DNA from: Psychromonas sp. SA13A
GTDB lineage: Bacteria; Pseudomonadota; Gammaproteobacteria; Enterobacterales; Psychromonadaceae
Assembly (NCBI RefSeq): GCF_011378715.1
Contig: NZ_WTKU01000003.1
Coordinates: 186,001-250,000 of the forward strand
Length of the DNA: 64,000 bases
Direction: 5' to 3'
A program made the position numbers and the translations under genes. This document shows, in pieces, positions 1 through 64,000 of the stretch (positions are counted from its first letter, which is position 1; every line of letters starts with the position of its first letter). A model generated the notes under the pieces. The model ran no database searches. It was not told where the DNA came from and worked only from the letters and a program-made list of their open reading frames with translations.

Positions 1-854
1 AGCAACGGTTGTGCAAAAATTGCAGGTAATTTTGTGCCTTCAACACCCGCTGCCAATGCATCTTGATTAGCAACTAAGTTAGATAACACAAACGGTGCAA
101 TGATCCCTCCGGTAATAGCAGAGCCGTGCACACCCGCCCACCATAAAACTTGAGCAATAAAAGAGACTAATAGAAATGCAGCTAACGAGTCCGATGCAGA
201 GATAAGCGGTTTAAATATCTCCATGATAGCTTCTGGAATAATAAAACCAGTTTCTGCATGAATAAAAAGATTGAGAGGATAAATAGTCACCATCACTATC
301 GCAATGGGTATTAACAGGTCAAATGAATCACGTATTTTCTCTGGTACTTGATGAGGTAACTTAATACCCACATTGTATTTATGTAGTAGACGCATCATTT
401 CCGGTACAAATATACCAATGAGAATCGCAGTGAAGATACCCGTTCCTCCCATGAATTGCATTGATAATGCGCCGTCAGAGACTGGAGCTGAAATCATCAA
501 AAATGTTGAGAGTGATAATAAACCGGCCATAAATGGGTTTAGAGTAGAATAAAAACGAGCTAAGTTATAACCTAAACCGGTAACGATCCAAAGCGTCATA
601 ATACCCATTGTAAAATTGAATGGGTGTAGAATTTGCTCTCGGTATTCACGGGCAAATGTTGACCAAATATTAGTTGCATTTTCTCCAAAAGGAGGGAAAG
701 CAATAACCAGTAGAAATGAACCAACAATGATAAAAGGGATTGCACCAATAAATGCATCACGAATGGCTTGCACATGTCGCTGTTGCCCGACTCGCCCAGC
801 AACGGGGGCTACTGTACTTTGGAGGAATCCAAAGAATTTATCTTTTATAGTCAT
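1..854 (-). CDS. PTS EIIC, lactose/cellobiose family (partial)
   Basis: Membrane permease subunit of a sugar phosphotransferase system, cut off by the left edge of the window (about 284 residues visible, C-terminus missing). The translated protein begins MTIKDKFFGFLQ and has several hydrophobic segments. The signature near the visible end, LWWAGVHGSAITGG, corresponds to the substrate-binding loop of the CelB/ChbC/LacE EIIC family. The family imports and phosphorylates beta-disaccharides such as cellobiose or diacetylchitobiose; the exact sugar cannot be read here. The ATG at 854 has an AGGA Shine-Dalgarno about 8 bases upstream. Two copies of a palindromic motif lie 200-270 bp upstream and may be operators. 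The EIIA/EIIB partners are not in the window. Confidence 0.88.
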   Translation of the reverse strand, partial: MTIKDKFFGFLQSTVAPVAGRVGQQRHVQAIRDAFIGAIPFIIVGSFLLVIAFPPFGENATNIWSTFAREYREQILHPFNFTMGIMTLWIVTGLGYNLARFYSTLNPFMAGLLSLSTFLMISAPVSDGALSMQFMGGTGIFTAILIGIFVPEMMRLLHKYNVGIKLPHQVPEKIRDSFDLLIPIAIVMVTIYPLNLFIHAETGFIIPEAIMEIFKPLISASDSLAAFLLVSFIAQVLWWAGVHGSAITGGIIAPFVLSNLVANQDALAAGVEGTKLPAIFAQPL

Positions 855-1053
855 TAGCGAATCCTTTTTCTATTTGAATGTAAGTACTAATATTACAATT
901 GGGTATAAGGTTGTTATTTATTGAGCCAAAAAATAAAATATAAATAGCAAGTCATAAACATGAACTTTAAAAGTAAGAATACATATTTAAATTATGTTTT
1001 ATAGATATTAAGTATATTTTCATGTTCTAATTTTGATAAGCAATATCATTACA

Positions 1054-1073
1054 TTAAAACCATATGGTTTTAA
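1054..1073. promoter_or_regulatory. Perfect 20-bp palindrome, candidate operator
   Basis: TTAAAACCATATGGTTTTAA is a perfect inverted repeat about 200 bp upstream of the PTS EIIC start. A near-identical copy (16-bp core, one mismatch) is centred exactly 50 bp away. Such a pair suggests a dimeric regulator of the sugar PTS gene; the regulator is not visible in the window. Confidence 0.5.
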
Positions 1074-1105
1074 GTGAGTTAATTAAAAAACAATACTTCC
1101 ATCAC

Positions 1106-1121
1106 AAAACTATATGGTTTT
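1106..1121. promoter_or_regulatory. Second copy of the palindromic candidate operator
   Basis: AAAACTATATGGTTTT differs from the core of the 1054-1073 palindrome at one base. Its centre is 50 bp from the first centre, close to five helical turns, as expected for two dimers bound to one face of the DNA. Confidence 0.42.
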
Positions 1122-1380
1122 AAATTAAAGTGATAACGTTATTAGGAGGGGTTAAAGTTGGATCTGATAGGGTTAAAAGAAACTTTAATAAGCATATAAA
1201 GCATTGAATCATATTCATTAATAATGAATATCTGAGAACTAACACTTAAGTGATAAAAATCAACCACTTAAAGTTTAGTTATTTAAACTCTCTCTTTTTA
1301 TAGCAACGTAAATGGTCCCCGATAATGTCGATGTTATTTAATTTAATCGGAGGCTCTTATTTTTATGAGTACTCTTAGTC

Positions 1381-1521
1381 GTCTGCGCTTATCCAGCCAT
1401 TTTGATACTTATTTACTAGATGTTTTACCCTTGCAGTGACTTTCTTTTGCTTTCCAAAAATAAAAAATTATATCTAAAAATAGCAAAGAAAAAGGCACAT
1501 CGGTTCGTTCTCTGATCCAAG
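1381..1521. repeat. Dispersed repeat family A, copy 1 (partial)
   Basis: This stretch aligns to 10500-10643. The shared blocks include GTCTGCGCT, TGACTTTCTTTT, TAGCAAAGAAAAAGGCACA and TCTGATCCAAG, separated by diverged bases. The reverse strand gives a decayed relative of the 81-residue reading frame seen in the 10.5-kb copy, which suggests a non-coding repeat rather than a gene. Confidence 0.65.
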
Positions 1522-1942
1522 CTAACTATTCATTTTAAACGTATTTTTTCAGGGTGGCGCTCCATCGCTATTCTTTTTTATTATCAAATTAAGCAATGCG
1601 ACTTTATATTTTCCCATCTAATCATTTATACATAAAACACCCATATGGTGGTATTTTTTTGATTGTAATATGTTTTTAATGTATTGTGTGCGCGAATTAA
1701 ATATAGCTTCTTTATTGAATGAAAAGATATTCCATTATTGAGTTAACTTATTGTGTTTATATCCTTTTCTAGATTCGCATAATAAGTGTAATTTCCTATA
1801 TTTGATTTAAATAACCACATAGAGATTACGCTAAGACTTTGATATTAATTTCAGACATCTCAAAGTGAAAAAACGTAATTTATCTAAATAATATAAACGA
1901 CTAACAATCGTCTTCGATGATTTAAATTTAAAAGGATAGGTA

Positions 1943-2368
1943 ATGAAATTTGTAAAGGTTGCTGTATTGGCTCTCACTGCTTTAATAATATCTGGGTGTG
2001 CAGGTGGATTAAATTCAATGCAAAAAAGGGAATATGCAGCTTTTGAAAATGAAGGTATTTTAATCGAAGAAAAAAAACCAATGGTTGGTGCTGCGTTGGG
2101 TCTTTTACCTGGATTTGGTTCTTTCTATGCTAGAGAGCCTGGTTATGGCGTTGTTAATTTATTATTTTGGCCTGCCTCTATCTTGTGGGATCCTGTCAGT
2201 GGTTATGATGGTGCTCAATCAATTAACTACGATATGACTAAAACATATTTAAGAAAAGAAAAGGGTAAGGAATTAATTGCTTTAGAAGAACTATTAATTG
2301 CTGATCAAATCGATAATAAAACTTATCTTATTGAGAAAAGAAAGATTGAGCAAAAATACGAGTATTAA
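1943..2368 (+). CDS. Small lipoprotein of unknown function
   Basis: A 141-residue protein with a lipoprotein signal: a lysine-containing N-terminus, a hydrophobic stretch and the lipobox ISGC with the acceptor cysteine at about residue 19. It is therefore predicted to be lipid-anchored in the envelope. A hydrophobic middle (GAALGLLPGFGSFYAREPGYGVVNLLFWP split over residues 50-80) and the SILWDPVSGY motif recall a conserved uncharacterised lipoprotein family seen in several gammaproteobacteria; I know no function for it. The C-terminus is charged and helical. The ATG has an AAGGATAGG Shine-Dalgarno. It appears to be a single-gene unit, followed by a hairpin at 2446. Confidence 0.8.
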   Translation: MKFVKVAVLALTALIISGCAGGLNSMQKREYAAFENEGILIEEKKPMVGAALGLLPGFGSFYAREPGYGVVNLLFWPASILWDPVSGYDGAQSINYDMTKTYLRKEKGKELIALEELLIADQIDNKTYLIEKRKIEQKYEY

Positions 2369-2741
2369 TCGATTTTCGACCCTGTAAATAGTGCTGTTAT
2401 CTTTTTCAGCTATATTTTGCATTAGTTAAAAATCTCTTAATCTCTTTGCGAGGTAGTAAGCTTAGCCATGCTAAGTTACCTCCTCGCAACTTTATTTCAA
2501 AACAGCGTCTAACAACAATGCTTATCAATAATACCTATCAACAATACCTATCAAAAAATCTCTTAACAATTATCCAAAACAGCGTCTAACAACAATACCG
2601 ATCAATAACACTTAACCCCACAACAGAAACTAATCCTAAATTATATGCTTAGCCATATAGCGTTCACTTCACGACGGTTCTTGTCTTTAAGTGCTTGCCT
2701 AGCCAAAAAGTATAAAAGCGATTATTTTCTTTTTCAAAAAA
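2369..2741. other. Intergenic region with hairpin and duplicated segment
   Basis: 373 bp between the lipoprotein and the convergent transporter. An imperfect inverted repeat lies at 2446-2489. A 22-bp block (CAAAACAGCGTCTAACAACAAT) occurs at 2498-2519 and again at about 2575-2596, with related AT-rich copies between. No gene seen. Confidence 0.55.
2446..2489. terminator. Imperfect hairpin, probable bidirectional terminator
   Basis: Arms TTGCGAGG...CCTCGCAA extend inward through TAAGCTTAGC/GCTAAGTTA with a few mismatches. It lies downstream of the lipoprotein gene and is followed by a short T-containing tract. Confidence 0.5.
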
Positions 2742-4151
2742 TTATAGCCAGCCCAATAGTTGCCACCATAAGTAATCAAGTGGCATTAACACCACTATGG
2801 TTAATATCGCTAACGGTATCGTTATTTTTACTAAGCTCGTAAGTGACTCCCTTGATAACTGCATGGCAAGCACTAAAGGAGCTACTTGATAAGGGAATAA
2901 TACAGTTGAAAAGCCGATAACTTGTGTCATTAATACTGCGGGTAATGAAAGTCCTGTGGCTTGTGCAAAATCAGTGGCCATCGGTGAGAGTACGGTAGGG
3001 ACACCGGGAACAGTTGTTACTAATCCTGTTAATGTTGAAATAAGTGAAAGCGACATAAAACTAAAAAAGCCGTTTTCCGATGCGCTCGGTAATAAATGAG
3101 TAAATGCTTCTCCCATAAACGCACCTACACCTGAAACATTAACCAATGTACCTAAGCCGAGTGCTGCAGCAACAAATACGACGGTACCAAAATCAACTGA
3201 ACTGTTAAATTTCTTTGTTTCAAGTACACCCCATCGTGGTAATAATAAAACGATAGTCGCAACAAGACCGACCCAAGCTGGGTTCACACCATGTATTGAG
3301 TCAGTGATCCAAAACAGTAAGGTGAGTCCGAGAATAATGACAACTTTTCTTTGTAATTTATTGATATGTATATGGTCACTCGGTTCATTTGTATCCTGAG
3401 CATGCAGGCTCTTAGTAGGTTTGTCGACAATTGACGCAGGAAACAACTTCAATACTAAGTATATAATTAAGAGTGATTTAACAATTCCTAGTATTGGAAA
3501 ATGTAATAGTAAATATTCCATATAACCAAAGTGTACATTAAACAGTGTTTCACTGGATCCGACTAAAATCATATTAGGAATATTTGCTGGTAGTACCGCA
3601 AAACTAGGCATGTTGCATGAAATTGCTAACGCCGTTGCCACACCTTTACGGCCATTACTTCCTTGAGCAAAGCCCACATGCTCAGCAAGCGCCATCCCCA
3701 CTGGAATTAATACCACGGCGCGACCAACTGAAGAGGGCATAATAAACCCTAAAATAATGGCACTAAACACTAACCCTGAGATAAGTCGTGGATAGCTAAG
3801 TGTTAAATGTGGTGCGATGAATGAAGCACATTTTTTATCTAAAGCTGAGGTGGAAATAGCTGAGCCAATAATAAACCCTGAAATAATCAGCCAAATAGCG
3901 GTGGATGAGAATCCTGAAAATAAAGCACTAGGTTCGATTAATTGCAATATCACTGATAAAGCAAAAAACATTAATCCAGTTAAGAAAGGGGGGAGCAATG
4001 AAGCACTCCAACAGGTCAGAGTTATTAGTATAACTGCAGCGCTATATGAAAATGAAACGGGATAGTTTGCTAATGGAAACGCCATCATATAGAGAGCGGC
4101 AGCAATAGCCGTAAATGCAGCTATGCTTTTAAAATTAAGTGTAGGCGCCAC
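2742..4151 (-). CDS. SLC13/DASS-family anion transporter
   Basis: A 469-residue polytopic inner-membrane protein with about 11-12 hydrophobic segments. The two halves carry related re-entrant regions, around SSVGRAVVLIPVGMAL in the first half and TTVPGVPTVLSPMATDF in the second. This arrangement is typical of the divalent anion/sodium symporter (DASS, SLC13) and citrate-type permease group, which import dicarboxylates, citrate or sulfate with sodium. The canonical SNT motifs of INDY-type members are not obvious, so the substrate is open. It is transcribed divergently from the AraC-type regulator remnant, which was probably its activator. Length is normal for the family. Confidence 0.82.
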   Translation of the reverse strand: MAPTLNFKSIAAFTAIAAALYMMAFPLANYPVSFSYSAAVILITLTCWSASLLPPFLTGLMFFALSVILQLIEPSALFSGFSSTAIWLIISGFIIGSAISTSALDKKCASFIAPHLTLSYPRLISGLVFSAIILGFIMPSSVGRAVVLIPVGMALAEHVGFAQGSNGRKGVATALAISCNMPSFAVLPANIPNMILVGSSETLFNVHFGYMEYLLLHFPILGIVKSLLIIYLVLKLFPASIVDKPTKSLHAQDTNEPSDHIHINKLQRKVVIILGLTLLFWITDSIHGVNPAWVGLVATIVLLLPRWGVLETKKFNSSVDFGTVVFVAAALGLGTLVNVSGVGAFMGEAFTHLLPSASENGFFSFMSLSLISTLTGLVTTVPGVPTVLSPMATDFAQATGLSLPAVLMTQVIGFSTVLFPYQVAPLVLAMQLSRESLTSLVKITIPLAILTIVVLMPLDYLWWQLLGWL

Positions 4152-4262
4152 GACAGTGATCCTTGTTATGTTGAAAAATGTTGCAACGAAGACGTTGATG
4201 CGTCTATGATATCTGACCTTTGTTGGCGTTTTAAGTGGTTATTATGACAAAAGATATCGCTA

Positions 4263-5327
4263 ATGCGACAATGTTACCTCCGAGCAATGTTGCCTCCGAG
4301 CAATGTCGCCTTTATTGTAGACTCGACCAAACCTGTACTTACCCATCAAAGGAGTATGCCAGCAGAAGCTAACATCATGTCCCATGCTCATCCTCGAGGT
4401 CAATTATTATGGGCTGAGAAAGGTGTATTGCGAGTGACAGGAGAAGAAAACGTTTGGGTTGTTCCTTCTTCACATGCAATGTGGATCCCTGGTGATATTA
4501 CCCATCAAGTTAGTAGCGAAACCAATACACGTATTCGTAATTAATACCCGTTACCACTCAATATGCATTATTCAGTCGCTAACTCGGACATCAAGACAAG
4601 GCGTAACATGACGACAATGGTTAATCCTTATCGAATGTTACAACGCAGTATTGGTTTTCGAGTTAGCGACCCACAGGGCATGCCGTGAGATAACCATCTT
4701 CGTTGTTATAAAGTTTCTATTTAACTCATTATATCTTCAACTTTATGCCTAGAACCTGTTCACCTCACGTCTTGCTGATTTTTGCATCTTGAATGATAAC
4801 GGGTATGTATCGACCCCAGTTATAAAGTACGGAAGCAAGAACAAACGATAGTGATGGTCGCTATTAGTCCGCTATTACAATAAATAATATTGCGTTTAAC
4901 TGATACCAAGCAAACATTATCTGAAATACGTAAACAACGATTGGGTTTAGTAGCAATCGATGAATTAGAAGTCTTGCCCGCGGTTAACGCGTGTATACAT
5001 TCAGGACATGATCCAAGGTTGCAACGTCTAGTTAGCTATATCGTGCTGCACCCTAAGCAGTCGCTCTCATTAGTAGAATTATCTAGGTTAGCTGGCGCAA
5101 GTGTAAGAACCATTGAACGACTCTTTAAAACGGAAACTGGTATGACCTTTCGTCAATGGCGAAGCCGGTTTCGATTAATGAATGCATTGGTGCAATTATC
5201 TGAAGGTGAAAGTTCAACGGCCGTAGCCTATGAATTAGGGTATAAAAGTGTCAGCAGTTTTATCCAAGCGTTCAAAATACAGTTTGGTTGTACACCGCAA
5301 GAATACAATAGACGCCAATTATTGTAG
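4263..5327 (+). pseudogene. AraC-family regulator interrupted by a MITE-like element
   Basis: Two frames together make one AraC-type regulator. The first (4263-4544) encodes the cupin sensor half: SHAHPRGQLLWAEKGVLRV and VVPSSHAMWIPGDITHQV are typical of the family. It ends at the left edge of an inserted 263-bp repeat. Reading resumes after the insert (about 4809: IDPSYKVRKQEQ...VMVAISPLLQ), hits an in-frame TAA at 4881-4883, then continues as IILRLTDTKQTLSE into the double helix-turn-helix half ending at 5327 (LSRLAGASVRTIERLFKTETG, AYELGYKSVSSFIQAFK). The C-terminal half could start at TTG 4890, but no ribosome site supports this. It probably once controlled the divergent DASS transporter. 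Two independent lesions make loss of function very likely. Confidence 0.82.
4544..4806. mobile_element. MITE-like element, copy 1
   Basis: A 263-bp segment with imperfect terminal inverted repeats of about 30 bp: the left end begins ATACCCGTTACCACTCAA and the reverse complement of the right end begins ATACCCGTTATCATTCAA. Inside, GTCGCTAACTCG (4575-4586) pairs with CGAGTTAGCGAC (4659-4670), and GTAACAT pairs with ATGTTAC within that, so the left half can fold into a nested hairpin. A diverged second copy lies at 58829-59105. It has no coding capacity. A target duplication is not clear. It sits inside the AraC-type gene. Confidence 0.8.
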
Positions 5328-5825
5328 GTTGCTAATAAACTAATCTAACGCATTATCTATTGATACCTGTTAAATGCTGTTTCGTTATTCTTTATGTAAA
5401 GTGCTGCTTCATTATTGAGCTACTTAATAGACCACGTAATGGACCATTTAATAGATTACGTAACCAAGGTAATTCGTTACCAAAATTAACATTTTCCTTT
5501 TATCCATTTTTCCTGACGTTCAAAAAATAACTTGGTGCTTATTACGCGAATCCAAGGAGTAATTAGGTTGCGATTATTTGAAACAATAGACTGCTACAGA
5601 TAAGTGTTATATTTTTTTGATTTATTAATAATTAATTTTAATGCGTTGATAAATAATGATATTTACATTTTATTGCTTTATAAAGGATGTTTCGAATTTG
5701 TATTAAAATTTAAGCGTGCTATAAATAATTGTCTAATTTAATTTTTATCAATTCGATAAATTAATATCATAAATAATAATCTATTGCGCTAATGCATCTG
5801 ATTCAGTAATTACAATATTATTAGC
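5328..5825. other. AT-rich intergenic region before the riboswitch
   Basis: About 500 bp. The first part has short degenerate repeats (tagaccacgtaatgg-like blocks near 5430-5470). The rest is very AT-rich and includes the promoter candidate for the riboswitch transcript. No gene seen. Confidence 0.5.
5784..5812 (+). promoter_or_regulatory. Candidate sigma-70 promoter of the riboswitch transcript
   Basis: TTGCGC (5784-5789) and TAATTA (5807-5812) are 17 bp apart, and the predicted start falls just before the riboswitch aptamer. The match is modest and position is the main argument. Confidence 0.35.
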
Positions 5826-5827
5826 TA

Positions 5828-5915
5828 GAAAAAGGCAACTTAAGGGAAACCTTAATACGCAAAACCACCGGCCTATTGACAATTTATTGTCTACGGTAGC
5901 GGAGTTACCGAGGCC
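5828..5915 (+). ncRNA. c-di-GMP-I (GEMM-I) riboswitch aptamer
   Basis: The segment has the diagnostic elements of the class in order: AAGGCAA, a perfect TTAAGG-GAAA-CCTTAA hairpin with GNRA tetraloop, ACGCAAA, CCACCGGCCTA, a variable hairpin (TTGACAATTTATTGTC) and CGGTAGCGGAGTTACCGAGGCC as the closing receptor hairpin. These correspond to the conserved blocks of Vc2-type GEMM RNAs that bind cyclic di-GMP. It sits about 85 nt upstream of the start codon of the FN3 lipoprotein gene. No strong intrinsic terminator is visible in the leader, so control may be at translation initiation. The G of the usual GCAAAGCC block is A here. Confidence 0.88.
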
Positions 5916-5999
5916 ATGATACTTCTCATTTATCCTCTTTATTTTTTTCTTCTGTTATATATAAAAATTTCTGAATCATCACTTTTGTTGGAGACAAAA

Positions 6000-6605
6000 A
6001 TGATGATTTTAAAAACCACGCTATTTAAAGCGATGTTATGTCTTTTTCCTGTTTTATTAATGGGTTGTGGTTCATCTGGCTCATCAAGTTCAGAGTCAGC
6101 TAAAGTATCAGAACAAGCTGATTCAAGTGAAGAATCTGCTGCTAAAGAGTCATTAGATACAATAATCGCCACAGAAGATGATGCAGTAGAAGACTCTACT
6201 TCAGAGAACACTCTAGTTGAGGACTCAAGAAGTGAGACTCCTATTCTTAGTGGGTCGATTGATAATGGAGCGATTGTTAATGAATCTATTCTTGAAGAAG
6301 AAAGCACACAACAAACGGATACGTCTTCAAATACCGATGATTTACTCAGCACTCCTGAGTCAGAACAAGCGAGTGAAGTCGATTTATATATCACTTGGGG
6401 TGATAATTCTGATAATGAAGTAGAATTTATTATCGAGCGCCGTATTCAATCTAATGTTGATTATGGAACTACGTATTATGTTGCTGAAAATACAACATCA
6501 TATAATGACGAAGGTGTTCAAGTAGGTGAAACTTACTGCTATCGTGTTAGTGCATCAAACAGTATTGGTAAATCGTCATCGTCTGAACAATGTATAGAAT
6601 TATAA
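6000..6605 (+). CDS. Serine-rich lipoprotein with FN3-like domain
   Basis: A lipoprotein of 201 residues starting at the ATG at 6000, which has TTGGAGAC as ribosome site; an upstream in-frame ATG at 5916 lies against the riboswitch and lacks one. The N-terminus has a signal with lipobox LLMGC. A long Ser/Glu/Asp-rich, probably disordered stalk follows, for about 100 residues. The C-terminal ~80 residues (DLYITWGDNSDNEVEFIIERR ... YCYRVSASNSIGKSSSS) read as a fibronectin type III domain. Envelope-anchored FN3 proteins often act in adhesion. The c-di-GMP riboswitch in its leader fits a surface or biofilm role, but this is inference. Confidence 0.8.
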   Translation: MMILKTTLFKAMLCLFPVLLMGCGSSGSSSSESAKVSEQADSSEESAAKESLDTIIATEDDAVEDSTSENTLVEDSRSETPILSGSIDNGAIVNESILEEESTQQTDTSSNTDDLLSTPESEQASEVDLYITWGDNSDNEVEFIIERRIQSNVDYGTTYYVAENTTSYNDEGVQVGETYCYRVSASNSIGKSSSSEQCIEL

Positions 6606-6621
6606 TTTCAGTCCAAATCTA

Positions 6622-6645
6622 AGCCAAACACTCTGTTTGGCTTTG
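6622..6645 (+). terminator. Hairpin terminator after the FN3 lipoprotein gene
   Basis: AGCCAAACA CTC TGTTTGGCT followed by TTG. The stem is a perfect 9 bp but the T-tract is poor. The same AGCCAAAC/GTTTGGCT hairpin recurs in repeat family A near 10710. Confidence 0.55.
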
Positions 6646-6746
6646 CAAATAAATCACTTTCTTATTCCATATCAAAACCCAGTGCTGGCATCGTACTGAT
6701 ATCAATACTATACGTTTGCGCTGATCATGGTATTTATCGTAGTATT

Positions 6747-6840
6747 TTATCCTGTTTCGCTTTGCTAAAAGCAATTGATCATTTGCTAAGGCTTAACGTG
6801 GCGGGAGCTAACTATGTTGAGCATGGTCTTATTTGAAGTG
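6747..6840. repeat. Dispersed repeat family A, diverged 3' part
   Basis: Aligns with about 10725-10805: CCTGTTT.GCTTTG, AAAAG.AATTGAT, and a TGAG.CATG.T.TTATTTGAA end block are shared in order. The 5' part of the family is missing or too diverged to recognise. Confidence 0.45.
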
Positions 6841-7144
6841 ATTTTTAGATCATGGTGCAAAAGGTAATGCTTTCTCGGTTAGCTCTACACTCTCATTAGT
6901 CATTTAAAAGTAACCTATCCCAATTATAAGATTCTAATCTAAACGTAGAGCAAATTGCCTTAGATAAATAAAGTTATTATAATACAATTGGCGCATTCAA
7001 ATTCTTACCTATTATTAACTATTAATTTTGCCAATTCTGCTGAAATTAAATATATGACTGAAGATGATTTAAATCAATGGGGAAGGCAATACTGACCCCA
7101 TCCATTGATACTTTTTTATTACCTGCTTATTCAAAGACTGGAAG

Positions 7145-8695
7145 TTATTTAAAGCGGATCACTAGCTCATGAAGATCGTCAGCCGTTTTACTCAGGTCAT
7201 TAATAGAAGAGGCTGCATCGCTTGTAATAGTTACATTGTCATCGGTTAAGTCTGAAATACTGACTACTTGGCGATTAATATCTTCAGATACGTGAGTTTG
7301 CTGTTCAACAGCTGCGGCGATTTGGATAGACATATCTGAAATTTTACCAACAGAGTCAACAATGCCATTAAGCATTTCCCCACTCTCTAATACCCTTTCT
7401 AAACCGTTATTTGCTTCAATGGTGCCTTTTTGTACGTGAGCGACGGCATCGTCTGTTTTTTGGGTTAATAATTCAACGATATTATAAATCTCACTGGTTG
7501 AATCTTGTGTATTCTTGGCAAGGTTCCTCACTTCATCGGCAACAACCGCAAAACCTCTGCCTTGTTCGCCTGCTCGAGCGGCTTCAATCGCGGCATTTAA
7601 TGCAAGTAAATTGGTCTGTTTTGCAATTTTCTCAATCATATTCGTCGCTGTAGCAATTAACTTTGCTTGTTCTGATACGCTAATAACCGATTGACTAATG
7701 GTTTGCACCGTTTTTCGTAGTTCATTGATTGAATCACTGGTAACTTTAGCTAGTTGTTTACCTTCTGTAGCAAGCCCAAATGCAGTTTCAGTATATTTTG
7801 CCGTATCATTAACTCGTTCAGAGACCTCTGCAATTGTTGATGTTATTTCATTCATTGCAGTTGCAACTTGAGTGGTTTCTGACTGTTGTTGCTCCAGGCT
7901 ATTTTTAGAGTTTTGCACGAGTGTCGATGATTGATGAGAGCTTGCAGAAACTTTTTTTGCCGCATCTTCAATACGGCTAATAATAGTTGTTAAATGAGCC
8001 TGTTGACTAAGAGTTGCCACTTCTAAACTACCCAGCATACCAGTGTTGTTTGTATAGGATTGCACCGCTTGTTCGTGAGAAAAGTTATGTTTTAAACATT
8101 GAGACAAATTAGTAATAATGCGTTTTTTTACCGCGCTAACCCAAATACCATATAAAATAGTTGAACAAACAAGAAGGTTAAATGCAACGGGTATTGACCC
8201 TGCTATATAACTAATAATAGACAAAATCAACATGACACTTATAAATATAGTTGGCGTTGAAACAGACGCAGGTTTCTTCAGTCCCTTTCCTGCAGTTACT
8301 CGTTTATAAAGCTTTTCTGCTCTTTCTACATTCTCCTGTTTAGGGCATGACCGAACAGACTCATAGCCAATAATTACACCATTTTCAGTCACGGGTGTGA
8401 CATAGGCATCAACCCAATAATATTGCCCATCTTTGCAGCGGTTTTTAACCAAACCCATCCAAGGTTTACCTTGCTTTAGGTGCTCCCACATTACTTCAAA
8501 TACTGCTGGTGGCATATCAGGGTGTCTGACTAGATTATGCGGTTGGCCAATTAACTCATCACGCGAAAAACCACTTATTTCAACAAAAGCATCGTTACAA
8601 TAAGTTATATTGCCATCGTTATTTGTTACTGAAATTAACTTGGAATCTGGAGAGAATGTTTTTCGTTGATCGATAACGGGCAGATTTTTACGCAT
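7145..8695 (-). CDS. Aer-like methyl-accepting chemotaxis protein with PAS
   Basis: A 516-residue chemoreceptor. Residues about 20-120 form a PAS domain ([49 protein letters not shown]) close to that of the aerotaxis receptor Aer, which holds FAD. Two adjacent membrane segments lie at about 148-187 with no periplasmic sensor domain, as in Aer. The C-terminal half is the cytoplasmic signalling coiled coil; its conserved hairpin tip reads [20 protein letters not shown]. The CheR-docking pentapeptide at the C-terminus is absent. It likely senses redox or oxygen and signals to CheA/CheW. The start ATG is preceded by AAGGTTAAA. It appears monocistronic. Confidence 0.92.
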
Positions 8696-9591
8696 TAAAT
8701 TTAACCTTGGTTGATATTAAAACTTGGTTGATATTAAAACCCATTAAATACAATAGATTTTTGATAAAAGTAAACTGTAGTGTGTCAAATAAGTTGTAAG
8801 GACTTAATACGAAATTAAATCGTTAATTACTGTAAAACCATAGTAAGAGCTCTGATGAATTTGCATGTAAGTAACTCCTACGAGGTATCTTTGAAGATGT
8901 TACAGGACTTGTTAACAAAAAAACACCTGATATCTGCCGGTTAATACTTTGTTTCTTATATAGTGATTTAGCCTTGTTTTTTGATAAAAATATTACTCTG
9001 TAGATAAATCAATGATGAAAGTAAGCAGTCGGATTTTGCTCTTTTTATTTATATTCATGCACGAAGGTTGGCGCTATTTAAAGCATATTATTTATTCCCT
9101 AGTAAGGCGAAGATTACGTAATTTAGTCAAATGTCTGATTTGGTTTTGTTAACAGCCATGCTTTTGCGAAAGTATAACGGGGATGGATATTGCCTAAATT
9201 GCTTAAATGAATAAGGTTTTAAACGGAGAAACAGGCGCACTTACAAAATAAAAACGTTATTTTTTAGAACACTTTTAGTTTCTAATGGGTTTAAGTCTAA
9301 CTGGTTTAATTTTAATTACTTTAACTACTCTAATCGCTTTAATCTTAATTTTTGGCTTATTTATTAAGCTTAATTATTTTCAGGTGTGGCGCATACCCTA
9401 TAGGAGGTGTTTTTATTTTTTTGTTAAAAATGAAAGGCTTTCATTACTTATTGCGCATATACTCGGTGAGTTAAATCAATTAATGTAGACAGGAGAATTT
9501 TGTTTAAATTAGATAAAAGATTCAATGATACAGGGTGGTTTATCTGTATTTATTGGTTGTTATGGCGAACATCCATTAGAGGTTGTCTGTT
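8696..9591. other. Long AT-rich intergenic region
   Basis: About 900 bp. A 17-bp direct duplication (CTTGGTTGATATTAAAA) lies just upstream of the chemoreceptor gene at about 8706-8741. A 67-codon hydrophobic frame at 9285-9488 is made of low-complexity TTTAATT runs and has no convincing ribosome site, so it is not called. Nothing else recognised. Confidence 0.5.
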
Positions 9592-10422
9592 ATGTATTTA
9601 GTCAATATATCTTCAGAGCTTATTTATACCGTCGAATCCCCCTCAAGCTTTGTTTTTAACATCGCAGCTGCGAATACTGTGCATCAAAAAACACTACAAG
9701 AAAATCTTATTATCTCTCCTTCCATCGACAGTGAATGGTTTCAACTAAATGATTTTGGTTGTCGTGGTTTACGTTTACAAACAGATCCCTGTGAACTTAG
9801 CATTCGATATAATGCCAGCGTCGAATTATCACCAGAAATAGAACGCGTATTTTATTTAAATGAAGTAGAACATAAAAGGCTACCCGCTGCCGTTCTGCCT
9901 TTTTTAAGTCCGAGTCGTTATTGTGAGTCAGACCGATTAGGGCGCTTTGCTTGGAAAGAGTTTGGTCAGTTAGCCAGTGGTTACTCGCGCGTTCAGGAAA
10001 TTTGTAACTGGGTCAATACGCATATTGATTATGTTGCGGGCAGTACAGATAGCTCGACAAGTGCCTGTGATGTGCTCATTCAGCGTGCGGGTGTTTGTCG
10101 TGATTTTGCACATGTGAGTATTGCGCTATGTCGTGCTTTGGGGATCCCCGCACGCTATGTGTCGGGTTATGCGGTTGGATTAAAGCCGCCAGACTTTCAT
10201 GGTTTCTTTGAAGTTTATTTGGAAGATCGTTGGTATCTTTTTGATGCAACCCGTATGGCACCCATTAGTGGGTTGGTTAGGGCGGGGATTGGCCTTGATG
10301 CAGCGGATGCGTCATTTGCGAATATTGTTGGTCAAGTAACTATGTTGTCAATTAATGTTCAGGCGGATGCTGCAGATCCGTCTTTTTTATATAGTGATGG
10401 TGTACCAGTATCGACGGCGTAG
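9592..10422 (+). CDS. Transglutaminase-like cysteine protease family protein
   Basis: About 276 residues from the ATG at 9592; AGAGG lies about 10 bases upstream, while the in-frame TTG at 9583 is too close to it. The N-terminal half resembles the beta-rich transglutaminase N-terminal domain. The core carries the catalytic triad of the family: Cys in RAGVCRDFAH (about residue 169), His in DFHGFFEVYL (about 203) and Asp in WYLFDATR (about 218). Such bacterial proteins are papain-like peptidases or amide hydrolases of unknown substrate. No signal peptide is seen, so it is probably cytoplasmic. No partner genes adjoin it. Confidence 0.87.
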   Translation: MYLVNISSELIYTVESPSSFVFNIAAANTVHQKTLQENLIISPSIDSEWFQLNDFGCRGLRLQTDPCELSIRYNASVELSPEIERVFYLNEVEHKRLPAAVLPFLSPSRYCESDRLGRFAWKEFGQLASGYSRVQEICNWVNTHIDYVAGSTDSSTSACDVLIQRAGVCRDFAHVSIALCRALGIPARYVSGYAVGLKPPDFHGFFEVYLEDRWYLFDATRMAPISGLVRAGIGLDAADASFANIVGQVTMLSINVQADAADPSFLYSDGVPVSTA

Positions 10423-10828
10423 TTTAGCTTTTTAGTTATGTTGTTATTTTATTAGGTAGCTATGTAGCTGTGAAGTTTATAGATATGGGGTTAATGTTTG
10501 TCTGCGCTCATGCAGTTATTTTAATTATTGTTTGCTTGGTGTTTCGCCCTTGTGGCGAGTGACTTTCTTTTACTTGCCCAAAATAAAAATATAGCTACAA
10601 ATAGCAAAGAAAAAGGCACACCGATTCGCTTTCTGATCCAAGTAATAAATTCCTTTCTCAACGCATCAGTCCATACGGAATATTCACCGGTCATGTGCTG
10701 AATGAACTTAAGCCAAACGTCCTGTTTGGCTTTGTTGAAAAGAATTGATGACTTGAGAAAACTCAACGGTGGGAAGTTGTAGCCGCTGAGTCATGTTTTA
10801 TTTGAACCTATTGTTCAGCAGTGTGTAA
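10423..10828. other. Intergenic region occupied by repeat family A
   Basis: Most of the gap is the repeat copy annotated at 10500-10815. An 81-codon frame on the minus strand (10521-10766) lies wholly inside the repeat and is not accepted as a gene. Confidence 0.55.
10500..10815. repeat. Dispersed repeat family A, fullest copy
   Basis: The most complete copy of the repeat: a 5' part matching 1381-1521, a central AGCCAAAC...GTTTGGCT hairpin at about 10712-10732, and a 3' part matching 6747-6840. The minus-strand translation (RKRIGVPFSLLFVAIFLFWASKRKSL) resembles conceptual proteins often annotated in Vibrio and Shewanella genomes from intergenic repeats. It separates the transglutaminase-like gene from the NTPase gene. 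Confidence 0.6.
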
Positions 10829-12538
10829 TCATAATTTTTCTATTCCTGCTTTAACCGCATTTATTAATAATTGTAAGGTGCCTTTTTTCTGAGAAGGCTG
10901 GATTATCTTTATCTCCGGCTCTAATAAATTTAATAGTTCAATTAAAGTGTTTTTTTCATTCCCAAGAAAATCACGTATATTGATTGATTTATACCTGTTG
11001 AAAAGAAAATCAGCAAACTCTCCAATATCTCTAATTGACCAGTTGTTAATGACTTTAAACCATTGTTCAGAAGTGTATTTATTAATAAAGTCATCGTGTT
11101 GGAATTTATTATATATTTCGATATCTGTCTCTACCCATGATTTTTTAATTTTTTCAAAAAGTGAGTCATTATCCTCTGCTACTTTTTTAATCGTCGATAT
11201 TTCTTTTTGATTATTAAATTTATCAAGTATTACCTGTGTATAAATTTTCAATGATTGGTGCCTATTTTCTAAAGAAAGTAGGTCAAAATTCTTTTCTTCA
11301 CATAAATCTGAAATTTGATTAAGAAAAACTATTTTATCTCCTTCTATAAATTCTTGATCTAATAAATAAAGGTAGAAATCACAGCCTTCAAACCATTTCG
11401 ATATCGGTACCTCAATGTCTTCAAAAATAAATTCTTCTAGTTTTTGTACCGAATCAGAAAACTCAGTTTTTGATAACGTATAACCTCTTGAAAACATCAG
11501 CTTGTCGATTGGATCATCTTTAATAGGTAATCTACCTAATTCATTTATTAACGGGGGAAGGTGTGCTTTACCGCTGCAATATTCGATAATTTTTTTTGAT
11601 GGTACGTTGATCGTTCTATATTTCGTAAACTCATCTTCTTGATTATCTTTTTTTGGATTACTTGGATTAAGTATGACGTCTAATCTAGATTGATCATTTA
11701 GGCCTTTAATTATTTCCTCTGAACTTTTTCCCAAACAATAATGTAAATAAGAAATTCGTAGAACGTCTTTAATTATTAATTCCATACTTGGATCAACATC
11801 AATAATCTTATCATTGGTTATTATTCTGTGAATATTTGCTAACCTATTGGCAGCGCGTTTTAGTGCCCTTAGATTGCTAAAATTTAGTGTGTTAACTTCT
11901 CGTCCAATGATATGTTGGTACTTGTCAAAGTAGACGCAGTTTTGAAATGCAATTGTTAATATTTCTTGATTTGTTATCTGAAAATAGACGCGATCAGAAA
12001 AAGACTTTTCAACCATCGCTTTATCAATTTTTGCTTTCTTACCATTCATAACAAAAATAAACTCTAGGTTTTTTTCGTTAATAAGTTGTAGGCATTCACC
12101 TACGATAATTTTTTCTAAATCAGCATTATCAACACGTTCTAGATCGTCTAGTATTACTGTGACATCTGCAATTCTATTTAACATCGCATGTTTTACTGCG
12201 CCGGTTGAGCCCTTGAGAATAGATGCTACCGTCCCAGCACCTTCACTTGTATGTTTTAATATAGAAAAAGCACTGTCTTTGAGTTTATTTATAAGGCTTG
12301 GATCTAAATTTTCCGATAAATAAACTGAAGATATTAATTTATCTCTAAAGTCATCGATATTAGATAATCCAGTTAAAGAAAAGAAAATAACTTTTTTTTC
12401 TTTAACTTCGAGAATTGGTATTAATTCATTTTTAATGTAATGGGTTTTACCAACTCCCCATTCGCCATCAAGTATAACCATTGATGGAAATGAGTCGTCC
12501 TTAAGTAATGCTAATATTTGTTCAGTTGTTTGCGACAT
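10829..12538 (-). CDS. KAP-like P-loop NTPase
   Basis: A 569-residue protein. Walker A is GEWGVGKTH (residues 25-33) and Walker B is VTVILDDLER (about 126-135), with a sensor-like FIFVMNGKK strand after it. The GEWGxGKT plus DDLER pair is characteristic of KAP-family and related STAND-like P-loop NTPases, several of which act in phage defence or membrane-associated signalling. The insert between Walker A and B is short, with only a weakly hydrophobic stretch (residues 100-120), so the membrane helices of classic KAP proteins are not evident. The C-terminal 350 residues are charged and helical with no domain I recognise. The gene is more AT-rich than its neighbours and stands alone between a dispersed repeat and housekeeping genes. 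Confidence 0.75.
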   Translation of the reverse strand: MSQTTEQILALLKDDSFPSMVILDGEWGVGKTHYIKNELIPILEVKEKKVIFFSLTGLSNIDDFRDKLISSVYLSENLDPSLINKLKDSAFSILKHTSEGAGTVASILKGSTGAVKHAMLNRIADVTVILDDLERVDNADLEKIIVGECLQLINEKNLEFIFVMNGKKAKIDKAMVEKSFSDRVYFQITNQEILTIAFQNCVYFDKYQHIIGREVNTLNFSNLRALKRAANRLANIHRIITNDKIIDVDPSMELIIKDVLRISYLHYCLGKSSEEIIKGLNDQSRLDVILNPSNPKKDNQEDEFTKYRTINVPSKKIIEYCSGKAHLPPLINELGRLPIKDDPIDKLMFSRGYTLSKTEFSDSVQKLEEFIFEDIEVPISKWFEGCDFYLYLLDQEFIEGDKIVFLNQISDLCEEKNFDLLSLENRHQSLKIYTQVILDKFNNQKEISTIKKVAEDNDSLFEKIKKSWVETDIEIYNKFQHDDFINKYTSEQWFKVINNWSIRDIGEFADFLFNRYKSINIRDFLGNEKNTLIELLNLLEPEIKIIQPSQKKGTLQLLINAVKAGIEKL

Positions 12539-12937
12539 AATTATCTTTAACTTTTTGAGTATTAAAAGAAATTCTATTAATCATTAAATTAAAGTATCAG
12601 TACCGTTCAATGGAAGCAATAATAAATAGTATCAAATACAGGGGCAGATCTTCTTAAGCCATAGCTTCATTATTAATAATCATCTCTTAGTAAAGGCTAC
12701 TGAAACAACCAACTCACAATATTTAACTTCCTAATTACCAAATAGATTCAATTACTTAACCCAACCACGTTGATGGATTTTCATATTTTAAAAAATAACC
12801 GTTGTCGAACTTGAAACTCGCTCTATAATGCGGCTAATTTAGCGCTATACCGCCTTCATTGGTTTGTTTAAGCGTGTTGAGAATGTGTTAAATAGTCATC
12901 AATTTGGGTGGCTATGGTGTGATGAAAGGGTTGGAAG
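12539..12937. other. Divergent intergenic region
   Basis: About 400 bp between the NTPase and the PaeA-type gene. It contains the promoter candidate at 12802-12829. No gene or repeat was recognised otherwise. Confidence 0.5.
12802..12829 (+). promoter_or_regulatory. Candidate sigma-70 promoter for the PaeA-type gene
   Basis: TTGTCG and a perfect TATAAT are separated by 16 bp, about 110 bp upstream of the start codon at 12938. Confidence 0.5.
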
Positions 12938-14215
12938 ATGAGTGATGTGTTGAGCATTGTTTTATTAATACTAGCGGGTGCTTTATTTGCTATGTCGGAG
13001 ATTTCGGTTGCGGCGGCTAGGAAGATTAAGCTGCGTGTGATGGCGGATGAAGGCAGTGCTAAAGCGCTTGATGTGATTGAGCTGCAACAGCAACCCGGTA
13101 ACTTTTTTGCGATGATGCAAATTGCATTAAATGGTATCTCTATTCTTGGCGGTATTATTGGTGAGCAAGCATTAACTCCTTATATTCGTAAGATGGTCAG
13201 TCTGTTTTATCAAGGCCCGTTATTGGGTGAAGTCAGTTTTGTCCTTTCTTTTATTTGCTTAACTTCTTTGTTTATTTTGTTTGCTGATTTATTACCTAAA
13301 CGGTTGGCTATTATTATGCCGGAAGCGGTGGCTATTCGTATTGTGTCCTTGATGCGCTGGATAACCTTTTTGTTAATGCCGGCGGTGTTTTTGTTTAACG
13401 GCCTGACTAATATTATGCTGCGTTTGTTTGGTATTCCTACCGAGCGTACGGAGTTGGTGACAACGGAAGATATTATCGCAATGATGGATGCGGGCGCGGA
13501 AGATGGCAGTTTGCAAAAGCAAGAATATCAATTGATTGGTAACGTGTTTGATTTAGAAGTTAGCACCATCGGCAGTGTGATGACTCCGCGTGACCAGATC
13601 ATCTTTTTTGATTTAGATGATAGTAGCGATGAAATCAGCAAGAAAATTATTGAACAGCCTCATAATGACTTTCTAGTGTGTGATGGTGGCTTGGATAAAA
13701 TTCGTGGCAGTATTGAATCAAAAGAGATTTTACGCCTAGTGTTAAAAGGGGAGTTGGCACAAATTCACCCGACACAGGTGGATAAAGATTTGTTCTACTT
13801 ACCTGAAACATTGACGCTTTCTGAAGCATTGAATGCCTTTAAAGTGGCGACTCAACCTTTTGCGGTGATTGTTAATGAATACGCCACTGTAGTAGGTATT
13901 GTGACGGTAAAAGATCTGTTGAGCAGCTTTATGGGTGAATTGATCACGCATCAAGATGAAGAGCAAATTGTACAAAGGGATGATTCGTCTTGGTTGATTG
14001 AGGGTTTAACGCCAATTAATGAAGTGATGCGTTGCCTGGCGATTGAAGAGTTTCCTGATCGTATTCAATATGAAACGATTGCTGGTTTTATGATTTATAC
14101 GCTGAAACGTTTACCTAAACGAACCGACCATTTTACCCACCAAGGTTACAAGTTTGAGGTGTTGGATCTGGAAGGTGTTCGTGTTGAACAAATTCTGGTG
14201 ACTAAGCTTAAGTAA
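12938..14215 (+). CDS. paeA: PaeA/YtfL-type CNNM/CorC family membrane protein
   Basis: A 425-residue inner-membrane protein. An N-terminal DUF21/CNNM transmembrane domain (about residues 1-190, with AMSEISVAAARKIKL and FADLLPKRLAI) is followed by a CBS-domain pair (about 207-330, MTPRDQIIFFDL, NEYATVVGIVTVKDLL) and a C-terminal CorC/HlyC domain. Order and length match E. coli YtfL, now PaeA, which exports putrescine and cadaverine. The arginine decarboxylase and agmatinase genes follow immediately on the same strand, and their product is putrescine, which supports that role. Other CNNM members have been linked to Mg or Co transport, so the function remains an inference. Confidence 0.78.
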   Translation: MSDVLSIVLLILAGALFAMSEISVAAARKIKLRVMADEGSAKALDVIELQQQPGNFFAMMQIALNGISILGGIIGEQALTPYIRKMVSLFYQGPLLGEVSFVLSFICLTSLFILFADLLPKRLAIIMPEAVAIRIVSLMRWITFLLMPAVFLFNGLTNIMLRLFGIPTERTELVTTEDIIAMMDAGAEDGSLQKQEYQLIGNVFDLEVSTIGSVMTPRDQIIFFDLDDSSDEISKKIIEQPHNDFLVCDGGLDKIRGSIESKEILRLVLKGELAQIHPTQVDKDLFYLPETLTLSEALNAFKVATQPFAVIVNEYATVVGIVTVKDLLSSFMGELITHQDEEQIVQRDDSSWLIEGLTPINEVMRCLAIEEFPDRIQYETIAGFMIYTLKRLPKRTDHFTHQGYKFEVLDLEGVRVEQILVTKLK

Positions 14216-14349
14216 CCTCTGTTCTGGATAAGCAAAGCGATACAACACCGTTATTTCCGCGGATTTCTTTGTTAAACACTCTCTCAATAACCAGTTGTTG
14301 AGAGATAAAGTAGTTCATTTAACTTGTTTGATAGATACGAGTACATATC

Positions 14350-14400
14350 TAGAACCACATAACCATCGCCACATAACCACATAACCACATAACCATCACC
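14350..14400. repeat. Short tandem repeat, CACATAAC unit
   Basis: About five imperfect copies of an 8-9 bp unit (ACCACATA phase). Confidence 0.6.
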
Positions 14401-14416
14401 ACACAGCAATCACACA

Positions 14417-14454
14417 ATAAGCGCACAAAATAAATTTTATTATTGTGCGCTTAT
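14417..14454. terminator. 12-bp perfect hairpin, terminator after paeA
   Basis: ATAAGCGCACAA pairs with TTGTGCGCTTAT across an AT-rich 14-nt loop. It lies about 200 bp downstream of the paeA-type stop codon. Confidence 0.6.
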
Positions 14455-14852
14455 ATCCAGCCCATTCTCTTCTTATTTTACACACTATTTAGCATCACTT
14501 TTTTTGTAAGTTTAACCTGTCATTTTTGTGTGTTTATTTTGTATAACGCTTTTTAAATCAATTACTTTTATTTTCTTAAATTGCTTGATTTTTAGTCTAT
14601 ATTGGCGTTTTCAATCAATAAAAATGGTTGAACTAGCTATCTGTTCAATTTTTTTTGTTAAACAACACAAAATTATTATCTAGACGTGATGCCGTTATTA
14701 CCCAATAATCCGCGGCATAAATTGTGCGATAGCCATTGTTTTTAATTCTATTTAATTCCTGTTAATTAGAAAAATAAAAAGGCGGCCATCGAGCTGTGAT
14801 TTCAGTTCACTGAGTCATCATTATTCCTACATTATTATTGAGAGATCTAAAT

Positions 14853-16763
14853 TTGCAACATTCAACTGATATGGAACGCATTCGAGCGGAATACAATGTT
14901 CGTTATTGGAGCCAAGGTTTTTATGGGATTAACGACCAAGGTGAGGTGTATGTTTCACCGCGCAGTGGCAGTGATCATCAACTTGCATTAAGTGACATTG
15001 CAGCGCAATTGGCTGAGCGTAATTTAAGCATGCCTGCTTTAGTGCGTTTCCCACAAATATTACACCAACGTGTACACAATATTTGTGATGCTTTTAACCA
15101 AGCAATTCAAGAAGTTGAATACGATAATCGTTACTTATTGGTTTACCCTATTAAAGTTAACCAACAAAAAGAAGTGGTTGATGAAATTTTAGCAAGCCAA
15201 GCTGGATTAGAGCATAAGCAACTTGGGCTTGAAGCGGGCAGTAAACCTGAATTATTAGCCGTATTAGCGTTGGCGCATAAAGCCAGTTCAGTGATTGTTT
15301 GTAATGGTTACAAAGACAGAGAATATATTCGTTTAGCATTAATTGGTGAAAAACTAGGCCATAAAGTACTGATCGTATTAGAGAAATTATCTGAACTTGA
15401 TTTAGTGTTAGAAGAAGCTCGTTCGTTAGGCGTTAAACCGCGTATGGGCTTGCGTATTCGTTTAGCTTCTCAAGGCGCAGGTAAATGGCAATCAAGTGGT
15501 GGTGAAAAGTCTAAATTTGGTCTTGCTGCTGCTCAAGTATTAACGGTTGTTGAACGCTTAAAAGCAGAAAATCAATTAGATACATTACAACTAGTACATT
15601 TTCACCTAGGTTCGCAAATGGCGAATATTCGTGATGTACGTAATGGTGTGAGTGAAGCGGCACGTTTTTATTGTGAATTACGTACGATGGGTGTGCCATT
15701 AGATTATTTAGATGTCGGCGGTGGTTTAGCGGTAGATTACGATGGAACACGTAGCCAATCTCATAATTCAATGAATTATAGTTTAGCGGAATATGCACGT
15801 AATATTGTGATCACGATTAGTGATATTTGTAATCTTTATGATCAACCTAAACCTGCGATTATTTCTGAGTCTGGTCGTTCATTAACAGCGCATCACGCGG
15901 TGTTAATCACCAATGTTATTGGTGCAGAAACTTACAAACCAGAAGTAATTGAAGCACCGGTTGAACCTGGTTCGTTATTACTACAAAACATGTGGAATAA
16001 CTGGAGCTTATTATCTGGCGGCAGTGATGACCGTGCGTTAATTGAGATTTACAACGATACACAAAGCGACATTGTAGAAGTACATAATCAATTTGCGACG
16101 GGTGTATTAAGTTTGCAAGAACGCGCTTGGGGTGAGCAAGTTGCATTACGCATTTACCATGAATTAAGTGCGCAAATGAGTACTAAAAACCGTTTTCATC
16201 GTCCTATTTTAGATGATTTAAACGAGCGTTTAGCGGATAAGTTCTTTGTTAACTTTTCACTATTCCAATCAGTACCAGATGCGTGGGGAATTGATCAAGT
16301 ATTCCCAATTTTACCGCTGTCTAATTTACAGAATGCGGGCGAACGTCGCGCCGTATTATTAGATATCACCTGTGATTCTGATGGTGTGATTGACCAATAT
16401 GTTGATGGTCAAGGCATTGAAACGACCTTACCGGTACCAGCTTGGTCTGCTGATAAACCTTACTTAATGGGCTTTTTCTTAGTGGGGGCTTATCAAGAGA
16501 TTTTAGGTGATATGCATAACCTATTTGGCGACACGCACAGCGTCGTGGTTAATGTGGATGAGCAGGGTGGATGGGAAATAGAATCGATTAATGAAGGTGA
16601 TACGGTTGAAGATGTGATGAAATACGTACACATCGACGTTGAAGCGATTCGTGATAATTACCGTGCATTGGCATCATCGCGTATATCGGTTGAAGAGCAG
16701 CAAAGTATTTTAGACGAGTTAGAGCAAGGTTTAGCGGGTTACACTTACTTAGAGGGTTTTTAA
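14853..16763 (+). CDS. speA: Biosynthetic arginine decarboxylase
   Basis: PLP-dependent decarboxylase converting arginine to agmatine, the first step of the arginine route to putrescine. About 636 residues, close to the Shewanella orthologue as I recall it. The PLP lysine lies in [62 protein letters not shown] and [10 protein letters not shown] are family hallmarks of the alanine-racemase-fold decarboxylases. I chose the TTG at 14853 because GAGAG lies 8 bases upstream; the in-frame TTG at 14838 overlaps that site, and an ATG at 14871 is another option. It ends one base before the speB start, so the two are translationally coupled. Confidence 0.95.
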
Positions 16764-17732
16764 ATGTCGGCATCCTTTAACGATTTATTCACCAAAGAAG
16801 ATTACTCATTATATTCTAATGCGATGACGTTTATGCGTCGTCCGTTAGTGAAAAATCCTTTAGCGAAAGAGCCATTGGCAGAAAGTGCGGATGTAGTGGT
16901 GTTAGGCGTGCCTTTTGATATGGCGACATCAGGCCGTTCGGGTGCGCGTATGGGCCCAGATGCTGTGCGCCGCGCATCGGTTAATTTATCCTGGGAAAGT
17001 AAAAAGTTCCCATGGGAATTTAAACTGTTTGATCATACTAAGGTGATTGATGCCGGTGATTTAGTATTTGATTGTGGTGATGCAGAAGACATGACACAAC
17101 GCCTTGAAGCTGCAGCGGATCAAATTCTAAGCAGTGGTAAAATGTTGCTGAGCTTAGGGGGCGATCACTTTGTTACGCTTCCTTTGTTACGTGCTTATGC
17201 GAAGCATCATGGTGAGATGGCATTAATTCATTTTGATGCGCATACGGACACCTACAATAACGGCAGTCGTTATGACCACGGCACGATGTTTTACCATGCG
17301 CCTAAGGAAGGGTTGATTGACCCTAAGTCGTCGGTACAAATTGGTATTCGTACTGAATATAAACAGCAAGGTCATGGCTTTAATGTGATTAATGCAATGC
17401 AAGCGAATGATTTATCAGTTGATGAGATTGTGTCTCAAGTTAAACAGATTGTCGGTGACAAACCGGTATATTTAACCTTTGATATTGATTGCTTAGATCC
17501 TGCTTTTGCGCCGGGTACGGGTACACCTGTTTGTGGTGGTATTAGCTCCGATAGAGCGTTAAAGATTATTCGAGCTCTGCAGGGGATTAATTTGGTGGGT
17601 ATGGATGTGGTTGAAGTGTCACCAGCCTACGACCAAAGCGAGATCACTGCGCTTGCTGCTGCAACAATTGCATTAGAGTTATTGTACGTTTGGACAGCTA
17701 ACAAATTGAACGCGTCTAACGTCACTGCTTAG
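16764..17732 (+). CDS. speB: Agmatinase (agmatine ureohydrolase)
   Basis: Hydrolyses agmatine to putrescine and urea. 322 residues of the ureohydrolase fold with all the binuclear manganese motifs: [24 protein letters not shown] and [18 protein letters not shown]. The [17 protein letters not shown] loop is also typical. The start codon directly abuts the speA stop (TAAATG), so the genes form an operon and complete putrescine synthesis next to a putative putrescine exporter. A strong hairpin follows. Confidence 0.96.
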
Positions 17733-17782
17733 CATTTGCTTGGTACTTACTTAGCATTACTGCTATTTACTTTCTAATACAG

Positions 17783-17825
17783 CGTCTATTTACGGCAGGA
17801 TTTTAAAAAATCCTGTAAATAGACG
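17783..17825. terminator. Long hairpin terminator after speAB
   Basis: CGTCTATTTAC(gg)CAGGATTTT pairs with AAAATCCTG-TAAATAGACG across a tiny loop, with only the GG bulge unpaired. Confidence 0.7.
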
Positions 17826-17930
17826 TTATGCACTTCTAAGTTGAATCTGCCGTTTAATTAACTGATTAATAAACCAACTTAGTAAACTATATTAGCCTGC
17901 TAGTCTGCCGAAAAGTCATCTTAAACGTCA

Positions 17931-18143
17931 TTAAAAATTGTTATCTAATAATGCTTTTAATACACGACGGCGAGATATCACACCAACCACTTTATTATTT
18001 TTGTTATTGTTTTCGTTGATAACAGGATAAGTTTTTGGTTGAGAACCCACCATCTTTTCAGCTAATGAGAAAATCGTTTGATCTGCTCTAACACTTAATA
18101 CTTCTTTACGCATAATGGTTACTTGATTTATTGCAAGGGGCTG
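17931..18143 (-). pseudogene. CBS-domain protein remnant
   Basis: A 60-residue frame (MRKEVLSVRADQTIFSLAEKM...KTYPVINENN...VVGVISRRRVLKAL, ATG at 18113) is one half of a CBS-domain pair. It matches, from memory, the C-terminal half of a small two-CBS protein common in Vibrio and Shewanella. The same frame remains open upstream of the ATG to about 18143 (LAINQVTI before MRKEV), where a full-length protein would continue, but then meets a stop, and no first CBS motif is visible. It is probably a 5'-truncated gene, or a short functional single-CBS peptide. An Asn/Lys-rich insert (NENNNKNNK) is unusual. Confidence 0.55.
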
Positions 18144-18363
18144 TACTTCGCTTTGAGCTTATTTTCTCTCATCTTATTTCTTTTCATCTCAAAACAATAT
18201 TAATACAGATAGGGCTGGGGCAAGCTAGGTTAATGAGGTTAATGAGGTTAATGAGTCGCAGAGCAGTCGTTAATTGAGCTGACATGTATAACGTTTAATT
18301 ATTATTATGATAATTAATCATAATTTTAATGTATCAATAGGAAGGCGTATATTGCTACCTATC

Positions 18364-18548
18364 GAAGCGATACTGCGCTTCATAATTAATCATTACGCTT
18401 GGCGTTGAAGGTATTTACGCAGCTTGCAGCAAGGTAAATGCAACAGGTAAAAAAGTGACTCGGCACTATTAAAGATGGAATCACTCATATTACTTTTAAT
18501 AAAGACTCCGATGAATATCAAACAGAATTGATTCAAAGTGAATCTTAA
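18364..18548 (+). pseudogene. gloA: Degenerate lactoylglutathione lyase (glyoxalase I) fragment
   Basis: Two overlapping frames translate to GVEGIYAACSKVNATGKKVTR and GTIKDGITHITFNKDSDEYQTELIQ. Joined by a frameshift near 18460, they align with the C-terminal third of glyoxalase I (E. coli: ...[30 protein letters not shown]). Possible earlier remnants (EAIL) start near 18364; the N-terminal half is missing. nemA follows directly, and in E. coli nemA and gloA are neighbours in an electrophile and methylglyoxal detoxification operon. This looks like a decayed gloA from an ancestral gloA-nemA pair. Confidence 0.62.
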
Positions 18549-18581
18549 TGCCAAGCTGAATAACTTTTAAAGGAAATTATA

Positions 18582-19685
18582 ATGACAGATTTACTCTTTC
18601 AACCACTTCAATTAGGCAACATTTCATTAAAAAACCGTATTGTGATGCCACCGATGACACGCTCTCGTGCTACTCAACCGGGGAATGAAGCGAATGAAAT
18701 AATGGCTGAGTATTATTCACAACGCACTGGTGCAGGGCTTATTGTTAGTGAAGGCACACAAATTTCTGCATTAGGTCAAGGCTACGCTTGGACACCGGGT
18801 ATCTATAGTGCAGCACAGATCGCAGGTTGGAAAAAAGTAACAGATGCCGTACATGAAAAAGGCGGTGTTATGTTTGCTCAGCTTTGGCATGTTGGTCGAG
18901 TATCACACCCAGATAACACGGGTGGTGTTCAACCGATTTCTTCTTCTACTTTAAAAGCTGAAAATGTAAAAGTATTTGTTGATGACGGTGTTGGCGCGCC
19001 TGGTTTTGTTGATGTAGTTGAACCTCGTCAAATGACGAAAGCGGATATTAAAGCTGTTATTGAAGAATATCGTCAAGCGGCACTGAATGCTCTTGAAGCG
19101 GGATTTGATGGTATTGAACTTCATGCTGCCAATGGTTATTTAATCAATCAATTCATTGATTCAAATGCCAATAATCGTACTGATGAATACGGTGGCAGTA
19201 TTGAAAATCGTCTGCGTTTTCTGGGTGAAGTGGTTGCTGCAATGGCTGAAGCTATTGGCGCAGAGCGTGTGGGTGTTCGTTTAGCCCCGTTTACGTCATT
19301 AAATGGTACGGTTGATGCAACGCCCGTTGAAACTTATAGCGCCGCCGCTGCATTATTGAATACGCATAATGTTGTTTATATTCATATTGCAGAAGTGGAT
19401 TGGGACGATGCACCTGAAACACCTTTATTATTTAAAGAAAATGTTCGCGCAGCTTATCAAGGTACATTAATTTACGCGGGACGTTATGATGCTGAAAAAG
19501 GCGAGCAAGCTATTAAAAGTGGATTGGCTGATATGATTGGTTTTGGACGGCCATTTGTGTCTAACCCCGACTTACCAAATCGTATAAAAAATGGATACCC
19601 ATTAGCAGCTCATGATCCAGAGTCGTTATTCGGTGGAGCTGAAAAAGGCTTAACGGATTATCCTGAATATAGTCAGCCTGAGTAA
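18582..19685 (+). CDS. nemA: Old yellow enzyme family ene-reductase, NemA-like
   Basis: FMN-dependent NAD(P)H oxidoreductase of 367 residues that reduces activated alkenes such as N-ethylmaleimide and other electrophiles. The TIM barrel begins LLFQPLQLGNISLKNRIVMPPMTRSRA. FMN and substrate residues are visible in AQLWHVGRVSHPD and IELHAANGYLINQFI (His and Asn of the active site), then NNRTDEYGGSIENRLRF. The end, GFGRPFVSNPDLPNRI and LTDYPEYSQ, matches NemA. The start ATG has AAAGGAAA upstream. A glyoxalase remnant precedes it; a tandem repeat array begins right after the stop. Confidence 0.92.
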   Translation: MTDLLFQPLQLGNISLKNRIVMPPMTRSRATQPGNEANEIMAEYYSQRTGAGLIVSEGTQISALGQGYAWTPGIYSAAQIAGWKKVTDAVHEKGGVMFAQLWHVGRVSHPDNTGGVQPISSSTLKAENVKVFVDDGVGAPGFVDVVEPRQMTKADIKAVIEEYRQAALNALEAGFDGIELHAANGYLINQFIDSNANNRTDEYGGSIENRLRFLGEVVAAMAEAIGAERVGVRLAPFTSLNGTVDATPVETYSAAAALLNTHNVVYIHIAEVDWDDAPETPLLFKENVRAAYQGTLIYAGRYDAEKGEQAIKSGLADMIGFGRPFVSNPDLPNRIKNGYPLAAHDPESLFGGAEKGLTDYPEYSQPE

Positions 19686-19697
19686 GCTAAGCTATCT

Positions 19698-19786
19698 CTT
19701 AAAAAGGTATACCTCAGAAAGCTATACCTTAAAAACTATACTTTAAAAAGCTATACCTTAGAAAGCTATTCCTTAAAAAGCTATAC
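19698..19786. repeat. Tandem array of six 15-bp units
   Basis: Consensus CTTAAAAAGCTATAC repeated six times with one or two differences per unit and one unit a base short. It begins about 12 bp after the nemA stop codon. Confidence 0.8.
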
Positions 19787-19886
19787 CAGAATAAATCTAA
19801 GCATGGTTAATCTGAATGTTGCAAATAAGTTAAGCTAATTCTTGTGACTCAGTTAAACTAGCGTGACTAGTCATTCAGTTTATTAA

Positions 19887-19920
19887 AAGCAACCTTACGG
19901 AACAGTCTGGTTGCTTTTTT
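19887..19920 (+). terminator. Rho-independent terminator after nemA
   Basis: AAGCAACC ... GGTTGCTT followed by TTTT, with a 14-nt loop. It ends 45 bp before the next start codon. Confidence 0.85.
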
Positions 19921-19965
19921 GTGTTTATAAAACGTAAAAATAAAACAACTAAAAAGAGAAAACCG

Positions 19966-20814
19966 ATGCGCGGAGAGTTTCATTTATTATTAGCTACATT
20001 GCTAGCAGCTGTTGGTTGGATTGCTTCTAAAATAGTGATTGAGTCAGTACCGGGTGACATCTTTTTATCGGTTCGATTTTTGTTCGCGAGTCTTATCTTA
20101 TTTCCTTTTTGTTACAAAAAAGTATTACGCTTAAACTTCAAACAAGTTATATCAGTGTGTTCCGTTGGCCTTATTTTAGCCGCTTCAATGAAGGTCTGGA
20201 TATATGCGATGTCTATTACAGCAAGCGTCTCTGAAGGGGCCTTTATCATGAGTTTAGCGATGATTATTGCGCCTTTTACTTCATGGTTGTTTTTTCGTCA
20301 ACGTCCTAGCAGAGCATTCTGGTTCGCGTTACCTATTGCGATTGCTGGCATGATGTTGATGACACTGTCTAATGGTTGGCAGGTAGAGAAAAGCCAATGG
20401 TGTTTTTTACTTGCTTCTGCGTTACTGTCTATGCATTTTGTATTTAATAAAAAGATGTCCAGCAGTGTTAAACCGCTTATCTCTATCTTTATACAGTTAT
20501 TGACGGTAGGTATTTTTACTGCACTTTTTGCTGTGTTTAGCGAACAAGCTCATTTTGAATTAACCAATTACGTGATAGTTTGGTTCGTTATTTCTGCTGT
20601 TGTTGCGACTTCAATCCGTTATTTATTACAAACCATGGGACAACTTTCAATTAAGATCGAAACCGCCGCATTAATCATGATTTTAGAACCCATTTGGACA
20701 CTGCTCATGAGTATGCTGGTGCTTGGAGAAATACTTGAAACACAAAAGCTGATAGGGGCTGCTATTATATTTTTGTCGTTATTTCTTTATATTAAGCTTT
20801 CTAGAAGATACTGA
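19966..20814 (+). CDS. EamA (DMT) family transporter
   Basis: Inner-membrane protein with ten predicted helices, about 282 residues from the ATG at 19966 (MRGEFHLLLATLLAAVGWIASKIVIE). An upstream in-frame start would add a lysine-rich leader overlapping the preceding terminator, so the internal ATG is preferred. The two EamA repeats are visible; the second ends in LEPIWTLLMSMLVLGE, a family signature. Family members export or import amino acids, nucleobases or other metabolites, and the substrate cannot be read. The final codons and stop form the first unit of a tandem repeat. Confidence 0.85.
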   Translation: MRGEFHLLLATLLAAVGWIASKIVIESVPGDIFLSVRFLFASLILFPFCYKKVLRLNFKQVISVCSVGLILAASMKVWIYAMSITASVSEGAFIMSLAMIIAPFTSWLFFRQRPSRAFWFALPIAIAGMMLMTLSNGWQVEKSQWCFLLASALLSMHFVFNKKMSSSVKPLISIFIQLLTVGIFTALFAVFSEQAHFELTNYVIVWFVISAVVATSIRYLLQTMGQLSIKIETAALIMILEPIWTLLMSMLVLGEILETQKLIGAAIIFLSLFLYIKLSRRY

Positions 20815-20880
20815 AGTTTTGTAGAGAATAGTGCTGTTTTGTAGGAAATAGTGAAGTATTGTAGAAAATAGCGCAGTTTT
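20801..20880. repeat. Four 20-bp tandem units starting in a coding end
   Basis: Units at 20801, 20821, 20841 and 20861 follow GTAGAAAATAGTGAAGTTTT with a few changes each. The first unit contains the last three codons and stop of the EamA gene, so the array seems to have grown from the coding end. Confidence 0.78.
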
Positions 20881-20926
20881 GTAAATATTAGCTTAGTGAT
20901 TAGTTTGCTTTAAAAGAGGAAATAGA

Positions 20927-21550
20927 ATGTACAATCTAGACTTATTTTCAGCGCTAGAAGAGTCGCCGATTAACATTATTAATTACGATGGGATAGTAGA
21001 GTACCATGGGCTGTTAATCCCCTTTGACGAAGCGAACTATTTCTTTGATATCTTGCTTAACACCATTCAATGGAAACATGACCAAGCAAATATTTTAGGT
21101 GAAGTGATTGTGACTAAGAGGAAGGTCGCTTGGTATGCTAATGAATCTTTTAATTATACTTATTCTAATATGACGAAAGTGGCCTTACCCTGGACGCCTG
21201 AACTGCTAGTATTAAAAAAGAGAGTAGAAGAAGCAACGGGGCATCAATTTAATTCTTGTTTATTAAACCTCTATAGTACTGGTGAAGAAGGGATGGCTTG
21301 GCATAACGACAGTGAAACTGATTTACAAAAGAATGGGGCAATTGCTTCATTAAGTTTTGGTGCAGAGCGTAAGTTTTCTTTTAAACATAGAGTAAACCAA
21401 GATACGAAGTCGATTTTCTTACAACATGGCAGTTTATTAGTCATGAAAGGCGCAACCCAAACTCACTGGTTACATCGATTACCACCGACTAAAAAAGTCA
21501 CTACAGCACGTATTAATTTGACATTTCGTACCATTGATCAGAACTATTAA
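20927..21550 (+). CDS. alkB: AlkB-type 2-oxoglutarate/Fe(II) dioxygenase
   Basis: Repairs alkylated bases (1-methyladenine, 3-methylcytosine) by oxidative demethylation. 207 residues, shorter than E. coli AlkB in sequence detail and closer to the ALKBH2/3-like bacterial group. The iron ligands are His126 and Asp128 in MAWHNDSE and His183 in HWLHRLP. The 2-oxoglutarate arginine is in ARINLTFR (about 195), with a second Arg at 201. The N-terminal PRKVAWY-like nucleotide lid reads TKRKVAWYA. The start has AAGAGGAAA upstream. It is a single gene closed by a bidirectional terminator. Confidence 0.92.
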   Translation: MYNLDLFSALEESPINIINYDGIVEYHGLLIPFDEANYFFDILLNTIQWKHDQANILGEVIVTKRKVAWYANESFNYTYSNMTKVALPWTPELLVLKKRVEEATGHQFNSCLLNLYSTGEEGMAWHNDSETDLQKNGAIASLSFGAERKFSFKHRVNQDTKSIFLQHGSLLVMKGATQTHWLHRLPPTKKVTTARINLTFRTIDQNY

Positions 21551-21584
21551 ATAATAGGCGATTAAATAGCAATCGGTTAAAACA

Positions 21585-21615
21585 AAAACACCGAACGTAT
21601 TAGGCTCGGTGTTTT
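21585..21615. terminator. Bidirectional terminator between alkB and the ABC operon
   Basis: AAAACACCGA ... TCGGTGTTTT, a 10-bp perfect stem with 11-nt loop. A and T runs on the two sides let it serve both convergent units. Confidence 0.85.
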
Positions 21616-21679
21616 AAGTCGCTTTTAATCAAATATTACACAGATTGCAATTAAGCGTAACTTCATTTGTAAAGAAGGA

Positions 21680-22681
21680 CTAAAGCTCTTTGTATTTATC
21701 AAATACGATATGCGAATAAGCACCTACTGGTTTTTTAGTGATCACCGGAGCAGAGTCACTACCGAGTAGAATATTAACCGTTCGCTCGTAAGCCGCTGGA
21801 TCTAAGTAACCCATGCTATCACCAGTTCCTAATAGTTTAGCAACTTCTGTCATCATACGTGTTTGATGATGTTCTGTTTGTGCACCTGTATCATCATATT
21901 CTAATACGATCATTGCGGCTTTCTCTGGGTTTTCAGCGGCCCATTTCCAACCTTTTAAAGAAGCTTTTAAGAATTTAGCGTATGTTTCTACTTTTTTCTC
22001 ATCTTTTAGATCTTTTTCCAATACGTATAAACCATCTTCAAGCGTTGCTACTTTTTCATCTTCATATTTAAACAGTACAAGCTCTTCTGGTGTTAAACCG
22101 CCATCCATGATTTGGCCGTATTCGTTGTAGGTCATGGTTGAAACACAGTCAGCTTGTCCTTGGAAGATTGGGTCAACATTAAAGCCTTGTTTTAATACCG
22201 TTACGCCATCGTCACCGCCAGTGGTTGGATAACCTAACTGAGACATCCAGCTTAAAAATGGGTATTCATTACCAAAGAACCAAACGCCTAATGTTTTCCC
22301 TTTAAAATCACTAGATGTTTTAATTCCGCTTGATTTTAAACAGGTAAGCATCATGCCCGATTGACTATAAATCTGCGCAATGTTGACCATTGGTAAACCT
22401 TTTTCACGTGTTGCTAATGCAGAAGGTAACCAGTCAATAATCACGTCTGCACCGCCGCCAGCTAATACTTGAGCTGGCGCAATATCTGGTCCACCGGGTT
22501 TAATCGAAAGATCGATACCTTCATCTTTATAATAGCCATTCTCTAATGCAGCATAATAGCCAGCAAACTGAGCTTGTGTTACCCACTTTAACTGTAATGT
22601 AAGTTTATCTGCTGCACTAGCGCTGAAGCTTGATGCAAATAAAGCAGCACCCGTTGCGAGTGTGATTAGCGTTCTTTTCAT
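21680..22681 (-). CDS. ABC transporter substrate-binding protein, NMT1/ThiY-like
   Basis: A 333-residue periplasmic protein with a clean signal peptide (MKRTLITLATGAALFASSFSASAA). The mature protein begins DKLTLQLKWVTQAQFAGYYAALENGYYKDEGIDL, diagnostic of the NMT1/THI5 group that binds pyrimidine-type ligands such as HMP precursors. GGPDIAPAQVLAGGGADVIIDWLPSAL and GVWFFGNEYPF also fit. It is the last gene of the unit that starts with dihydropyrimidinase, so uracil, thymine or dihydropyrimidines are the most likely ligands. A weak alternative is a thiamin precursor, but no TPP riboswitch was seen. Confidence 0.87.
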   Translation of the reverse strand: MKRTLITLATGAALFASSFSASAADKLTLQLKWVTQAQFAGYYAALENGYYKDEGIDLSIKPGGPDIAPAQVLAGGGADVIIDWLPSALATREKGLPMVNIAQIYSQSGMMLTCLKSSGIKTSSDFKGKTLGVWFFGNEYPFLSWMSQLGYPTTGGDDGVTVLKQGFNVDPIFQGQADCVSTMTYNEYGQIMDGGLTPEELVLFKYEDEKVATLEDGLYVLEKDLKDEKKVETYAKFLKASLKGWKWAAENPEKAAMIVLEYDDTGAQTEHHQTRMMTEVAKLLGTGDSMGYLDPAAYERTVNILLGSDSAPVITKKPVGAYSHIVFDKYKEL

Positions 22682-22771
22682 AGTTTATTCCCTTTTCTAT
22701 TTTAAAGTTACGTGAAATCAATTGAGTCAATATGCAGTGTTATTAACTGCTATTGAGTTGATTAGATGGTG

Positions 22772-23722
22772 TTAACTGTTTTTACCTTCACGGTACGAAG
22801 GGTGCCAAAATAATAAGGATCTCTCTAATAAAGCAAGAGCCCCATAACTTAATGAACCGGCAACAGCTGCCACGACAATAGTGGCCCATACCAAGTCCAT
22901 ATTCATTCGACCTACTTCAGTCGAAATTCTGAATCCCATGCCAACGATGGGTGTGCCAAAAAATTCAGCAACAATCGCTCCAATTAAGGCTAATGCTGAA
23001 TTTAATTTCAGTGCATTAAAGATAAATGGAAGGGCATGAGGTAATTGGTTCTTAAAGAATATTTGTGATTTTTTAGCCGCGTAGGTATGCATTAAATCTT
23101 TATGCAGGGCATCGGTAGATTGCAAACCAGTGAGGGTGTTTATAAACATCGGAAAGAAGGTCATTATCACAATGACGGCAGCCTTAGATTGCCAATCAAA
23201 CCCAAACCACATCACCATAATTGGTGCTATGCCAACGATAGGGATCGCGGACATAAAGTTACCTAAAGGCATCAATGCATCTTTAAGGGCTTTATTTCTG
23301 ACGGCCCATTGTGCGACCAGAAAACCTGATAAACAGCCGATAACATAGCCCGCGACGACTGCTTTTAAGTAGGTTTGTTTAAAGTCAGCCCAGAGCATCG
23401 GAATATTATTGATTAAGGCTGTAAAGATATTACTTGGTGAAGGCATTAAGATTGGGGAAATCGCATATCCTTTGACAATGCTTTCCCATGTTAATATCAG
23501 CATAAATGCAAACAATGTTGGGATTAAAGGTTTAACAAATTTATATTTATTATTCAACGTAGTTAGTTGCCCTAATAGCATTGCCATACTGTACGCGGCT
23601 GCGAACAATAGCAGGATATATAAAGACATAGCATCATAAAAGCCAACATCACTAAGGGTAACTAAGCTTAGTTGCATTGTGATTAGTACAATATAAATAA
23701 TATTTTTTAAACTATTAGGCAT
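22772..23722 (-). CDS. ABC transporter permease, subunit 2 of the pyrimidine importer
   Basis: Membrane subunit with about seven helices, 316 residues. The BPD_transp_1 core has the EAA-type loop (HTYAAKKSQIFFKNQLPHALPFIFNALK) that couples to the ATPase. The ATG at 23722 is chosen because GGAGG lies 8 bases upstream; the in-frame ATG at 23737 contains that site. Its start overlaps the end of the other permease gene by 8 bp, so the two are coupled. The N-terminal 80 residues add extra helices compared with the partner. Confidence 0.87.
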   Translation of the reverse strand: MPNSLKNIIYIVLITMQLSLVTLSDVGFYDAMSLYILLLFAAAYSMAMLLGQLTTLNNKYKFVKPLIPTLFAFMLILTWESIVKGYAISPILMPSPSNIFTALINNIPMLWADFKQTYLKAVVAGYVIGCLSGFLVAQWAVRNKALKDALMPLGNFMSAIPIVGIAPIMVMWFGFDWQSKAAVIVIMTFFPMFINTLTGLQSTDALHKDLMHTYAAKKSQIFFKNQLPHALPFIFNALKLNSALALIGAIVAEFFGTPIVGMGFRISTEVGRMNMDLVWATIVVAAVAGSLSYGALALLERSLLFWHPSYREGKNS

Positions 23723-24587
23723 GGTCAAGTCCTCCACGACGACGTAATAACACTTTCTCAGCGATACCCACTAACCACACTAAAATTGAACCTAAGGTGG
23801 CAGCTACAATCAGTGCTGACCAGATCTGTTCTGTTTGTCCATAATAAGAACCACTCAGTAAGCGTGCGCCTAAACCACCCTGTGCACCTGTTGGTAATTC
23901 TGCAACAATAGCGCCTACTAAAGCCGCAGCAATAGCCACTTTTAAACTAGCAAATAGGTAAGGCTGTGCTGAATACCAACGTAACTTCCAGAAAATATCC
24001 TTAGCCGTTGCACTGTAGGTATGCATTAATTCTTCATGTAATTTATCTGACGAGCGTAAGCCCTTTACCATGGCAATGGTCACGGGGAAGAAGGATAAGT
24101 ACATAGAAATAATAGCTTTGGGGATCACTCCAGTAATATTGACGGCACCTAATACCACTACAATCATTGGCGCGATAGCTAAGATGGGAATGGTTTGTGA
24201 GGCGATGACCCAGGGCATTAAGCTCGACTCTAGGGTTTTGTTATGAACGATCCCAACGGCAATTAAAATCCCCAATAATGAACCAAACACAAAACCTAAC
24301 AAAGTAGAGTTCAAGGTGATTTGTGCATGGTAGATAAGCGAACGTTTAGAGGTCACAGGCTTGTCGATAATTGACTTTATTAATTCCTGTCCCACTTGAT
24401 GAGGCGCAGGCAACATCGGGCGTTTTACATCATAAGCACCTGCAATCACTTGCGAGTAGGTCCACTGTTGATTTTTACGCTCTAGGTTATTAATCAGTTG
24501 GTTGCCATTCATCAGCAATGCCGCGAGATACCAAATGGCAATCACGATCACCAATAAGCTGACTAATGAAAATAGCTTTTGTTTCAT
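23715..24587 (-). CDS. ABC transporter permease, subunit 1 of the pyrimidine importer
   Basis: 290 residues, BPD_transp_1 fold, one N-terminal helix followed by a periplasmic loop and the conserved core. The coupling loop is MHTYSATAKDIFWKLRWYSAQPYLFASLK. It ends RRRGGLDHA. Its presence beside a second, different permease indicates a heterodimeric membrane channel, unlike the single-permease ThiXYZ importer. Located between the ATPase and the second permease in one transcription unit. Confidence 0.88.
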   Translation of the reverse strand: MKQKLFSLVSLLVIVIAIWYLAALLMNGNQLINNLERKNQQWTYSQVIAGAYDVKRPMLPAPHQVGQELIKSIIDKPVTSKRSLIYHAQITLNSTLLGFVFGSLLGILIAVGIVHNKTLESSLMPWVIASQTIPILAIAPMIVVVLGAVNITGVIPKAIISMYLSFFPVTIAMVKGLRSSDKLHEELMHTYSATAKDIFWKLRWYSAQPYLFASLKVAIAAALVGAIVAELPTGAQGGLGARLLSGSYYGQTEQIWSALIVAATLGSILVWLVGIAEKVLLRRRGGLDHA

Positions 24588-24615
24588 AATGGTCTAATCC
24601 TTTAGTCTGTAATGA

Positions 24616-25449
24616 TTAATCGATAGCATGCTCGTGAGCAAGTGCTGTACGGATCTCACTGGCTAATGCATGGAAAGCAGGGTCGTCACGCAACGCTAGG
24701 GTTTTTAACCGAGGCAATGGGCTTTCAATCACTTTTATAATGCGTCCCGGACGAGGCGACATCACCACAATATGAGTGGATAACAAAACCGCTTCATCAA
24801 TGGAGTGAGTCACGAATACCACGGTTTTTTGGGTTTCACTCCAAATGCGTAATAACTCAATATTCATATGGTCGCGAGTGATCTCATCCAATGCACCAAA
24901 GGGTTCATCCATCAATAATAAATCAGGGGTTAAACACAGCGCGCGCGCAATAGAAGCACGTTGTTGCATACCACCCGATAACTGCCACGGAAACTTTTTA
25001 TGGAAGTCCTGAAGGCCAACCATTTTTAAGTATTTATCTATTTGCTTGTTCTGTTGTGCTGGTGATAATCCTAAAATTTCCATTGGCAATGCACAGTTTT
25101 GTTGAATGTTGCGCCAAGGTAATAAAGCAGGAGCTTGGAATACATAGCCATATAAACGGTTTAAACGTGCGTCTTGAGCATCGGTACCATTGACTTTTAA
25201 GTTGCCTGACGTTGCTTTTTCTAAGTCCGCAATAACGCGTAATAAGGTCGTTTTACCGCAACCCGAGGGACCGATAAAAGAGACAAAATCACCACTTTTA
25301 ATGCTTAAATTAATATTTGATAGTGCATGGACATCACCGTCTTTACTTGGAAAAATAAGTGATAAATCCTCTATTGAGATCATTTCTCGCTCAGGTTTAA
25401 CAGCCAACTCTGGTTTGGGTGTAATAATTTGTTGCGCAGCTACAGTCAT
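24616..25449 (-). CDS. ABC transporter ATP-binding subunit of the pyrimidine importer
   Basis: 277 residues of the SsuB/TauB/ThiZ-type ATPase group. Walker A GPSGCGKTT (60-68), Q-loop VFQAP (about 103-107), signature LSGGMQQR (157-164) and Walker B LLLMDEPF (177-184), followed by the H-loop VTHSIDEA. It would energise import by the adjacent permease pair. The gene follows dihydropyrimidinase with 31 bp between them. Confidence 0.92.
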   Translation of the reverse strand: MTVAAQQIITPKPELAVKPEREMISIEDLSLIFPSKDGDVHALSNINLSIKSGDFVSFIGPSGCGKTTLLRVIADLEKATSGNLKVNGTDAQDARLNRLYGYVFQAPALLPWRNIQQNCALPMEILGLSPAQQNKQIDKYLKMVGLQDFHKKFPWQLSGGMQQRASIARALCLTPDLLLMDEPFGALDEITRDHMNIELLRIWSETQKTVVFVTHSIDEAVLLSTHIVVMSPRPGRIIKVIESPLPRLKTLALRDDPAFHALASEIRTALAHEHAID

Positions 25450-25480
25450 ATTCCCTCTCTTATATATTTAATTATCTCAA

Positions 25481-26971
<1,491 letters not shown>

Positions 26972-27059
26972 TCAGATGCTTATCTTGGTCAATGATGTGT
27001 ACAAGATAAAATTTCTCATTAATTAGAGGTTTGCAATTAACAAGCCAATAACAAACTAA

Positions 27060-27075
27060 CTGACCATTTGGACGA
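27060..27075. promoter_or_regulatory. RutR-like operator 1
   Basis: CTGACCATTTGGACGA matches 11 of the 14 fixed positions of the E. coli RutR consensus TTGACCAnnTGGTCAA. It is 140 bp upstream of dihydropyrimidinase. The likely binder is the TetR protein encoded at 28681. Confidence 0.55.
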
Positions 27076-27300
27076 GTTTTCTATGTGGAGGCGGTGTCGT
27101 TACTTGCTTTTAATGTGTTGAAGCTACTATTTTCAATAGAAGGTGGTGAGCTTTGTTGGAGATGGTTGCTCACTATCGGGGCATTTGTCTCACTATATTG
27201 GTGCGTAAAATTTGTACTTGTTTTGTTTGATATAGCAACTCTTGGTATTAATATTGAACAAGTGTTGCTCTGTATGGGTTGTGAGCGAACTTAAAATTTG

Positions 27301-27316
27301 TTGTCCAATTGGTCAG
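27301..27316. promoter_or_regulatory. RutR-like operator 2
   Basis: TTGTCCAATTGGTCAG matches 12 of 14 fixed positions of TTGACCAnnTGGTCAA. It is about 74 bp upstream of the amidohydrolase start, where a repressor would block the promoter. Confidence 0.65.
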
Positions 27317-27389
27317 TATCTTGCATTGTAATAAATTAATTATGTTATGTGCGTAATGTCGTTTAAATCAACTTTTATTGGAGTCAAAC

Positions 27390-28619
27390 ATGGAAGCATT
27401 AAAAATTAATAGTGATCGCCTGTGGGATAGTTTAATGGAAATGGCAAAAATAGGCGGCACTGCAAAAGGTGGATGTTGTCGTCTAGCATTAACTGATTTG
27501 GATAAACAAGGAAGAGAACTCTATATAAAGTGGGCCGAAGAAGCGGGTTGTATTGTTAAGGTTGATGCTATTGGTAATATTATGTGTACACGCCCTGGTG
27601 AAGACATGAGTTTAGCACCTGTCGGCACAGGTAGTCATCTTGATACTCAGCCAACGGGAGGCAAGTTTGATGGCGTGTATGGTGTATTAGCTGGTTTAGA
27701 AGTTGTGCGTTCGATGAATGACCAAGGCATTAAAACTAAGCACCCGATTGAAATTTCAGTATGGACAAATGAAGAAGGGTCGCGCTTTGCACCCGCAATG
27801 ATGGGGTCTGGTGTTGTATCTGGTCGTTTTACGCTTGAAGAGATTTTAGATAAAACTGATGTAGACGGATTACGTTTAGGTGATGAACTGGAACGTATAG
27901 GCTTTGCGGGAGAAACTCCAGTGACAGGGCGTAGTTTCCATGCTTTTTTTGAAACTCATATTGAACAAGGGCCATATTTAGAAGCGGAACAAAAGCAAGT
28001 TGGTGTTGTAACCGGCGGGCAAGGCCAACGCTGGTATAATGCAACATTAACTGGGCGTGAATCGCATGCGGGAACGACACCAATGCATCTACGTAGCGAT
28101 GCATTAATTGCAAGTTCACAGCTAGTGTTAAAAGTCGAAGAGATAGCTAAAGCGCATCCGCCAGGCTGTGGTACGGTGGGCTTTATGCAAGTGATGCCTA
28201 ACTCGCGTAATACTATTCCCGGCGAGATCTCCATGAGTATTGACTTGCGTCATCCGATTGATCAGGAACTTACTAAAATGGATGCCGCGTTAAAACTTGC
28301 TATTGCTGAAATTGAAGCGACAGGACCTAGCGTTGCTCTTGACCCATTTTGGTATTACGAACCTATTCATTTTAATGCAGAATGCATAAATGCAGTGCGT
28401 CAGGCCACGATTGATTTAGGTTATAGTCACATGGATATTATCGCAGGTGCAGGCCATGATGCATGTTATGTATCTGATTTTGCAGCAACGAGTATGATTT
28501 TCACGCCATGTTTAAATGGTATTAGTCATAATGAAATTGAAAGTACTACGCAGCAGGAGTGTGAAGGGGGCTGCTCTGTATTATTGAATGCGATGTTGAC
28601 CATGGCCGAAGTGGTTTAA
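27390..28619 (+). CDS. N-carbamoyl-beta-alanine-type amidohydrolase (M20 family)
   Basis: Zn-dependent hydrolase, about 409 residues, of the HyuC/AmaB/allantoate amidohydrolase group. Metal-binding motifs: GTGSHLDTQPTGGKFDGVYG, WTNEEGSRFAPAM, THIEQGP and IIAGAGHDACYV; the lid domain carries GRESHAGTTPM. In this operon the expected reaction is N-carbamoyl-beta-alanine to beta-alanine, CO2 and ammonia (beta-ureidopropionase, step three, PydC role). The ATG at 27390 follows TTGGAG; a TTG four codons upstream is less likely. It is divergent from dihydropyrimidinase and convergent with the repressor gene. Confidence 0.9.
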   Translation: MEALKINSDRLWDSLMEMAKIGGTAKGGCCRLALTDLDKQGRELYIKWAEEAGCIVKVDAIGNIMCTRPGEDMSLAPVGTGSHLDTQPTGGKFDGVYGVLAGLEVVRSMNDQGIKTKHPIEISVWTNEEGSRFAPAMMGSGVVSGRFTLEEILDKTDVDGLRLGDELERIGFAGETPVTGRSFHAFFETHIEQGPYLEAEQKQVGVVTGGQGQRWYNATLTGRESHAGTTPMHLRSDALIASSQLVLKVEEIAKAHPPGCGTVGFMQVMPNSRNTIPGEISMSIDLRHPIDQELTKMDAALKLAIAEIEATGPSVALDPFWYYEPIHFNAECINAVRQATIDLGYSHMDIIAGAGHDACYVSDFAATSMIFTPCLNGISHNEIESTTQQECEGGCSVLLNAMLTMAEVV

Positions 28620-28634
28620 GCTCGTTATAGCGGT

Positions 28635-28670
28635 AATGTAAATTAGGTGTTGTAACACCTAATTTACATT
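28635..28670. terminator. 17-bp perfect hairpin between convergent genes
   Basis: AATGTAAATTAGGTGTT and AACACCTAATTTACATT are exact reverse complements with a 2-nt centre. It lies between the amidohydrolase stop and the repressor stop and should terminate both. Confidence 0.8.
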
Positions 28671-28680
28671 TAGTTCTGTT

Positions 28681-29331
28681 TTAAAGGAGTTTGATACCGC
28701 ATCCCTTTAACACTATTTGTGTAATAAGTTCTGCACCTGTTTCAAAATCATCATCTTCGAGTTCTGTTTTACCCATCAATATACTACTTTGTAAGCCATA
28801 GTCAGCATAGGCCTGCGTAGATGACCAGATCATAAATAGTAAGTGTTCAGGGCTGATCGGATTCATCCACTGTTTCGCTATCCATTCTCGAATCACTTGG
28901 CAGGTTCGAATAAACTGAGTTTTTAAATCCGTTTGTAATTTATCCCTCAGGAAAGGTGCCCCGTGCAGTAGCTCTGAGGCGAAGATCCGTGATGCATTTG
29001 AATGGTCTTTAGATTGTTTTATCTTAAGCAATATATAGTGCCTAAGGGCTTGTTTAGGGTGTTGCTCAGCGGTCATCTCTTCCATATCAACCATCCAGAT
29101 TTTTAAAATCTTACTGAGCACTTCTTTATACAGAACTTCTTTGGTTTTGAAATAATAAAGGATATTAGATTTAGGGAGTTTTGCTTGGTCTGCAATAGCG
29201 GAAATAGTGGTGCCGTTATAACCGTACTCGGCAAAGCGTTGTTCGGCCACGCTTAAAATCAACTGTAAATTATCTTTACGAATATCGGCTGATTTTCGGC
29301 GTTTTATTACACTTTTTTTCATGTCATTCAT
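28681..29331 (-). CDS. RutR-like TetR-family repressor of pyrimidine catabolism
   Basis: 216 residues. The N-terminal helix-turn-helix (LSVAEQRFAEYGYNGTTISAIADQAKLPKSNILYYFKTKEVLY, about 27-70) and the C-terminal domain (HYILLKIKQSKDHSNASRIFASELLHGAPFL and HLLFMIWSSTQAYADYG) follow E. coli RutR along their length. RutR senses uracil and thymine and releases its operator when they bind. Here the gene sits inside the locus and three RutR-type sites lie in its divergent promoters, including its own. Lys/Arg-rich N-terminal extension. An ATG at 29322 (MKKSVIKRR) is an alternative start. Confidence 0.85.
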   Translation of the reverse strand: MNDMKKSVIKRRKSADIRKDNLQLILSVAEQRFAEYGYNGTTISAIADQAKLPKSNILYYFKTKEVLYKEVLSKILKIWMVDMEEMTAEQHPKQALRHYILLKIKQSKDHSNASRIFASELLHGAPFLRDKLQTDLKTQFIRTCQVIREWIAKQWMNPISPEHLLFMIWSSTQAYADYGLQSSILMGKTELEDDDFETGAELITQIVLKGCGIKLL

Positions 29332-29520
29332 TGATGATTCTCCGCACTGTTATATTGCAACAGCCTTGTCATGGTGCAATATTATTCCATATTCTTACTC
29401 TAAATCGAAGTGATTATTATTTAATCTTTTATCAGCGACTTAGATGAACAATATAAGCTTAATTTATATACTAAGCAAAACAATCGCTTAGCTTGTTTTT
29501 TGTATTTTTAATTGAACTTG

Positions 29521-29536
29521 TTGACTCCGTGGTCAG
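29521..29536. promoter_or_regulatory. RutR-like operator 3
   Basis: TTGACTCCGTGGTCAG matches 11 of the 14 fixed positions of the RutR consensus, with an intact TGGTCA half. It lies in the divergent region between the repressor gene and preT, about 90 bp from the preT start. Confidence 0.55.
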
Positions 29537-29622
29537 GTAGTTGGCTTGCAGATTGCATTATTCCATTGTAATTCACAATGAGATAAGCCGATCATTAATT
29601 ATAAATAGGAGAGATTATAGTG

Positions 29623-30999
29623 ATGAATAAGGATAATTCAGTAAGCTATTCACAACAGCAATTAGCTTTAAACCAAATGTTTAAGGATATCAACCCCGCA
29701 CTAAGTGCTCGACAAGCCGGTATCGAGAGTTCACGTTGTTATTATTGTTACGATGCACCTTGCATTAAAGCATGTCCTTCGAAAATCAATATTCCTAGCT
29801 TCATCGCTAGTATTCATGCCGATGATTTAACTGGTGCAGCTAAAACTATCTATAAAGAAAATATCATGGGCGGAAGTTGTGCGCGTGTTTGCCCTACAGA
29901 AATTCTTTGTGAGCAAGCTTGTGTGAGAAATCACGAAGCAGAGCAATTACCAGTAAAAATTGGTTTGTTACAACGTCACGCAACGGATAACGCAGAGTTT
30001 GAAGGCCATCCCTTCGAACGTGCCGCATCGACAGGCAAACGAATTGCGGTAGTTGGTGCAGGTCCAGCAGGGTTAAGTTGTGCTCATCGTCTGTCATTAC
30101 TAGGTAATGATGTAGACGTCTTTGAAGCCGAAGATAAAGCCGGTGGTTTAAATGAGTACGGTATTGCTAAATATAAACTGACTGAAAACTTTGCACAAAA
30201 AGAAGTTGATTTCATTTTAAGCATTGGCGGAATTACTGTGCACTATGAAACTGCATTGGGTCGAGATATTACTCTTGAACAATTGAAAGAAGATTTTGAT
30301 GCAGTGTTTTTAAGTATTGGTTTACAAGATACCTCATCACTGTATTTAGATAACGAAGACAATGAGATGGTGATTAACTCCGTTGATTATATTAAAGAAT
30401 TACGTCAAGCAACGGATCTCAAACAGTTAGATATTCCTAAAGATAGCGCGGTTGTTATTGGTGCTGGTAATACTGCGATTGATATTGCTTGTCAGTTAAA
30501 ACGTTTAGGTACGGAAGAAGTGACGTTAGTTTATCGCCGTGGCGAAGAGCAAATGAGTGCAACAAAGCATGAGCAACAAATTGCTAAAAACCACCAAGTC
30601 AGAATCAAAACATGGAGCCAGCCAGAAAGTATCGATGTCGATGATAACGGTAAAGTAACAGGCATGAGCTTTCGTAAAACTTATTTAGAAGATGGCAAAC
30701 TTAAAGGCGGTGATGTGCAGTTTGATGTTGCGTGTAGCGCCATTTTTAAAGCGGTAGGTCAAAAAATGGCTTACCCAGATGCAGAACAATTAATTCCTAC
30801 GATTAGTAACGGAAAAATCGCTACGTTTCACAACCAATTAACCAGTATTGATGGCGTATTTGCTGGTGGAGATTGTACTGGTGTCGGCCAAGATCTCACT
30901 GTTGAAGCGGTACAACAAGGAAAGTTGGCCGCAATCGCTATCAATGAGCAACTTAATGTCTCAACTACTACAAAATTACAAACAGCACTTAGCGCATAA
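29623..30999 (+). CDS. preT: Dihydropyrimidine dehydrogenase, NAD(P)H/FAD subunit PreT
   Basis: About 458 residues. The N-terminus has the cysteine-rich iron-sulfur region of GltD-like subunits (CYYCYDAPCIKACPSK and GGSCARVCPTEILCEQAC). FAD binding is at RIAVVGAGPAGLSCAHRL (about 146) and NAD(P)H binding at VVIGAGNTAIDIACQLKRLG (about 285). The C-terminus has GVFAGGDCTGVGQDLTVEAVQ. With PreA it forms the bacterial equivalent of mammalian dihydropyrimidine dehydrogenase and passes electrons for reduction of uracil or thymine. AGGAGAG precedes; both GTG 29620 and ATG 29623 are possible, and I take the ATG. preA follows after 14 bp. Confidence 0.93.
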   Translation: MNKDNSVSYSQQQLALNQMFKDINPALSARQAGIESSRCYYCYDAPCIKACPSKINIPSFIASIHADDLTGAAKTIYKENIMGGSCARVCPTEILCEQACVRNHEAEQLPVKIGLLQRHATDNAEFEGHPFERAASTGKRIAVVGAGPAGLSCAHRLSLLGNDVDVFEAEDKAGGLNEYGIAKYKLTENFAQKEVDFILSIGGITVHYETALGRDITLEQLKEDFDAVFLSIGLQDTSSLYLDNEDNEMVINSVDYIKELRQATDLKQLDIPKDSAVVIGAGNTAIDIACQLKRLGTEEVTLVYRRGEEQMSATKHEQQIAKNHQVRIKTWSQPESIDVDDNGKVTGMSFRKTYLEDGKLKGGDVQFDVACSAIFKAVGQKMAYPDAEQLIPTISNGKIATFHNQLTSIDGVFAGGDCTGVGQDLTVEAVQQGKLAAIAINEQLNVSTTTKLQTALSA

Positions 31000-31013
31000 C
31001 AGGGAGAAATAAC

Positions 31014-32288
31014 ATGGCTGACTTATCAATTGACTTCGTAGGTATTAAATCTCCTAACCCATTTTGGCTGGCATCAGCGCCACCAACGGATAAAGCGTAT
31101 AACGTTGAACGTGCTTATGAAGCAGGTTGGGGCGGTGTGGTGTGGAAAACATTAGGTGAAGACCCTGCCGCGGTAAATGTGTCTTCTCGTTACTCTGCGC
31201 TTTACGACCATAACGGTGATGTATCAGGTTTTAATAATATTGAATTAATCACCGACCGCAGTTTAGAAATCAATTTACGTGAAATTACAGAGGTTAAAAA
31301 ACGCTGGCCAGATCGTGCATTAGTGGTGTCTTTAATGATGCCCTGTGAAGAGCAAGTCTGGAAGCGTATTCTCAAACTCGTTGAAGCAACGGGTGCGGAT
31401 GGTGTTGAGCTTAACTTTGGTTGTCCACATGGTATGCCTGAACGTGGTATGGGCGCAGCGGTTGGACAAGTGCCAGAGTATGTTGAAATGGTGACTCGTT
31501 GGTGTAAACAGCACAGTAAAATGCCGGTTATTGTTAAATTAACACCGAATATTACCGATGTACGCCTTCCGGCTCGTGCCGCTAAAAGTGGTGGGGCTGA
31601 TGCGGTTTCTCTGATCAATACGATTAATTCGATCACGGGTATCGACCTTGATGCAATGGCTGCTCGTCCGATGGTGGATGGTAAAAGTACCCATGGTGGT
31701 TATTGTGGTCCTGCGGTGAAACCTATTGCGCTTAGCATGACCAGTGAGATTGCCCGTGACCCTGAAACAGCGGGTCTGCCAATTTCTGGTATCGGTGGTA
31801 TTGGTAACTGGAAAGATGCGGCTGAGTTTATTGCATTAGGTGCAGGCTCTGTACAAGTGTGTACTGCCGCGATGATTTACGGTTTTAATATTGTCGAAGA
31901 AATGAAAGAAGGCCTTTCAAATTGGATGGACAGTAAAGGCTACGAAAATATTAATGACTTTAAAGGTTTAGCAGTTCCCAACACCACAGATTGGAAAAAA
32001 CTCAACATGAACTACAAAGTGGTTGCGACCATTGATGAGGATAAATGTATTGGGTGTGGTCGTTGCTACCAAGCTTGTGAAGATACGTCGCATCAGGCCA
32101 TTACAGTAACCTCTAATGATGATGGCACCAATACTTTCGGTATTATTGATGATAACTGTGTGGGATGTAATTTATGTGAAATCACTTGCCCAGTTGATGA
32201 TTGTATCACCATGGATGAACGCTCTGAAGGCCAACCCTATATGAACTGGATGGAAGATGTGCGTAATCCTCACCGTGAAGAAGCGTAA
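31014..32288 (+). CDS. preA: Dihydropyrimidine dehydrogenase, catalytic subunit PreA
   Basis: 424 residues, FMN-containing TIM barrel (ADLSIDFVGIKSPNPFWLASAPPTD, NFGCPHGMPERGMGAAVGQ, VKLTPNITD, ISGIGGIGNWKDAAEF) followed by two [4Fe-4S] motifs (CIGCGRCYQACEDTSHQ and CVGCNLCEITCPVDDC). It reduces uracil and thymine to the dihydro forms, the first catabolic step. Close, from memory, to Pseudomonas-type PydA. The cysteine that serves as general acid in mammalian enzyme at the ...GMGLACGQ loop is valine here (GMGAAVGQ). AGGGAGAA ribosome site before ATG. Confidence 0.94.
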   Translation: MADLSIDFVGIKSPNPFWLASAPPTDKAYNVERAYEAGWGGVVWKTLGEDPAAVNVSSRYSALYDHNGDVSGFNNIELITDRSLEINLREITEVKKRWPDRALVVSLMMPCEEQVWKRILKLVEATGADGVELNFGCPHGMPERGMGAAVGQVPEYVEMVTRWCKQHSKMPVIVKLTPNITDVRLPARAAKSGGADAVSLINTINSITGIDLDAMAARPMVDGKSTHGGYCGPAVKPIALSMTSEIARDPETAGLPISGIGGIGNWKDAAEFIALGAGSVQVCTAAMIYGFNIVEEMKEGLSNWMDSKGYENINDFKGLAVPNTTDWKKLNMNYKVVATIDEDKCIGCGRCYQACEDTSHQAITVTSNDDGTNTFGIIDDNCVGCNLCEITCPVDDCITMDERSEGQPYMNWMEDVRNPHREEA

Positions 32289-32336
32289 CGTAGTGAATAA
32301 AAATATGGCATTAGCTAATTAATTTTGAGGTGAATA

Positions 32337-33677
32337 ATGAATAATGAAAAATTACTAAATACTGGCATAACTCAATCCCAACTCGATGCTCATTGGATGC
32401 CTTATACAGGTAACCGTGAATTCAAAAAAGACCCGCGTATTATTACCTCTGCGCAGGGTAAATATTATACCGATTCAAAAGGGCGACAAATATTTGATGG
32501 GCTATCTGGCTTATGGTGTTGTGGTTTAGGGCACGGTCGACCAGAGATTGCTGAAGCCGTTAGTGAACAATTAAAAACATTAGATTACTCTCCAGGTTTT
32601 CAATTTGGACATGCCAAATCATTTCAACTTGCAGAAAAAATTACGGATTTTATGCCTAAGGGCCTTAATCGTGTTTTCTATACAGGCTCGGGTTCTGAAG
32701 CCGCTGAAACGTCATTAAAAATGGCGCGCGGTTATTGGCGTAAAAAAGGCATGGCGGGTAAAACTAAATTAATTGGTCGTGGTTTAGGCTATCACGGTAG
32801 TAATTTCGGTGGTATTTCAGTGGGCGGTATTGGTGGAAATCGTGCTTTATTTGGTCCTGCGGTTGAGGCTGATCATTTACGTCATACCCTTTTACCTGAA
32901 AATTTATTTTGCCAAGGTCAACCGAAATCTGGTGCTGAATTGGCTAATGAATTAATAGAGCTGATTGCATTACATGATGCCTCTAATATTGCGGCAGTAA
33001 TTGTAGAGCCGCTATCAGGTTCTGGAGGGGTTATTCCACCGCCCATCGGTTATTTAAACCGCCTGCGTGAAATCTGTGATGATAATAATATTTTACTTAT
33101 CTTTGATGAAGTTATTTGTAGCTTTGGTCGAATGGGCGAAAACACGGGGGCTGAAGCTTTTGGTGTTGTACCCGATATTATCAACATCGCTAAACAAGTG
33201 ACGAATGGCACTATCCCAATGGGTGCGGTGATCGCGAAGCAAGAGATATATGATACTTATATGGACCAAGGTGGCCCTGAATATATGGTTGAGTTCTCTC
33301 ATGGTTATACCTATTCAGCTCACCCCGTGGCTTGTGCTGCTGGTATTGCAGCATTAGATATATTGAAACAAGATAAATTAGTTGAACGTGTTAAAGCACT
33401 TAGTCCTTATTTTGAAAATGCAGTTCACAGTTTAAAAGGCTGTAAATATGTAACAGACATTAGAAACTATGGTTTCTCCGCTGGTTTTAGTATTGAAGCT
33501 TTTCCTGGTGAACCCGCATTACGTCCTTATCAAATCGCCATGAAAATGTGGGAGAAAGGATTTTATGTTCGTTATGGAGGCACAAACATTCAATTAGGTT
33601 TGCCTTTCACCAGTGAAAAAGAAGAGATCGACTCTTTGATTAATGCACTTGGCGACACTTTTAATGAAATGGCTTAG
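32337..33677 (+). CDS. Omega-amino acid:pyruvate (beta-alanine) transaminase
   Basis: 446 residues, class III PLP aminotransferase. Begins HWMPYTGNREFKKDPRIITSAQGKYYTD, typical of beta-alanine:pyruvate transaminases. Cofactor motifs: YTGSGSEAAETSLKMARGYW, GYHGSNFGGISVGG, LLIFDEVICSFGRMGE, and the Schiff-base lysine in NIAKQVTNG. In this operon it should convert beta-alanine to malonate semialdehyde (and 3-aminoisobutyrate to methylmalonate semialdehyde). TGAGGTG ribosome site, 48 bp after preA. Next gene, MmsA, uses its product. Confidence 0.93.
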   Translation: MNNEKLLNTGITQSQLDAHWMPYTGNREFKKDPRIITSAQGKYYTDSKGRQIFDGLSGLWCCGLGHGRPEIAEAVSEQLKTLDYSPGFQFGHAKSFQLAEKITDFMPKGLNRVFYTGSGSEAAETSLKMARGYWRKKGMAGKTKLIGRGLGYHGSNFGGISVGGIGGNRALFGPAVEADHLRHTLLPENLFCQGQPKSGAELANELIELIALHDASNIAAVIVEPLSGSGGVIPPPIGYLNRLREICDDNNILLIFDEVICSFGRMGENTGAEAFGVVPDIINIAKQVTNGTIPMGAVIAKQEIYDTYMDQGGPEYMVEFSHGYTYSAHPVACAAGIAALDILKQDKLVERVKALSPYFENAVHSLKGCKYVTDIRNYGFSAGFSIEAFPGEPALRPYQIAMKMWEKGFYVRYGGTNIQLGLPFTSEKEEIDSLINALGDTFNEMA

Positions 33678-33719
33678 AAAATTAAGCGAGTTGGTATCAA
33701 TAGCCGCATGGAGATTTTT

Positions 33720-35213
33720 ATGACACAAGTAGTAGGCCACCTTATCGATGGCGAAATAATAAATGACAATCATCAAACGCAAGATGTTTTTGATCCTGCG
33801 CTGGGTACAGTCGCAACACAAGTCGCATTAGCTTCTAAAGAAACGGTTGAATTGGCAATTGCATCAGCCCAAAAAGCGTTTCCTGAATGGCGTAATACTC
33901 CGCCTTTAAAGCGTGCACGTATTATGTTTAAATTTAAAGAATTATTAGAAATCAATAGAGATAAAATTTGCAATTTATTAGGCAAAGAGCATGGCAAAAT
34001 ATTACATGATGCCGCGGGGGAATTACAGCGAGGTATTGAGAATGTTGAATATGCTTGTGGTGCTCCCGAGCTGTTAAAAGGCGAACACAGTAAGAATGCG
34101 GGGCCAAATGTTGATTCTTGGAGCGAGTTACAGCCATTGGGTATAGTTGCTGGTATTACACCTTTTAACTTTCCTGCCATGGTGCCAATGTGGATGTTTC
34201 CATTGGCGATTGTGTGTGGTAACTGTTTTATTTTAAAACCATCGGAAAGAAATCCAAGTGCTACTTTGTACATTGCACAATTATTACAAGAAGCAGGCTT
34301 ACCTAAAGGTGTGTTGAATGTCGTTAATGGAGACAAAGAGGCGGTTGATGCACTGTTAGCTGATAAGCGTGTTAAAGCGGTTAGTTTTGTGGGTTCAACT
34401 CCGATTGCAGAGCATATTTATACTAAAGCAACCGCTAACGGTAAACGTTGCCAAGCATTAGGCGGTGCTAAAAACCATGCCATTATTATGCCTGATGCTG
34501 ATATGGATAATGCTGCAAACCAACTATTGGGTGCTGCATTTGGATCTTCTGGTGAGCGTTGTATGGCGTTATCTGTTGTGGTTGCCGTGGGTAATAAAGC
34601 CGCGGATGAGTTGATTGAAAAAATGACCGTTTCGATGAAAGCGCTAAAAGTCGGCGTATTTGATAATACGGATAATGACTTTGGACCTGTTATTACAAAA
34701 CAGCATCAAGAAAAAGTAATTGGTTACATTGATAGTGCTGAGCAACAAGGCGCTAAAATTATTGTCGATGGACGTACGTTAAAAGTAGAAGGTTATGCTA
34801 ATGGCTACTTTGTTGGCGCAACATTAATTGATAATGTGAAAGCAGAAATGGATAGCTATAAAGCGGAAATATTCGGCCCAGTATTACAGGTGATGCGCGT
34901 TGAGTCGATGCAACAGGCGATGCAGTTAATCAATAACCATGAATATGGTAACGGTACTTGTATCTTCACCCGTGATGGTGAAGCGGCGCGCTACTTCTCT
35001 GATAATATAGAAGTTGGGATGGTGGGTATTAACGTACCATTACCAGTGCCGGTTGCTTATCACAGTTTCGGTGGTTGGAAACGTTCGTTATTTGGTGACT
35101 TAAGTGCCTACGGCCCAGATGGTGTTAAGTTTTATACTAAACGTAAAACCATCACTCAGCGTTGGCCTTCAAGTGGTGTAAGAGAGGGTGCTAGCTTTGC
35201 TTTTCCTAGCTAA
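33720..35213 (+). CDS. mmsA: CoA-acylating (methyl)malonate-semialdehyde dehydrogenase
   Basis: About 497 residues, aldehyde dehydrogenase superfamily. PFNFPAMVPMWMFPLAI, KPSERNPSATL, VSFVGSTPIAEHIY and the catalytic Cys in FGSSGERCMALSVVV mark the MmsA branch, which makes acetyl-CoA from malonate semialdehyde and propionyl-CoA from methylmalonate semialdehyde. This is the last step needed to take uracil or thymine carbon to central metabolism. The ATG at 33720 has GGAG 9 bases upstream; an ATG at 33708 contains the site. A strong terminator ends the operon. Confidence 0.94.
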   Translation: MTQVVGHLIDGEIINDNHQTQDVFDPALGTVATQVALASKETVELAIASAQKAFPEWRNTPPLKRARIMFKFKELLEINRDKICNLLGKEHGKILHDAAGELQRGIENVEYACGAPELLKGEHSKNAGPNVDSWSELQPLGIVAGITPFNFPAMVPMWMFPLAIVCGNCFILKPSERNPSATLYIAQLLQEAGLPKGVLNVVNGDKEAVDALLADKRVKAVSFVGSTPIAEHIYTKATANGKRCQALGGAKNHAIIMPDADMDNAANQLLGAAFGSSGERCMALSVVVAVGNKAADELIEKMTVSMKALKVGVFDNTDNDFGPVITKQHQEKVIGYIDSAEQQGAKIIVDGRTLKVEGYANGYFVGATLIDNVKAEMDSYKAEIFGPVLQVMRVESMQQAMQLINNHEYGNGTCIFTRDGEAARYFSDNIEVGMVGINVPLPVPVAYHSFGGWKRSLFGDLSAYGPDGVKFYTKRKTITQRWPSSGVREGASFAFPS

Positions 35214-35646
35214 TGATTGGTAAGCTTTACTCAGTAAAGTCTACTTTAAGGTTATTTACTAACGCTATATTTCAACGTAATAGCCCCTTGAGTGTTAAAC
35301 ACTTAAAGGGGCTTTTTTATACTGACTAGACCCATTTAATAACACTTGTTGAAATTAAATAACTGATTCAAAAAGCAATCATTTTCGTTTATGTTATAAA
35401 GAAAATAGATATCTATTTATCTATTTTCTTTAATCTACCTGCTTTAAATCTATATGCCTTTAATCTACCTATTTTAAATTTATCTATTTTTAGATTATCT
35501 AACTATACGACGATTTAAATCTGCTACGCTTATGGTTGTAGTGGTATAAGTGCAAATTTATAAATAAGAGCTAAACATATATTTCTTGTATTGCGGTTAA
35601 CGATATTAGCTTAACGGGTATAAGTTCATGAAAGGGAGCAGTGTTA
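35214..35646. other. Intergenic region with terminator and AT-rich duplications
   Basis: The terminator at 35282 is followed by degenerate repeats of TTTAATCTACCTATTTTAAAT type (about 35400-35510). No gene seen. Confidence 0.55.
35282..35318 (+). terminator. Rho-independent terminator of the pyrimidine operon
   Basis: AGCCCCTT(g)AGTGT-TAA-ACACT(t)AAGGGGCT followed by TTTTT. Confidence 0.92.
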
Positions 35647-36438
35647 GTGAGTCAGCATCAACAAAGTGATTATCAAAAAATCAATGATCATAAAAGTGAG
35701 CAGAAAAACAAGGAACAAAAAAATAGCTATCACAACAGTCGTCTATTAAAAATGCTTAAAGATTATCCGCAAGGGATCAAAGAGTATGATCTGTTAACAC
35801 TGTTACAGCAGCAACAATGTCCACAACAGCCCCCACAAGAATCTCCCAAAAAAACGCCTGAATCAGCACCAAAAACACCAGAACAAGAGCAGCAAGCAAA
35901 TTCGATAGATACGGCTTACTCGAAAAAAGAACCTTTTTCTAGAAATGCCACCTTCTTTGATAACTTAGACCTGTTTCAGAAACACTTTCTTTTATTTCAT
36001 GCACTCTATAAGTTAAATGATCAATTACAAGCACCTCAAGAGGGCATGCTTATTATCGAAGCCTTAAATATTCAATTTTTACCCGCCGAGCAAGGTCAGC
36101 AAAATAGAGCTAATGACCCTAAGTATAATCTACACCTTGAGTTGGCAAATCATGATCCATTAAGGGATTATTATTTGGATATCAAAAACTTGCACGATAC
36201 ATCAAGTGAAGATGTCGATAATCTATTAGACAGTTTTTGGCTTAATATGGGAGATAATAGTGAAAAGAACAGCGCATTAGCTTTACTTGATCTACAAGAA
36301 CCCTGTGATTTAGTGATTATTAAAAAGCGCTATCGACAATTATTGGTAAAATACCATCCCGATAAAGGCGGGTGTGTTGAAACGACTAAGGCATTGAATG
36401 ATGCGATGTCGGTGCTGAAGCGTTGTTATCCTGCTTAA
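35647..36438 (+). CDS. J-domain (DnaJ-related) co-chaperone
   Basis: About 263 residues. The N-terminal part (SRLLKMLKDYPQGIKEYDLLTLLQ, a Gln/Pro/Lys-rich linker, then LFQKHFLLFHALYKLNDQL) matches the architecture of DnaJ-related proteins in marine gammaproteobacteria. The C-terminal 60 residues are a J domain with the HPD motif in VKYHPDKGG, so it should stimulate an Hsp70 ATPase. The J domain being at the C-terminus is normal for this subgroup. The GTG at 35647 is 9 bases from GGGAG; the GTG at 35641 is too close. The poly-Gln/Pro linker (about 57-100) is probably disordered. Confidence 0.82.
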   Translation: MSQHQQSDYQKINDHKSEQKNKEQKNSYHNSRLLKMLKDYPQGIKEYDLLTLLQQQQCPQQPPQESPKKTPESAPKTPEQEQQANSIDTAYSKKEPFSRNATFFDNLDLFQKHFLLFHALYKLNDQLQAPQEGMLIIEALNIQFLPAEQGQQNRANDPKYNLHLELANHDPLRDYYLDIKNLHDTSSEDVDNLLDSFWLNMGDNSEKNSALALLDLQEPCDLVIIKKRYRQLLVKYHPDKGGCVETTKALNDAMSVLKRCYPA

Positions 36439-36584
36439 TACATGAGTTAAATAAGCTTTGTATGGTAACGCTGTTATCCTAACTAAAGTGAATAAAAGGG
36501 CGTCAAAAACTCTGTGTATCTCCCCGATACTAAATTGTTATTTTGGGGTCTATGAGATGTTTGTAACTTACAAAGCCGCAATAA

Positions 36585-36616
36585 AAAATGCATCGTGTAT
36601 TAGCGCGATGCATTTT
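36585..36616. terminator. Bidirectional terminator
   Basis: AAAATGCATCG ... CGATGCATTTT, 11-bp perfect stem with 10-nt loop, A-rich on one side and T-rich on the other. It lies between the convergent J-domain and lipoprotein genes. Confidence 0.85.
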
Positions 36617-36735
36617 GTTAACGATTAACATATTTCAGTGATAAATTAAGCCATGCTTGAAGTTATTCTTAAAGCTATATTAGGCTAAATAGTGGTTAGT
36701 TTTTGGTTCACCTTAATATGTTACTAGCTTAGTAA

Positions 36736-37092
36736 TTAACAGTCTTTATCTTCAGCGCCTAATTCACCTTTAACATCTTCACAGGCATCTTCTATGGCAT
36801 TACCTGTATCAGTTGCTGCGTCTTTTATTTTGTCACCTGCATCGCTAGCGGCATCTTTAGAGTCAGAGACAGCTTCGGTTAATGTATCACCTGCTTCTCC
36901 CGCTGCATTTTTAGTATCTGAAACAAGCGTATCAAGATTATCGCCAGCGTTTTCTGCAAATGATTTAGTTTCTGCAGCTGCTTCGTCAATATTTTCGCCT
37001 GCTGTTTCTGCGCTATCATCGCTACAAGCCGCTAAACCTAATGTTGAAGCCAGTGTTAATACTAATAGTGTTTTTTGTTTGTTAAAGTTCAT
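36736..37092 (-). CDS. Small LEA-like repetitive lipoprotein
   Basis: 118 residues. Signal peptide with lipobox LAAC (Cys about 23). The mature part is a run of 11-residue-like amphipathic repeats rich in Ala, Asp, Glu and Lys (ENAGDNLDTLVSDTKNAAGEAGDTLTEAV and following), ending in Cys. The pattern recalls LEA and YtxH/CsbD-type stress proteins; the acidic composition suggests an extended helix tethered to the membrane. The next gene upstream encodes a DUF1328 protein, and BON and MscS proteins lie nearby, so a role in osmotic or envelope stress is plausible. The stop is followed by a bidirectional terminator. Confidence 0.8.
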   Translation of the reverse strand: MNFNKQKTLLVLTLASTLGLAACSDDSAETAGENIDEAAAETKSFAENAGDNLDTLVSDTKNAAGEAGDTLTEAVSDSKDAASDAGDKIKDAATDTGNAIEDACEDVKGELGAEDKDC

Positions 37093-37205
37093 AGTCGATC
37101 TCCAGTAATAATTGATTTATGTGATATAGATTCACTGTAATGTTTAAAGTTCAAATGTTTTATGTGTATAAAATAGATTTGTTGAAATGCGTAACATTCA
37201 AATCC

Positions 37206-37382
37206 TTAAAGCTTTGGTGTTCGACCTCTTAGCGCATTAGCAATTAATGAAATCACCAGTAATACGACAAACACAAAGAATATTATTTTAGCTATTCCTG
37301 CCGCTGCTCCGGCTATTCCTGCAAAACCTAACACACCTGCGATAATTGCGACGATAAAGAAAGTTAATGCCCAACCTAACAT
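37206..37382 (-). CDS. DUF1328 small membrane protein (YtjA-like)
   Basis: 58 residues: [20 protein letters not shown] followed by [20 protein letters not shown] and a basic tail [10 protein letters not shown]. Two hydrophobic helices separated by a Gly/Ala turn and the LGWALTFF start identify the DUF1328/YtjA family, which is stress-induced in enterobacteria and has no known activity. AAGGAGC lies 7 bases upstream of the ATG. It precedes the LEA-like lipoprotein gene on the same strand by about 110 bp. Confidence 0.9.
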
Positions 37383-37872
37383 GTGATGCTCCTTTTTTTG
37401 TATGTTGAATGATGTTGTTGATATACATATTGCGAGATACGTGCCAGTTTTTAAGTAATTGATTTTAAAGTTTTAAATTATTTTTCCTGTTTTTGTGGAA
37501 ATGAGTTGAAGTAAACTTTACAAGATAAAATGTAAAGTTTGCAGAGCAAAGAAGGCGTGAATTACTCTATTGCTTATGCTGTTTAAATACTGCGAGGAAG
37601 GCTGTTATTAAACTTGATTGGTTATGAGAGAGGGTTGGTGATGGGACTTGATAGGTTTTGGGGCTTGATAGGTTTTGGGAATAGTAGGTCGAATAATCTT
37701 TAGAGGCATTTAATTTATTGTTAATAAATTGCACCGATAACCATCGCAAATAATAAGCAATGGTTATCGTTGTAGTGATGTAATAGGGGAGTAGTTTAGT
37801 GATGCGGTAGCTTTACCGATTTAACTAAAAAGTTAAAACTACTTCAAGATTTAACTCGAAGTTAAATAGAAG
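37383..37872. other. Intergenic region with duplication and hairpin
   Basis: Holds a 17-bp tandem duplication (ACTTGATAGGTTTTGGG, 37646-37679) and an inverted repeat CGATAACCAT/ATGGTTATCG at 37735-37769, which may terminate the hybrid-kinase transcript. The adjacent GAAGTTAAATA motif is also repeated. No gene seen. Confidence 0.5.
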
Positions 37873-40017
37873 TTAAATAATGCTTTTAAGCATCGCTAAA
37901 TTGATGGGCTTTAATAACGCTTGGTCAATCGCAAACTCGGTTAAGGTTTCAGTGCTAATTTCATTACCGCTGATGATGGTTATTTTACTATCTGGCAATA
38001 ACAAGCGTAATTCTTTTGAAAAAGCTAACCCGTTTGCATCGGGTAAATTGATATCCAGTAAAATACGGTCGTATAGATCATCTTTAGTTGGTTGATCTTT
38101 ACTGGTTAATAAAGATATCGCTTCAGCAGCGCTGTGCGCAATTTGCGTTTGTACATTGAGGTTATTCAGTAATAATGCAGTTATTTGAGCGGCATCTTGA
38201 TCGTCTTCAATAATTAAAAACCGTTTTGATACCTCGGCAGCCTCTAAATTCAGTGCTGTCGGTTGAGAGCTTATTGCTGAAGTACCGTTAAGATTATTAG
38301 CATTCAGTTGATCATCGATTGAGTTGTTTTTTGTTTGTTGCGGCGCGATTAAATGGCCATCTTTAGTATTAAAAAATGCTGAGGCAGCGTTACCAGTTGT
38401 TTCGGTTTCAGCTGCAATTTCAGTTTTAATACCAGAAGAGTTTATATTGATGCCTAAACAATTTACTAATGCTCGATATAATGCTTCTCTATCTACCGGT
38501 TTTGCCACTACATCATTAAAACCGAGCAATTTTAGTTCTTGATCAACACCCTTCATGGTGGCTGCTGTAACCGCGATAACCGGTGTAGTGATCTTCATGC
38601 TTCTTAATTTGGCAATGGCTCGTTTACCATCTAACACTGGCATATGAATATCCATCAAGATGCTATCAAAGGGCGTCCCTTGTACCTGTGCTTCGATGAT
38701 TTTAGTAACTGCTTGGCCACCATTAACTGCATAGCAAACACTTAACCCAAAGGAGCGGCAAATAAAGCCAATTAAGTTTCTAATATCTTTTATATCATCA
38801 ACAATTAAAATACGTCCGCTTATTTGCGGCAGAGTAGCCTCAGGTGCTTGCGCGTTGATAGGGTTAAAGGCAAATGGTTCAATAGGAGTATTAGATAAGT
38901 CACCAAGATTCAAACTAATAATGAATTTACTGCCAACATTTTCCTCTGATTCAACTTTTATTGTGCCATCCATCTTTTTTAATAATTCGCAGCAAATGGC
39001 TAGCCCTAATCCCGCTCCTTCCTCATTACGAGAAACAATGTCTTCAACTTGCTCAAAGGGTTTAAAGATGGTTTTTAATAAATGTTGAGGAATACCAATA
39101 CCTGTATCGGTGATAGTGAAATATAAGGTATTTTTATCCGCCTCTGTTTGTAACCAGATATCAATGGTCACGGCCCCATTATCGGTAAACTTGATGGCGT
39201 TATGAATCAAGTTTATAAATACTTGCCTTAAACGAATAGGATCGGCATTGATTTCAAGTGGTAGTGGGGTGGTTGTGTTGATATTTAGTGAAATACCTTT
39301 GTCTTCTGCTGTCACTGACATTAACGCGTACAGGTCTGTAATAAAGTTGTCTAAGGCAATATCTGCATTATTTAATTCTAATTTATCTGCGGCTATTTTA
39401 GATAGGTCTAATACGTTATTTAACAGCCCTAATAAATGCTTACCATTATTTAATATCGTATTTAATTCAGACTTAATATGGGTATTTTCCTGGTGCGATA
39501 ATAAAAGTTCCGTATACCCTAAAATAGAGGTCAGGGGAGTTCGTAGTTCATGGCTTAGATGTGCAACAAACTTATCCTTGGAACGGTTTTTAGTCTCTGC
39601 TTTAATGCGCTCTAAGCGTTCATTTTCAACTTCTTTACGGGAAAGTGCATAGCGAATCGCACGGTGAAAACGCGTGGTATTAAGTTCTGACTTGATAACG
39701 TAATCAACCGCGCCTGCATCCAGCGCATTATTATCTAATTGGCTATCCGACTGCCCAGTCAACATAATAATAGGAATGGTGCAGCCTGCATTAATCGCTT
39801 GCTTTAACACTTTTAAACCATTCAATGAGCCAAGTTGAAAATCAAGTAAACAGATATCGTGTTTATTTTGCTTGAGTAAGACTAAAGCTTCAACGGCACT
39901 ATCTGTCCATTGAATTTCAAATTGATAATTGGAGACCTGTTGAAGATAGTCACTGGTTAATAGGTAATCATCTTCATCATCTTCTACCAGCAATACTCTT
40001 TTTATAGATTCAGTCAT
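37873..40017 (-). CDS. Hybrid histidine kinase, REC-HisKA-HATPase-REC-REC
   Basis: 714 residues, no membrane segment. Domains in order: receiver 1 (about 6-125, phospho-acceptor near Asp59 in ICLLDFQLGSLNG), HisKA with HLSHELRTPLTSILGY (about 150-165), HATPase to about 375 (TDTGIGIPQHLL, EEGAGLGLAICCELL), receiver 2 (about 400-520, DSILMDIHMPVLDG) and receiver 3 (about 590-714, DRILLDINLPDANG). No HPt and no output domain, so it probably integrates phosphate from other kinases. It lies downstream of the lone receiver and the CHASE3 kinase on the same strand. Confidence 0.92.
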   Translation of the reverse strand: MTESIKRVLLVEDDEDDYLLTSDYLQQVSNYQFEIQWTDSAVEALVLLKQNKHDICLLDFQLGSLNGLKVLKQAINAGCTIPIIMLTGQSDSQLDNNALDAGAVDYVIKSELNTTRFHRAIRYALSRKEVENERLERIKAETKNRSKDKFVAHLSHELRTPLTSILGYTELLLSHQENTHIKSELNTILNNGKHLLGLLNNVLDLSKIAADKLELNNADIALDNFITDLYALMSVTAEDKGISLNINTTTPLPLEINADPIRLRQVFINLIHNAIKFTDNGAVTIDIWLQTEADKNTLYFTITDTGIGIPQHLLKTIFKPFEQVEDIVSRNEEGAGLGLAICCELLKKMDGTIKVESEENVGSKFIISLNLGDLSNTPIEPFAFNPINAQAPEATLPQISGRILIVDDIKDIRNLIGFICRSFGLSVCYAVNGGQAVTKIIEAQVQGTPFDSILMDIHMPVLDGKRAIAKLRSMKITTPVIAVTAATMKGVDQELKLLGFNDVVAKPVDREALYRALVNCLGININSSGIKTEIAAETETTGNAASAFFNTKDGHLIAPQQTKNNSIDDQLNANNLNGTSAISSQPTALNLEAAEVSKRFLIIEDDQDAAQITALLLNNLNVQTQIAHSAAEAISLLTSKDQPTKDDLYDRILLDINLPDANGLAFSKELRLLLPDSKITIISGNEISTETLTEFAIDQALLKPINLAMLKSII

Positions 40018-40308
40018 GGCTAAGTCTTCATTGATTATAATTTAAATTGAATTCAGCTTTTAAAGCGTTTGGTTCAGGCGTTACAGAGTACTACTTCGGC
40101 TCTATTTAGAGGCTAGTTAAATACTAGCCATATATTTTCAGATAGTAACTGATGAGTTCTGTTGGTTCACGGACAAGTAACTCAAGCATTTTTAAAAATA
40201 ACTAACGTTTACAAATAACTAACGTTTACAACTAACACTAACAACTTACGCTAACAATTAATGCGAACAACAATTAGCGCTAGAAAAATTGGTTATTACA
40301 AGAAGCGG
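40018..40308. other. Intergenic region with 17-bp tandem duplication
   Basis: ATAACTAACGTTTACAA occurs at 40198-40214 and 40215-40231, followed by several shorter AACTAACAA/GCTAACAAT variants up to 40275. No gene seen. Confidence 0.6.
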
Positions 40309-40761
40309 TTAATCATCATTAGAAACAGGAAACTCAACAAACTCAATCCAATATTTCCCTAATACTTTCATCAATTCAACTAAACCTTCAAAATTAACGG
40401 GCTTAGTAATATACGACGCAGCGCCTAAGTTATAGCCCTTAATTTTGTCTTCTTCTTGTTTTGAAGTGGTTAAAATAACTACCGGAATACCCTTTAAGTT
40501 TGGGTTCTCTTTAATCTCTTTAAGCGCCTCGCGTCCATCTTTACGCGGCATATTAAGGTCTAGTAATATTAAATCAGGCCTTGGTGAGTTGCATTTATCT
40601 TGGTATTGACCTTCTCGGTTTAAATATTCAAGTAATTCAACACCGTCTTCAACACAATGCAGTTTATTTAATACACGGCTTTCTGCTAGGGCATCTTGAG
40701 CTAATAGGCGATCATCTTCATCATCATCTGCGATTAAAATGGTAATTGCTTTTGTATTCAT
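40309..40761 (-). CDS. Single-domain response regulator (Rcp1-like)
   Basis: 150 residues, only a receiver domain. ILIADDDEDDRLLAQDAL gives the acidic pocket, DLILLDLNMPRKDG the phospho-acceptor Asp, and VVILTTSKQEEDKIKGY and ASYITKPV the conserved Thr and Lys. The extended DLNMPRKDG segment is typical of Rcp1-type regulators that pair with phytochrome-like kinases. Its gene directly follows the CHASE3 kinase (10 bp), so it is the likely partner. Confidence 0.93.
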   Translation of the reverse strand: MNTKAITILIADDDEDDRLLAQDALAESRVLNKLHCVEDGVELLEYLNREGQYQDKCNSPRPDLILLDLNMPRKDGREALKEIKENPNLKGIPVVILTTSKQEEDKIKGYNLGAASYITKPVNFEGLVELMKVLGKYWIEFVEFPVSNDD

Positions 40762-40771
40762 TTATGTAACC

Positions 40772-42250
40772 TTAACTGGTTGTTGTAAAAGTAAAATTAT
40801 GTGGGATTTTGATTGTAAATTCAGTGCCTACATCAACCTCACTTTGTACTGAAATAATACCGCCATGGCGCTCTACGATACGTCTACATACCGCTAGACC
40901 AATGCCTGTTCCTTTATACTGCGTACGTGCATGTAAACGTTGGAATGGGATAAATATTTTATCTTCAAACTCTTGTGAAAAACCAATGCCGTTATCTTTT
41001 ACGATGATTTCATACCATAAACTGTCGGTTTCTAATTGCGGGTCGTAGACTATAGTTTCTTTGTAATTGATATTGATATGAGGTGAAACGGCTTCTTTTT
41101 TGAATTTTATTGCATTGCTTAGCAGGTTCAAAAATAGTTGATCAAGTTGTGATTTATCACCATTTATCACGGGTAATGAGGTTACTATGATCTCCGCCTT
41201 ACTTTCTTCAACGGCCACTTCTAAATCATCTAATACGGCTTCTAATACTTCATCTAGCGCAACATTTACAAATTGTTTACCTCGAGTGTTGATACGAGAA
41301 TACTCGAGTAGGTCATTGATTAAATTCGACATCCGTTCTGCCGCATTATACATTCGTTGAAGGTAATCCTGACCTTTAGGGTCAATTTCAGTAGCGTAGG
41401 TGGTCATCAGGCGATCACCAAAAGCCCTAATTTTTCTTAACGGCTCCTGCAAGTCATGTGATGCCACAAAAGCAAAGTCTTCTAATTCTCGGTTACTGCG
41501 TGATAACTCCTCGGAGTACAGAGTTAACTCTTTTGTACGCTCTCTCACTTCATCGGCTAGTTTTTCATTTTGTTGCTCTAAAGTATCTTTGTATTGTTGC
41601 TCTGTTTTATTATTAATACGCACTAAAAACCATAATCCAAACAATAATAAAAAACTGGTGATAGCGGAGATACTGAAGGTCACCTGTGCTTCTTTTTCAA
41701 TCTTATTGAGTTTTTTGTATAGGTTATAACGATGTTGAACTTCAGCATTTTGTAATTCATCAAAATAGGTTTTGATTTCGCTATAAAGGTTTTTACCTCT
41801 ACCCGTCATTACTGCGCGAATAGCACTTTTTTCTTTGTCGTTCAGGGCGAGTTCAACGGTGTAGGTCAGTTCATCTAATTTTGTTTCAACGAGCTTCAAC
41901 AATACTTGTTGTTTTTCTTTATTAGCGACCATATCTAACTGCAGTGCTTTGACTTTTAGAATTTGACTTAATACTAATGAAAGCGCTTCTTGATAGGGTG
42001 CTAAATATTCCTCATCTTCAGTTAATAAATAACCACGTTGCCCAGTTTCTGCTGATAAAACAAGTATATGTAATTTATCTAAGGCTAAAATAACTTCCCC
42101 TGTGTTGGTTAAGCTTTTCTGTGTTTTTGCTAGTTCATCGATTGTTTTTAATGCTAATACGACATTAATAGTGATCATGCCGATGACGATAAAGTAGATT
42201 AATGCCCATGAAATTCGTTTGTTATCTAATAAGCGAGCAATCGATGTCAT
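40772..42250 (-). CDS. CHASE3-domain sensor histidine kinase
   Basis: 492 residues. Membrane helix at about 13-35, an extracytoplasmic CHASE3 four-helix sensor (AETGQRGYLLTEDEEYLAPYQEAL is its signature), second helix at about 193-213, coiled coil, then HisKA with FAFVASHDLQEPLRKIRAFGDRL and HATPase (NDLLEYSRINTRG, DNGIGFSQEFEDKIF, YKGTGIGLAVCRRIVERHGG). The SHDLQEPLRKI H-box is that of Cph1-like kinases, matching the adjacent Rcp1-like receiver. The CHASE3 ligand is unknown. Confidence 0.93.
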   Translation of the reverse strand: MTSIARLLDNKRISWALIYFIVIGMITINVVLALKTIDELAKTQKSLTNTGEVILALDKLHILVLSAETGQRGYLLTEDEEYLAPYQEALSLVLSQILKVKALQLDMVANKEKQQVLLKLVETKLDELTYTVELALNDKEKSAIRAVMTGRGKNLYSEIKTYFDELQNAEVQHRYNLYKKLNKIEKEAQVTFSISAITSFLLLFGLWFLVRINNKTEQQYKDTLEQQNEKLADEVRERTKELTLYSEELSRSNRELEDFAFVASHDLQEPLRKIRAFGDRLMTTYATEIDPKGQDYLQRMYNAAERMSNLINDLLEYSRINTRGKQFVNVALDEVLEAVLDDLEVAVEESKAEIIVTSLPVINGDKSQLDQLFLNLLSNAIKFKKEAVSPHININYKETIVYDPQLETDSLWYEIIVKDNGIGFSQEFEDKIFIPFQRLHARTQYKGTGIGLAVCRRIVERHGGIISVQSEVDVGTEFTIKIPHNFTFTTTS

Positions 42251-42330
42251 TTATTTTCCTATATATTTGCTTTAAAAGCGTTTTTAAAGATAAGTTAAAA
42301 CTTAATTTACTCCAGATTATCTAGCCTCGA

Positions 42331-42555
42331 TTAATCCGATTTTTTATTCGCAATATGCTCTAAAGACTGGCTACATTGTTGGCACGAAATAAGAATTTTA
42401 TCAGCGGCTTCTAATGCTTTTTCGATTGGCATATTATTTTCAAGCACTAATTTAATCATCTCTGCCTGCATTGAAATTCTATTTAATGGGGCACGGGCAT
42501 CATGAATTAGTTCATTGATTTTTTTTGCTTCACTGTTGTTTATTTGCTCACTCAT
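42331..42555 (-). CDS. Stand-alone HisKA-like (DHp) small protein
   Basis: 74 residues. The core NELIHDARAPLNRISMQAEM reads as the H-box and first helix of a HisKA dimerisation domain, followed by a second helix (PIEKALEAADKILISCQQCSQSLEHIA). There is no HATPase domain and none can be recovered in other frames nearby. It could act as a phosphotransfer protein between the surrounding kinases and receivers or as a dimerisation antagonist. It is placed between the CHASE3 kinase and the NtrC-type regulator on the same strand. The ATG is preceded by only a weak ribosome site (AAGG some distance upstream). Confidence 0.68.
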   Translation of the reverse strand: MSEQINNSEAKKINELIHDARAPLNRISMQAEMIKLVLENNMPIEKALEAADKILISCQQCSQSLEHIANKKSD

Positions 42556-42677
42556 TACTTAAGTAACCTTATCTATTAGTTAATGATTTAACGTAGAAGT
42601 CTTTGAAAATAGAACCTCACTCAGCTTTCGTTTTAGTTGCTAACTCAGCGCTTATACAAATGGCTTACTGAAATGCT

Positions 42678-44030
42678 TTACTCTTTAAATTCGCCATAGG
42701 CATGCAGGCGGTTGTATAAGGTTTTAGTACTAATGCCTAGCATCTCAGCTGCCAGTGATTTATTACCATTTACATCTTTTAAGGTGACTTTGATTAATTC
42801 TTTTTCAACATCTTCTATGGTTTGTCCTGCGCTTACACTGTGGCTACTTTCTGATATCGAAGAGAAAGGCGACCTGAATATTGTTGGTAACTCAATCGAT
42901 GTCGACTGTGGATCTGACATAATAAAAGCGCGATGAATGGCATGACGCAATTCTCGTACGTTACCTGGCCAGTCATAGTCCATAAGGCGTTGTAATTGTA
43001 CCGCTTGCCATTGGTACTGGCGGTTATTCTCTTCATTAAGTTCATGCAAAAAAGTATGGGCTAATAAAGGAATGTCCTCTTTACGTTCGCGTAAAGCTGG
43101 GATCGCAATAGGAAAAACGGCGAGCCTGAAATAGATATCTTCGCGTAAACATTTCTTCTCTGCAATCTCTGCAACGCTGCGATTAGAGGCTGAAATAACA
43201 CGGCAATTAACCGTTACTTCTTTGGTGCCACCTACCGAGGTGACTTTTTTATTTTCTAATACACGTAATAAATTTGGTTGCATATCAATTGGCATTTCAG
43301 TCACTTCATCTAAAAATAAAGTGCCATCACCTGCACGTTGAAATACGCCTTCTTTTTTAGCAATTGCGCCCGTAAAAGCACCTTTTTCATGACCAAATAA
43401 TTCACTTACAATGAGCTCTTTGCTTAAAGCGCCACAGTTGGTTGCGATCAGTTGATGCGCTGTGTTGTTTACTTTATTAGTCGCGCTATGAATAGCTTCG
43501 GCAACAACTTCTTTACCAACGCCACTTTCTCCCATCAACATCACATTAGCCTGTGTCAAAGAAACACGTTCAATCATGGTATAAAGGGCTTTCATCGCAT
43601 CGGACTCACCAATTAAACAACCAAAATGTTTATTTGGTAACGATGAATTATGTTTTTTATTTGTTGCTTTGGGACTTTTGTGTGAAAGCGCTTGTTCTAA
43701 ATCTTCACGTTGTAAAGGTTTAGCAAGGTAGTCTATTTTAGGGCCACATAAGCTGTCTAACATTCCTTTTACTAAGGGGTGTCCTGTGATCAGAGTGATA
43801 TAAGGTGTTTGATCAGACTTATTAATGTAATCAATTAAGTGCAAGCCGCTTCCATCGGGCAACATAAAGTCTAAAAAAATATGCTCAAAGTCATTATTTT
43901 CTAGTATCTGATATGCTTCCTGCAAAGAATTAGCCGTCATGATGTCATGCCCAAGAAACTCAATAATATGACATGCTACACTTGTAAACTCTTCATCGTC
44001 ATCAACTAATAATATATTTAACACGGTCAT
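42678..44030 (-). CDS. NtrC-family sigma-54-dependent response regulator
   Basis: 450 residues. Receiver (about 3-120, LLVDDDEEFTSVA, HIFLDFMLPDGSG), AAA+ core with Walker A GESGVGKE, sigma-54 contact loop HEKGAFTGA, Walker B DGTLFLDEVTEM and arginine-rich WPGNVRELRHAI, and a C-terminal Fis-type HTH (LAAEMLGISTKTLYNRLHAYGE). It should activate sigma-54 promoters when phosphorylated; its kinase is probably one of the neighbours. Downstream genes on the same strand are the HisKA-like peptide and CHASE3 kinase. Confidence 0.94.
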   Translation of the reverse strand: MTVLNILLVDDDEEFTSVACHIIEFLGHDIMTANSLQEAYQILENNDFEHIFLDFMLPDGSGLHLIDYINKSDQTPYITLITGHPLVKGMLDSLCGPKIDYLAKPLQREDLEQALSHKSPKATNKKHNSSLPNKHFGCLIGESDAMKALYTMIERVSLTQANVMLMGESGVGKEVVAEAIHSATNKVNNTAHQLIATNCGALSKELIVSELFGHEKGAFTGAIAKKEGVFQRAGDGTLFLDEVTEMPIDMQPNLLRVLENKKVTSVGGTKEVTVNCRVISASNRSVAEIAEKKCLREDIYFRLAVFPIAIPALRERKEDIPLLAHTFLHELNEENNRQYQWQAVQLQRLMDYDWPGNVRELRHAIHRAFIMSDPQSTSIELPTIFRSPFSSISESSHSVSAGQTIEDVEKELIKVTLKDVNGNKSLAAEMLGISTKTLYNRLHAYGEFKE

Positions 44031-44399
44031 CCTTTATGGTCATTCAATAGACTTTTTGCCTATCACTAAAATATTTTATAATGTCACATACTAGCAATTT
44101 TTAACGGCAAGTGATTACACATTTTTATTCAAATATCGACTTTTTAACAACCTGCCTCGTTTAAAAGGAAGATTTTTTATTGTGTATTATTAATTAGTTA
44201 AAGATCTTTATACAAATTACTCCTTAAGATATAGGCATTAATACTTTAGAATTTGATAGGGAGGTTTGTATGATTTAATCAAAAGGTTTAGATAGCTTTT
44301 AAATAGTTTTTAAATGGCTTTGAATTAGTGATCGCTTTATGTGCATGAAAAAAGCACACCGAAGTATGCTTTATTTTATTCTTGAGCACTGATTAATAT
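44031..44399. other. Intergenic region upstream of the NtrC-type regulator
   Basis: About 370 bp, AT-rich, with the minus-strand terminator of the BON gene at 44348. No gene seen. Confidence 0.5.
44348..44376 (-). terminator. Terminator of the BON-domain gene
   Basis: On the minus strand AAAGCATAC-TTCG-GTGTGCTTTTTT: a stem with one G-T pair, the stable UUCG loop and a T-tract, about 25 bp past the stop. Confidence 0.85.
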
Positions 44400-44945
44400 T
44401 TAACTGTCAGCAATTTCTAATTTGTTTATAACAGATTTTACATCTTCGCTGTTTTTAGCGATCATCACTGCTAATTCTTCTTCACTGTCTGAGTCAACTT
44501 CACCGGTTAATATCACTACGCCATTAAGCACTTCAACTTCGATGCTTGTTCCGCTCACGTCCGATGACATTAATAATTTACTTTTAACCACGGCTTCAAC
44601 TTTTGAGTCGGTTAACGAAGCAACCAATTCACTATCTTGTTCTTTATTAATCACTGAAAGTTTGTTGTCAACTGAATCAACACCTTCAAGGCTTGCTACT
44701 AGCTCTTCCGCCAAAGATTTATCTACAGCGCTATCTACTTTACCCGTTAGGATCACAACACGGTCTTGCACATCGGTATTAATATCAAAAGAGTTTAAAT
44801 GACTGTTAAATAAAAGCGTTGTTTCTGCTTTACCATCTAACCATGCATCTTTAGATTTATCTTCCCATGTATTGTCTGCGAATGCGGCTGTTGAACCTGC
44901 AGTGAACAAGGTAAGTGCAATAATTGAACGAATTGAGTTTTTCAT
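44400..44945 (-). CDS. Periplasmic double-BON protein (OsmY-like)
   Basis: About 181 residues with signal peptide (IALTLFTAGSTAAFA) and two BON domains (about 36-100 and 110-180), each with the pattern DVQDRVVILTGKVDS / EVLNGVVILTGEVDS followed by V..V.N.L. E. coli OsmY has the same layout and is a periplasmic stress-induced chaperone. ATG 44945 is preferred because AGGAG lies 7 bases upstream; the ATG at 44948 is 4 bases from it. Located beside an MscS channel gene and a two-component cluster. Confidence 0.9.
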   Translation of the reverse strand: MKNSIRSIIALTLFTAGSTAAFADNTWEDKSKDAWLDGKAETTLLFNSHLNSFDINTDVQDRVVILTGKVDSAVDKSLAEELVASLEGVDSVDNKLSVINKEQDSELVASLTDSKVEAVVKSKLLMSSDVSGTSIEVEVLNGVVILTGEVDSDSEEELAVMIAKNSEDVKSVINKLEIADS

Positions 44946-45107
44946 CATTTTCTCCTTTTTGATTAGGTAATATAGATTAGCGATTATTATGCCAAAACTG
45001 TAAGTTGTTGATTTTTAATTATTATGGTTTTTTTAGGTGGCTTTTTAGTGAACTCACTTTGTTTTTATTACATGCGTTAATGTAAAAATTACAAGGGAGT
45101 ATCGCCG

Positions 45108-45162
45108 GTAAGCATTGACCTCACGGCTCGCTGGCTTTGCATCTTAAATGAGCACGGTTATA
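45108..45162. repeat. Remnant of the MITE-like repeat (right end)
   Basis: CCTCACG.CT.GCTG...TTTGCATCTT.AATGA....GGTTAT matches the right 45-50 bp of the elements ending at 4806 and 59105. The left part is absent. Confidence 0.5.
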
Positions 45163-45163
45163 T

Positions 45164-45204
45164 CACCCCTCTAGGATAACTTCACGAGTAATCCTAGAGG
45201 GGTG
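45164..45204 (-). terminator. 14-bp perfect hairpin after the MscS gene
   Basis: CACCCCTCTAGGAT pairs exactly with ATCCTAGAGGGGTG across 13 nt. It lacks a clear T-tract, but its position 50 bp past the MscS stop suggests termination. Confidence 0.6.
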
Positions 45205-45253
45205 GGGTGCTATTCGCCTATTATTAACGATTAGATATTAACGATTGGATTAC

Positions 45254-46264
45254 TTAGTAATTATCTGTCGTGTTTGATTTAGCAATGGATTTAGCATCTG
45301 CATGAGTCTGTTTATTATGCGTTTCGTTAGTTGATGTAGCGCTTTGTTTGTCGTTAACTTGTTCAGCATCAGTTTGTTCAGTTAATAGCTGACCTAACTG
45401 TTTTCCCCCTTTAATTGCAAAATCCAGCGTACGAATAGGGAATGGGATCAAGATATCAGCTTCTTCTAGCGTATTTTTAATAACAGAAATAGCTTGGTGT
45501 CTTGCTGCCATGAAACCTGTTTGGCCAGGGTAATCAATCCAAAACCACACTAGTAAATTAATAGCGCTATCTCCAAAACTTTCAGCGTATACATTGGTTT
45601 CCTGTTTTTTGATCACAAAGTCACATTCATTTAATGCGTTAACTAACAGCTTCGCAGCCTGGTCGGGATCGTCGGCATAGGAAATTGAAACGGGGATTTC
45701 AATACGTCTTTCTCCAATCACTGTGTAATTGGTTAATATATTTCTGAACAATATTTTGTTAGGGATGATTTCTAGTTGGCCAAAAAATGTTTCAACTAAG
45801 GTATTGCGTAAGTTAATGGTTTTAACAGTACCAAATACACCATCAGCTTCGACTATATCGCCGATTTTAAATGGTTTTCGTATACCCATTACAATGCCGG
45901 CAATTAGATTTTCAGTCATATCTTGGAAGGCAAAACCGATTGCCAAACCTATTATTCCTGCACCCGCTAATAACGAGGTGACTGTACCTTTTAAGCCAAC
46001 AAAGTCTAAGCAAATGAAAATACCCATTAATATCAAACAGGTTTTAAGAATCGCTGTAATTAAATCAGCTATTTGGTGGGAGTCAAATGCGCGCCTTAAT
46101 ACTTTACGCATTACATTACCGGCAATACGTGCGAATAAAGAGAAGAAAATAATAAAGATAATTGCCACGATTAAATTGGGTATATGCTGAATACCTGTCT
46201 CTATCCAAGTATTTAGCTTTTCTTCAATCAGTTTCCAATATTGATCAATATTTAATAAGTCCAC
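45254..46264 (-). CDS. Small-conductance mechanosensitive channel, MscS family
   Basis: 336 residues. Three membrane segments (about 28-50, 70-88, 92-115) with the glycine/alanine-rich pore helix TSLLAGAGIIGLAIGFAFQDM, then the beta domain (KPFKIGDIVEADGVFGTVKTINLRNTLVETFFGQLEIIPN). It releases solutes on hypo-osmotic shock. The C-terminus has a polar tail (about 290-336) rich in Gln, Asn, Lys and Thr that is longer than in E. coli MscS. Stand-alone gene between the BON and lipid-kinase genes. Confidence 0.92.
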   Translation of the reverse strand: MDLLNIDQYWKLIEEKLNTWIETGIQHIPNLIVAIIFIIFFSLFARIAGNVMRKVLRRAFDSHQIADLITAILKTCLILMGIFICLDFVGLKGTVTSLLAGAGIIGLAIGFAFQDMTENLIAGIVMGIRKPFKIGDIVEADGVFGTVKTINLRNTLVETFFGQLEIIPNKILFRNILTNYTVIGERRIEIPVSISYADDPDQAAKLLVNALNECDFVIKKQETNVYAESFGDSAINLLVWFWIDYPGQTGFMAARHQAISVIKNTLEEADILIPFPIRTLDFAIKGGKQLGQLLTEQTDAEQVNDKQSATSTNETHNKQTHADAKSIAKSNTTDNY

Positions 46265-46560
46265 GTCGTACTCCTAGAAAAATCATACATAAAACTCATA
46301 CATACAAATTACACTGCAAATTTTAGGCCCGGACTTAACTTGCTGATATTATTTAATTTATTAGTTTTTTTGATGGATTTTAAAAAGCGAAATAGTAAAT
46401 TTTACAAAAAAATTGTCAGTTATTCCTAGAGCCGCATCTTCTTTGCTGAGGATAATATAGAGTTAAGTGCAATGACTGTTGCGCTGATGGAAGGGGGCTT
46501 GAAATAAAAGCGCTAAGTGTTATTCCCTATTGTGAACAGGTTCACTAAGCGCTGTTATTT

Positions 46561-48195
46561 TTATTGTTTTAAAAAAACCGTTAACGCACTGGGGTTAATA
46601 CAAATATTGAGCGTATCACTTTCAAATAATTCACCATCAATGACGTATTTAATCGTTTCTTTACTATTGATTTTTATTTTTTTAACACGCTTAGCCCGAA
46701 TATTTTGTTCACTATCTACTGGCCTTGGTTGGTCATTATTAAAGCTCAATCCAGCTGAAATTAATTCACCTAACCCCATTAATTTACTGCCTACCTGTTG
46801 TGTTGAGTTAATCCAAGTAACATCAAGGTAACCGTCTTGAATGTTAGGTGCACCATTACCTTGTGCTAGCAAACTTGTTACGGGAGCGGCATTGGCAACT
46901 ACAAAACTTGTGGTTTCGATAGGGGTAAAATTCTGATCATCAAAGGCGACATCAACATGATAGGTTTTTCCCTCTGAATAGGCTTTCCAAAAACCATTTA
47001 AATATGCAAATTGCCCGTTATCATCTTTTACTTCTCTGTCTGCAAAATTGATCATGTCATATTCAAGGCCAATCCCTGCTAATAACAGCGCCGTTTTACC
47101 ATTACATTTTGCGGTATCAATTTTAACTGTTTGCTTATTACATATGTGTGATAGCGCAAGCTCAACGGGGGTTATTTTAGACAGGTGGCCGTATAAATGG
47201 TGGGCTAATGCATTAGCGGTGCCCATAGGTAAAAAACCAAATGTGATATTGGTATTCACCACCTCTTCAGCAACTTCTCTTAAAGTGCCATCTCCTCCCG
47301 CAGCAATGACTGTCGAAGTCTTAGCCGCCAGCGCTTGTTCGGTATAGTGTTTAGCGGATACTGTTGGGGTTGTTTCTCTTACTGTTAATGAGAAGTGTTT
47401 ATTAAGTTGATTGATAACATCGACTTTATATTGCTCCCATTTCCCACCACCTGCAGCCGGATTTACAATTAACCAAGCCGTTGGATAAGTATTAAGGCTT
47501 TTCTGTTCTCGATATTGCGCTAAGCGTCTTAACTGTTTTTTGTTTAAGCCTGCCTGGGTTCGCACACTTGATATGTTATCTAATACTTCTCGAACGGTTA
47601 AGTCCGGATTTTTTGCTAATAAATAAGCCGCGGCAACAAATACCGAACGGCCTCTGCCTAAAGCGCAGTGAACCACTACGTTGTTACCGTCATTAATATG
47701 GTTGTCGATCCAAGTGATTGCTTGCTGTAAAGAATCGAGATCCGGTGTTTGATGGTCTAAAGTTGGGATGTTCAAATAATCTAGTTCTAATGCAGTACTT
47801 CCCCAATCTAAGGCACTAAATTCAGCGGTCATATCTACAATTGCATGAATATCACTGATGTCACCGGATACAAAGTCTTGTGTATTTAAACGTGTTGCGA
47901 CGAATAAACCTTTGCCTACTTTATGTATTTTAGGGGTCTTATCCAGCTTCCTGGCAATGCCATTATAAATATAAACACCTGCAATAAATGGCCATAATAA
48001 AACATTAATATAGAGGGGAATGCGTCCATCGCTATTTTTTCTAAATATACTGGGCATCTTAATCAGGTAAGCAATTGAAATAACGGCGAGAGAGGCACTG
48101 ATCCAATATAAAATAAAAGACAGTAAAAAAGTGCTGAAATAACCCAATAAAGCAAAAATGAAGGTTAACGCGATGTAATAAAAATAAATAGGCAT
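46561..48195 (-). CDS. Dual-specificity phosphatase / diacylglycerol-kinase-like fusion
   Basis: 544 residues. N-terminal membrane part (about 1-75), a cysteine phosphatase domain with HCALGRGRS (the C-x5-R signature, about residue 175) and an aspartate loop earlier, then a lipid/sphingosine-type kinase domain starting PTAWLIVNPAAGGGKWEQYK (about 240) with the nucleotide loop AAGGDGTLREVAEEV and GFLPMGTANALAHHL. The kinase half resembles YegS and DgkB. The fusion could couple phospholipid dephosphorylation to lipid phosphorylation at the membrane; the real substrates are unknown. Length and order match fusion proteins I recall from other marine gammaproteobacteria. Confidence 0.88.
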   Translation of the reverse strand: MPIYFYYIALTFIFALLGYFSTFLLSFILYWISASLAVISIAYLIKMPSIFRKNSDGRIPLYINVLLWPFIAGVYIYNGIARKLDKTPKIHKVGKGLFVATRLNTQDFVSGDISDIHAIVDMTAEFSALDWGSTALELDYLNIPTLDHQTPDLDSLQQAITWIDNHINDGNNVVVHCALGRGRSVFVAAAYLLAKNPDLTVREVLDNISSVRTQAGLNKKQLRRLAQYREQKSLNTYPTAWLIVNPAAGGGKWEQYKVDVINQLNKHFSLTVRETTPTVSAKHYTEQALAAKTSTVIAAGGDGTLREVAEEVVNTNITFGFLPMGTANALAHHLYGHLSKITPVELALSHICNKQTVKIDTAKCNGKTALLLAGIGLEYDMINFADREVKDDNGQFAYLNGFWKAYSEGKTYHVDVAFDDQNFTPIETTSFVVANAAPVTSLLAQGNGAPNIQDGYLDVTWINSTQQVGSKLMGLGELISAGLSFNNDQPRPVDSEQNIRAKRVKKIKINSKETIKYVIDGELFESDTLNICINPSALTVFLKQ

Positions 48196-48503
48196 TACTA
48201 ATCCCCTTATGAAAAAACGATAGCATTACCAGAGGGGCGCACCCATCTATCAAAGCAATCAATAATTAAGTGTATTTGCAAAGGCTGTACCAAACTTTAA
48301 CTTGCTGATAAATATTGTTTTATTGTTTTTTCTAAATGAAAATTTAAACTGGTTTTGTAAACTTTACATGAGTGATTGTTAATACTGCTCGATTAAAATG
48401 GCAATGGTGGTGCTTAAATTGGTAAGTTGTTTTTGTTTTAGTTGCTGTCGTAGTTGTTGTCGCTATTGTCGGGAGTTTTTTAGCTTCTTAGTATCTGAGA
48501 AAG
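48196..48503. other. Intergenic region
   Basis: About 310 bp, AT-rich, with a run of TTGTTTTTGTTTTAGTTGCTG-like low-complexity sequence near 48430-48470. Nothing recognised. Confidence 0.45.
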
Positions 48504-48884
48504 TCAGAGGTTATTGTCTTTTAATAACTGAATAAATTCACTTAATGAATGTTGGTAAAAATCACGGATTAAATTCTCTGTTTCAAGTGCATTTTTATCC
48601 ATAAAAAGACTAAAAACATCTTGTTTAAAAAAGGGGACTAAAAAGCGTCGGCGTTGAGAAACCTTGGCCGAAATAATCCATTTATCTTTCTCTAAGCTAG
48701 AAATCTGTAAAGAGGTATCGTCAAGCTCTGGAATTTGTAACATTAACATTTTCATCGTGGATGTTGGTTGTTTATTCTCCCATTGAAAGTTTCTAAAAAA
48801 ATGTAATGCTTCGTTTAAGGTCGGCTGTAACGGAACATCTTGTTCCATTTCTTGATCGTAATAACCACAAAATATTCCGTTCAT
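48504..48884 (-). CDS. Hypothetical protein, 126 residues
   Basis: I do not recognise the family. The protein is soluble, with no signal or membrane segment, a hydrophobic middle (TMKMLMLQIPELDD), a basic stretch (VSQRRRFLVPFFKQ) and a helical C-terminus (LIRDFYQHSLSEFIQLLKD). The ATG is preceded by TAGGAGCT, a good ribosome site, and codon use looks like its neighbours, so I take it as a real gene. It stands alone between the phosphatase-kinase fusion and the dicarboxylate transporter. Confidence 0.65.
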   Translation of the reverse strand: MNGIFCGYYDQEMEQDVPLQPTLNEALHFFRNFQWENKQPTSTMKMLMLQIPELDDTSLQISSLEKDKWIISAKVSQRRRFLVPFFKQDVFSLFMDKNALETENLIRDFYQHSLSEFIQLLKDNNL

Positions 48885-49081
48885 TTTTAGCTCCTATTCT
48901 AAGCTCCTGAACAATACTGAGTCCAATACCTTACATAGTTGATTTATTTAAAACCAGTGATTTTGAGCTGTATCGTTGATGAAAGCTAAAAAAATAATGA
49001 TGATTTTGTAATAGGCCATAATGCTGATTGTTACTGGCCCTTTTCTTTTAACAATAGCAATAGCAATAACAATAAATATAA

Positions 49082-50503
49082 TTAGTTAATAATAACGCCC
49101 AATTGATGCAGAACAAAAAACATAGAAAAGCTGATTAATAAACCACTAATCCCTAATATCACTCCTACTTTAAGCATTTGAGAACTTCTTATATGTCCAC
49201 TAGCATAAGCGAGTGCATTAGGTGGTGTGCTGACGGGTAAAGACATACCTAAAGAGGCTGCAAAGGTTACTGATAATATGAGGACCATTTGACCGCCATA
49301 GGGAAGTAATGAATGCATCGATGCACCTAATGTGGCGACTAAAGGTAATAGCAGGTTAGCACTGGCTGTATTAGACATAAAATTAGCCATCAATAAACAC
49401 AACATAGAAGCGCCAACAATCAGCACTAATGGGTGAAAGTGATGGAATGGAATCGCTTCGATGGTGCGTGCGGCCAGTCCTGTTTTATCTAATGCTAAAC
49501 CTAAGGCTATGCCGCCGGAAACAAGCCATAAAACATCCCAGGAAATATGCTTTAAGTCTTCCTTACTAATGATATTAAAAATAGAGAATATGGCGACGGG
49601 TAACATAGCAACTACGTAAGAACTCATTCCATGCAAGTCTCCTAGTAACCATAATATGATGGTTAATAAAAAGGTTCCATAAACGAGCCAAGCCTTGGGC
49701 GTTTTTAAAAATGTGCCTTCGATATCTAGTTTTATGACATTAACGGAAGCAGGAAATAAATGGTTTAGTAACAACCAAGCTAGCAATAACATTACCGCAA
49801 CAAAGGGCACACCCATTGCCATCCATTCTGCAAAGCTAACACTGTTTTCATTGACTAAGTATTTAAGCGCAACCGCATTCGGTGGTGTACCAATAGGCGT
49901 GGCGATACCGCCGATGTTAGCTGCAACAGGAACCGATAATGCAAAGGCTATTTTACCCATGTCCTTATCACCAAATAATGCTAACACTGGGGTTAAAATA
50001 GATAGCATCATAGCGGTGGTTGCGGTATTACTCATAAACATTGAAAAAACAGCGGTGATCAACATAATTCCAAGCATTACATATTTAGGCTGGTGGCCAA
50101 ATGGGCGCAACAGTACGCGGGCTAAATTAATATCCAAACGATATTTGGTCGAGGCAATAGCTAAGAAAAAACCACCGAGAAAAAGCATGATAATCGGTGA
50201 TGCGAAGGTGGCCATAATGTCAGTTTGGCTAAGTAAATGCCCTTGCAGTTGTGGTGTGTCATTGGTGGCAAACCATAATCCGTGATCGGAAATAAGCAGC
50301 AACTCTAATACAATAATTAACACGGAAGTGGCGTAAATTGGAATCGGCTCCAAGACCCAGCACAAAGCAGCCATTACAAAAATAGCCATCACACGTTGCT
50401 CTACTAATGTTAAACCAGCTAGTCCAAAGCTATCTGCGGGTAATACAATAATAATTAAGGGCAATAAAATAGGCAGAATGTACTTCAAGTTTTTTTTTAT
50501 CAT
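49082..50503 (-). CDS. INDY-type sodium/dicarboxylate symporter (DASS)
   Basis: 473-residue polytopic membrane protein. Both SNT motifs that bind sodium and carboxylate are present (FMSNTATTAMML and FMSNTASANLLL), each paired with a TPPN motif (GTPPNAVAL, STPPNALAY). These are the hallmarks of VcINDY and SdcS, which import succinate, malate or fumarate with sodium. Stronger evidence for dicarboxylates than for the DASS gene at 2.7 kb. The lone receiver gene upstream is on the same strand but 140 bp away. Confidence 0.92.
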   Translation of the reverse strand: MIKKNLKYILPILLPLIIIVLPADSFGLAGLTLVEQRVMAIFVMAALCWVLEPIPIYATSVLIIVLELLLISDHGLWFATNDTPQLQGHLLSQTDIMATFASPIIMLFLGGFFLAIASTKYRLDINLARVLLRPFGHQPKYVMLGIMLITAVFSMFMSNTATTAMMLSILTPVLALFGDKDMGKIAFALSVPVAANIGGIATPIGTPPNAVALKYLVNENSVSFAEWMAMGVPFVAVMLLLAWLLLNHLFPASVNVIKLDIEGTFLKTPKAWLVYGTFLLTIILWLLGDLHGMSSYVVAMLPVAIFSIFNIISKEDLKHISWDVLWLVSGGIALGLALDKTGLAARTIEAIPFHHFHPLVLIVGASMLCLLMANFMSNTASANLLLPLVATLGASMHSLLPYGGQMVLILSVTFAASLGMSLPVSTPPNALAYASGHIRSSQMLKVGVILGISGLLISFSMFFVLHQLGVIIN

Positions 50504-50645
50504 TTAATATGCCTCCCACAAAGCGATCCAATTTACGTTGATATTAATGTTAAGCTGTTGAAGTAATTCTGTTTGTATCCTCGCGTTATTTTATTGTCTG
50601 CTGTTATTACGAACTCGTTATTATCAAAAGCTAATGCAGCAAAAT

Positions 50646-51122
50646 TTATGATTTAAGTAATCGATACAGAGTAGGGGCATCGAGTTTCTTTATAAAAGGT
50701 TCATAGTCAATTCCTTTTTCAAGGATGAATTGTGTCAATAACTCCTTCACCATTTGAATTAGCTCGTCAGAGTCCCAGGTTTTGGCTAAGAAGCCATCAA
50801 CCTTGGCGCTGTTAATCGCTTTGATAGTATCTGCTTGTGTGGCATGGCCCGTAAGCAGAATTTTTTTAGTGCCAATGAAGCGATTGTCGGTTGCGACTTC
50901 TGTTAATAATGCAACGCCTGATTTAACGGGTAAAAAATGCCCTGAAATAATTAAAGCGACATATTCTTGCTGAGCATCGAAGGTTTCTAATAATTGCTCA
51001 CATTGCTCTGCAGATTGGCACTCTTTGATAGTGAACATTTCACTAAAAAAGCTAAGGTCTCGATTGACGGCCTCTAGGATTTCGCGATCATCGTCAACGC
51101 AAATAATATTAATTTTTTCCAT
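50646..51122 (-). CDS. Response regulator, receiver domain only
   Basis: About 158 residues from the ATG at 51122, with TAGGAGGA 8 bases upstream. Receiver features: IICVDDDREIL acidic pocket and ILLTGHATQADTIKAIN. The usual phospho-acceptor region reads YVALIISGHFLPVKSG, in which the conserved Asp is replaced by Ser or Gly (IISGHFLP in place of ..SD..LP), so it may not be phosphorylated in the standard way. The C-terminal 35 residues after the receiver are a short helix without output domain. Transcribed toward the dicarboxylate transporter gene. Confidence 0.85.
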   Translation of the reverse strand: MEKINIICVDDDREILEAVNRDLSFFSEMFTIKECQSAEQCEQLLETFDAQQEYVALIISGHFLPVKSGVALLTEVATDNRFIGTKKILLTGHATQADTIKAINSAKVDGFLAKTWDSDELIQMVKELLTQFILEKGIDYEPFIKKLDAPTLYRLLKS

Positions 51123-51580
51123 TTTAATTCCTCCTACACAGCCATCAATAAAAGTAATCATTGCTAATAAAACAAAAAGTCATTCACTCCAATAAAAAAG
51201 TAATTAGCTCCAGTAAAACAAAAAGTAACGATCTTCAATAGTAAGGTAATTAGCGCTAACAAAACGATGTTCATATCTAAGCGTTAACAAAGATATGGAC
51301 AAAGGTATAGCATAGGCTCAACAGTCGAAATAGGTGTTCAGATCAAGTAAAGGCAGGATCGCTATATCTTTTAGTTGAGTTTGATAAGGGCGTCTTTAAA
51401 AGGTGTTTTAGCGTTTTTACCCGTTGGATTATTAGTGCTTAAATCCACATTTAATTCATATTTGAGAACTATTTATTTGCTATAGTATAACCATGGTAAT
51501 AGTAGGTGAATTGCGTCGTTTTGAGCGCCTATTTAAGTCGCTATTACAATCCTTATTTAAGTTCTTAGAAGGCGAGGGTT
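51123..51580. other. Intergenic region with degenerate repeats
   Basis: Repeated AAAACAAAAAGTAA / AAGTAATTAGC units between about 51165 and 51265. The remainder presumably carries the divergent promoters. No gene seen. Confidence 0.5.
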
Positions 51581-52915
51581 ATGCGTAGAATAAAATGGTT
51601 TATACCGGTTTTTTTTGGTTCATTGACCCTGTTATGGGTATTAGCCGAAAATTTTCAATTACTTCCCTGGTCTTACTTTCCCATTCGTAAAGTATTGATG
51701 CAGTATAGCGGTATTTTAGCAATGGCTACGATGAGCATTATTATGCTGCTAGCACTGCGTTTAAAGCCCTTAGAAAAGTTATTAAATGGTTTAGATAAGT
51801 CATATCGTTTACATAAATGGTTAGGCATAAGTAGTTTGGTGTTTATTCTTATCCATTGGTTTTGGACTAAAGGTTCAAAATATTTGGTCAACTGGGGGCT
51901 ATTAGATAAGCCTGGTGGAAAAGGGCGAATGCTGTCAACGATTGATGCATCTTCATTTGAAGGGCTATTACATAGCTTACGTCATTCCGCTGAATCGGTA
52001 GGTGAGTGGAGTTTTTATGTGCTGCTACTATTGATTGCTATCGCCTTAGTCAAAAAGATCAGTTACCCAATATTTTTAACAACACATAAACTAATGTCCG
52101 TTGTTTATCTATTGTTTGTATTTCATAGTTTAGTATTAGTGAAGTTTAGTTATTGGCAGCAACCTATAGGCTGGTTTGTTGGGGTATTAATTGTCATCGG
52201 TTGTTGGGCTGCAATACAAAGCTTAGTAGGTAATATTGGACAAAAAAATAAAATACAGGGCCATATTGAAAGCTTTCATTTTTATAAAAGTAACCATGTA
52301 TTAAGTCTCTGCGTGGGGACTTCAAAGCAATGGCCTGGTCATGAACCTGGGCAGTTTGCTTTTGTTACATTTTTGGGGCAAGAACCACATCCATTTACTA
52401 TTGCGAGTATGCCAAACTCATCGGGTTCTGTGCGTTTTCATATTAAAGCGATTGGCGATTTTACGGATCGACTTAATACCAGCATTAAAGTGGGTGATCC
52501 GGTCACATTAGAAGGCCCTTACGGTTGTTTTAACTTTAAATCTAAAACCGGTCATCAAATTTGGGTTGCAGGGGGAATTGGTATCGCTGCCTTTACTGCG
52601 AGAATGGAAGCGTTGGCGAATACAGAACAGTCTTGCTCTGTGGATCTGTTTTATTGTACGCAAAGCCCTGATCCTATTTTTATTCAATACATTAGCTCAT
52701 TAGCTAAACAAGCAAATGTTAAATTACACCTTTGGGATGTGAATAAGCAGGGATTTTTAAATGCTAAACAGATCACTGAAATGGCAATGGATTGGGCGGA
52801 TTCTGATGTTTGGTTTTGTGGGCCTCAATCTTTTTCTAGTGCATTGCAGCATGCATTTGATGAGCTTGGATTAAGCAAAAGTAAATTTCATTATGAGTTA
52901 TTTCAGATGCGTTAG
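51581..52915 (+). CDS. Ferric-reductase-like flavocytochrome
   Basis: 444 residues. N-terminal six-helix ferric reductase domain with histidines for haem (LHKWLGISSLVFILIHWFW, TTHKLMSVVYLLFVFHSLVL), followed by an FAD domain (HPFTIASMPNS) and an NAD(P)H domain (WVAGGIGIAAFTARMEAL and WFCGPQSFSSALQ). The layout is that of FRE/NOX-type transmembrane oxidoreductases that pass electrons from NAD(P)H across the membrane. Ferric iron, oxygen or another acceptor is possible. The ATG follows AAGGCGAGG. Monocistronic; a tandem repeat begins at its 3' end. Confidence 0.9.
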   Translation: MRRIKWFIPVFFGSLTLLWVLAENFQLLPWSYFPIRKVLMQYSGILAMATMSIIMLLALRLKPLEKLLNGLDKSYRLHKWLGISSLVFILIHWFWTKGSKYLVNWGLLDKPGGKGRMLSTIDASSFEGLLHSLRHSAESVGEWSFYVLLLLIAIALVKKISYPIFLTTHKLMSVVYLLFVFHSLVLVKFSYWQQPIGWFVGVLIVIGCWAAIQSLVGNIGQKNKIQGHIESFHFYKSNHVLSLCVGTSKQWPGHEPGQFAFVTFLGQEPHPFTIASMPNSSGSVRFHIKAIGDFTDRLNTSIKVGDPVTLEGPYGCFNFKSKTGHQIWVAGGIGIAAFTARMEALANTEQSCSVDLFYCTQSPDPIFIQYISSLAKQANVKLHLWDVNKQGFLNAKQITEMAMDWADSDVWFCGPQSFSSALQHAFDELGLSKSKFHYELFQMR

Positions 52916-52980
52916 TGGTTAATTATTTGCAGTAGTAGTTAATGATTTACAGTAGTAATTAATTATTTGCAGTAGTAATA
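52900..52980. repeat. Tandem units of about 20-21 bp spanning a gene end
   Basis: Consensus TTATTTGCAGTAGTAGTTAA, three clear units from 52919 and a related unit that includes the last codons and stop of the ferric-reductase-like gene (TATTTCAGATGCGTTAGTGG). Confidence 0.65.
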
Positions 52981-53331
52981 CTGCTGCTGCATGTTTTGAT
53001 GAGTGTATTAATAGTAATTTATTCTAATTGATACACTTAAATTCATACACCTAAACTCGTACATCAAAAAAACAAAATCAAGGTGTTAGCGTGATTATGG
53101 AAGTGTTGTCAAAGGTCTTTGGCGGTTACAAACATGAGTTGGTCGCTATAAACATTCGCTAAGTACAGTCCAATTCGCATGAGATTACTTACTTGCTCAT
53201 AAATAAAACCTATTTATTCTGAGGGTTGTATAAATTATTAAATACAAAAGTATGATGCATAGCATTATTTTTTATCATTTTTAGGACTAGGATGAAGTTC
53301 AAATCAACCGTGTCTATTAAAGAGATTTATT
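52916..53331. other. Intergenic region with tandem repeat
   Basis: Begins with the array at 52900-52980. The rest is AT-rich with small duplications of TACACTTAAATTCATACACC type near 53025-53060. No gene seen. Confidence 0.5.
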
Positions 53332-53682
53332 ATGAAACAACCGAATGCTTTTCAACCTTTTTTATTTTCAAGTTTCCAAAAAATGCATAGTTTGACCTTA
53401 GGGGACTTAAAATGGAAAGCATTTGAGTCTCATGATTTTTTAGGTGATAGCGATGACTGGGGAATGGTGCTCGAAAATATGTTAACCGAGAAAAACCCCG
53501 ATCTTTTAGCAAAATTAACGCTGTGTAGCGACCATGATATGTTTTGTATTCGCAGCCAAGATAGAGATGCATTGCATGACGTAGCTGAAATGGTGTCTGA
53601 GTTTTATGATGATGATGCGCGTTTAGATACTTTTATTGAACGTTATGCGCAGTATGACTTTGTACCTAACGCATCCGTTTGA
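53332..53682 (+). CDS. Small acidic protein, possibly Imm51-like
   Basis: 116 residues, soluble and acidic. The segment GDSDDWGMVLENMLTEKNPDLLAKLTLCSDHDMFCIRSQDRDALHDVAEMVSEFYDDD has the pattern I remember for the Imm51 immunity family (a G..DW.....L.....P.L..KL..D.....F...S.D..AL), but this rests on memory only. Imm51 proteins protect against polymorphic toxins; no toxin gene is near, so it may be an orphan or serve another role. No strong ribosome site is visible (AAAGAGATTTATT). Confidence 0.6.
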   Translation: MKQPNAFQPFLFSSFQKMHSLTLGDLKWKAFESHDFLGDSDDWGMVLENMLTEKNPDLLAKLTLCSDHDMFCIRSQDRDALHDVAEMVSEFYDDDARLDTFIERYAQYDFVPNASV

Positions 53683-54173
53683 AAGACTCTTTAAATAAAA
53701 TCTTTGATTATCAAGAGATAATATTGAGTAAATAGCGAATTATTACTCGTTCACTATTTACTCACCTTCCTTGTTATTCTTATTAACAATAATTCTTAGC
53801 CACCTATGAGTCAGGTATTTAGTTATGTACTCTATGTATACAGTAAACTGTTCTGCTATGTATTCGGCTTTCTATTCAATTTTTTAACTTTCTATTCACG
53901 TTCTATTCAGTTATTTATTCAGTTAACTATGCTGCAATGTAACTGCGATATATTTAACTATTACTCATCCAGACACTTCCTGCCAATTATTATTGTTCGC
54001 CTTTTAATTTTACTTTTGTCATTTGTAAAGTGATGTAAGGTTGTTGTTATAAGGTAAGTAGCTATAAGATAAGCCATTGTAAGGTAAGTGGCTATAAGAT
54101 AAGTTGTTGTAAGTTCGGTAGTTATAAATAGGTGAGTATCTAATTCTTTTTATAAAGTAATCATGAGGGTGTT
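53683..54173. other. Intergenic region with 30-bp duplication
   Basis: About 490 bp. A 75-codon frame at 53806-54033 is Phe/Leu/Ser low-complexity and not accepted. The 30-bp tandem repeat lies at 54051-54110. Confidence 0.5.
54051..54110. repeat. 30-bp tandem duplication
   Basis: AAGGTAAGTAGCTATAAGAT... at 54051-54080 and again, with a few changes, at 54081-54110. Shorter related pieces flank it on both sides. Confidence 0.8.
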
Positions 54174-54794
54174 ATGGATTTAGTGATTTTTGATTGTGAT
54201 GGAACATTGGTCGACAGTGAGTTTCTCTGTAACCTAGCGATGCAGCAACAGCTGGCAGAATTAGGTATTGAGGCAAGTGCTGAACAACTTGTTGCTGAGT
54301 ATCGAGGTGTGAAGCTTAATGTGATCATGTCGAGCTTAGAAGCAGTATTTTCAACCACCTTTCCTGATAATTTCGAAGTTGAATATAGAAAGAAAGTAGC
54401 TCAACTTTTTGACCTTCACTTAACCCCTAATCAAGGTGTTATTGAGTTAATTGAATCGCTGAGTATTCCCTATTGTATTGCTTCATCAGCCCCTAGAATG
54501 AAAATAGAACAGGCACTACGAGTGACAGGGTTGGATAAGTATTTTAAAGGTAAAATATTCAGCGCCTATGAAGTCGGCTCTTGGAAGCCTGACCCTGGTT
54601 TATTTTTACATGTAGCAGAAACCATGCAGGTTGACCCCGCTAATTGTTATGTGATTGAAGATAGTCTGGTTGGTTTACAGGCAGCCAATGCAGCGCAGAT
54701 GAAGAGTGTTTATTACGCGCCTAATGACGTTGAACAAAGTCCGCTCGCGATGTTGCAAGTACAACATATGTCGGAATTGATTGGCAAACTTTAA
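54174..54794 (+). CDS. HAD-family phosphatase, YieH-like
   Basis: 206 residues. HAD motif I VIFDCDGTLVDSE, motif II IASSAPR, motif III lysine in GSWKPDPGLF, motif IV VIEDSLVGLQAA. The sequence resembles the beta-phosphoglucomutase/YieH subgroup; E. coli YieH dephosphorylates 6-phosphogluconate. Here the gene is convergent with gnd, pgl and zwf, which fits a phosphatase acting on the same pathway, but this is inference. TGAGGGTG precedes the ATG. Confidence 0.85.
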   Translation: MDLVIFDCDGTLVDSEFLCNLAMQQQLAELGIEASAEQLVAEYRGVKLNVIMSSLEAVFSTTFPDNFEVEYRKKVAQLFDLHLTPNQGVIELIESLSIPYCIASSAPRMKIEQALRVTGLDKYFKGKIFSAYEVGSWKPDPGLFLHVAETMQVDPANCYVIEDSLVGLQAANAAQMKSVYYAPNDVEQSPLAMLQVQHMSELIGKL

Positions 54795-54816
54795 GTATGA
54801 TTGATGTGCAAAGAAT

Positions 54817-54858
54817 AAGGCGTTAAATCATCAACATACTCGATGATTTAACGCCTTT
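54817..54858. terminator. Bidirectional terminator between phosphatase and gnd
   Basis: AAGGCGTTAAATCATC and GATGATTTAACGCCTT are exact reverse complements (16 bp) with a 9-nt loop, flanked by A and T runs. Confidence 0.88.
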
Positions 54859-54902
54859 GCTTATGGCGTTGCTACCTTAAACTTGAGTGCGCTTAAGGTT
54901 AT

Positions 54903-56351
54903 TTAAGCATCATAGGTGGTGGAGGAGATATCACCTCCATGCCCTGTCCAGTTGTTATGGAAGAACTCTCCAGCAGGTTTATCTATTCGCTCAAAGGTAT
55001 GCGCGCCAAAATAATCTCGTTGTGCTTGGATCATATTCGCTGGCAATTGCGCCGTCGTGTAACCATCTAAAAAGGTCAGTGCAGAGGTCATACATGGCAT
55101 TGGTAGCCCAATCTGCAGAGAGCTAGATGCGACGTCTCTCCATGCTGGTAAACAACGTTCTAGAATATCTTTAAAATAAGGGTCTAAGCCTAGGAAGTTG
55201 AGTTCAGGTTGTGTCGCAAAGGCATCTCGAATATTACCCAAAAATGCACTACGTATAATACAACCACCGCGCCACATTAATGCCACGTTACCGTAATTTA
55301 GCTCCCAATTATTTTCGTCCGATGCTTGTCTCATCAGCATAAAACCCTGTGCATAGGAGATGATTTTACTCGCTAATAGTGCATCACGTAGGGCATTAAC
55401 CCATTTTGCTTTATCTTCTTTGATAGGCGAAATAGATTTGTTAAATAGGCTACTCGCTTCCACACGTTGTTGTTTAATAGAAGATAAGTAACGCGCAAAA
55501 ACAGATTCAGTAATTAATGTTAAAGGAATGCCGAGGTCAAGGGCATTAATACCTGTCCATTTGCCGGTGCCTTTTTGCCCTGCGGTATCCATGATTTTTT
55601 CAACCAGTGGTTCGCCATCAGTGTCTTTAAAGGCCAGAATCTGTATGGTTATTTCTACTAAGTAACTATTTAACTCTGTTTCATTCCATTCACGGAAGGT
55701 GGCTTCCATCTCTTCATGTGACATCAATAATGCTTCTTTCATGAAGTGATAAGCTTCACTGATTAACTGCATATCACCGTATTCGATACCGTTATGGATC
55801 ATTTTTACAAAATGGCCTGAGCCAGCATTACCTACCCAATCACAACAAGGTTCACCTTGATCTGTTTTTGCAGAAATACCTTGGAAGATAGGTTTGATAT
55901 GCGGCCACGCTTTAATGTCGCCGCCTGGCATAATAGAGGGTCCAAAGCGCGCACCTTCTTCACCGCCTGAAACACCTGCACCTACAAAATGAAGGCCTAA
56001 CTCGCTTAGTTTTTGAACACGGCGATTACTGTCAACATAATTAGAGTTACCGCCATCAATGATAATATCTCCTTTATCTAGGAGTGGCAGTAGGGCATCT
56101 ATAAAATGATCAACAACGTCACCAGCTCGCACCATTAACATTATTTTACGCGGTGCTGCTAATAAGCTCACCATTTCCTCTAAGGAGTGTGCGCCAACAA
56201 TATTGGTATCTTTTGCTGTTGATGCTAAAAATTGATCAACTTTTGACACGGTACGATTATAAGCAACCACTTTAAAACCATGGTCATTCATATTTAAAAT
56301 TAGGTTTTGCCCCATCACGGCTAGGCCTATGACTGCGATATCAGCATTCAT
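54903..56351 (-). CDS. gnd: 6-phosphogluconate dehydrogenase, decarboxylating
   Basis: About 482 residues. Converts 6-phosphogluconate to ribulose 5-phosphate, making NADPH. NADP fold at IAVIGLAVMGQNLILNMNDHG, catalytic motifs GGNSNYVDSNRR, GVSGGEEGARFGPSIMPGG, VKMIHNGIEYGDMQL, GTGKWT and the C-terminal ANMIQAQRDYFGAHTFERID. Tandem ATGs at 56354 and 56351 follow AAGGAAACA; the second has better spacing. The start overlaps the end of pgl, so zwf-pgl-gnd is one coupled operon. It ends convergent to the HAD phosphatase gene. Confidence 0.96.
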   Translation of the reverse strand: MNADIAVIGLAVMGQNLILNMNDHGFKVVAYNRTVSKVDQFLASTAKDTNIVGAHSLEEMVSLLAAPRKIMLMVRAGDVVDHFIDALLPLLDKGDIIIDGGNSNYVDSNRRVQKLSELGLHFVGAGVSGGEEGARFGPSIMPGGDIKAWPHIKPIFQGISAKTDQGEPCCDWVGNAGSGHFVKMIHNGIEYGDMQLISEAYHFMKEALLMSHEEMEATFREWNETELNSYLVEITIQILAFKDTDGEPLVEKIMDTAGQKGTGKWTGINALDLGIPLTLITESVFARYLSSIKQQRVEASSLFNKSISPIKEDKAKWVNALRDALLASKIISYAQGFMLMRQASDENNWELNYGNVALMWRGGCIIRSAFLGNIRDAFATQPELNFLGLDPYFKDILERCLPAWRDVASSSLQIGLPMPCMTSALTFLDGYTTAQLPANMIQAQRDYFGAHTFERIDKPAGEFFHNNWTGHGGDISSTTYDA

Positions 56352-57090
56352 CATTGTTTCCTTTTTGTAATAGTGTTGCGGATTCTGGATCTAAATAAAA
56401 CTCGGTTAATCCTGATTTAGTTGAAATATGAGCTGCAGGGTAGATGTCCCCACTGCTTGCTTGAGTATTTATGGTATAAATCATCTCAGCTTTACTCGCG
56501 CCCATCACTAAATAAGTAATGCGTTTACTCTGCTCTATTAAATGTGCAGTTTTAGAGATACGTAGTTGACCAGATTGCGGTTGTGTTGCAATAAAAGTTA
56601 AGTTGGTTTCTTCGTAATTAGTTTGCCCTGGGAAAATAGATGCTGTGTGTCCATCTCCTCCCATTCCTAAAATGATCCAATCAAATTGTGGAATATTATC
56701 ATCACCGCAAGGGATTATGTCTTGTATCTCTTGAGCATAGCGCAACTCCTCTTCAGCGGGAGGGTTTTCACCTTTAATGCGATGAATATTTTCTGCTGGT
56801 ATATCGATATGATCAAATAAACGTTGTTTACATTGACCGTAATTACTTTCTTCGTGGTCAGGGGCAACACAGCGTTCATCACCCCACCAAAAATGCAATT
56901 GCTGCCAATTGATGGTGTTTGCGTAATCGGAACTTGCTATATAATCAAATAACAGGTTAGGCGTAGAACCTCCCGATAAAGAGATATGGATTTTATGCTC
57001 ACTAAGACTGAGTTGTTGTAAATCAGTCGCAAGTTTATCAAGCAATGCTTGAGTGGAATTGAAAATTATATTATTCACATTAAAGCTCAC
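56341..57090 (-). CDS. pgl: 6-phosphogluconolactonase (SOL/DevB type)
   Basis: 249 residues. Hydrolyses 6-phosphogluconolactone. Conserved motifs [36 protein letters not shown] and [19 protein letters not shown] are those of the SOL/DevB lactonase family, not the YbhE beta-propeller of E. coli. The start is GTG at 57090 overlapping the zwf stop by 11 bp, without a visible ribosome site; a GTG at 57078 is another candidate. Translation is probably coupled to zwf. Overlaps the gnd start at its 3' end. Confidence 0.94.
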
Positions 57091-58576
57091 AGTAGTCAGT
57101 ATCAGTTAAATTCTTACAAGGAGAACGCCATGTTTGATCTTTTTCAAACAGCGCTTCTGCCTCAATCGGCCCCCATGTCCCTGCGGCATAACCGTAAAGA
57201 TCAAAGGATTGTTTTTTATAATCAAGAATAGGTTGCACAAATTTCCAACAGGCGTGAACGGCATCACTTCTAGAAAATAAGGTCGCATCACCTTTTACAA
57301 CATCCAATAATAAGCGCTCATAAGCGGTTAATAGTTGTGTGTTTTTTAAGTTTTTGTAATGGAAGTCCATGGAAACTTCCTCGGTGTTAAAACCAGACCC
57401 TGGTTTTTTTAAACCAAAAGTAAGTAAAGTACCTTCATCGGGTTGAATACGAATGATCAGTTTATTATCTGGTGGGTTTGCTGAAAAAACCGGATGTGGT
57501 GTTTTTTTGAAGTGAATAACTACTTCAGTAACACGAGTAGGCATGCGTTTAGCGGTACGTACATAAAATGGCACTCCGTCCCAACGCCAATTTTTGATAA
57601 ACATCTTTAATGCTACATAGGTTTCAGTACGAGAATCATTAGGTACACCTTCTTCTTCTCGGTAGCTTGATAAGCATTTACCACGCACATGTGATTTTGT
57701 ATATTGCCCTAACACTAGGTTATGTTTTAGGTCATGGTCGGTGAGAGGTTTTAGGCATTGCAAAACTTTGACAACTTCATCACGCATTGAATCGGCGTTA
57801 ATCACTGCTGGCGGTTCCATTGCGACCATTGCGATCACTTGTAATAAATGATTCTGGATCATGTCGCGCATTGCACCAGAATTATCGTAGTAACCTCCAC
57901 GTGTTCCTATGCCTAAATCTTCTGCGCCAGTGACTTCGATATAATCGATATATTTAGCATTCCATAAAGGTTCAAAAATACTATTTGCAAAGCGTAAAAC
58001 TAACATGTTTTGTACTGTTTCTTTGCCCAGGTAATGGTCTATGCGATAAAGTTGTTTTTCGGTAAAGTCTTGATATAAGCTTTTGTCCAGTTCTATTGCA
58101 GATTCAAGGTCATAACCAAAGGGTTTTTCAATAACTAAGCGTTTCCATCCGTTATCTTCTTTATTCATACCATGCGCAGCAAGATTTTTAGGGATGACGG
58201 AGTAAAGACTAGGTGGTGTTGCAAGATAATAGAGGGTATTACTTGGTATTTCTAATTGTGTCTCTAAGGATTCAATACGCTCTTTAAGGACTGCATATTG
58301 ATCTACTTTAGCAGGATCAATCGCTTGGTAAAATAAGTGTTTAGAGAATTTATTCAGTGCTGCTTGATCAACATCAGGGGCAGATTCGATATGCTTAATT
58401 AACTTATCTCGAAAACTCTGGTCACTATAATCACTTCTGCTGACCCCGATAATAGCAAATGAGGTTGGTAATTCTTTTAGCATATAAAGCTTAAAAAGGG
58501 CGGGTATTAACATGCGTTGTGTCAGGTCGCCAGATGCGCCAAAAATCACAATGCAGTTATTATCAAGAGTTAACAT
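57080..58576 (-). CDS. zwf: Glucose-6-phosphate dehydrogenase
   Basis: 498 residues, first enzyme of the oxidative pentose phosphate and Entner-Doudoroff routes. NADP motif [20 protein letters not shown], catalytic [15 protein letters not shown] and substrate motif [17 protein letters not shown]. The end overlaps pgl. The ATG at 58576 follows AAGGATAG. Head of the zwf-pgl-gnd operon, transcribed away from a MITE-like element that sits about 250 bp upstream. Confidence 0.96.
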
Positions 58577-59129
58577 TAATCTATCCTTATTTAAATAGGC
58601 GAAAAAGATTAAAAAATCTGATTATTAAGTTATCGCGAATATAGATTTCATTTTTGTGTTTAAACTTTAACTTAGTGTTAAACAATTTTTGTGTTTGATT
58701 AACAGCCAATGATATGGACACTGTTTAAAACATAAAGTTTTGCTTCTATAGACTGTTTACTGAGACACCATATTCTAAACATGTTTTGTTTAGCAAGGAT
58801 CTTTTTTATAATAAATTATTATCAACATATACTCCTTACCAATCAATATACATTATTCAGTCGCTAACTCGGGCCTCGGACAAGACGTAACATGACAACA
58901 ATAGTCAATCCTTATCGAATGTTATAACGCAGTATTGGTTTTCGAGTTAGCGAGCCGCAAGGTGATTATCTTCATTTTCGTGGCAGGAGGTTTGTAAGTC
59001 ATTTATTTTAAACGTTATATATTCAAGCCTATATCTTCACCTTATGCATTGAACTTGTTTAATTCTCTTCTTGCTGATTTTTGCATCTTGGATGATAACG
59101 GGTATGATTAATGAATTTCATTTTATAAA
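58577..59129. other. Intergenic region with second MITE copy
   Basis: About 250 bp of AT-rich DNA with the zwf promoter, then the 277-bp element at 58829-59105. No gene seen. Confidence 0.55.
58829..59105. mobile_element. MITE-like element, copy 2
   Basis: A 277-bp relative of the element at 4544-4806 in the same orientation. Left end ATACTCCTTACCAATCAA, right end GATGATAACGGGTAT; the internal arms GTCGCTAACTCG and CGAGTTAGCGA and the GTAACAT/ATGTTAT pair are kept. The middle (about 58970-59050) is the most diverged. It is intact at both ends, and lies between zwf and the GDSL gene. Confidence 0.8.
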
Positions 59130-59780
59130 ATGACGACGGTGATAATGATGAAAACAATACTATGCTTTGGTGATTCAAATACTTGGGGAACAGTACCCGA
59201 TGAGAATCGACGTTATGATTTAACTGAAAGGTGGACAAGCTTATTAAAAAACGCGCTTCCTGCTCATTTTGAAGTTATTGAGGCAGGGCAACCTGGGCGT
59301 ACAACTGTGCATGATGACCCTTTTAATGCTGGCCGAAATGGACTGCAATATTTACGTCCATGTTTAGAATCTCATGTGCCTGATTTGGTGCTGATCATGC
59401 TCGGTACCAATGATTTAAAGCATCGTTTTGGCCTGTCTCCCGATGACATTTCACGCGGTGTGTCTGTGTTAGTTGAAACGGTACATAAATTTGACACTGC
59501 TTGCAAAAAAAAGGCACCTAAAGTTTTATTGATCTCTCCTCCTCCTATTTATGAGGTTGGTGAATTCGCCGATATGTTTGCAGGTGGGACTGCTAAATCC
59601 TTATCCTTAGCAGAATATTATCAACGTAGCGCAGAAAAACTAGGGTGTAGCTTCTTTGATGCTGGTAGCGTCGTTACCTCATGTAATAAAGAGGGGATTC
59701 ATTGGGATGTAGAGCAACATAAACTTTTTGCTAATGCCTTAGTGCCAGTGATTCAAGCTATTTTTAGTCATGATATCTAG
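59130..59780 (+). CDS. GDSL/SGNH-family esterase
   Basis: About 211-216 residues. Block I CFGDSNTWGTVPDE holds the nucleophilic Ser, block II glycine in QPGRTTV, block III LIMLGTNDLK and block V GIHWDVEQHKLFA with the catalytic His and a nearby Asp. The family hydrolyses esters such as acetylated sugars or lipids. No signal peptide, so it is cytoplasmic. ATGs at 59130, 59145 and 59148 are all possible; none has a strong ribosome site, and MKTILCFGDSN is the natural start of homologues. The MITE copy ends 24 bp upstream. Confidence 0.88.
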   Translation: MTTVIMMKTILCFGDSNTWGTVPDENRRYDLTERWTSLLKNALPAHFEVIEAGQPGRTTVHDDPFNAGRNGLQYLRPCLESHVPDLVLIMLGTNDLKHRFGLSPDDISRGVSVLVETVHKFDTACKKKAPKVLLISPPPIYEVGEFADMFAGGTAKSLSLAEYYQRSAEKLGCSFFDAGSVVTSCNKEGIHWDVEQHKLFANALVPVIQAIFSHDI

Positions 59781-60284
59781 TGCAGTCCCTCACTATTAAC
59801 ACTCACTAGTAAGGTTCGCTATTAAATCTTAATCATTCGATAGAAGCGACTAAAAGAGTGGCGCTGTTTTTTCCTGATTTAGTGTTAATCAGAGTGCCAC
59901 TTCCCCTCCATGCTATTAGGCCAAGCTGTTCGATTGTAATTTATAGTTGTCGCTTTTTACTGATTGCTAAACTTCTCCACAGAATCCGATAGCCCTCAAC
60001 CGTTACCAGCCTCTATCAATTTTTATAAATTTGTTCAATAAGACTTATTTTTCAATTGGCCGACATTTTTTAACTGTTTGATTAAATAATTATCTTTGAT
60101 ATTGTGGTCGCGCACGTTGATAGCAATATTAATGTCGCATATCCACCGTGAATATGGACTTTTACTTATTGTGTTGAATTCATGATTCAATGATTACAAT
60201 CGGTATTATGCAACTTAACAAAGATGTTGAGGCGATGGTGTCTGTAGGTTTTTTTATCATAATTAAAAATTAATGGAGTTTTTC
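59781..60284. other. Intergenic region
   Basis: About 500 bp. An imperfect hairpin (AGTGGCGCTG...CAGAGTGCCACT, about 59853-59905) may terminate the esterase transcript. The remainder is AT-rich; no gene seen. Confidence 0.5.
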
Positions 60285-60860
60285 ATGAAAATTATATCGA
60301 GCATCGCATTGCTACTTGTTTTTTTATCACCTAGTGCTTTTGCAAAATGGCAACTGCAAGGGAATGAATCTAGCGTCAATTTTGTCTCTGTAAAAAGTTC
60401 ACAAACGGCGGAAGTACATCATTTTAAAAAGCTCACTGGCGCTATAAGCGATACTGGCGCAGTTGAACTCAATATTGATCTTACTAGTGCAGAAACGAAT
60501 ATTGGTATTCGTAATGATAGAGTTAAAGCGATGTTATTTGAAACATCAACATTTTCAAAAGCAAAAGTTAGCGGTGCTATTGATATAGAGAAAGTTGCGC
60601 ACTTAAATGTAGGCGATAGCTATATTGAAACCGTTAAGTTAGACCTCGACTTGCATGGGGCTTCACAGGAAGTATCAAACGAAGTACAAGTGGTTAAACT
60701 TAATGATGGAAAATTATTGGTTAGCTCGATAAGACCGGTTGTTATTAATGCAAGTAGTTTTGGATTAGAGAAAGGCATCGAGCAATTGCGGGAAGTTGCT
60801 AAGCTGCCATCAATTAGCACTGCCGTTCCGGTAACATTTAACCTCATTTTTGTGCAATAA
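60285..60860 (+). CDS. YceI-family periplasmic protein
   Basis: About 191 residues from the ATG at 60285 (TGGAG 9 bases upstream). Signal peptide ISSIALLLVFLSPSAFA, then a YceI/lipocalin-like beta barrel: AKWQLQGNESSVNFVSVKSSQTAEVHHFKKLTGAI, IDLTSAETNIGIRNDRVKAMLFET and LHGASQEV. YceI proteins bind isoprenoid lipids and are often induced by pH or osmotic stress. The role here is not shown by neighbours. Single gene. Confidence 0.9.
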   Translation: MKIISSIALLLVFLSPSAFAKWQLQGNESSVNFVSVKSSQTAEVHHFKKLTGAISDTGAVELNIDLTSAETNIGIRNDRVKAMLFETSTFSKAKVSGAIDIEKVAHLNVGDSYIETVKLDLDLHGASQEVSNEVQVVKLNDGKLLVSSIRPVVINASSFGLEKGIEQLREVAKLPSISTAVPVTFNLIFVQ

Positions 60861-61028
60861 AAACGTCGAAATTCCGTTCTACTTATCGTTACAAGCAAAC
60901 AGTTGGTTATTGAATTGAATTACAAAGTCTATATGGACTGATTCATAATCGGCTATTTTCATGTTGTTTAACACAACGAAAATCTTGAAATTTTACAATT
61001 TAGAATTTAACTAATTAGGAGAAATATA

Positions 61029-61559
61029 ATGACACATTCAACAATGCAAGCTGGTGCGCTATTTCCGAGTACCGTGGTTACAAGTATTGACGGTGAAGCG
61101 GTTGATATCAGCCAGATTAGTGCAAATGCAGATTGGAGAATGGTGGTAGTTTATCGTGGAAAGCATTGCCCATTATGTACTAAATACCTGAACTTATTAG
61201 AAACTTATAAAGAAAGGTTTGCAGCTAACGGAGTAGAAATTGTTGCCGTTTCGGCAGACAGTAAAGAACAGCTTGAAATGCAATTACCTGCTTTAGAAAT
61301 AAGCTTTCCTATCTACCATGGTTTGAGCATTGAGCAAATGAAAGCTTTGGGTGTCTATATTTCAGACCCTCGTTCTGAAAAAGAGACGGATCATGCTTTT
61401 GCTGAACCAGGTTTGTTTGTTATTAATACTAAAGGCCAAGTACAGCTAGTAGATATTTCAAATGGTCCATTCAGTCGACCTGATTTAGCTGTTTTAGCGG
61501 GTGGGTTAGAGTTTATTAAAGCGCCTGAAAATGATTATCCAATTCGTGGAACACATTAA
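61029..61559 (+). CDS. Peroxiredoxin-like thioredoxin-fold protein
   Basis: 176 residues, AhpC/TSA fold. The active-site region WRMVVVYRGKHCPLCTKYLNLLE has a C-x-x-C pair where classic peroxiredoxins have T-x-x-C, and the next strand reads VEIVAVSADSKEQLE. It ends with an EPGLFVINTKGQVQLV strand. Probably a thiol reductase or peroxidase of the redoxin family, cytoplasmic. TTAGGAGAAA is a good ribosome site. Ends before a terminator. Confidence 0.85.
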   Translation: MTHSTMQAGALFPSTVVTSIDGEAVDISQISANADWRMVVVYRGKHCPLCTKYLNLLETYKERFAANGVEIVAVSADSKEQLEMQLPALEISFPIYHGLSIEQMKALGVYISDPRSEKETDHAFAEPGLFVINTKGQVQLVDISNGPFSRPDLAVLAGGLEFIKAPENDYPIRGTH

Positions 61560-61605
61560 TAAACGAGTATAACGGTATAGTTTGTATTAGTTTAAACTAG
61601 AAAAA

Positions 61606-61652
61606 TAGGGCTAAAATAAAAGAAAGCACTTTCTTTTTTTTAGCCCTTATTG
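61606..61652 (+). terminator. Terminator after the peroxiredoxin-like gene
   Basis: AGGGCTAAAA...TTTTAGCCCT encloses a second hairpin (AAAGAAAG-CA-CTTTCTTT). T-rich 3' side. Confidence 0.78.
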
Positions 61653-61728
61653 TTTTAGTCTTTTTATTTTTCTGTTTGCTATTATTTTAGTTGATAAGCC
61701 TATAAAGCTTATTATTAACGAGGTCTTT

Positions 61729-62376
61729 ATGGAATGGAGTACATGGTTAGTTTATATCAGTGTGATTAGTATATTGATATTCAGCCCTGGACCATCGGCG
61801 CTATTATGTATTGCTGATGGTGTTAAGTTTGGCAACAAGAAAACAATCCCTACTATTTTAGGTGGTGCAATAGCCGCTCTTATTTTGATGAGTATTTCAG
61901 CAGTTGGACTTGGCGCTATTTTGGCCGCTTCAGAACATCTCTTTTTTGTTATCAAAATGCTTGGTGCGCTGTATTTGATCTATTTAGGTTGGAGTGCATG
62001 GAAAGAAGGTAAAATTGACCTTCCATCTGAGACTACAATAAACACTAAATTAGTCTCTTATTCCAGTGTTACACTTTTTCGTAAAGGGTTTATGGTTGGT
62101 ATTAGTAACCCTAAAGATCTGCTGTTTTTTATCGCTTTGTTCCCAAGTTTTATGGATGCACAATTACCTCAAGTTGAACAATATATTGTATTAGCCAGCA
62201 CTTGGTTTTTAATCGATTGTAGCTCTATGTTTATGTATGCGGGTTTAGGATCCAAAATAAGTCCATTACTAGCTAAGCCTCGTACCATGAACATTGTTAA
62301 CCGTGTTGTTGGTAGTGTTTTTATTACACTAGGCGGCGCATTAGCGGCTTCTGCTGGATTCGATAGGAAAGGGTAA
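61729..62376 (+). CDS. LysE-family amino-acid exporter
   Basis: 215 residues, six predicted helices. N-terminal SILIFSPGPSALLCIADGVKFGNKKTIPTILGG is the LysE/RhtB signature (SPGP), and GISNPKDLLFFIALFPSFM is the second conserved stretch. Exports an amino acid or related metabolite; the substrate is unknown. AACGAGG precedes the ATG. Convergent with the secreted-protein gene. Confidence 0.9.
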   Translation: MEWSTWLVYISVISILIFSPGPSALLCIADGVKFGNKKTIPTILGGAIAALILMSISAVGLGAILAASEHLFFVIKMLGALYLIYLGWSAWKEGKIDLPSETTINTKLVSYSSVTLFRKGFMVGISNPKDLLFFIALFPSFMDAQLPQVEQYIVLASTWFLIDCSSMFMYAGLGSKISPLLAKPRTMNIVNRVVGSVFITLGGALAASAGFDRKG

Positions 62377-62422
62377 GTATAAAACTATTCGAACAGTAAT
62401 GAGCATACAGATTATTTAAAGC

Positions 62423-62467
62423 ATTCAGTTGAGGCCGGTTTTACTAAACAATTAACCTCAACTGAAT
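62423..62467. terminator. Bidirectional terminator
   Basis: ATTCAGTTGAGG and CCTCAACTGAAT are exact reverse complements (12 bp) with a 21-nt loop, between the convergent exporter and secreted-protein genes. Confidence 0.78.
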
Positions 62468-62496
62468 CAGTACTAATAATAACTATAAGCTAATAA

Positions 62497-63285
62497 CTAT
62501 AAATTGAGTAAATAGGCTTCAATAAACTTACCTTGATTAGGTGCTTTAGGCGCAGTTTTGAAGGTTAGAGTATTATTATTTTGACGTAGTTTTAGCGTAT
62601 TACCAAATTCACATTCAATGTTATTAAATTGTGCAAACTGAGTTTTAAAGGTTTGATCATTTTTACACATATAAGCCATTTGCTCGGCAACTTGAGCACA
62701 AAAAGCACCTACAGCATATTGCTGCAAGGTTTTATCATCGATAGCAGTCCATTCCACGTTTGTTTTTATTGCTAGCCCGCACTGTTTATTAATATCAGTA
62801 TTGGCTTCAGCGACTTTCTGTTGCTGATAATTCAAGTGCTTCTGACGATTAAAAGTAGCCAGTTTAGCTTGTGTGCCTTGCTTTAATTGCTGCTCGTACT
62901 GCGCTTTTAAATCGGCGACTATAACTGGATCAGACTGTTCTTTTTTTGATAAATACATGCCGTCACGGGTATCCGGTATATACAGTGTGTACGAGCAACA
63001 ACCATAACTGTCTCCCACACTGACTAAGCCGCGCTCGGTACCATCATAGGTATATTTGTAAGCGTTATTACTTCCATGAGGCTTAAAATCGGTTAGAAAT
63101 GTAATGCCGTCAATCTCATGATTAATACCGGTTATTTTTATTAATGCTTGTTTTTTATCTGTTGTCGGTGCGATAACAACATTAACACCTTCTCTTGAAC
63201 TGAGTTCAATAGGATATTTAGCTAGCTCCAAAGCATAGCTTTTTGATGATAGGAGTAGGCAAGTTAGTAATAATATTTTTTTCAC
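62497..63285 (-). CDS. Secreted protein of unknown function
   Basis: 262 residues with signal peptide (KKILLLTCLLLSSKSYA). The mature part has a beta-rich N-terminal half with a YGCCSY double cysteine, a charged helical middle (QYEQQLKQGTQAKLATFNRQKHLNYQQQKVAEAN) and a C-terminal half with several more cysteines (KQCGLAIK, GAFCAQVAEQMAYMCK, IECEFGN). Even spacing suggests periplasmic disulfides. I do not recognise the family. The start ATG follows AAGGAC. No partner gene. Confidence 0.75.
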   Translation of the reverse strand: MKKILLLTCLLLSSKSYALELAKYPIELSSREGVNVVIAPTTDKKQALIKITGINHEIDGITFLTDFKPHGSNNAYKYTYDGTERGLVSVGDSYGCCSYTLYIPDTRDGMYLSKKEQSDPVIVADLKAQYEQQLKQGTQAKLATFNRQKHLNYQQQKVAEANTDINKQCGLAIKTNVEWTAIDDKTLQQYAVGAFCAQVAEQMAYMCKNDQTFKTQFAQFNNIECEFGNTLKLRQNNNTLTFKTAPKAPNQGKFIEAYLLNL

Positions 63286-63425
63286 AATAAGTCCTTTTAA
63301 GTATCTTAATTTTATATTTAAATCAGTTTATAGCATTGATCATAATGATTTAAAAGCACTATACGTGAAGGGAGTTTTAGATATTTTTAACCTTGGCGTG
63401 TAAAGTAGCGAATCAAAAATAATTA

Positions 63426-63839
63426 ATGGGCAATAAGATGAAAAAAGTAATCGATAAGCTTGCTTGGTTGATGATCGTTGATGGGAAATTACTTAATGCA
63501 CGCTCTAAAGATAAAAGTCTTTTTTATTTACCCGGTGGTAAACGCGAAATAGGTGAATCTGATCAACAAGCATTGATTAGGGAAATAAAAGAAGAAATGT
63601 CTGTTGATATCATAGCCGACTCGATTCAATACGCTGGCACATTTGAAGCTCCTGCCGATGGCGAAAAGGCTGAAACGGTTGTGAAACTAACCTGTTATTT
63701 TGCTGATTTTGAAGGACAGCTTTGTGCTCAATCTGAAATAGCCGAGATCGCATTTATCGACTTTGAAAATAAATCGCGTTGTTCCTTGGGATCTATTCAA
63801 GTAATGCAATGGCTTAAGAACCAGAATTTAATACAATAA
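63426..63839 (+). CDS. NUDIX hydrolase
   Basis: 137 residues (or 133 from the ATG at 63438). The Nudix box is GGKREIGESDQQALIREIKEE, with the catalytic REIKEE in place. WLMIVDGKLLNARSKDKSLFYLPGGK precedes it. The family hydrolyses nucleoside diphosphates linked to another moiety; this one resembles MutT-like small proteins with unknown substrate. Neither possible start has a strong ribosome site. The next gene starts about 90 bp downstream. Confidence 0.9.
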   Translation: MGNKMKKVIDKLAWLMIVDGKLLNARSKDKSLFYLPGGKREIGESDQQALIREIKEEMSVDIIADSIQYAGTFEAPADGEKAETVVKLTCYFADFEGQLCAQSEIAEIAFIDFENKSRCSLGSIQVMQWLKNQNLIQ

Positions 63840-63931
63840 GACATTGATCTTTTTGCAAATTTTATGCAGATACTTTTAAGCGAAGATCTGTTTTAATAGC
63901 TTCCATCAAATAAGATTAGTTAGGAAATATT

Positions 63932-64000
63932 ATGAAAATTACAGGAAAGTGTCACTGTGGTGATATCGTTTACCACGCAGAAATAGATGAAACTAAAGTA
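63932..64000 (+). CDS. GFA-family (CENP-V) protein, partial at right edge
   Basis: The first 23 residues are visible: MKITGKCHCGDIVYHAEID. The KCHCG motif is the zinc-binding start of the glutathione-dependent formaldehyde-activating (GFA/CENP-V) family. TTAGGAAA precedes the ATG. The rest lies outside the window. Confidence 0.72.
   Translation, partial: MKITGKCHCGDIVYHAEIDETKV

Follow-up and report, generated by a model that had tools for sequence, protein, structure and literature searches.

The closest described systems are GEMM-I riboswitches of Vibrio cholerae and GEMM-Ib elements of Geobacter. Vc1 lies upstream of the attachment factor gbpA and is described as a positive regulator (PMC4744006). 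The same report names G20, A47, and C92 as ligand contacts and counts the Vc1 selectivity base as G12 from the mapped +1 (PMC4744006). The two GEMM-I switches of V. cholerae are reported to give responses of opposite sign, neither of them through termination (PMC6366702). In Geobacter GEMM-Ib, replacement of A20 by G is reported to shift selectivity from cGAMP to c-di-GMP (PMC6456294), and base 20 is presented as a selectivity factor and not a hard filter (PMC9262584).

A GEMM-I aptamer was located in a 64,000-nucleotide stretch of DNA from Psychromonas sp. SA13A, called the window below, in which position 1 is the first nucleotide. The whole 64-kb window was searched with cmscan at the Rfam gathering thresholds. 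The single match above threshold was RF01051 (c-di-GMP-I/GEMM-I) at 5824-5912 on the forward strand, with a score of 73.1 bits (E 2e-12) compared to a gathering score of 35 bits. The match spans model positions 1-87 of 87 and is untruncated, which places the element in RF01051 by score. The first-pass annotation had proposed a GEMM-I aptamer from the letters and suggested an Infernal search around 5800-5950, and both the score and the retained contact residues bear it out. The alignment shows a GAAA tetraloop of the GNRA type on a 6-bp P2 hairpin. Residues were checked individually in the window and compared over 16 leaders. The ligand contacts G20 (G5834), A47 (A5861), and C92 (C5908) are all intact, as is the interhelical pair between C5858 and G5899, which we take to be C44-G83 in Vc2 numbering. 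The selectivity base G5834 corresponds to G20, so the window aptamer does not carry the A20 that marks cGAMP-sensing GEMM-Ib. P3 contains the only non-standard pair, C5866-A5903. The first-pass annotation also read an A in place of G in GCAAAGCC and suggested that it may tune affinity. The letter is correct, but A5864 pairs with U5905 at a position where the Rfam consensus is g-c. The affinity-tuning reading is unsupported because A5864 lies in a compensated P3 base pair, and tuning through the A in GCAAAACC was ruled out by the cmscan alignment. The genome holds two GEMM-I matches, 84.7 and 73.1 bits, the latter being the window element. Sequence comparison thus gives good support for a genuine full-length GEMM-I riboswitch aptamer, ordinary in kind, and family membership together with the intact contact residues makes c-di-GMP its very probable ligand.

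The aptamer precedes a gene at 6000-6605 on the forward strand that encodes 201 residues from ATG 6000 or 200 residues from the conserved ATG 6003. The aptamer ends 90 nt before ATG 6003. CTGATG replaces ATGATG in G009, G019, and G020, and the second ATG alone is conserved, which makes 6003 the likelier start. An in-frame ATG at 5916, at the end of the aptamer, would give 229 residues; it was rejected as the start since stops break the frame in two orthologous loci (L083 and L084). The frame from 5916 is open in the window, and also in P. arctica (L082), for which a frame other than this ATG-led one was listed. The protein has a lipobox, LLMGC, recognized by eye, with the cysteine at position 22 or 23 depending on the start; this cysteine is invariant across six aligned homologues. 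The 104 residues that precede the folded domain comprise 25 Ser, 17 Glu, 10 Asp, 10 Thr, and 3 Lys plus Arg (35 Ser plus Thr and 27 Asp plus Glu), and most of this stalk is modeled with very low confidence.

The C-terminal FN3 domain (6375-6602, forward strand) was delimited by an AlphaFold block with pLDDT of about 73-90, by Foldseek, and by alignment. The strands of the beta-sandwich lie within residues 126-200 of the model, and two cysteines of the domain are invariant in 17 aligned sequences. The best Foldseek row is an FN3 domain (E 4.6e-4, probability 1.00), and nine rows have E ≤ 0.001, with TMt of 0.55-0.72 for seven short targets. The Pfam FN3 model (PF00041) scores 13.2 bits (E 0.11), which is below its gathering score of 25 bits, and two homologues are likewise sub-threshold at 16.5 and 15.7 bits. 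A profile built from eight long sister proteins matches titin chains across the FN3 region (E 3.7e-14). Four other Psychromonas genomes encode full-length homologues that share 48-83% identity with it, the closest being that of G003. Pfam and NCBIfam contain no family above cut-off for the protein, in agreement with the first-pass statement that it is not named in any family known to the annotator. The lipobox, the stalk composition, and the fold model likewise uphold the earlier description of a lipoprotein with a Ser/Glu stalk and an FN3-like domain. We predict that this lipoprotein sits in the outer membrane and exposes its FN3 domain on a flexible acidic stalk. The locus is flanked upstream by an AraC-type gene and downstream by a PAS-MCP gene on the other strand. 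Elsewhere in the window, a 569-aa protein (10829-12538, reverse strand) has, as judged by eye, a P-loop motif close to the N terminus; it has no Pfam match at E 0.001.

GEMM-I elements were surveyed in 60 genomes, 24 of them Psychromonas including the source genome, with stricter filters that may lose weak matches. They are present in 13 of the 24 Psychromonas genomes, with 26 matches in total, and 16 of the 26 stand ahead of genes that share one FN3 domain family. Six of these genes encode short lipoproteins (G000, G003, G009, G019, G020, and G022) and ten encode long secreted proteins of about 470-505 residues (G000, G003, G006, G008, G009, G016, G019, G020, G021, and G022). The long proteins carry the FN3 domain followed by two beta-sandwich repeats that resemble carbohydrate-binding modules or lectins, with modest scores and a middling model. 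Among the remaining ten elements, three precede other genes (G001, G013, and G002), one is at a contig end, and five, of which G006 has two and G021 three, precede a PapD-type pilus-chaperone gene. PapD_N is above the Pfam cut-off in both clusters, and a third G006 copy precedes what by eye appears to be a broken repeat of the pilus-chaperone cluster. These series run on the reverse strand of L080 (2508-2583, 9038-9113, and 9510-9585) and L081 (2805-2880, 3258-3333, and 3740-3815). The association of riboswitch and FN3 gene is not obligatory: all nine loci examined of family members without a gathering-level match also lack RF01051 at E up to 1, and they include two long-protein genes (L087 and L096).

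The short lipoproteins and the long secreted proteins probably belong to a single small regulon of Psychromonas surface proteins under c-di-GMP, since the long sister proteins bear similar leaders. GGDEF matches in the source genome number 62, including a few that are halves of one gene. An adhesion role, as suggested in the first-pass annotation, would fit a lipoprotein whose secreted sister proteins carry lectin-like beta-sandwich domains. This unnamed target family with its riboswitch appears so far only in Psychromonas, in a comparison that set aside 80 loci outside the genus. In G016 and G008 (L071 and L072), the long FN3 gene that follows the riboswitch is itself followed, about 1 kb further on, by a second FN3 gene, which encodes a lipoprotein. 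An operon of the two was rejected because they are separated by an open frame of 200 or 208 codons on the reverse strand.

The 16 leaders of FN3-family genes were aligned; they are related and hence are not independent observations. An AT-rich stretch ending in TAGCTAG lies directly upstream of the aptamer in all 16, with the variants TAGCTTG (G019a), TAGCTGG (G021a and G006a), and CGCTAG (G022b). This shared flank suggests duplication of the promoter region together with the aptamer and the ribosome site as a single module. The window leader (start at 5759, 5775, or 5792; end at 6013/6014) shares 83-85% identity with those of the orthologues L083, L005, and L084, and the coding stalks of these three give no blastn match to the window stalk. 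A possible transcription start is A5823 on the forward strand, 6 nt past a TACAAT -10-like box at 5811-5816, as judged by inspection. The selectivity G would be RNA nucleotide 12 of a transcript that begins there. A consensus promoter scan does not list the 5823 site, and it returned 10 promoter-like sites compared to 9.4 in shuffled sequence. A terminator search over 5330-7150 returned none (shuffle mean 0.9), as the first-pass annotation had noted by eye, and termination in the expression platform was discarded as a candidate. Control of the lipoprotein gene is therefore probably translational.

Two mutually exclusive helices can form at the 3′ edge of the aptamer. A short P1 pairs GCU 5824-5826 with GGC 5912-5914; it was found by inspection and imposed as a folding constraint. 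The H2 hairpin (5910-5937) pairs GAGG 5910-5913 with CCUC 5934-5937 and has an inner stem of AUGA 5916-5919 with UCAU 5926-5929. They exclude each other because both use the same GG(C), and imposing P1 thus removes H2 by construction. P1 is no more than three pairs long, and imposing it on the window leader carries a penalty of about 9 kcal/mol. H2 is the best local fold anchored on GAGG or AAGG in 16 of 16 leaders; G021a and G006a close it with AAGG/CCUU, and inner stems and lengths differ among leaders. The fraction of shuffles that fold as well ranges from 0.01 to 0.20 per leader (0.054 in the window), so single-leader energies are not all striking and the support for H2 is its recurrence. 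With the aptamer imposed, the H2 probability is at least 0.81 in 14 of the 16 full leaders, 0.35 in G009a, and 0 in G020a. In the full window leader it is 1.0 with the aptamer imposed versus 0.02 unconstrained; the unconstrained fold pairs GGCCU with AGGCC and disrupts the aptamer.

The ribosome site is predicted to be enclosed by a second hairpin, H4 (5973-6009, forward strand), which has 16 pairs, the loop GGA at 5990-5992, and the start codon 6003-6005 wholly within the stem. Its predicted stability in the window, -13.9 kcal/mol at 37 °C with z of -5.1 against mononucleotide shuffles, increases to -23.9 kcal/mol at 10 °C; for both H2 and H4, such shuffles are weaker controls than dinucleotide shuffles. 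The Shine-Dalgarno GGAG (5990-5993) is invariant over 14 distinct alignment rows. In 13 of the 16 leaders H4 can form such that GGAG lies within or at its loop and its stem takes in the start codon; for some of the long-protein leaders the scores are weak (z -1.3 to -3.4). G022b retains the outer stem of the window H4 through a C-G to U-A double change. Column-wise covariation over both leader groups is not usable for H4 because the groups pair in different registers. The first-pass annotation had recommended structure prediction for alternative pairing at the ribosome site. Such pairing is predicted in the form of H4, which in the window is closed in all modeled states.

These features are brought together in a proposed mechanism in which a translational c-di-GMP-I riboswitch controls the single FN3 lipoprotein gene; to this explanation as a whole we assign an even chance of being correct. 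c-di-GMP would bind the leader aptamer and favor P1, which is incompatible with H2; the overlap of the two is visible in the sequence, and we infer its dependence on ligand. Formation of H2 or P1 would then set the effect of the spacer on a ribosome site that is shut by H4 by default. H4 itself is predicted, and we infer its control by H2 or P1. Once P1 forms, the 3′ flank AUGAU would be free to catch the H4 5′ arm AUCAU before the 3′ arm is transcribed. In this way high c-di-GMP would favor translation of a surface protein that serves the sessile lifestyle, making the leader an ON switch.

Transcripts truncated at the Shine-Dalgarno were folded for the six short-lipoprotein leaders. Pairing of the H4 5′ arm with the aptamer flank is 0 to 0.1 without P1. 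With P1 at 37 °C it is 0.07 in the window and 0.56, 0.90, 0.04, 0.13, and 0.99 in the other five, so capture is strong in three of six leaders and small in the window, where it reaches 0.31 at 10 °C. The start codon is unpaired with a probability of only 0.00-0.06 in every state of these six leaders. H4 is closed at equilibrium with and without P1, and no thermodynamic switch is therefore predicted in the window group. The unconstrained window fold, with H2 at 0.02 and the aptamer disrupted, also speaks against the proposed mechanism. The modeling leaves a slight lean toward an ON switch for window-type leaders, because of the truncated-transcript folding, which is weak evidence, and the gbpA precedent.

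The alternative with the best claim is an OFF switch, which we consider plausible though less probable than the ON reading. Here c-di-GMP would favor P1 at the expense of H2, and the freed pyrimidine strand or an intact H4 would shut the ribosome site; the lipoprotein would then belong to a motile or dispersing state. Several long-protein leaders bear CCUCCAC, which is complementary to GUGGAGG at the Shine-Dalgarno and is freed as H2 opens. G019a, G009a, and G020a lack H4, and their Shine-Dalgarno can pair with this distal pyrimidine strand. Imposed P1 raises distal pairing of the Shine-Dalgarno, the OFF direction, in six of ten long-protein leaders: from 0.01 to 0.43 in G008a, from 0.35 to 0.84 in G019a, and by 0.01-0.08 in four others. 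It is unaffected when P1 is added to the aptamer in the other four, at 1.0 in G009a and G020a and 0 in G021a and G006a. The window H4, shut in every modeled state, is also in keeping with an OFF switch, but a hairpin that is always closed would leave little to switch off. Window-type leaders also lack the CCUCCAC anti-Shine-Dalgarno, and their distal pairing is 0 in every state. Constrained folding gives opposite tendencies in the two groups, and a single switch mechanism for all leaders was rejected. Across the leaders the aptamer hardly changes, while the expression platform closes the ribosome site in one of two ways.

A different role for H4 is improbable: the ligand effect would be small, and the GGA loop would mainly bind a regulator such as CsrA, with the riboswitch modulating this binding. 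A GGA in a hairpin loop over the Shine-Dalgarno is a classical CsrA site. In 13 of 16 leaders the H4 loop holds or adjoins the Shine-Dalgarno GGAG, and the genome has one CsrA gene. The CsrA consensus has an A two bases before GGA, and the base at that position in the window differs from it. That the riboswitch is a decaying copy without function is very improbable: the C5866-A5903 pair, the disrupted unconstrained fold, and aptamer-free family members (L087 and L096) would fit decay, but the aptamer scores 73.1 bits with its contact residues kept, and the leader retains 83-85% identity to those of orthologues whose coding stalks have diverged.

The aptamers of the leader family differ at the selectivity base. 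Of the 16 leaders, 13 have G at position 20 and three have A, namely G022b (L073), G021a (L075), and G006a (L076); by eye, the base is C in six of six further G006 and G021 copies. Since exchange of A20 for G shifts selectivity in Geobacter GEMM-Ib, the three A20 leaders may have a changed ligand preference by analogy, for cGAMP or for both dinucleotides. The broader proposal is that the ligand has switched within one leader family, with G20 leaders sensing c-di-GMP and A20 leaders 3′,3′-cGAMP or both, alongside the C20 copies at the pilus-chaperone genes; we regard this as a rather unlikely possibility. The DncV-type cGAMP synthase model PF21654 matched none of four genomes but also none of 14 controls, and the result is uninformative for that reason. 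The base-20 variants offer a direct test of riboswitch ligand change inside one regulon. In two GEMM-I elements outside the FN3 family, pairs beside the ligand pocket appear by eye to be swapped in compensation: 21-46 in G013 (L078 1012-1086), and 21-46 and 22-45 in G002 (L079 2698-2776, reverse strand).

The locus adds an unnamed surface-protein family, in the marine genus Psychromonas, to the targets of GEMM-I riboswitches. Vc2, upstream of VC1722 in V. cholerae, is of the same aptamer class and, as described, also exerts control without termination. Its target, presumably tfoY, is not a surface protein, in contrast to the window gene. Searches of the literature on Psychromonas with riboswitch or c-di-GMP listed no study of a c-di-GMP riboswitch in the genus and no title or abstract opening that describes the FN3 regulon, and a search combining c-di-GMP-I riboswitch, fibronectin type III, and lipoprotein gave none on it among the matches listed. 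The 16 aligned leaders form a natural series with a near-fixed aptamer and a varying expression platform, which is useful because the V. cholerae GEMM-I mechanism was called unclear or unknown in 2016 (PMC4744006). The Geobacter GEMM-Ib elements share the scaffold, and their A20 is shared with G022b, G021a, and G006a; the window differs in having G20, and the pilM example is described as acting on transcription (PMC9262584). TasL of Vibrio resembles the window protein as a predicted lipoprotein with FN3-like repeats near its C terminus, but it is large, has five repeats, mediates cell contact, and is tied to type VI secretion, and the words c-di-GMP and riboswitch are absent from the main text of its description (PMC9040878). 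Vc1 is a close parallel: it is a GEMM-I element with the same contacts, it stands before the surface-attachment gene gbpA with no apparent terminator, and its transcript begins close to the aptamer, as proposed for the window (PMC4744006). It differs in that its target is unrelated, its +1 is separated from the start of gbpA by 244 bp, and its leader as described there has no anti-Shine-Dalgarno (PMC4744006). Compared to Vc1, the window-type H2 and H4 recur across sister leaders.
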